DNA of 24,722 nt from a virus. The notes under the pieces were generated by a model that was not told the origin of the DNA, made no database searches, and saw nothing but the letters and a program-made list of their open reading frames with translations. The stretch covers positions 1 through 24,722 of IMG/VR virus record IMGVR_UViG_3300034121_000039, one strand, 5' to 3'. Positions 1 to 24,722 of the stretch are shown here, piece by piece; within the stretch, counting starts at the first letter, position 1; each line of letters starts with the position of its first letter. The position numbers were made by a program, and so were the translations under genes.

Positions 1-1
1 T

Positions 2-565
2 AATGGAACATCATCAACTTATACTGGAAATGGATTTAGTGGTGTTTACATTTGGGGCGGTCAATTAGAAGTTGCATCTTTTGCCACATCCTACATTGCA
101 ACAACTTCAGCAAGTGCTACAAGAACAATAGATGCGGCAAGCATAACAGGAATTAACTTTAGTAGTTGGTTTAATGCAGGGCAAGGTTCTGCATATGTTG
201 AGGGAACAGGTGCGTATGCGTTTTCATGTACTGAAGGTGGAAATCAAAGTTACGGAAATTTTTGGCTTGTTGGTGACATAAGCAATACTGGTGTTGATAG
301 ATATATAACAGGAAATTACAATTCAACCAATCAATGGGAAGGTCGTGAATTTTCAACTAAAGCACAAAAAATGTCACTTGCTTATGCGTTTAATGACATA
401 GCAGGAACTTTTAACGGAACACTACAATTTACAGATTCATCTGCAATTTTGCCAATCAATTTAATTGCGGCATATATCTCACCAAACATGACAGGTTGGG
501 TTAAAAAAGTTTCCTATTACCCATTGCGTGTAACCAATACACAATTGCAAGCCCTAACTTCATAA
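2..565 (+). CDS. Phage fibre/spike-like structural protein, 3' end only
   Basis: The reading frame is open from the left edge and ends at TAA 563-565, so only the last 187 codons are seen and the start lies outside the window. Around residues 15-40 of the visible part is the pattern 'YIWGGQLE...ATSYIAT...ATRT', which I recognise as the recurrent 'GaQLE-atSYIpT-tR-aD' element of jelly-roll, lectin-like domains in phage head-spike and tail-fibre proteins. The rest is rich in Gly, Ser, Thr and aromatics, as expected of a beta-sandwich. It would sit on the virion surface and may bind the host surface. Codons here are AT-rich compared with the tail genes further right (sampled lines are about 38% versus 50% GC). 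Whether it is a head fibre or tail fibre cannot be told from this part. Confidence 0.7.
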   Translation, partial: NGTSSTYTGNGFSGVYIWGGQLEVASFATSYIATTSASATRTIDAASITGINFSSWFNAGQGSAYVEGTGAYAFSCTEGGNQSYGNFWLVGDISNTGVDRYITGNYNSTNQWEGREFSTKAQKMSLAYAFNDIAGTFNGTLQFTDSSAILPINLIAAYISPNMTGWVKKVSYYPLRVTNTQLQALTS

Positions 566-576
566 GGAACATCATG
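564..576 (+). promoter_or_regulatory. Ribosome binding site leader, first copy of a repeated translation start
   Basis: The 13 bases AAGGAACATCATG run from the stop codon of the upstream gene into the ATG at 574. Exactly the same 13 bases occur at 948-960 before the next gene, and a close version (AAGGAACCACCATG) occurs at 21553-21566. The AAGGA element is a good Shine-Dalgarno sequence and fixes the start at 574. Confidence 0.7.
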
Positions 577-945
577 GATTACAGATTTACATTTACTGAT
601 GAAGCCCAATGGTGGGAACTTGCAGATTCAAATGGTTGGGTTCAATACGAGTATGAACCGCAACCGCCTACACCTATTGACGAACCGCAACCCGAACCCG
701 TTGTTATACGCAAATGGATTGCTTACCCTGACATTGACTTTGTGGTTATTGGTACGGTGTACGAACCATTGCCCCCCACACCAATGGATGAGCCACAACC
801 AACTCCGATTCCTTACGATGGCTATGCGGTAAATATTAGATTTAACAACGGTTCTGTTTTGCCATCTAACTTGGTATCATTTGTCATTCAACCCAACAAC
901 CCCCAATACACCTTTGCCGGTGGCTGGGAACAAGGCAGCGTTTAA
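574..945 (+). CDS. Small protein with duplicated proline-rich element, unknown function
   Basis: This 123-residue protein is not recognised. It starts at ATG 574 after a strong AAGGA site, 8 bases after the stop of the fibre-like gene. It contains a Pro/Glu/Gln-rich 16-residue element twice (about residues 27-42 and 63-78, 36 residues apart, reading roughly YEPxPPTPxDEPQPxP). The C-terminal part is rich in aromatics and Asn with no Pro clusters and may be a small beta domain. No signal peptide or membrane segment is visible. Its place between a fibre-like gene and another small gene suggests an accessory virion or fibre-associated protein, but that rests on position only. Confidence 0.75.
   Translation: MDYRFTFTDEAQWWELADSNGWVQYEYEPQPPTPIDEPQPEPVVIRKWIAYPDIDFVVIGTVYEPLPPTPMDEPQPTPIPYDGYAVNIRFNNGSVLPSNLVSFVIQPNNPQYTFAGGWEQGSV
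652..807 (+). repeat. In-gene direct repeat of a proline-rich element
   Basis: Two 48-base units at 652-699 and 760-807 encode nearly the same Pro-rich sequence. They are clearly similar in protein but diverged at many third codon positions, which argues for an old duplication kept by selection on the protein rather than a recent copy. Confidence 0.65.
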
Positions 946-947
946 TA

Positions 948-960
948 AAGGAACATCATG
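948..960 (+). promoter_or_regulatory. Ribosome binding site leader, second identical copy
   Basis: This is the same AAGGAACATCATG sequence as at 564-576. It places a Shine-Dalgarno element 5 bases before ATG 958 and fixes that start. Confidence 0.7.
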
Positions 961-1290
961 ACTACGACTTGGATTATTGAATGGATGCAATGCAAACCAA
1001 CAGACGGCTCTTTAGCCAATGTGGTTGTAACCGCAGGATGGCGCTGTAACGGCGTTCAAGATGAATACACTGCGACCATCTATTCAACTTGTTCTTTCCC
1101 GCAACCAGAAGAGGGTGGACAATTCACACCATTCGCTGAGTTGACTCAAGCACAAGTCTTGGGCTGGTGCTATGCAAATGGTCTTGACCAAGCGGCAACA
1201 GAAGCGGCTATTCAGTCACAGATTGACAGCCAAATCAATCCGCCAATCATTCAGCCAGCCCTCCCTTGGGCAGCAGCACCAACAGTTTAA
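958..1290 (+). CDS. Conserved phage small protein, unknown function
   Basis: 110 residues, starting at ATG 958 with a strong ribosome site. The layout is: N-terminal 'TTTWIIEWMQCKP', a central beta-rich stretch with Trp and Tyr, then 'FTPFAELTQAQVLGW' (residues about 60-74), a short helix and an Ile/Pro-rich end 'INPPIIQPALPW'. I recognise this N-to-C pattern as a family seen often in environmental phages near tail or lysis genes, but no function is known to me. No membrane segment or catalytic motif is visible. A hairpin follows directly after its stop, so it may end a transcription unit. Confidence 0.8.
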   Translation: MTTTWIIEWMQCKPTDGSLANVVVTAGWRCNGVQDEYTATIYSTCSFPQPEEGGQFTPFAELTQAQVLGWCYANGLDQAATEAAIQSQIDSQINPPIIQPALPWAAAPTV

Positions 1291-1296
1291 CGGGAA

Positions 1297-1318
1297 GCCA
1301 CCACCCGACCTTGGTGGC
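1297..1318 (+). terminator. Hairpin after 958-1290, possible weak terminator
   Basis: A perfect 7-base stem (GCCACCA 1297-1303 with TGGTGGC 1312-1318) closes an 8-base loop, six bases after a stop codon. It is followed by ACTTTAAAGG, so the T-run is poor; it may instead be a processing or mRNA-stability hairpin. Its GCCACC/GGTGGC core matches the next hairpin at 1578-1599. Confidence 0.45.
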
Positions 1319-1335
1319 ACTTTAAAGGAAAAATC

Positions 1336-1572
1336 ATGGGAAACGAAAAAAAGACCCCTGTGACAATCGACGGTGTAGAGTTCAAGTACGAAGACATGAC
1401 ACAGCAGCAGCAGATGTTGCTCAACCATGTCGCTGACTTAGATCGTAAGTTGGACTCAGCACGTTTTAACGTGGATCAGTTGCAAGTAGGCAGAGATGCC
1501 TTCTTCAAGTTGCTGAAAGAAGCGTTGGAAGCTAAGCCTGAAGAGGCCGTGACTGACGTCGTAGCAAACTAA
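1336..1572 (+). CDS. Small coiled-coil-like phage protein, unknown function
   Basis: 78 residues, starting at ATG 1336 with AAAGGA at 1324-1329. The N-terminal third reads 'VTIDGVEFKYEDMTQQQQMLLNHVADLDRKL', a short beta turn followed by an amphipathic helix with heptad-like spacing that continues to about residue 65. The last residues are acidic. The pattern resembles small phage proteins annotated as DUF6447 (from memory, not checked). It is flanked on both sides by hairpins, so it may be its own transcript or a processed segment. Its role is unknown; no membrane segment is seen. Confidence 0.8.
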   Translation: MGNEKKTPVTIDGVEFKYEDMTQQQQMLLNHVADLDRKLDSARFNVDQLQVGRDAFFKLLKEALEAKPEEAVTDVVAN

Positions 1573-1577
1573 GAACC

Positions 1578-1599
1578 AGCCACCTTCGGGTGGCTTCTT
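1578..1599 (+). terminator. UUCG-tetraloop hairpin with short T tail, probable terminator
   Basis: A 7-base stem (AGCCACC 1578-1584 with GGTGGCT 1589-1595) is closed by a TTCG loop at 1585-1588, a very stable tetraloop, followed by TCTT. This has the form of a rho-independent terminator with a short tail. It lies between the stop at 1572 and the start at 1611, so some read-through would be needed unless a promoter lies nearby. Confidence 0.65.
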
Positions 1600-1610
1600 C
1601 AAGGAATTTT

Positions 1611-1805
1611 ATGGAAACGGTGGAAACAAAATTGGCTGTACACGAAGCTGTCTGCGCAGAACGTTACAGGTCTATTGAGGGCAAACTCGATAGCGGCAAA
1701 GACCGCATGCGCAATATTGAGTATATGCTTTACGCCGTTATGCTTGCCGTTTTGTTTGGCCCCGGCGTCGCGGCTGAATTTGTCAAAAAAGTGTTAGGGC
1801 TGTAA
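1611..1805 (+). CDS. Small single-span membrane protein, holin candidate
   Basis: 64 residues. I chose ATG 1611 because AAGGA at 1601-1605 precedes it well; a GTG at 1590 in frame lies inside the terminator hairpin and is unlikely. Residues 1-40 are hydrophilic and probably helical ('METVETKLAVHEAVCAERY...IEGKLDSG'), and one hydrophobic segment follows at about 44-58 ('YMLYAVMLAVLFGPG'), ending in a short Lys-containing tail. Small one-span proteins of this shape are common in phage lysis regions, and it lies upstream of spanin and endolysin genes. Holin, holin regulator or another membrane function are all possible. Confidence 0.8.
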   Translation: METVETKLAVHEAVCAERYRSIEGKLDSGKDRMRNIEYMLYAVMLAVLFGPGVAAEFVKKVLGL

Positions 1806-1806
1806 A

Positions 1807-1899
1807 ATGAATCAATGGGTCGATGCGTTTATCGTTGCGACCTGTGTGACCATATTTGTTGTGTGGGGGACATTCACCCTTGTTTGGATTTGGGGATGA
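1807..1899 (+). CDS. 30-residue membrane microprotein
   Basis: ATG 1807 follows the previous stop by one base, with AGGG at 1796-1799 as a ribosome site. The product is 30 residues, almost all hydrophobic after residue 7, with four Trp in total (the C-terminal end reads 'VWIWG'), so a single membrane helix is very likely. Its stop overlaps the start of the next gene as ATGA, which supports real, coupled translation. The function is unknown; a lysis-related role is a guess from location. Confidence 0.6.
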   Translation: MNQWVDAFIVATCVTIFVVWGTFTLVWIWG

Positions 1900-2051
1900 A
1901 ATGGTTGTTGGTACTGTTCTTACTATTTTCACCCGAGGTATCTAACAAAGAGAAAAAACCCGAATACCGATGTGTCAGGTGGTCTTGGTCAGGAGATGTT
2001 TACAACCGCAGAGTAGTATGCCTTGAGTGGCAAAAAGTTGATAAAAAATGA
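1896..2051 (+). CDS. Small membrane-anchored or secreted protein, unknown
   Basis: 51 residues, starting at ATG 1896, which overlaps the previous stop by four bases. A longer in-frame start at 1815 would overlap most of the 30-residue gene and is less likely. Residues 1-12 ('MKWLLVLFLLFS') form a short signal-like or anchor segment; the rest is basic, aromatic and contains two Cys ('YRCVRWSWSGDVYNRRVVCLEW'), suggesting a small exported fold with one disulfide. It ends in an ATGA overlap with the next gene. I recall similar proteins in environmental phages but no function. Confidence 0.7.
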   Translation: MKWLLVLFLLFSPEVSNKEKKPEYRCVRWSWSGDVYNRRVVCLEWQKVDKK

Positions 2052-2542
2052 TTGATCCTCTAACCGCCCTAGCTGGCATACAGTCCGCAATCTCGATGGT
2101 CAAGAAGGCCAGCGCGGTGGCCAATGATCTTGGCTCGCTTGCGCCAATGATTGGGAAGTTATTTGACGCAAAATCAACAGCCACTAAAGCACTGATTGAG
2201 ACAAAGAAAAGCAAGGGTTCCAACATGGGAACCGCGTTGCAGATTGAGATGGCGCTAGAGCAGGCTCGTGCGTTTGAAGAGGAGCTCAAAATGCTCTTTA
2301 TGACAACTGGCAAAGTCGATGTCTGGAACAAGATCAAGGCCCGCCAAGACCAGATGGACATTGATGATGCCAGAGAACTTCGCGCACTAGAGCGGGCAGA
2401 GAAGAAAGCAAAAGAAAAAGAAGCGGAGATGAACGAGTTGGCCGTCATCATTGGTGGCTGTGCGTTTGTGCTGTTCTTGGTGTTTATTGGTATTTATGAG
2501 TTAATGGAATTCTGCAACACTACCAGAAGGTGTGGTCGGTGA
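2048..2542 (+). CDS. Conserved phage protein with C-terminal membrane anchor
   Basis: 164 residues, starting at ATG 2048 in a four-base overlap with the upstream stop. The N-terminal part (residues 1-55) is Ala/Ser/Lys-rich and helical. Residues about 70-135 form a long charged helix likely to be a coiled coil ('MALEQARAFEEELKML', 'ARELRALERAEKKAKEKEAEM'). A membrane helix follows at about 137-155 ('VIIGGCAFVLFLVFIGIYE'). I recognise the layout as a widespread phage hypothetical family. A cytoplasmic coiled coil anchored at its C-terminal end could scaffold at the inner membrane. No enzyme motif is visible. Confidence 0.8.
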   Translation: MIDPLTALAGIQSAISMVKKASAVANDLGSLAPMIGKLFDAKSTATKALIETKKSKGSNMGTALQIEMALEQARAFEEELKMLFMTTGKVDVWNKIKARQDQMDIDDARELRALERAEKKAKEKEAEMNELAVIIGGCAFVLFLVFIGIYELMEFCNTTRRCGR

Positions 2543-2694
2543 ATGAGTACCAGAAGACCTTTGACCTCTGCCTCAAGATATTCGTGTACGGATGCGTGGC
2601 TTTGTGGTTTCTAGGTTTTCTAAAGTTCTTGCCTGATGACTTGTCGGACAAGATTGTTAATCTTTTACTTGGAAGGGTTGGATTAGGCAAATGA
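2539..2694 (+). CDS. 51-residue membrane protein with GTG start
   Basis: The frame is open from 2500, and GTG 2539 is the best start: AGAAGG at 2525-2530 is eight bases upstream and the GTGA overlaps the previous stop. GTG 2530 is an alternative. The product begins 'NEYQKTFDLCLKIF', has a hydrophobic segment at about residues 12-30 ('LKIFVYGCVALWFLGFLKF'), and ends in a short amphipathic helix with 'DKIVNLLLGRVG'. Its stop overlaps the next start as ATGA. Coupling on both sides and a protein-like composition support it. The function is unknown; it is another lysis-region membrane protein. Confidence 0.6.
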   Translation: MNEYQKTFDLCLKIFVYGCVALWFLGFLKFLPDDLSDKIVNLLLGRVGLGK

Positions 2695-2861
2695 GAATTA
2701 CCACGTACCAACAAAATGCCAAGATGCTTTCAGAGGCTCATAGGGTGATCCACGAACAGAACATGAAGCGCTTGGCAGAGCTAACCAGACAGGCTGCACA
2801 CCAACAAAAAGTTCAAGAAATCAAGACGCAATGGGCTAGATTAGTGGACGTCAAGGCATGA
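2691..2861 (+). CDS. 56-residue basic helical protein, unknown
   Basis: ATG 2691 overlaps the upstream stop and its own stop TGA 2859-2861 overlaps the lipoprotein start at 2858, so it is coupled on both sides. The protein is highly charged and Gln-rich ('YQQNAKMLSEAHRVIHEQNM', 'LTRQAAHQQKVQEIKTQW') and should be one long helix. There is no membrane segment. The function is unknown. Confidence 0.6.
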   Translation: MRITTYQQNAKMLSEAHRVIHEQNMKRLAELTRQAAHQQKVQEIKTQWARLVDVKA

Positions 2862-3061
2862 GATACTTACTTCTTGTTTTGTTGTTGGCTGGATGCAAAG
2901 ACGTTTACCGCTATCCGTGCCAGAACCCCGACAACTTCCACGCACCTGATTGTCAGAAGCCAAAGTGCCTGTTTACCCAGCAGTGTCCTGAATACCTAGT
3001 TGCCCCTATCTTGGAGAAGAAAGTCAATGACGTCCAACCAGAAACCAAACCTAACAACTGA
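2858..3061 (+). CDS. Cys-rich phage lipoprotein
   Basis: 67 residues, starting at ATG 2858 in a four-base overlap. Residues 1-13 are a lipoprotein signal with the lipobox 'LLAGC', so Cys13 should be lipidated and the mature 55-residue protein anchored in a membrane. Four more Cys follow (residues 21, 32, 37, 43), suggesting two disulfides in the periplasm. The 'YRYPCQNP' element after the lipid Cys matches small phage lipoproteins I have seen beside lysis genes. The last part is hydrophilic. Possible roles include envelope disruption or blocking superinfection, neither shown by the sequence. Its 3' end overlaps the next gene by 35 bases. Confidence 0.8.
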   Translation: MRYLLLVLLLAGCKDVYRYPCQNPDNFHAPDCQKPKCLFTQQCPEYLVAPILEKKVNDVQPETKPNN

Positions 3062-3569
3062 AGAATTTGAAGTCCGGGTCTGGGGCTTTGTGGTCATGGT
3101 GGTCACTTTGATCCTGTGCGTCATTGTCATTGCGCTGCTTTACTCTGTAACGTTTGTGACGCAGCCGATTAAGTCAATGGCTCCGATTGACCAAGCCTAT
3201 ACCAAGATGCTGAACGATATTGTATTGTTGATAGTAGGTGGTATCGGGGGCGTGATGACTAAGCGAGCGGCAGGCGCGGCTTCTAAGATGTTTACTCCTC
3301 CACAACCTCCAATGCAACATGGCTGCCCTCCAATGATGGGAGGTATGAGTGGTGGCTATGGCGGCTACGGCATGCCTAATAGCAGTTACGCCCCTCCGCA
3401 ATCTGCGTACGGCTTACCCTCGCAACCGTTTGGTGCAATGCCTGTCTGGACAAACCCAGAACTAGATGAGTCATGGACACCCGGCCCACCGCCGACTACA
3501 CCTCCTGAGCACATGGAGCCCGATGACGAACGCGAAGAAATCGCAGCAGCCCGTAAGGAGACCGAATGA
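3027..3569 (+). CDS. Two-span membrane protein with Gly/Met/Pro-rich tail, holin candidate
   Basis: I chose ATG 3027 (180 residues), with GGAG at 3013-3016, over an in-frame ATG at 3000 that would lengthen the overlap with the lipoprotein gene. Membrane segments lie at about residues 19-43 ('WGFVVMVVTLILCVIVIALL') and 61-77 ('MLNDIVLLIVGGIGGVM'), followed by 'TKRAAG' and then a long, probably unfolded tail rich in Pro, Gly, Met, Tyr and Gln (about 90-160), ending in an acidic helix ('EPDDEREEIAAARKETE'). Two helices and a hydrophilic tail next to spanins and endolysin fit a holin, but the long low-complexity tail is unusual for one. It ends in an ATGATG junction with the spanin gene. Confidence 0.75.
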   Translation: MTSNQKPNLTTEEFEVRVWGFVVMVVTLILCVIVIALLYSVTFVTQPIKSMAPIDQAYTKMLNDIVLLIVGGIGGVMTKRAAGAASKMFTPPQPPMQHGCPPMMGGMSGGYGGYGMPNSSYAPPQSAYGLPSQPFGAMPVWTNPELDESWTPGPPPTTPPEHMEPDDEREEIAAARKETE

Positions 3570-4066
3570 TGTTTGGCATACCACTACCTTGGATTGCATT
3601 TGTTGTGGGGCTAGCGCTCCTAGGCTCTTATCGCGGGGGCTACCATTTTGGGTGGACAGATAGAGACAATGACATGAAAATTGCCATTGCCAAGAAGAAC
3701 GAGGAAGCTCGTCAAATTGAGCAAAACTTGGGTGAGAAACTTAATCAACAATCTGCCAAACTACAGGAGGCTAATGATGCCATCAACAAAAAAACTACTG
3801 CTCTTGCTGTTGCCAATCGTGCTGGCAAGCTGCGCCTCTGCGCCCCAAGTAACGTACAAGCCCCCGCAAGTTCCCCCGTTGCCAGCGCAAATACAGAAAC
3901 AGCCAGTCAACCTGACAGACCGACTGATACAGCTTCTGACGCCGAAAGAGCAACCATCGACGCCATCGCGGAAATAGTCGCTCAAGGCGATAGAAATACT
4001 GTTGCTTTGAACGCTTGCGTAGATTCATACAATGAAGTAAGGAACCTCTTAAATGGTAAGTCCTGA
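3566..4066 (+). CDS. Inner-membrane spanin (Rz-like)
   Basis: 166 residues, starting at ATG 3566 (or 3569, next codon). A single N-terminal membrane helix at about 5-22 ('PLPWIAFVVGLALLGSY') is followed by a long charged, Gln/Asn/Lys-rich stretch likely to be a periplasmic coiled coil (about 35-90), a Pro/Ser/Thr-rich linker, and a C-terminal helix ending 'ALNACVDSYNEVR', a pattern common in Rz proteins. With the outer-membrane partner nested inside at 3777-3977 it should span the periplasm and fuse the membranes in the last step of lysis. It overlaps the endolysin gene by 14 bases. Confidence 0.85.
   Translation: MMFGIPLPWIAFVVGLALLGSYRGGYHFGWTDRDNDMKIAIAKKNEEARQIEQNLGEKLNQQSAKLQEANDAINKKTTALAVANRAGKLRLCAPSNVQAPASSPVASANTETASQPDRPTDTASDAERATIDAIAEIVAQGDRNTVALNACVDSYNEVRNLLNGKS
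3765..3770 (+). promoter_or_regulatory. Perfect Shine-Dalgarno for the nested outer-membrane spanin
   Basis: AGGAGG inside the Rz-like gene lies six bases before ATG 3777 (three before ATG 3774). A full consensus site inside a coding region and just before a second-frame lipoprotein is strong evidence that the nested gene is translated. Confidence 0.8.
3777..3977 (+). CDS. Nested outer-membrane spanin lipoprotein (Rz1-like)
   Basis: 66 residues, lying entirely inside the Rz-like gene in a different frame. The signal is 'STKKLLLLLLPIVLASC', with the lipobox LASC placing the lipidated Cys at residue 19. The mature protein is short and proline-rich ('PPQVPPLPAQIQKQP'), exactly the known character of Rz1 proteins. 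ATG 3777 follows the consensus AGGAGG at the best distance; ATG 3774 is possible. The product should be anchored in the outer membrane and pair with the inner-membrane spanin through the C-termini. The fully embedded arrangement is the same architecture known from lambda Rz/Rz1. Confidence 0.9.
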   Translation: MPSTKKLLLLLLPIVLASCASAPQVTYKPPQVPPLPAQIQKQPVNLTDRLIQLLTPKEQPSTPSRK

Positions 4067-4667
4067 CCAACTAAAACAGATGCACATAGACCCATCTCTG
4101 GCAGATGCGTTTAACGAAACTTTTGATAAGTTCAATATTTTTACGGCTCCACAACAAGCTAGCTGGATAGGTCAGTGCGGCCACGAGTGCGGTAACTTTA
4201 AGATCATGGAAGAGAATCTGAACTACCGCGCCGCTACCCTACTCAAACTGTTCCCACGGACTCCTAAACGCGCATGGGGTTTCACACCCGAGGAAGCTGC
4301 TGCCTACGAGAAGCAGCCACGTAAAATCGCCAACAGGATTTACGGGAATCGTATGGGCAACCGGGATGAGGCTTCTGGGGATGGGTTCAGGTTCCGCGGC
4401 TCCGGATTTCTCCAGCTAACTGGCCATAGTAACTTCTTCCACGCAGGCAAAGCCCTCGGTGTGGATTTCGTGATGGAGCCTGAACTAGTCCGCACTCCCA
4501 AGTACGCTGCACAAACCGCAGGCTGGTTTTGGCAAACCCATAACCTTAACCAATACGCCGACAGTCGGGATTTTTTAACAATGACTAAACGGATCAACGG
4601 CGGTACGATTGGCCTAGAAGATCGAATTAAACACATTACGCATGCTATAGCTGTATTGGGCGGTTAA
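4053..4667 (+). CDS. Endolysin, glycoside hydrolase family 19 (chitinase-like) muramidase
   Basis: 204 residues, starting at ATG 4053 with AAGGA at 4039-4043. GH19 signatures are clear: 'IGQCGHECGNF' with His44-Glu45, Glu45 being the expected catalytic acid; 'MEENLNY' (about 52-58) carrying the second conserved acidic region; and 'RGSGFLQLTG' at 115-124, the substrate-cleft loop. A late motif, 'TKRINGGTIGLEDRI', matches the family's end. Phage members of GH19 cut peptidoglycan. There is no signal peptide or cell-wall binding domain, so release needs a holin. It lies directly after the spanin pair and closes the lysis region. Length is normal for single-domain phage enzymes. Confidence 0.93.
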   Translation: MVSPDQLKQMHIDPSLADAFNETFDKFNIFTAPQQASWIGQCGHECGNFKIMEENLNYRAATLLKLFPRTPKRAWGFTPEEAAAYEKQPRKIANRIYGNRMGNRDEASGDGFRFRGSGFLQLTGHSNFFHAGKALGVDFVMEPELVRTPKYAAQTAGWFWQTHNLNQYADSRDFLTMTKRINGGTIGLEDRIKHITHAIAVLGG

Positions 4668-4683
4668 TACTACAATATGCGCA
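4667..4683 (+). promoter_or_regulatory. Weak promoter-like motif between lysis and tail genes
   Basis: TACAAT at 4671-4676 is one base from the -10 consensus and lies in one of the few real gaps between genes. The sequence 4667-4683 shares 12 of 17 bases with 11463-11479, the other notable gap in this region. No good -35 is visible at 17 bases, so this is tentative. Confidence 0.2.
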
Positions 4684-4704
4684 GCTTAGCAAGGAAGACC
4701 CGAC

Positions 4705-7254
4705 ATGGCTGTACTCCAAATAAAATCATTCGGTGGAATTTCACCCAAGGTTCCGCCGCGCTATCTGCAAGATAGCCAAGCACAGGTTGCTCTTAATTGC
4801 CCCGTTTTTAACGGTGCGCTGCAGCCCCTTTCCGATGTTGGTTCCGCTGTAACTACCCTCACTAAAGCAGGTACACCGCAGACTATCTATCGTTTTGGCC
4901 AAGACGTTGTTTCTGATTCTCAGTACTGGTTTCACTGGCTTACAGACGTTGATGTTTGCCGCGGTCAAATCTCTGGAGATACCTCTGAGTGGACATTCTT
5001 TACAGGCGATGGAATACCAAAGTCTACATATTCTACGATTGCTTTGTCTGGAACTCCGTACCCAGCCGTTACTCGGCCTTTGGGGTTACCAGCCCCATCA
5101 GCGGCTCTTAATGCAGGTGTAGATGCCTTTGTTGCGGATTCTTATGCCGCCGAAGTAACGCTGACTGCCACCCATATTTCCCAGCTAACGACAACCTACG
5201 GCGTTCTAGGAAGTATTACAGGACAAGCTGACGGAGATTACACAACTGTAACTTTGACTTCCCCTATTTCTGCTTCGTCTGTTGCTACTGCCATTACTGC
5301 ACTGCCCAATGTAAATGCTACTGCCGTCAATGGAACAGTCGTTGTAAAAACTGATGCCACAGGAGCCGCAACAAAACTGTACGTTAAATTCCGTACGGGC
5401 TCTGTCCCCAACACCAGCGGCACGTTTACCTATTCGGGCATTGATTACTCGGCCAGTGGAGTGGCAGACTCCTACCCCTACCTTATCATTGACGACACTG
5501 AGATTGGGTCTATTGCAGCAGGCAATGTTATTGTCCTAAGCGTAGAAGGCGTAGATCGTGTCAATGCTGCAACGTCTACTACTTTGACGGCAACTACATT
5601 GGCTACGTTTTTAAACTCAAGGATGTCTGGGCAGTTAGTCGCTACTGCCTATGGCGGTTGTGTTGTTGTAACGCCCGGATCGCTAGGCTCAACCGATTCT
5701 TCAACGATGTTTTATCGTCGTTACATTGGCAGTGTCGAGGCTAAAGTTGTTGAGGCTACTGGGTCTGACGCGGCGGCTCCTGCACGGTTGTTTATTACCC
5801 AAGCCGATGTAGATAGCTTAGAGTCAAGGTATGTTTCTGTGACTGTAAATGGCACAGAGTCCTTTGCGCCAGTGATTAACCCGTCTACTGTTAACAGTCT
5901 TAGACTACTTAATGGGTATGGTTTGACTACAACAATTTACGGCGTTGCCGACCCTATTGCAGTTGTTGAAACCATATCCGTTGGCTCTAGCGTTACGTTG
6001 CGTCTACGGGGCGGGGATTACCCAACGGTTGCGCAGTTCTCAGAATTAACGGGTGCAGGATACGCTGATACGCCTGCCGCTACAGAGACTCGCGTTTATG
6101 CATGGACGTGGGTTAACAAAGAGTCTGGCTTTGAATTTGAGTCTGCTCCCTCCGCCGCAGCCACTCCAGTAGATGTTTACCCTAAGCAGACTGTAGCTAT
6201 TTCGGGTCGGGCAGGCGTACCTACCGGCTATGTTGTTACTCATTGGCGGCTGTACCGCTCTGTTTCGGGCGTATTTTTGTTTGTGACGGAACTTCCTGTT
6301 TCTCAAATATCTTACACAGACGACGTGCTTGCAGAAAGCCTAGGTGAAGAGTTGCCATCGCTGACGTGGGCTCAACCCCCTGCAGCCCTTCGAGGTTTAA
6401 TTAATTTACCTAACGGTGGCATGGCTGGTTTTGTTGGCCGTGATGTTTACTTCTGTGATCCTTATCACCCGCATGCATGGCCTGAGAACTATGTGCAGTC
6501 TCTGGATTTTCCTGTAATTGGCCTTGGCCGCATGGATACCACACTGGCAGTGCTTACTACCGGCACGCCTTACTTTTTACAAGGCAGTCACCCAGATTCT
6601 CTGGTTTCTGTTAAGTCTGACCTTGAGCAGTCTTGCGCATCCAAACGAAGCATTGTTAGCACCAACGGTGTAGTTCTTTACGCAAGTCCTGACGGCCTTG
6701 TTTTGTTGTCTCCCGGCGGCTCTAAACTCGTAACAGAGCAGTACTTTACTCGTGCCCAGTGGCAAACTTACTTTAAGCCAGATTCGATTCACGGCTACTC
6801 CCATGATCTGAAGTACATAGGTTTCTACAACAACGGCACAACCAGTGGTGGATTTATTTATGATCCTACGTCGGGGCAGTTTGTCCTGCACGATATCTAC
6901 GCCACAGCAGGCTACGCTGATATCCAACGAGATAAGTTGTTTTTGGCCTTTGCTGATCGCTCCGTTAAAGTGTGGCAGGCAGGCGCAAACAAGACTTATA
7001 CGTGGAAGACCAAGAAGTTTACATTGCCGCAAGTCACAGGGTTTTCGTGCGCTCAACTTGAAGCTGAGACATATCCAGTTACTGCCAAGTTTTATTCCAA
7101 TGGAACTTTAATTAGGACGCAGACTGTTGCAAACCGCAATCCGTTCAGACTCCCTGTGGCTCCGGGTCGTGACTGGGAAGTTCAGATTGAAGGAACTTCT
7201 GAAGTATTCTCGTTGTCGATTGCCCAGTCTATTGAGGAGCTAGCTGGTGTCTAA
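4705..7254 (+). CDS. Tail nozzle-like protein of short-tailed phage
   Basis: 849 residues, starting at ATG 4705 with AAGGAAG 13 bases upstream. The N-terminal part ('LQIKSFGGISPKVPPRYLQDSQAQVALNC') and the C-terminal half (about 460-800), with beta-rich strands such as 'YAWTWVNKESGFEFESAPS', 'GRDVYFCDPYHPHAWPENY' and 'DGLVLLSPGG', match the pattern of phage tail proteins that form the lower tail tube (T7 gp12-like, probably a beta-propeller core). Residues about 130-450 are a Thr/Ser/Val-rich region with no obvious counterpart, possibly inserted beta domains. It overlaps the fibre gene by eight bases. The assignment rests on remembered family patterns and context. Confidence 0.7.
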   Translation: MAVLQIKSFGGISPKVPPRYLQDSQAQVALNCPVFNGALQPLSDVGSAVTTLTKAGTPQTIYRFGQDVVSDSQYWFHWLTDVDVCRGQISGDTSEWTFFTGDGIPKSTYSTIALSGTPYPAVTRPLGLPAPSAALNAGVDAFVADSYAAEVTLTATHISQLTTTYGVLGSITGQADGDYTTVTLTSPISASSVATAITALPNVNATAVNGTVVVKTDATGAATKLYVKFRTGSVPNTSGTFTYSGIDYSASGVADSYPYLIIDDTEIGSIAAGNVIVLSVEGVDRVNAATSTTLTATTLATFLNSRMSGQLVATAYGGCVVVTPGSLGSTDSSTMFYRRYIGSVEAKVVEATGSDAAAPARLFITQADVDSLESRYVSVTVNGTESFAPVINPSTVNSLRLLNGYGLTTTIYGVADPIAVVETISVGSSVTLRLRGGDYPTVAQFSELTGAGYADTPAATETRVYAWTWVNKESGFEFESAPSAAATPVDVYPKQTVAISGRAGVPTGYVVTHWRLYRSVSGVFLFVTELPVSQISYTDDVLAESLGEELPSLTWAQPPAALRGLINLPNGGMAGFVGRDVYFCDPYHPHAWPENYVQSLDFPVIGLGRMDTTLAVLTTGTPYFLQGSHPDSLVSVKSDLEQSCASKRSIVSTNGVVLYASPDGLVLLSPGGSKLVTEQYFTRAQWQTYFKPDSIHGYSHDLKYIGFYNNGTTSGGFIYDPTSGQFVLHDIYATAGYADIQRDKLFLAFADRSVKVWQAGANKTYTWKTKKFTLPQVTGFSCAQLEAETYPVTAKFYSNGTLIRTQTVANRNPFRLPVAPGRDWEVQIEGTSEVFSLSIAQSIEELAGV

Positions 7255-10200
7255 TAAATTACCATCAGTAACGTCGGACATCCCCCGCGACCTACGCACG
7301 TTTATTGACCGTGTTCGAGAGCTTATTACTAGCGATGGCGATAACCGTTTTGTAACTGCTAGGGAGTTAATTGCAGGTGGTGTTGTTGATCCGGGAAATG
7401 GCGGCACTGTTGTTAAACCCGGCGTAAGGCTAATTGGAACTTCGCCTGCGCCAACAAACGTAACCGCATCTGCTGCTATTCAGAACATTATTATTTCGTG
7501 GGATAACCCACAGTACTTCGGCCACTCGCATGCTGAGATTTGGGGTAACTCCACAGACGCTATTGGCACGGCTGTATTGATTGGGCTTTCTCCCGGTGCA
7601 ATCTATGTTGACTCTGTGGGGCCCAGCGTCTCTCGATACTACTGGGTTCGGTTTGTCAATACGCTAGACGTTATTGGCCCCTATAACAGTATCAACGGAA
7701 CGTTAGCTACAACCGGCGCTGCTGTATCTTATTTGCTAACCACTCTGGCTGGCAGCATAACTTCATCACAACTTGCTACGTCGCTTAATAGCCGTATTAA
7801 CTTAATTGATGGCCCTGCTGGAACACCCGGCACTATCCCCAATCAGTTAGCTCAGATTCAAGGTCAGATTGACACGATCAATACGTACCCAACGTACGAC
7901 AACGGGACTACTTACGCAACAGACTTTATTGTTAAGTACAACGGCGGTTTGTATAAAGCTCTAAGTTCTACAACTGGTAACCTTCCGACCAACGCAACGT
8001 ATTGGTTAAAGATCGGAGACTACTCGTCTCTTGCGGATATTGTTGCTGCTCACACCGCAGACATAGCTACGATTACAACTAATTTGGGCGCGGAAGTTAC
8101 TGCAAGAGAAACTCTTGCAACGCAAATGCGCGGGACTTATACCGGCACAGACATTACCAGTGTAACTACTGGCCTTATCTTCTCAGAAAAGACTGCACGG
8201 GCAACGGCTGACTCTGGTTTAGCGTCTTCAATTTCGTCTGTTTCTGCAACGGCGTCTAGCAAAAATACAATTTACCGGACTACTACCGCTCCTGCGACTC
8301 CTGCGTTAAACGACATTTGGGTGGATATCAAACCCAGTTATGCCATCCCTTACTTTGACGAAGACTATGCGGTAGCTCGCAACAATCAATACCAGTGGAA
8401 CGGTACGGCTTGGGTTGACATTACCCTTACGGATATTACAGACAACTTTGCGTTAATCGTTAACGAGCAGACTGCACGGGCTACCGCTGACGCGGCTTTT
8501 GCTTCAGACATTACCACGCTGGAAACCTCAGTTAACGACCCCACCACTGGCCTTGTGGCAACACGGGCTACGTTAATTAACGACTATTCCACAGCATCTA
8601 CGGTTAATACAGCCATTGCCAATAGCAAAACCGTTCTTCGTGCGTACACCGATGTATCTGCGTCCCGAACATTTAGACAAGTTTCTGCACCTACAAAGCG
8701 CGGTGTGGATGCATCCACCAGTGCTGATATTCCATTGCAACTTGGAGACGTTTGGATTGATTTAGATGACCAGAACAAGTTGTACCAGTGGTCTGGCACT
8801 GCATGGGTGTACTCGCCTGACGGAGTTATTACGGGCTCTGTGACTTCGTTGACTGCAACACTGACTAACGACTATTTAACGCAGACTGATACTGAGAACG
8901 CTATTGCCCAGAGCGGTACGTTCTTGCGTGCGTATGCAAGCATTCAGTCTAAAGTATTTCGTCAAGCTGATGCGCCCACCATCCGCGGCGTTGACCCGCA
9001 AACCGCAGGCAACATTGCCTTGGTAAATGGTGATGTTTGGTACGACACAAATGATAGTAATAAGTTGTATCTCTGGTCTGGCACGGCTTGGGTCTATTCT
9101 CCTGACGCCGTGATTACTGGTTCTGTTACTGCCGTTGATGCTCGAGTTACGACTGTTGAATCTACAAAGATTGGTTACTGTTCGATTGGCGGCATTGCAA
9201 CCGACGACACAACTAAAGCGACTTGCGAAGCCGCAGGCGGCACATGGACAGTCGGTCTCCCTTTGGCAACTGCTGTTAAACAAGTTAGTGTCAGCGACGG
9301 AACTGCGTCAGCTAGTTTAGAGCAACGCTTTACCGCGCAAAAGACGCTTAACGATGGACTTCAAGCCCAATACACCATCAAGCTTGACGTTAATAATTTT
9401 GTTTCAGGCTACGGCATTTACAGCGATGCAGTTGGTAATTCACAGTTCATTGCAAACGTAAACCGTTTTGCGGTCACAACGCCAGAGACATCTATTGCCC
9501 TTAGAACTGTTTCTACAACGTACGCTGTTGGCGCTATTGCTCGAGTATCTACCGAGGGAAGTAAAACTCTTGTTTGTAAAATTGGGGGTACCACAGGCAC
9601 GGGGACGTTAACAGTTGGCGCTATCGGTACAAAGATTCTAGACGGCACAGTTACATGGCAGGTAGCTAGTCGAGTTCCGTTTGCTGTGCAAGCAGCGCCT
9701 ACTTCCATTGGTGGTGTCAGTGTTCCATCCGGCGTGTATATTGACGCGGCTTATGTTTTAAACGCTACGATCCAAAATGCTCAGATTGCTGATGCTGCTA
9801 TTGATAACGCAAAGATTGTTGACCTAAGTGCTTCTAAACTTCTTACTGGCGCTATCAGTGTTGGTGAAGATATTTACTCTACAAACTACGTTGCAGGCTC
9901 ACAAGGTTGGAAAATTAGTGGCAATGGCTTTGCTGAGTTTGGTGCTGCTGTTATTCGTGGACAGTTGACTGCGGCGCAGATTAACACAACCGGTTTATCT
10001 ATTCGAGACAGTGACGGCAACGTCATTCTTAATGCGGGTAGCGGAGCATTCTCCGGCAACGTAACTGGTACGGTTAATGGCACGGCTGCAAGTACTGTTG
10101 TAAGTAATGCTTCTACTGCACTTGCTAATGCCGCCGATGCTCAAGATACTGCGGATGCTGCCGCAGCCGATGCAAGTTCTGCTGCAAGTGATGCCGCCGA

Positions 10201-11041
10201 TGCTTTGTCTGCTGCTGATGCCGCCGCAGCCGATGCCGCTGATGCGGTAGCCGGACTGTCTACAAAATTAAATTCTAACGCAAGAAACGTATTAGCAGGT
10301 TCGGGCGGCTTGGCTGTAGGCACGCTTAACTGGAATTCTTCGGGTGTTCGTACCAGCGGTTACGGCATTGGGTTGACTGCAAATGGTTTGGTTGCTTACA
10401 ACAGTGATGATGAAGCTACCTTTGTCCTAAACGGTTCTACAGGCGCTGCGTCTTTTGCAGGCACGTTAACGGTTGGCTCTACCCCTGCCCTATCTAGCAC
10501 AACAATGACTGGATCAGGTGCGAAGATTAACCCTAGCGGGACTTTTGCACTAGGCAACTCAACGACTAACATTAACTACAACGGTACACAGTTAACCCTT
10601 AACGGCGACGTTGTAGCAACCGGAAACATTAAACTTAATGCCGTCACGATTCCCGTGACTGTTACAGGCGCAGTCGATCAAGTTTTTACTTCAAGTACAA
10701 GCGTAAGTATAAAAACAGCGTTAACTTCATTTCCAGAGGATACAACGATTAGCGCGTTCTTTACTGCGTTAAAGATTGATGCTGGCGCTGGCGATATTGA
10801 AGTAATTTTAAATGTTCTAACGTCTACAAACGTTTTGGTAGATACATTTGCTGGGGCGTCTACTGGTAGATTAATTCAGACTATGGGCCCGTATGGTGAT
10901 AAAGTAACTGCTACTTTTACGGGAACATACGTAATTCCGGCAACTGGTTCCTATAAAATAGAAGCTATAGTTACAAACCCGTATGGTGATAGTTGGAAAG
11001 CTGAGTACTGCACAATCATTGTGATTGGAAGTAAACGATGA
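7247..11041 (+). CDS. Large tail fibre / host-specificity protein with J-like modules
   Basis: 1264 residues. The start is GTG 7247 with GAGGAG at 7234-7239, inside the end of the upstream gene. Modules in order: a short N-terminal region likely to attach to the tail; a fibronectin type III-like domain at about 60-155 ('NIIISWDNP'); a small aromatic module at about 214-257 ('YPTYDNGTTYATDFIVKYNG', 'YWLKIG') like carbohydrate-binding modules of the CBM5/12 type; three related 'TAWV' repeats (about 338-630); a two-Cys loop at 645-660; J-protein-like text 'IADAAIDNAKIVDLSASKL'; an Ala/Asp-rich coiled stretch at about 954-1006; and a beta-rich tip. Such fibres bind the host surface. It ends in an ATGA overlap with the chaperone-like gene. 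Confidence 0.8.
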   Translation: MSNKLPSVTSDIPRDLRTFIDRVRELITSDGDNRFVTARELIAGGVVDPGNGGTVVKPGVRLIGTSPAPTNVTASAAIQNIIISWDNPQYFGHSHAEIWGNSTDAIGTAVLIGLSPGAIYVDSVGPSVSRYYWVRFVNTLDVIGPYNSINGTLATTGAAVSYLLTTLAGSITSSQLATSLNSRINLIDGPAGTPGTIPNQLAQIQGQIDTINTYPTYDNGTTYATDFIVKYNGGLYKALSSTTGNLPTNATYWLKIGDYSSLADIVAAHTADIATITTNLGAEVTARETLATQMRGTYTGTDITSVTTGLIFSEKTARATADSGLASSISSVSATASSKNTIYRTTTAPATPALNDIWVDIKPSYAIPYFDEDYAVARNNQYQWNGTAWVDITLTDITDNFALIVNEQTARATADAAFASDITTLETSVNDPTTGLVATRATLINDYSTASTVNTAIANSKTVLRAYTDVSASRTFRQVSAPTKRGVDASTSADIPLQLGDVWIDLDDQNKLYQWSGTAWVYSPDGVITGSVTSLTATLTNDYLTQTDTENAIAQSGTFLRAYASIQSKVFRQADAPTIRGVDPQTAGNIALVNGDVWYDTNDSNKLYLWSGTAWVYSPDAVITGSVTAVDARVTTVESTKIGYCSIGGIATDDTTKATCEAAGGTWTVGLPLATAVKQVSVSDGTASASLEQRFTAQKTLNDGLQAQYTIKLDVNNFVSGYGIYSDAVGNSQFIANVNRFAVTTPETSIALRTVSTTYAVGAIARVSTEGSKTLVCKIGGTTGTGTLTVGAIGTKILDGTVTWQVASRVPFAVQAAPTSIGGVSVPSGVYIDAAYVLNATIQNAQIADAAIDNAKIVDLSASKLLTGAISVGEDIYSTNYVAGSQGWKISGNGFAEFGAAVIRGQLTAAQINTTGLSIRDSDGNVILNAGSGAFSGNVTGTVNGTAASTVVSNASTALANAADAQDTADAAAADASSAASDAADALSAADAAAADAADAVAGLSTKLNSNARNVLAGSGGLAVGTLNWNSSGVRTSGYGIGLTANGLVAYNSDDEATFVLNGSTGAASFAGTLTVGSTPALSSTTMTGSGAKINPSGTFALGNSTTNINYNGTQLTLNGDVVATGNIKLNAVTIPVTVTGAVDQVFTSSTSVSIKTALTSFPEDTTISAFFTALKIDAGAGDIEVILNVLTSTNVLVDTFAGASTGRLIQTMGPYGDKVTATFTGTYVIPATGSYKIEAIVTNPYGDSWKAEYCTIIVIGSKR
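8261..9128 (+). repeat. Threefold protein module repeat within the fibre gene
   Basis: Units begin near 8261, 8623 and 8911. The last two are close copies with the shared order 'LRAY', 'FRQ.sAPT.RGVD', 'GDVW.D..D.NKLY.WSGTAWVYSPD.VITGSV', 288 bases apart. The first is a diverged version ('IYRTTTAPATP', 'NDIWVDI', 'QYQWNGTAWVDIT'). Each unit probably forms one rod segment or small binding module of the fibre. Confidence 0.8.
10108..10266 (+). repeat. Ala/Asp-rich low-complexity tract in the fibre gene
   Basis: A GCC/GCT/GAT-rich tract encodes repeats of 'ADAA', 'AADA' and 'SAASDAAD'. This composition is typical of trimeric coiled-coil stretches in phage fibres. The high internal similarity makes it prone to length change by slippage or recombination. 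Confidence 0.7.
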
Positions 11042-11466
11042 AAACTTACGCTTGCTATGAACCTAGTGGTCAGTACATTGTTACTGGTACCTGCGAAAAT
11101 GATCTAACAGAATACGACATTCCCGACGGGTGCTCTGTGTACTACGGCGAGGTTAGCATTATCACGCAATACCACGATATTGCAACAAACATTCCGGCTG
11201 AAAAGGGTGCGCGGCCATCCGATGGCTACAAATTTAACTACACGACTAAGTCGTGGGAGCCCGATACGGCGTACTTGATTTACAAGATTGGCGTTGTTCG
11301 TCTTCAGAAGTTACAAGAATCCGACTGGACTGACACCGCTTCTGCGCCTGCACGACTTGGCCAAACTTTGTACGATCAGTGGCAGACTTACCGTCAAGCC
11401 TTACGAGATATCCCAGAACAACCCGGCTACCCTTTAAATGTGGTATGGCCAACTCCTCCGCAATAA
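11038..11466 (+). CDS. Tail fibre assembly chaperone-like protein
   Basis: 142 residues, starting at ATG 11038 in a four-base overlap with the fibre stop. The C-terminal half carries 'LQKLQESDWTDTASAPA', 'QWQTYRQALRDIPEQPGYPLNVVWPTPP', the hallmark of a phage tail assembly chaperone domain (PF16778-type, from memory), in which a Trp-containing 'SDWT' segment is followed by 'WxxYRQALRDIP'. The N-terminal half ('YACYEPSGQYIVTGTCENDL') is a small beta domain often fused before it. Directly following the fibre gene, it probably helps fold or attach that fibre; it may also be a minor virion part. Confidence 0.82.
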   Translation: MKTYACYEPSGQYIVTGTCENDLTEYDIPDGCSVYYGEVSIITQYHDIATNIPAEKGARPSDGYKFNYTTKSWEPDTAYLIYKIGVVRLQKLQESDWTDTASAPARLGQTLYDQWQTYRQALRDIPEQPGYPLNVVWPTPPQ

Positions 11467-11474
11467 GACATAAT
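11446..11474 (+). promoter_or_regulatory. Possible promoter for a leaderless GNAT-like gene
   Basis: CATAAT at 11469-11474 (five of six -10 bases) and TGGCCA at 11446-11451 (four of six -35 bases) are 17 bases apart. A start of transcription near 11481 would fall on the ATG of the next gene, which has no Shine-Dalgarno sequence. The match is modest and could be chance. Confidence 0.25.
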
Positions 11475-11480
11475 ACGCAC

Positions 11481-11897
11481 ATGGCAGAACTCGTCTTTGA
11501 CCAGAAAGAACGTATAGGGAACTGGGTAGCCGAACAAACAGGGCAAGACTCCAGTTGGGGTTCTTTTTATGCCTTGGGCGTTATTCGTGGAGAAGATGTT
11601 ATTGCAGGAGTAGTCATCAATAACTACAATGGATCAAATGCTACATGTCACATTGCTGTTGCTCAACACACAAAACTTCTTGTGCCGTTGTTCCATCACG
11701 TCTGTGACTACGCGTTTAACCACTGTAAATTGAAACGATTGACCGGCATGGTACCCACAAATGAACCCTCGATTATTGCGTTTGACAAGCATCTTGGGTT
11801 TGAGGAAGAGTTTGTAATGAAAGACGGCGCACCCGGCGCTGATATGCAGATTTTGGTAATGCGGCCCGACAACTGTCGTTGGCTGCGCAAGGAGTAA
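11481..11897 (+). CDS. Divergent GNAT-like acetyltransferase-fold protein
   Basis: 138 residues, from ATG 11481, the first ATG after the previous stop and matching the start of the domain; a longer in-frame start at 11379 would lie inside the chaperone-like gene. The strand/helix order fits the GNAT fold: 'YALGVIRGEDVIAGVVINNYNG', 'CHIAVAQHTK', 'FHHVCDYAFNHCKLKRLTGMV', then 'TNEPSIIAFDKHLGFEEEF', the classic 'N..S....klGF..E' end. The usual acetyl-CoA loop (R/Q-x-x-G-x-G/A) is not evident; 'AQHTKLLVP' stands there. It may therefore be a weak or non-catalytic member. GNAT-like proteins near tail genes are known in environmental phages; the target is unknown. Confidence 0.7.
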   Translation: MAELVFDQKERIGNWVAEQTGQDSSWGSFYALGVIRGEDVIAGVVINNYNGSNATCHIAVAQHTKLLVPLFHHVCDYAFNHCKLKRLTGMVPTNEPSIIAFDKHLGFEEEFVMKDGAPGADMQILVMRPDNCRWLRKE

Positions 11898-11899
11898 AT

Positions 11900-12850
11900 A
11901 TGGGCGGAAAATCGCAACCAGCACCAGACTACGGGCCAATGCAAGCCATTGGGCGCGAACAGTTAGACTTTGCTAAACAACAATACGCAGAGATGGCTCC
12001 ACTTGCTCGTCAAGTAGCCGCTCAACAAATGGCCGCTCAGCAGCAACAGATGCGACAAGGTCAGGACTATTACGACTACCAACAGCAAACGTTTAGGCCG
12101 CTAGAGCAGGGGCTTGTTCGAGACGCTGAACGATTTAATACCGAGAACTACCGAGAAACTTTAGCTCGCGATGCAGCCGCAGCCGCTGGCCGAGCCTTTG
12201 GTACAACTCAAGCAGCCTCCCAACGAGCCCAAGCTTCTATGGGGGTAAACCCTGCCTCTGGTCGGGCAATGTCAATGGCTAACCAATCTAATCTTGGCCT
12301 TGCTGCTAATCGTGCCAATGCTATGACAGGTGCTCGTAACCAAGCTGAACAGATCGGATTTGCTCGTCGTCTTGACGTTACAGGTCTTGGCCGTAATCTG
12401 GCTGGTGCTTCTACCGCTGCCTACCAAGGTGCTACAGGCGCAGGTTCTGCAGGCATCAATACATCCATGGCTCCCGGTTCACAGTATGGCCAAGGCATGC
12501 AGCAAGCTGGTCAAACCTACGGCAACATTCTTAGTAACCAGACTAGCCAGTTTAATACTGGCCTTAATGCGCAAGGTGAAGTTACAGGTGCTTTGACGGG
12601 GGCTATTACAACCGGCGCGTTAAGATACTCTGATCGTCGCTTAAAAGAAAATATTGAAGTCGTTGGCCGCGATGAGCGCACCATGTTGCCGCTCTATGAG
12701 TTTGAATACATTGGCGGTTCTGGCAAACGCTACCTTGGTGTGATGGCTGACGACGTAAAAGTTGGCTACCCCGAGATGGTATTCACAATGCCTGATGGCT
12801 ACGAAGCAGTAAATTACGCCGGTCTAGGCATCGAAATGGTGGAGGTTTAA
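11900..12850 (+). CDS. Virion protein with C-terminal S74 self-cleaving chaperone domain
   Basis: 316 residues, from ATG 11900 with AAGGAG at 11889-11894; an in-frame alternative start upstream at 11879 lacks such a site. Residues 1-235 are Ala/Gln/Gly-rich and mostly helical with tandem 'QQMAAQQQQ'-like runs, as in internal virion (DNA ejection) proteins. The C-terminal end carries 'SDRRLKENIEVV' from Ser244 to about 255, then 'LPLYEFEYIGGSGKRYLGVMADDV'. This is the S74 intramolecular chaperone signature; Ser244 and Lys249 have the five-residue spacing of the known catalytic pair, so self-cleavage before Ser244 is predicted, releasing a 73-residue piece. That piece is shorter than typical S74 tails. 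Confidence 0.8.
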   Translation: MGGKSQPAPDYGPMQAIGREQLDFAKQQYAEMAPLARQVAAQQMAAQQQQMRQGQDYYDYQQQTFRPLEQGLVRDAERFNTENYRETLARDAAAAAGRAFGTTQAASQRAQASMGVNPASGRAMSMANQSNLGLAANRANAMTGARNQAEQIGFARRLDVTGLGRNLAGASTAAYQGATGAGSAGINTSMAPGSQYGQGMQQAGQTYGNILSNQTSQFNTGLNAQGEVTGALTGAITTGALRYSDRRLKENIEVVGRDERTMLPLYEFEYIGGSGKRYLGVMADDVKVGYPEMVFTMPDGYEAVNYAGLGIEMVEV

Positions 12851-12851
12851 T

Positions 12852-14474
12852 ATGGGTTTCGCATCAGGATTCCAAGTAGGCGCACAAGCGGTCGAGCGTG
12901 GCCTAAAACTGCGTGAAGAAGAACAAGAACGCCGCGCTATGGAGAAAATCCGAGGCGCTACTGCTAACGAGTTCCAAGACTACGGTACTGCGGGAACTCA
13001 GCAGATTCAAGGTTTGCAGAGCTCTGGCGCTTATGATGTACAGGCTGTACCCGGTGCTGAAGGTCAGGCACCTACGCTTCGCTACACCCCCAAGCAAGGA
13101 CTCGACCTCCAAGGCGATACGCCTGCACCTGCTGGCGCATATATCGATGTAGCACCCCAAAGAATGACCGAGTATCTTGGGCAACGCTACGAAGGCGGTT
13201 TAGCACCTGAGCGTATGGAAACAATCCGTACCCGTGCTATGGCAAATGCTGTAACAGACCCACGGCTACGTCAACAAATGTTAATGAATGTGACCGCCGA
13301 AGAGCGTGCACAGACAGCGGAAGGACGCGCTGCTGCGGGAGAACTCCGCGCACAAGAAGGGTTTAAAACCCAGCAAGAAGCTAGTTTATTAACGATTGAA
13401 GAACAAAAACGTCTAAAAAAACAACGCGATGAAGATGAAGCTCGCCAAAAACAATTGTCAAAAGACTGGTCTGACCGCTTATCTGTTAAAGACGCCGACG
13501 GAAATGTTACGGGCATGCGTCCTCCAACTAATGAAGACATGATGTGGGCTGCTCAGAGCAACGCAAAGAACCTTGCCGCCGCTGGAAAAATCCCAGAAGC
13601 TTTAGCTTCTTTCAAAGACTACATGACCACAGCAAAGGGTCAGATTGAACTGCAAGGTGTTGAGCGCACTGAGGCTATCCGCACCGCCGTTGCCAAAGTA
13701 AACAATGGTGACCTTGACGCTGCTAAAGATTTCTATGATAAGTTTGTGCCTGATGGCGCAAAAGTCAAAGAGTTTAAGCCAAACGCGGACGGCTCAATTA
13801 CTGTTAAGCGTGTTGACTTAAACGGCAGCCCACTACCCGATACTAAGACTACTAAAGACGAAATCTTAAAAGGTCTTGTGGCGTTTAACGACCCAGCAAA
13901 ACTAATCGATTACGCACAGCAGTCGTTCATGAACAACATTCAAACTGAGCAACTTGGTTTGCAAAAACGGAATACAGCGACTTCAGAAGGTCAGCTTAGA
14001 GTATCGCAAGCTAACCAGCTCCTTGCTGAAGACACTGCAGCATCGAACAAGATGACCCAGATGCGTCAGCTAAGTATTGCAGAACAGCGTGCTAAGCAAG
14101 CCCTTCCACAAGGGTTAAAAACTTTTAAAGACAAAGAAGGTAACGTTGTTCTTGTGGATACCACTAGATTAGAAGTTGGTAAAGACGGTGTTCTAAAGAC
14201 ACCCAAAGGCTTGGTACCTGTTACTACGCAGACTGAACCGTCTTACGGAGACGTCCGCAACCTAGCGGCTGACATTCTGAAAGACCCGCAGCAGAATAAG
14301 AAAATGGTAGATGGTAAGAAGGTACCTATTACTCCTGCTGAAGCCGCTGCTAAAGCCCGTGCGGCGTTAATTAAACAGAACGCAAATATGGGTGATGAAG
14401 ACCCAACTGACAGATTAATTCGTCTAATGAGAAATGCGCAGGCAGGTAATGTTGTAGACTCCGAAGTAGATTAA
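12852..14474 (+). CDS. Probable internal virion (ejection) protein, coiled coil
   Basis: 540 residues, from ATG 12852 with GGAGG at 12841-12845 and one base after the previous stop. Starts 'MGFASGFQVGAQAVERGLKLREEEQERR', a helix typical of ejection proteins. The middle has long charged helices ('EEQKRLKKQRDEDEARQKQL', about 180-200; 'AQQSFMNNIQTEQLGLQKRN', about 355-375) with no membrane segment or enzyme motif. Its place between the S74 protein and the 2077-residue giant matches the order of the three ejection proteins in T7-type phages. The specific role is inferred from position. Confidence 0.65.
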   Translation: MGFASGFQVGAQAVERGLKLREEEQERRAMEKIRGATANEFQDYGTAGTQQIQGLQSSGAYDVQAVPGAEGQAPTLRYTPKQGLDLQGDTPAPAGAYIDVAPQRMTEYLGQRYEGGLAPERMETIRTRAMANAVTDPRLRQQMLMNVTAEERAQTAEGRAAAGELRAQEGFKTQQEASLLTIEEQKRLKKQRDEDEARQKQLSKDWSDRLSVKDADGNVTGMRPPTNEDMMWAAQSNAKNLAAAGKIPEALASFKDYMTTAKGQIELQGVERTEAIRTAVAKVNNGDLDAAKDFYDKFVPDGAKVKEFKPNADGSITVKRVDLNGSPLPDTKTTKDEILKGLVAFNDPAKLIDYAQQSFMNNIQTEQLGLQKRNTATSEGQLRVSQANQLLAEDTAASNKMTQMRQLSIAEQRAKQALPQGLKTFKDKEGNVVLVDTTRLEVGKDGVLKTPKGLVPVTTQTEPSYGDVRNLAADILKDPQQNKKMVDGKKVPITPAEAAAKARAALIKQNANMGDEDPTDRLIRLMRNAQAGNVVDSEVD

Positions 14475-14486
14475 TAGGTAGCAGAC

Positions 14487-17400
14487 ATGGCCGATTTAAA
14501 CAAGATTCGTAAAGCATTTCCCGAGTTCAAGGACACTAGCGACGCGGAGCTTATCGGTCAGATATCGAAAATGACTCGGACTTCAACCGGGGAAATTTCC
14601 GATTTGCTAGGGATTGCGCCTCGCGGAACGTTAGCCGAATCTGCTCGCCAGTTTGCTGGTGGATTAGTTTCTGACCTTCCAAAGATGTTTGGACAGGCCG
14701 CGCAATACGTTGTGCCTGAAGGCAGTCAAGCATACATTGACGCTCAAGGTTTAGTTAAGCGTGCGGAAGCCCGTGGCATTGGGTATGAGCCTGACCTGCG
14801 TGGCCGTGGTTTGGGTGGAGAGATAGCTGTTAAGGGTGCACGTGGTGTTGGTGCAGCCGCTCCGCTAATAGCTGCTAGTGCTATTCCCGGGGTAGGGCCT
14901 GCGCTTTCTGCAAGCATAGCTGCTCCTTTGTTTGGCTTGTCTTCTGCACAAGAAACTTATGAAAAGATTTTAGAGCAAACGGGGGACAAAGAAGCTGCTA
15001 CTTCTGCCGCTCGTCGTGTGGGAGTTATTCAAGGTCTAGGCGAAGCTGCTGCTACCTTTGTTGGCGGAAAAGCTGTGCAAGGTCTTGCCCCCGTTTTTGG
15101 CGGCGGAGCTAAAACTACTGGTGGTGTTCTTGCAGGGTTAACTGACACTGCTGTTCTTAAGCCTTTTGCTAAGAGCATGGCGATAAACGCGGCTGTTCAG
15201 CCGGGTACTGAGGTAGCACAAGATTTAGGTAGTTACGCAGTTGAACAAGCCTATGGTGCAAAGGCCGAAGACCCCACTGCTATCGCACGAGAATCTGCTA
15301 TCGGCGGTCTGGGTATGAGTTTGTGGCTTGGCCCCCTGTCTTTGGGTGGCCATAGAAGTCGGGCTAAAAAAGCAGAACAGTTTAGCCTTGCATACAACGA
15401 AGCTATGTACGGAGAAGGCGCTACGCCCCAATCTCGCGACGCCGCTTTAAAAACTGTAGTTAACGAGGCTAAGCGCCAAGGTGTGACTATAGATAATGCC
15501 GAGCAGTGGATGCAGCGGCAACTACGCGAAGAGGCAGCAAGCTTAGATAATTTAAAGAAACAAGAAGATGCGCTTGTCGAAGCTGGTAAAGAATCCCCTC
15601 TTGCTGACATTTCGTATGCATTAACTGATCCTGAACTTTCACAAAAGATTTCTGATACAGATCGCCAGACCCTTATTGGTTTGCTCGATACTGTTCGGCT
15701 AGGAAAACTTAGCCCACAAGCAACCGATGCAATTGTGACGCAAGCCAAAGGGATTATTGGTCGGTATTTTGTGGCTCAACAAGACCCGAACGCTGAACTT
15801 AATTTACTGCAGTCAACTAGCTTAAATGTAAAACCCGCGTTACTTGCACCTACTCCAAAAGAAGAGATTGACTTAGCTGGTGGTCTAACACAGGTTCAAA
15901 CTAATTTACCCGCTGACCCCACTGCATACGCGCCTGACACAAACGTTGGTCGTGAGATGCCCCGTATGCAACAGCCCGCGCCTGTGGACGTCGCGACTGG
16001 TATCAGTACAGTTGCCCCGGGTGTTTTTGAAGTTAATCAACCGCTTCAACAAGTTGAAACTACACCTGCGGCGGCTCCTGCCCTTGAGACACCTGTTACT
16101 ACGCCAGCTTCTGTCAGCAGTGCCGCGCTTACTCCGACGGCTACTAAAACGTCTACTCAAGGGTTGACGACAAATACCTATACTGCCACTGATGCACAAG
16201 GTGTGCCTGTTACTGTTAATGTTACTCGTGGTGTGACTGGTAGAGTTACTCGCGCCGAAGTTGTTAAGACAGATAAGAACGGTAAAGTTACCGAGAAACG
16301 CACATTGACTAATTTTGGTGAAGCCGCTATCAGTCCTACGGATTCCGCTTTCCTGCAAACAGCATTGGCTGACTATACATTTGGTCAACCTGCTGCCCCC
16401 GTTGTTGCCAGTGCTCCTTTGGGTGGTGAAGCTAAAGCCACCCCTTTGCCCTCCGCGCCCGCCGCGGGGGGCGTTTTTCCTACGCCCTTAACAACTCCGG
16501 TAACAACTTCCGTAACTACTCCTGTTATTCAAGATGGCACTCAAACCACTCAAACCCAGCAAACAGAAACGCAAGGACAAAAACCAGCCACCGCCGCAGA
16601 TGTAACTGCTGACGAGGTCGACACAGGGCCTAAGAACGTCTCTGAAGCGATTAAAGAAGACAACAAGAACGATGCCATTCTTAAAGCTATCGAGACCGAA
16701 AACGAAAAGACAGATAACTTATTTGCGTCAGTAACTGGCGACACCAAAAAGGCTCCGGGTAAACCCTCAATGCCCTCGCAGGTGTACGCGGCAATCCGTA
16801 ACGCCATCTTGAATCCCAAGGGCGCAATCATGGTGCGCAAAGCTAAGTCTGTTGAGAAAGACGCCGCTGCCACTGAAAAGTATGGTGCCAAAGTCAAAGC
16901 AATTGCAGATGCCGCTAGAGATTTAGCTAATGCGTACGAAACATACACCAAACAAAACCTAGTTCGTTCTGACGAGACTATTAAGCGCAATGAGACTGCT
17001 GATGAAGCTATGAGCGACAGAGCCACTGTTCTTAAAGCTAACGCAAATGCAGTTCGGGCGGCCTTGGCTAAGCTAGGCGAAGCCGTTGGCGGAAATGCCA
17101 AAGACGTCGAAGCTGTTGTGCGGTTTGTTAAAGACCGTGCTCAGAACGAGCAAAAGGGTAATGTAGAAACTAAAAAAACCGACCTCAGATTGTCCCGTGC
17201 ATGGGCGGCGGCTAAGAGCGAAGCCTTTATTGGTGAGCCTGATCTCTTGGCTACTAGCGGCAATGAAGTGCGTCAGTCTAAAGAAGGCACCGCCAGAGGC
17301 GCTGTTCCACAACTCGTTACCGCCGCTACTGAGGGCTATCAAGTAATGGGTAAGGGTGCTAAGCAAGATGGGCTTAACGGCATTCTTAACTACATCCGTA

Positions 17401-20400
17401 CTAATGGAACACCGTTCGAAAAGACACTTGCACAAGCTATTAAGTTAGCTGTCAAAGGTAAAGCGCCAATCAACATTGTATTTGTTAAAGAAGGCAAGTC
17501 CCAGTACGACCCTAAGACAAACACCATTACGATCAGTGAGACAAGCAGTAAAGAAGTTGCATTGCACGAGGCGTTGCACGGTGCACTACAGTGGTTTGTA
17601 TATACAAATCCTAACGCTGCGCAAGTGGTTGCCCTCAAAGCTGCTTTGCAGAGAGTGGTCAATTTTGACACTGATAAACTAACGCCTAAAGCGGCCGAAG
17701 TGCAGGCTGTGCTTAAAAAGATTCTTGCTGGGAAAAGCAAGACTGCTGAACTTGATGCGGTGCTTGAACTTATATCCTACGGGAATACCCTTAATGACTT
17801 CCGTCGCGCACTGCAAGGTATGGAGAGCAATGCTCCTCGCACATTTACCAAGTTTGCTAACGACGTTATGGATGCGATTTACGCGCTTGTTCGCCGCATG
17901 CTGGGCTCTAGCCAGACCGTTGCTTCTGACGTTATGGAGAACACGTTCCAATTGCTTGAGGCCGCCCGCGTCGCAGAGAAAACTGACGGTGGCAAAGGTA
18001 ACATTTTAAAAGCCGAAGTCCAGAGTAACATTTCAAATCCTGCGCAACAATCTGTGCAGTTAAACCTTCAAAAATACAAAGACGGCCCCGGCTGGTCTAT
18101 TAACATCACACGTTCTTTCTTAGAACAGGCTGGCTTTGGTGAAGGCGGTATGCGAGAAGCTCAGGCAAAACAGCTTATGAAAAAAGCTGCTGATAAACTT
18201 GTTACAGAATTCCCCGGCCTTACAAAAAACTTGCGCATGATTGCGTCTAGCTTTGGATTAGCTACTGAGTATAAACAGGCTGCTGCAGTTTCTAAACAAG
18301 AACGCCAAGGCGGTTTAGTCGAAGCTGAGTCTTTGATACAACGTTTATATCGTTCTCCTGCTGATGCTGTGCGTGTGTTTACATACCTTAACGGAGATCA
18401 AACTGCGCTAGAAAAAACAGGCCGCGATGCAGTTCTTCGGGATACTGCAGATGCGATTTCAGAGCTAATCGACTCGTATGTGAAAACGTTGTCTCCTGCT
18501 GACAAGCGCATGTTTGATGGTTTAAAGTTTACGGACAAGTTGTTGAAGCCGCAGGGCTTAGCTGACTTGGCTAAGAAATCTTTTGGCATGCACAGTGTAA
18601 GTGCCATTTTCCGCCCCGAAGATCGCAAAGAGGCAAACATTGAAGACTTTAAGGCGTTACTGCCAATGACCAACAATGTGGTGGACTCTGATAAACCGTT
18701 GTTCCAAACTTTCGAGACACTTGGCGGTCAGCGAGTACCTAACGGTTTTGTTGGTGAAGAACAAGCTAATGACCACCCAGAACTTGATATTGACCGTAGC
18801 CGTGTGTGGTACTTTAACGGCGTTAAGAACAAAGAATTTGTTTTCCGTACGCGCAATATCAGCGGCGCTAACCTCATTGACGTAGCTAGACGCATGGGGG
18901 ATGAAAAACTTTCCACACAGGAAAAAGAAGAGGCTTCGCAACAGATCAGTTCTGCGTTACTGACCACCATTGCAGCGCTATCGCACAACGCCGCTACTAA
19001 AAATCTGTTTGCTTCTATGGAGCCAATGGGTCGTAACGAAGACGGCACAGCTACAGAAAGTACTGTAGTTTTTAACAGTGTAGATGAAATTAATGAACTG
19101 TTCCCTAAGCGTCAGCTAACTGAAGCCAATTTGCTTAAAGCTTCTGACGACGAATCTAAGATCAGAGAAATTCGCGGTACTGCCCAACGTGGCGATGTCT
19201 GGATACGCTTGCCTGACACAGATCATTACGGCCCTTTACGCAACAAGATTATCTCTGGTGGCGTCTGGAGCAATTTGCTGGATATGCATGAGCGGCAACC
19301 GCTTATCAACAATGAGTTGTTTAACAACATCATGGCCGCGTTTAAGAAGAACAAAACCGTGTTCTCTCCTGCTACGCACGCCAATAACATTCTGACTAAC
19401 TACGCAATGATGTTATTGCATGGTATCTCTCATAAGGCAGTGGGCGACGCCGCAAATCTACTTGTCCGCTACGAGGTTAATCCCGGTTCATTAAACGCTG
19501 AGCAACGGGCAATCATGAAAGCGTTCTATAAGTCTGGTGCTGTGCTTGGTAACTTTACCAACGCTGAAACCAAAACATATCTGGCCAAGAAGTTGGCACA
19601 AAATATTACACAGCAAAACGAACGTTCACTGCTGACCAAGCTGTCTGCGTTAGCTGGCTATGAGCAGGAGTTCTCTAAGTACGCGTCTAAGATCGCTCGT
19701 GGTGCTAAGCTTACGGATAACGCCGCATCTGAAGTATATGCCGCAGGCGATAACGTGTTCCGTTTAGCTGCATTTATGAACGTTGCTGGCAACTTGCAGG
19801 CTAAGAATGATGGCGTCCTTGGGGATGCCCAACTAAAAGAAGCGGGCCTTGCTGCTCGTAAAATGTTCCTTGACTACGACATCGATGCTCGTGCAGTTAA
19901 AGCTGCTCGACAGTCCGTTCTTCCGTTCGTATCTTGGTCGTACGCTATCATGCCGGTACTTGGTCGTTTAGCTATTACCAAGCCATGGACGATGATTAAC
20001 ATGATGGCCGCACTCTATGCAATGGGCATGATGGGTGACGATGATGAGTGGCGTCAGACTGGGCCTAAAGCTGTTCGTGAGCGTTCGCTGTGGGGCATGG
20101 GGCCATATAAGATGATTCGTATCCCGTTTATGGGCACTGACGAAAATCCTATGTATTACAACATCGGTAAATCAATCCCAATGATGTCGTTGTTTGAACC
20201 TGCACAGGGCAAGTCAAAGCTATTTGGAAACGAATATATTCCCGGCTCTCTTCAGCCTTCGGGCCCTTATGTAACATTGTTTGCAAATACATTGCTGAAC
20301 GTAGACCCGTTTACCGGCAAACCAATCTACGGTGAGACCGACGATAACTTAGACCGCGTTGTTAAGTCTGGCAAAGCAGTATGGGACACGTTTGCACCAT

Positions 20401-20720
20401 CTCCTTTAACTTTCCGCACCGGTAGTCAGATCAGTGACTGGGCTCAGGATAAAGAAGGCCCGACTGGCAAGCCTAACGATGGCCTTGTGTTCGCGCGTTT
20501 GTTTGGCCTTAGCATATACCAATATGACCAAGCTGAGACACAGTACTACCAAGATGCTGAAATCAAGAAAATTAAGAGCGAGTTCAAAAAGGAAATGAAC
20601 AAAGCCAAGCGTGATGAAATGTCTAAAGGTTATCCTGACTATGAAGCTATGGACGAAAAACTTGAAAAGTTAAACCAAAGACTTGAAGAAAGACTCGCTA
20701 AAATTAGAGGAGACGAGTAA
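14487..20720 (+). CDS. Giant internal virion protein with zinc-metallopeptidase motif
   Basis: 2077 residues, from ATG 14487. Regions: an N-terminal segment and then Gly/Ala-rich hydrophobic helices (about 60-280, 'AAAPLIAASAIPGVGPALSASI') likely to insert in a membrane; a Pro/Thr/Ala-rich linker (about 460-700); charged helices (700-950); a zinc-peptidase-like domain (about 980-1060) with 'YDPKTNTITISETSSKEVALHEALHGAL', His1027-Glu1028-x-x-His1031 being an HExxH motif after a beta hairpin; and a long helical C-terminal half with hydrophobic stretches ('NNILTNYAMMLLHGI', 'PWTMINMMAALYAMGMMG'). Size, place and build match the largest DNA-ejection protein of short-tailed phages. I see no transglycosylase signature. 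The third zinc ligand is not identified. Confidence 0.75.
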   Translation: MADLNKIRKAFPEFKDTSDAELIGQISKMTRTSTGEISDLLGIAPRGTLAESARQFAGGLVSDLPKMFGQAAQYVVPEGSQAYIDAQGLVKRAEARGIGYEPDLRGRGLGGEIAVKGARGVGAAAPLIAASAIPGVGPALSASIAAPLFGLSSAQETYEKILEQTGDKEAATSAARRVGVIQGLGEAAATFVGGKAVQGLAPVFGGGAKTTGGVLAGLTDTAVLKPFAKSMAINAAVQPGTEVAQDLGSYAVEQAYGAKAEDPTAIARESAIGGLGMSLWLGPLSLGGHRSRAKKAEQFSLAYNEAMYGEGATPQSRDAALKTVVNEAKRQGVTIDNAEQWMQRQLREEAASLDNLKKQEDALVEAGKESPLADISYALTDPELSQKISDTDRQTLIGLLDTVRLGKLSPQATDAIVTQAKGIIGRYFVAQQDPNAELNLLQSTSLNVKPALLAPTPKEEIDLAGGLTQVQTNLPADPTAYAPDTNVGREMPRMQQPAPVDVATGISTVAPGVFEVNQPLQQVETTPAAAPALETPVTTPASVSSAALTPTATKTSTQGLTTNTYTATDAQGVPVTVNVTRGVTGRVTRAEVVKTDKNGKVTEKRTLTNFGEAAISPTDSAFLQTALADYTFGQPAAPVVASAPLGGEAKATPLPSAPAAGGVFPTPLTTPVTTSVTTPVIQDGTQTTQTQQTETQGQKPATAADVTADEVDTGPKNVSEAIKEDNKNDAILKAIETENEKTDNLFASVTGDTKKAPGKPSMPSQVYAAIRNAILNPKGAIMVRKAKSVEKDAAATEKYGAKVKAIADAARDLANAYETYTKQNLVRSDETIKRNETADEAMSDRATVLKANANAVRAALAKLGEAVGGNAKDVEAVVRFVKDRAQNEQKGNVETKKTDLRLSRAWAAAKSEAFIGEPDLLATSGNEVRQSKEGTARGAVPQLVTAATEGYQVMGKGAKQDGLNGILNYIRTNGTPFEKTLAQAIKLAVKGKAPINIVFVKEGKSQYDPKTNTITISETSSKEVALHEALHGALQWFVYTNPNAAQVVALKAALQRVVNFDTDKLTPKAAEVQAVLKKILAGKSKTAELDAVLELISYGNTLNDFRRALQGMESNAPRTFTKFANDVMDAIYALVRRMLGSSQTVASDVMENTFQLLEAARVAEKTDGGKGNILKAEVQSNISNPAQQSVQLNLQKYKDGPGWSINITRSFLEQAGFGEGGMREAQAKQLMKKAADKLVTEFPGLTKNLRMIASSFGLATEYKQAAAVSKQERQGGLVEAESLIQRLYRSPADAVRVFTYLNGDQTALEKTGRDAVLRDTADAISELIDSYVKTLSPADKRMFDGLKFTDKLLKPQGLADLAKKSFGMHSVSAIFRPEDRKEANIEDFKALLPMTNNVVDSDKPLFQTFETLGGQRVPNGFVGEEQANDHPELDIDRSRVWYFNGVKNKEFVFRTRNISGANLIDVARRMGDEKLSTQEKEEASQQISSALLTTIAALSHNAATKNLFASMEPMGRNEDGTATESTVVFNSVDEINELFPKRQLTEANLLKASDDESKIREIRGTAQRGDVWIRLPDTDHYGPLRNKIISGGVWSNLLDMHERQPLINNELFNNIMAAFKKNKTVFSPATHANNILTNYAMMLLHGISHKAVGDAANLLVRYEVNPGSLNAEQRAIMKAFYKSGAVLGNFTNAETKTYLAKKLAQNITQQNERSLLTKLSALAGYEQEFSKYASKIARGAKLTDNAASEVYAAGDNVFRLAAFMNVAGNLQAKNDGVLGDAQLKEAGLAARKMFLDYDIDARAVKAARQSVLPFVSWSYAIMPVLGRLAITKPWTMINMMAALYAMGMMGDDDEWRQTGPKAVRERSLWGMGPYKMIRIPFMGTDENPMYYNIGKSIPMMSLFEPAQGKSKLFGNEYIPGSLQPSGPYVTLFANTLLNVDPFTGKPIYGETDDNLDRVVKSGKAVWDTFAPSPLTFRTGSQISDWAQDKEGPTGKPNDGLVFARLFGLSIYQYDQAETQYYQDAEIKKIKSEFKKEMNKAKRDEMSKGYPDYEAMDEKLEKLNQRLEERLAKIRGDE

Positions 20721-20974
20721 TGGCTAAAACACCAGCTTGGACACGCAAAGAAGGTAAATCGGAAAAAGGGGGCTTGAACGCCAAGGGGCGAGCCTCGTAC
20801 AATAAAGCCAATCCCGGGAAGCCGGGACTCAAGGCCCCTCAACCTGAGGGTGGCCCACGACGTGACTCATTCTGTGCCCGTATGGAAGGCATGAAAGAGA
20901 AGCTGACCAGTGCGAAGACTGCAAACGACCCTAACAGTCGTATCAATAAATCACTACGTGCTTGGAAGTGCTAA
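20720..20974 (+). CDS. Small basic phage protein, DUF6321-like
   Basis: 84 residues. ATG 20720 shares one base with the stop of the giant gene (TAATG), with AGAGGAG just upstream. Pattern: 'AWTRKEGKSEKGGLNAKGRASY' then 'GGPRRDSFCARMEGMKEKL', 'TANDPNSRINKSLRAWKC'. This order is that of a family I recall as DUF6321, widespread in phages, with no known function. It is rich in Lys, Arg and Gly, so nucleic acid contact is possible. It opens a run of six tiny basic genes. Confidence 0.8.
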   Translation: MAKTPAWTRKEGKSEKGGLNAKGRASYNKANPGKPGLKAPQPEGGPRRDSFCARMEGMKEKLTSAKTANDPNSRINKSLRAWKC

Positions 20975-20975
20975 C

Positions 20976-21158
20976 ATGGCTACCAAATCAACTGTTAATG
21001 CCGCTGGCAATTACACAAAGCCTACACTTCGCAAGAAGATTGTGGCTCAGGTAAAGTCCGCGGCAACGCAAGGCACTGGTGCAGGCCAATGGTCTGCTCG
21101 TAAGGCACAGCTTGTTGCTAAGAAGTATAAGGCAGCAGGCGGGGGGTATCGAGATTGA
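20976..21158 (+). CDS. Small basic phage protein, DUF5872-like
   Basis: 60 residues, from ATG 20976, one base after the previous stop; a longer in-frame start at 20910 lies inside the previous gene. The core 'LRKKIVAQVKSAATQGTGAGQWSARKAQLVAKKYKAAGGGY' matches a short motif family (QWSARKAQL...Y..AGGGY) that I remember as DUF5872. It is Lys-rich. Function unknown. Its stop overlaps the TTG start of the next gene. Confidence 0.75.
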   Translation: MATKSTVNAAGNYTKPTLRKKIVAQVKSAATQGTGAGQWSARKAQLVAKKYKAAGGGYRD

Positions 21159-21388
21159 AAGCCCCACAACAATCCCTAAAAGACTGGGGCGACCAAAAAT
21201 GGAGAACCAAAAGTGGTAAAAAATCTTCTGACACAGGTGAAAGATACCTTCCAAGCGCTGCGATTAAAAGTCTCAGCCCTAGTGAGTACGCTGCGACAAC
21301 CAAAGCCAAGCGAGCCGGAAAAGAAGCCGGAAAACAATTCGTAGCGCAACCAAAAAAGATTGCGGCTAAAACTGCAAAATTTCGTTAG
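21155..21388 (+). CDS. Small basic phage protein with TTG start
   Basis: 77 residues. The start is TTG 21155, which overlaps the previous stop as TTGA; no ATG fits, and the residues right after it ('APQQSLKDWGDQKWRTKSGK') match the conserved beginning of related phage proteins as I recall them. Later elements: 'TGERYLPSAAIKSLSPSEYAATTKAKRAGKEAGKQF', ending in a Lys/Ala-rich tail 'PKKIAAKTAKF'. No enzyme motif. The family often sits next to the QWSARK protein, suggesting linked roles. Confidence 0.75.
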   Translation: MKAPQQSLKDWGDQKWRTKSGKKSSDTGERYLPSAAIKSLSPSEYAATTKAKRAGKEAGKQFVAQPKKIAAKTAKFR

Positions 21389-21407
21389 ACTTTAATTGGA
21401 GATTACT

Positions 21408-21554
21408 ATGTACGGTAAAAAAATGAATCCATTTGGCAAAGGCGAGTCCAAAGCCATGGAAGCCAAAGAAAAGAAAATGGCTCCTAGCAAAAAGGCTTAT
21501 GCCGCTATGGAGAAGAAGCACGAAGGCAAAAAATCAACCTCTAAGATGAAATAA
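21408..21554 (+). CDS. 48-residue Lys/Met-rich protein
   Basis: ATG 21408 is preceded by TGGAG. The protein has 15 Lys in 48 residues and begins 'MYGKKMNPFGKGES'. The next gene begins 'MMYGKMM', so the two may be related at their N-termini. No motif beyond strong basic charge. Function unknown. Confidence 0.6.
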   Translation: MYGKKMNPFGKGESKAMEAKEKKMAPSKKAYAAMEKKHEGKKSTSKMK

Positions 21555-21563
21555 GGAACCACC

Positions 21564-21701
21564 ATGATGTACGGAAAAATGATGATGGCTAAGGCCCCCG
21601 CAAAAGCTGGTAAAAAAGCTGCTCCATTTAAGCCTTGCCCCGGTTGCAAGAGCCCTGCTAAGTGCAAAGCCGCTGGCAAGTGTTTAGCTAAAGCCAAGTA
21701 A
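21564..21701 (+). CDS. 45-residue Lys-rich protein with four-Cys cluster
   Basis: ATG 21564 (or 21567) follows AAGGA at 21553-21557. The protein begins 'MMYGKMMMAKAPAK' and then carries 'PCPGCKSPAKCKAAGKC' with Cys25, 28, 34 and 40 (C-x2-C-x5-C-x5-C), a plausible metal-binding knuckle. It has 12 Lys in 45 residues. Its stop shares one base with the next start (TAATG). A tiny nucleic acid-binding protein is possible but not shown. Confidence 0.6.
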   Translation: MMYGKMMMAKAPAKAGKKAAPFKPCPGCKSPAKCKAAGKCLAKAK

Positions 21702-21853
21702 TGCCATTTACGTCTGAGAAGCAAGCTCGCACTATGCGGGCTGCTGCACATGATCCTAGCTTTGCAAAGAAGCTGGGTATTGAAGTCAAAGCTGCCAAGA
21801 AAATGGTAGCCCATGACAAAGCCAAGGGCGCTAAGCCCAAAGCCAAGAAGTAA
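21701..21853 (+). CDS. 50-residue basic protein, last gene of the plus-strand module
   Basis: ATG 21701 overlaps the upstream stop by one base. It starts 'MPFTSEKQARTMRAAAHDPSFAKKLGI', a pattern like small phage proteins beginning 'MPF.S.kQ.r.M.aA', and ends in a Lys/Ala tail. Its stop (21851-21853) directly touches the complement of the HNH gene's stop. Function unknown. Confidence 0.65.
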   Translation: MPFTSEKQARTMRAAAHDPSFAKKLGIEVKAAKKMVAHDKAKGAKPKAKK

Positions 21854-21860
21854 TTACTTC
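21847..21860. repeat. Perfect palindrome at the convergent gene junction
   Basis: GAAGTAATTACTTC is a perfect 14-base palindrome centred exactly between the two abutting stop codons (TAA forward, TAA reverse). It has no loop and no T-run, so it is not a clear terminator; it may simply result from the two stop codons plus flanking Lys/Glu-type codons, or be a protein binding site. Confidence 0.5.
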
Positions 21861-22105
21861 ATCCCTGCTGAACGTGTTCGTGCAAACGATCGGTTCGCAG
21901 ACTTAGGAACTGCGCGGAGGTTACCTCCGCCGTTTCCACCGCCCTTTGCCATGGGCTTCTTGTGATCGACGTCAAGGCCGTCGCCTTTGCTGACGACGCC
22001 TTTCTTTTCCATTTGTCGACGCGCTGAATTGCGGTCAGCCCTGTTAGCAATCTGCTCCGGCTTACCTTGGTAGTTAGCGTACTCTTTCTTGTAGTCACGT
22101 GGCAT
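21854..22105 (-). CDS. Small HNH endonuclease
   Basis: 83 residues, read leftward from ATG at 22105, with TAAGGA upstream (complement). In order: 'MPRDYKKEYANYQGKPEQIANRADRNSARRQMEKKG', then 'GDGLDVDHKKPMAKGGGNGGGNLRAVPKSANRSF'. The 'DVDHKKP...GGGN...NLR' element is an HNH metal/nuclease core (the His of DH and the Asn of GN/NL), and the whole matches a very common small phage HNH family. It may take part in packaging or DNA cutting at replication; the target is unknown. It lies 25 bases downstream of the primase-helicase stop and is probably co-transcribed with it. Confidence 0.88.
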   Translation of the reverse strand: MPRDYKKEYANYQGKPEQIANRADRNSARRQMEKKGVVSKGDGLDVDHKKPMAKGGGNGGGNLRAVPKSANRSFARTRSAGMK

Positions 22106-22130
22106 GATAGTTGTCCTTACAAAAGATATC

Positions 22131-24722
22131 TTATTGTCCCACAGCCGCGCCATTTAGAACAGCAAGTAGCACAGGGCTTTGCTCTCTAGACGTGGTGCCG
22201 GTCAGGGTTGCTACAAACCGAGGGTGGTTCAGGTTAACGATCAAGCAGTGTGTCTGGCCGGGGCTTCTGTCCTTGCATCCTTTGAACATAGTCACGCGGT
22301 CTCGCTTGGCAATCATCGCACCGTTAAGTTCTAGCTCCCGCTCAATCCGGTCAATGCCATCCTGCGTTCTACCTAACCATGCTTTAAACAAAGCCAAGTT
22401 GATCGCAATCATGCTACCGGGCATGACAGGGTTCTTGGCATCATAAACAACCTTGACACGGGCAACTGCTTTATCTGGAGCCGGTTGTGTCACCTGCTCT
22501 TTACCTGAACTGTAGACCTCAGTGCAATGCACCAAGCGGTCGTTGTGCTCCATGATGTACTGGCCAATCGTATCAAATACATCTGACTTACTTTCAATTG
22601 CAGCTTGCCGAGTTTGTTTGACGCGGTCAATCATAAAGTCAATGGTTCCCTTTATATCGAACGGGAACAAACCCAAGGCTTGGCCAATACGACCCATGCC
22701 CCATGATGCAATAAGTAGCGTCCTGTAGAAACGCTCTTGGGGTTCAAATATAAAACCAAACGTTTTGTTAAACGATGCTTCAGACCATTTCCATACAGCT
22801 TCAGGGCCGCCCTTGTCGATCACAACTTGCACAAGCTCTGGGAAAGCCCAACCGTTATGCTTCTCTACGATCTCAAAAAAGTCATACCCGTAGCTACGCC
22901 CATCTTCTCGGGTAGCGACAAAAGTTCTATCGTGTTGCGGGAACTCTAAGCAACGTGCTTTCAGTGGATCGTTGCCTGCCTGTGCATTTTCAAACTTCCG
23001 ATACATCGAAATGTTAGACGTGACATGAGTAGGAGCGCACCACTTAGCAGGTTCACGCAACTCGCGTTCTTTCGTCATTGAAATCTTTTCGCGACCAGAA
23101 CTAAGTGTGTAGCCCATGTCGGCCATGTCTTTGTCGTCAGCCGCAGTCATCTCGTCGATACAACATGGCAAGTTATTTAAGACACCGCGCATTTTGTATA
23201 GAGCGTTCGCAGTATCTTTCTGGCTCAGGAACAATTCCTTCGGGCTACCGATCAAGCTGTTCACTCCGATAAGAGATAGTGATTTACCAGTTGTCGTTTC
23301 ATCAGAATAGATCGACACAATTGCTGTTGCGTTACCGGCGGCAGGGCCTAGGATTCCCACTGTGCCTGTTAATACTGACGCACGAATATTGTCAGCACCG
23401 GGTAGGTTCAGCATGTCCATCGCGCGAATCCACTCAGAGCGTTCACCATGCGGGCCGATAAGTCTAGCGAAGTTGGACGCAGGGCCGCGAAGGCGTGTGT
23501 CTGTGGCACCCGTTGGAGAGCCTAGCACTGTCTGGCCGCACATAAACGAGCCGTCTTCTTGCCAACCGAAGTTAACAAAGTCCAATCCTGTTGGTGCTTG
23601 CTGTTGCACCATCGTCAAGTAATCCATCAAATAGCTCCTAACTTTTTCTTGCTGTCCAGCATTCTTTACGTAGATTTGTTGGTTCAATAAAAATGTAGAA
23701 AAGTCTTTACCAATCGTCGCGAGCACAGACATCTCATGCTCTGTCTCTTTCCATCCAGTCATTGGGTACTTCGCAATCATTCGGAATGCAGACTTGCGAC
23801 TTTCGGAATCGTGATACACACCCGTGATGTGAATCTCGTACTGGCACACATGGTCAAACTCTGTTACCTCTTGGGCTACTTCATTGCCGTTTGCATCAGT
23901 CGTTGTGATCTCGGTCTTGACCTCACGCATGATCTGGTTGTTCTGAATAACATAGCCCTTGGGCAGTGTGAACGTGAACTCTTCGCCTTCCTCAGTAACA
24001 ACTTCAGTCTCAGTAACAACCGATAACTGCGCGGGGCTTGTAATCTTTCCACGGCTTGGGCAACCTTCGCAGCCCTTAGCGCACAACTGCTCAAACTTCG
24101 CACACGTCGTAGGCCCAGTGCCGTTCCAACCCTTGAGCTTATCCATGCTTGCGGCTAGATCAAAGTCAGGGTGCGTTCCTGCGATCATGATGACCGCTTC
24201 CTGCACATCTGTGCAATGCTTAGCAAGACCTAACGATGCACGCCATAAAGGTTCTTCTACATTGCGACCTGCGGCATCTAACACGCCACCAGAAGCTACA
24301 AGCGCACCCACCTGAGCACAACGCCCTGCGACCGCGGTAAGTACAACATCGTTTGTGTTGAGCACTGCATCAAGGATCGATGATCTTGCACCTTTGCGTG
24401 ATGCTGTTGTCTTTGCATTCTTTGGCAACTTACCAAACCACGGCTTCAATACCGTGAACAACTCTACTGGATCGTAGTCAGGGCAATCACGTTTGCACTC
24501 GACCAACTTCCACGGCTGTTGCTTTTTATGATGCGTACCAACTGGACGAAGCACCATCGATGGATCATGAATTTTGCTTGTGTCGATCTCGACACCATGC
24601 TCTTCAAGCGCAATGCGAAGCGCGGTAGAAACCTTTATCCAATGCTCTTTCGAAATGTTCTGAGTCATTGGCCAGTAGCAGTGAATACCACGACCGGAAG
24701 AGATGACCATAGGCTGAGGCAT
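22131..24722 (-). CDS. Phage primase-helicase, 5' end outside the window
   Basis: 863 residues are visible and the frame is open to the right edge; an ATG sits at the edge but the true start is probably further out, because the visible part opens in the middle of a primase domain ('VISSGRGIHCYW', like motif 'SSGgGlHvYW' of archaeo-eukaryotic primase/PrimPol proteins). Next, a Cys cluster at about 204-223 ('CAKGCEGCPSRGKITSP'). The helicase part has a Walker A-like 'SDETTTGKSLSL' (about 472-483) and a Walker B-like 'CCIDEMT' (about 518-525), as in DUF927-type helicases. It would make primers and unwind phage DNA. It ends 25 bases before the HNH gene. Confidence 0.85.
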   Translation of the reverse strand: MPQPMVISSGRGIHCYWPMTQNISKEHWIKVSTALRIALEEHGVEIDTSKIHDPSMVLRPVGTHHKKQQPWKLVECKRDCPDYDPVELFTVLKPWFGKLPKNAKTTASRKGARSSILDAVLNTNDVVLTAVAGRCAQVGALVASGGVLDAAGRNVEEPLWRASLGLAKHCTDVQEAVIMIAGTHPDFDLAASMDKLKGWNGTGPTTCAKFEQLCAKGCEGCPSRGKITSPAQLSVVTETEVVTEEGEEFTFTLPKGYVIQNNQIMREVKTEITTTDANGNEVAQEVTEFDHVCQYEIHITGVYHDSESRKSAFRMIAKYPMTGWKETEHEMSVLATIGKDFSTFLLNQQIYVKNAGQQEKVRSYLMDYLTMVQQQAPTGLDFVNFGWQEDGSFMCGQTVLGSPTGATDTRLRGPASNFARLIGPHGERSEWIRAMDMLNLPGADNIRASVLTGTVGILGPAAGNATAIVSIYSDETTTGKSLSLIGVNSLIGSPKELFLSQKDTANALYKMRGVLNNLPCCIDEMTAADDKDMADMGYTLSSGREKISMTKERELREPAKWCAPTHVTSNISMYRKFENAQAGNDPLKARCLEFPQHDRTFVATREDGRSYGYDFFEIVEKHNGWAFPELVQVVIDKGGPEAVWKWSEASFNKTFGFIFEPQERFYRTLLIASWGMGRIGQALGLFPFDIKGTIDFMIDRVKQTRQAAIESKSDVFDTIGQYIMEHNDRLVHCTEVYSSGKEQVTQPAPDKAVARVKVVYDAKNPVMPGSMIAINLALFKAWLGRTQDGIDRIERELELNGAMIAKRDRVTMFKGCKDRSPGQTHCLIVNLNHPRFVATLTGTTSREQSPVLLAVLNGAAVGQ

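Follow-up and report, generated by a model that had tools for sequence, protein, structure and literature searches.

A zincin-like metallopeptidase domain of the phage polyvalent-protein kind within a giant, probably ejected phage protein

Introduction

The phage T7 protein gp16 carries a transglycosylase. Zincin-type domains are also already known in injected phage proteins, and the metallopeptidases (MPTases) of phage polyvalent proteins have a described layout that comprises a helix, a three-stranded sheet, a HExxH-containing helix and a Glu-containing helix, with a variable insert between the last two (PMC5512222). For these enzymes Iyer et al. considered both autoprocessing, before or after packaging, and the cleavage of host proteins, and they noted that the vRNAP of phage N4 is packaged unprocessed (PMC5512222). 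A model of recombinant N4 vRNAP spans residues 1007-3500, save for two loops and a linker, and includes the HExxH domain (PMC12633501, preprint), and the ejection protein of phage phiM1 has been modelled within the capsid (PMC11440229). In the literature we found no phage member with a demonstrated metal, activity or substrate.

Here we analyse a phage contig of 24,722 bases, referred to throughout as the window, in which a single gene for a 2077-aa protein carries a HExxH motif. The domain around this motif belongs to the zincin-like metallopeptidases described in phage polyvalent proteins (Iyer 2017, PMC5512222), and thus to a kind already known.

Results

The 2077-aa protein is the large protein of the window's late virion gene block, in which it lies behind the tail and structural genes (Table 1). 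Upstream of its gene are genes for a PHROG 511 protein, tail tip and tail fibre assembly proteins, and proteins of 323 and 540 aa. The 323-aa protein matches a virion structural protein family (PHROG 8003, E 7.5e-32) and a DNA ejection protein family (PHROG 4287, E 4e-7), and searches of Pfam, PHROG and NCBIfam with the 540-aa protein gave no match. A trio of internal proteins of ~340, 540 and 2000-2260 aa, of which the 2077-aa gene is the third, is kept in the same order in relatives (323/540/2077 aa in the window, 342/556/2257 aa in relative L002 and 370/518/2010 aa in L045). The 2077-aa protein very probably enters the bacterial cell along with the phage DNA; its own ejection is suggested by gene order and by homology, including that to zincin-bearing virion proteins of solved structure.

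Other features of the window include a GH19-type endolysin at 4053-4667, which places this phage's own muramidase-like lysis enzyme apart from the ejection proteins, and an acyltransferase (PHROG 4470, host takeover class) at 11379-11897, between the tail fibre assembly and ejection genes. The 323-aa protein ends in a Peptidase_S74 chaperone domain (12629-12781, E 1.2e-5), an unusual place for a tail-fibre chaperone. Behind the ejection gene, small lysine-rich ORFs stand in a row at 20720-21850, the first of which is a DUF6321 protein (E 4.7e-19), and a DUF927 helicase/primase-like protein encoded on the minus strand at 22131-24722 is cut by the contig end.

Table 1. Coordinates of the domain, its gene and neighbouring or related virion protein genes
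Feature	Position	Strand	Basis
Virion protein, 849 aa	4705..7254	+	PHROG 511 'internal virion protein', E 2.6e-142
First ejection-module protein, 323 aa, gp14-like position	11879..12850	+	PHROG 8003 and PHROG 4287 matches
Second ejection-module protein, 540 aa, gp15-like position	12852..14474	+	Position and size kept in relatives
Giant internal virion/ejection protein gene, 2077 aa	14487..20720	+	Single ORF; closes a run of three adjacent genes (323, 540, 2077 aa) behind the tail genes
Predicted zincin core (residues about 976-1101) with one helix, then three strands, the HExxH helix, a two-helix insert and the Glu helix	17412..17789	+	AlphaFold model
Strand 1 of core, residues 996-1000	17472..17486	+	DSSP on model
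Beta hairpin, strands 1006-1008 and 1013-1017, around YDPKTNT	17502..17537	+	DSSP on model
HEALH, residues 1027-1031: two putative zinc-ligand His and putative general-base Glu	17565..17579	+	Invariant in 45 sequences
Glu1094, predicted third zinc ligand (motif LELISYGNTLNDF)	17766..17768	+	Invariant in 45 relatives; aligned Glu in 14 distant proteins
Helical extension past Glu helix, residues 1102-1162	17790..17972	+	Model; conserved with domain
GNILKAEV linker motif (residues 1171-1178), at the site of the ART-PolyVal cassette of relatives	17997..18020	+	18/19 close members
phikF77 gp41	L067:6759-10772		Zincin profile match, no lytic Pfam family
phiM1 putative internal core protein, PDB 8VB2	L084:2161-5952		Zincin profile match, no lytic Pfam family

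HEALH lies where the first-pass annotation had read it and is the sole HExxH of the 2077-aa protein; among composition-preserving shuffles of the protein, 0.3% contain a HExxH (expected 0.004). Every giant ORF checked among the relatives (mostly 1800-2500 aa) has a HExxH at the same mid-protein place, and H1027, E1028, H1031 and E1094 are invariant in 45 of 45 distinct relatives that are 19-90% identical to the window domain, which together argue that HEALH is more than a chance occurrence. Y1007 and P1009-T1013 are also invariant in the 45 sequences; as Y[DN]PKTNT was the seed with which the collection of relatives was scanned, we set the invariance of YDPKTNT aside as an artefact.

An AlphaFold model built from the 45 sequences (pLDDT 91.9, pTM 0.91; secondary structure by DSSP), which replaced an earlier fold from 5 sequences (pLDDT 69), has helices at residues 963-973, 976-989, 1022-1040 (with HEALH) and 1087-1101 (with E1094), and two inserted helices between the last two. 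The modelled core agrees with the published layout of the polyvalent-protein MPTases, including the insert between the HExxH and Glu helices. It also contains the beta hairpin that had been claimed to precede HEALH, and the third zinc ligand that structure prediction was to locate is predicted to be Glu1094, on the helix that follows. A fold lacking a zinc site, or His and Glu residues not conserved in relatives, would have contradicted the annotation; neither was seen, the model having a zincin core and the residues being invariant across the 45 relatives. The interval proposed for the domain, 17428-17660 (residues 981-1058), holds HEALH but is too short, as the predicted third ligand lies beyond its end.

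In a viral structure library, the best match to the model was an uncultured phage 'Large polyvalent protein associated domain-containing protein' (78% identity over 145 columns, E 2.6e-14), and lower matches included vRNAPs, internal core proteins and an ART-PolyVal-like protein. Fold matches in the PDB were weak (best E 0.1), with the top ones being mostly zincins: an IrrE-like regulator, ArdC, abylysin and selecase. No Pfam zincin model reached its cut-off on the 2077-aa protein. Tox-MPTase4 (PF15640) gave no listed match to it and sub-threshold scores of 12-14 bits, against a cut-off of 25, in relatives. Pfam matches to Tox-GHH2, CCDC90-like and OrgC were rejected as sub-threshold noise.

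Searched by tblastn against annotated phage records, the whole 2077-aa protein gave no match at E 1e-5, and the zincin domain gave matches only at E 0.2-0.3, to N4-like vRNAPs, that were followed through intermediate relatives and later confirmed by profile comparison. IMG/VR yielded seven relatives by whole protein and 58 loci by domain alignment. Candidates came up among GTDB genome contigs, none of them a relative, and a plasmid collection held no sequence match to the window zincin domain. No other part of the 2077-aa protein is as conserved as the zincin domain: against L008, identity is 93% over residues 961-1060 and 26-64% in regions outside the domain, and against L002 the same segment has the lowest dN/dS of those measurable (0.026), a rough ratio given that dS is near or past saturation in many bins. 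Among the relatives, the giant protein of the L058 ORF at 4086 has HExxH at residue 882 and again at residue 1337, and may contain a pair of zincin domains, and in L041 an FtsK gamma DNA-binding domain (6045-6224, giant ORF residues 476-535, E 2e-21) occupies the N-terminal part of the zincin-bearing protein.

The domain profile matches eight N4-like vRNAPs as well as six phiKMV-group and Xanthomonas-phage proteins (phikF77 gp41 and those of phiM1, FE11, Kpn13, LIMElight and NUT20), and by inspection the HExxH and a downstream Glu, equivalent to Glu1094, align in each of these 14. Comparison of the window-family zincin with the vRNAP zincins by hhalign gave a probability of 98 (E 2e-14), and profile-profile comparison with phikF77 a probability of 97. 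Among virion proteins of solved structure, the profile matches the internal virion protein 9sfn_G (E 6e-13), the phiM1 tetrameric ejection protein gp48 (8vb2_A, E 3.5e-6) and gp10 (23sg_S, E 2.7e-5). Because the module recurs in N4-like vRNAPs and phiKMV-group proteins, including 9SFN and 8VB2, the carriage of zincins by ejected proteins is well supported. The C-terminal parts of the window family, the vRNAPs and the phiKMV group have no kinship detectable by hhalign, and the zincin thus behaves like a portable module. Two proposals for the C-terminal half of the 2077-aa protein, that it is held in common with vRNAP C2 or the phiKMV-group proteins (one vRNAP match, probability 20%) and that it contains LPD38 (a further hhalign run), were unsupported. 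In phi-2 and Lidtsur, the corresponding third internal virion protein is shorter and has no zincin domain. Motif, model and homology together strongly support the central claim of the first-pass annotation, that a HExxH zinc-peptidase domain of the polyvalent-protein type sits within the giant ejection protein.

In L002, L007 and L008 the zincin is immediately followed by an ADP-ribosyltransferase domain, ART-PolyVal (PF18760). Of the 21 members scanned by Pfam, six carry it. It is absent from the window protein, where the zincin is the sole recognised enzymatic domain rather than one of several unrelated ones. Five places in a zincin-region tree have an ART-bearing next to an ART-less member: L031/L027, whose zincins are identical, L020/L018, L026/L028, L002/window and L016/L003, the last two weakly supported. 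ART is thus a cassette that is gained and lost beside a zincin that is retained. The cassette was observed behind the zincin in L002, L006, L008, L016, L020, L026 and L031, with repeated gain and loss among close relatives whose zincins are near-identical.

In 18 of 19 close members a GN/GK-x-L motif (GN-[IV]-L-x-A-like) is found 138-147 aa past HExxH, and in L002, L006, L008 and L016 a second GN-x-L-x-A copy behind ART brackets the cassette. We note that a GN[IV]LxAxV motif at a fixed distance past the zincin could be a recombination seam, a hinge or a cleavage site.

Discussion

From the computed motif, conservation, fold and homology to virion-protein domains we infer a role that covers ejection, metal, activity, timing and target. 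Residues about 976-1101 would form a gluzincin-type metallopeptidase of the phage polyvalent-protein kind, with the metal bound by His1027, His1031 and Glu1094 and with Glu1028 as the general base; conservation of Glu1028 argues for catalysis. The giant protein would reside in the capsid and be ejected alongside the DNA, carrying the zincin unprocessed as an accessory enzymatic module of the ejectosome. We propose, with moderate confidence, that this protease does its work once ejected and not during capsid assembly, with a protein of the host or the ejectosome as its most likely target. The timing is borrowed from N4, whose vRNAP is packaged unprocessed and retains its HExxH domain, and from phiM1, whose ejection protein was modelled in the capsid. 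As phi-2 and Lidtsur have third internal virion proteins without the domain, it would be accessory and unneeded for ejection itself.

The main rival, which we regard as a real but clearly lesser possibility, is that the zincin cuts its own polypeptide, in the head or after ejection, for example at the adjoining linker, freeing ART where present. Autoprocessing has been proposed for polyvalent proteins generally, with the processing of P1 DdrB as the model (PMC5512222), and the position of ART directly behind the zincin, bracketed by the two motif copies in four relatives, fits such a scheme. The zincin is, however, kept unchanged where ART is absent, as in the window, which suggests that it is more than a releaser of ART, and the second motif copy may be just how ART domains normally end. 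The N4 and phiM1 evidence from which we take the timing also speaks against self-cleavage.

It is unlikely that the domain is purely structural or regulatory, serving without catalysis as a zinc-stabilised scaffold of the ejectosome or as a contact with a partner domain. The C-terminal region of N4 vRNAP, with its HExxH subdomain, contacts and inhibits the polymerase (PMC12633501), and an E229A variant of ArdC, in which protease activity was expected to be lost, still functioned in conjugation (PMC7213743), so that a conserved zincin need not serve proteolysis in every assay. However, Glu1028 would be needless for structural zinc, yet it is invariant in the 45 relatives and the 14 distant proteins, and the phi-2 and Lidtsur ejection proteins lack the domain altogether.

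That the domain is an endolysin or transglycosylase is very improbable, even though proteins of this type are so named. PHROG 342 and many GenBank records call the phiKMV-group proteins 'internal virion protein with endolysin domain' or 'peptidoglycan lytic exotransglycosylase', and an endolysin/exotransglycosidase-like domain was assigned to Asp268-Asp528 of phiM1 gp48 by BLASTP and DALI (PMC11440229). Pfam, however, detects no lysozyme or SLT domain in phikF77 gp41, phiM1 gp48, Kpn13, LIMElight or FE11, and the zincin profile matches residues 379-512 of phiM1 gp48 (E 2.5e-9), with HEAAH at 385 and the putative ligand Glu in HEFISQ. The alignment of PHROG 342 with the phikF77 and phiM1 proteins starts only at profile position 169 or 192. 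The initial part of this profile probably represents the lytic domain found in T7 gp16-type members, and the phiKMV-group label appears to have been inherited from such members with an N-terminal lytic domain. On these sequence comparisons the phiM1 gp48 label is likely a misassignment, one that would affect many phiKMV-group annotations. The earlier remark that no transglycosylase is seen in the giant protein holds as far as Pfam can tell, as no transglycosylase or lysozyme was found in the 2077-aa protein, 21 family members or the 540-aa neighbour. Its companion, which gives T7-type ejection proteins a transglycosylase instead, has to be corrected for the phiKMV group, where the earlier of two successive ejection proteins has the lytic domain and the later one the zincin (in phikF77, gp40 is Phage_lysozyme and gp41 the zincin). 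Lastly, a chance HExxH in a helical structural protein, for which the shortness of the motif might speak, is refuted by its rarity in the shuffles, by the invariance that includes Glu1094, and by the fold model.

A more far-reaching proposal, which we consider speculative and rather doubtful, is that the zincin is a standard protease module of podovirus ejectosomes that acts inside the infected cell and that, in the phiKMV/LUZ19/phiM1 group, has long borne the wrong name of endolysin. It would then cut the GN[IV]LxAxV linker in the window's family, and relatives with two copies would release ART as a free effector.

This analysis supplies a predicted third ligand and many new, diverse sequences of a protease domain that is very probably injected by phages. 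In relatives with solved virion structures the domain has been described as cell-wall-degrading, and its reassignment would bear on the tasks of the ejectosome besides channel-making. The gain and loss of ART beside a constant zincin offers natural comparisons for separating the two functions.

Comparison with known systems

ArdC of R388, an antirestriction protein, has a gluzincin motif and a weak fold match to the window domain, but is a plasmid protein with an ssDNA-binding domain. T7 gp16 occupies the same position in gene order, as the last of three internal virion genes, whereas the window protein has a zincin instead of the transglycosylase. The phiKMV-group proteins (phikF77 gp41; LUZ19-like 9SFN; phiM1 gp48, 8VB2) are likewise encoded by the third ejection gene and contain the zincin HExxH and Glu; they differ in size (1200-1370 aa), in their endolysin label and in a C-terminal part without detectable homology to the window protein. 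The N4-like vRNAPs of the Schitoviridae have a homologous zincin (the C1 domain of N4 gp50) in a giant ejected virion protein, while the window protein has no polymerase match and flanks that are not clearly homologous. Compared with the polyvalent-protein MPTases (PMC5512222), the window protein has lost or lacks ART, and its C-terminal half matches no catalogued LPD domain, but it shares with them the HExxH helix, the Glu helix, the three-strand core and a place in a giant late-gene protein, its relatives have ART-PolyVal as a neighbour, and its structural neighbours are named large polyvalent proteins.
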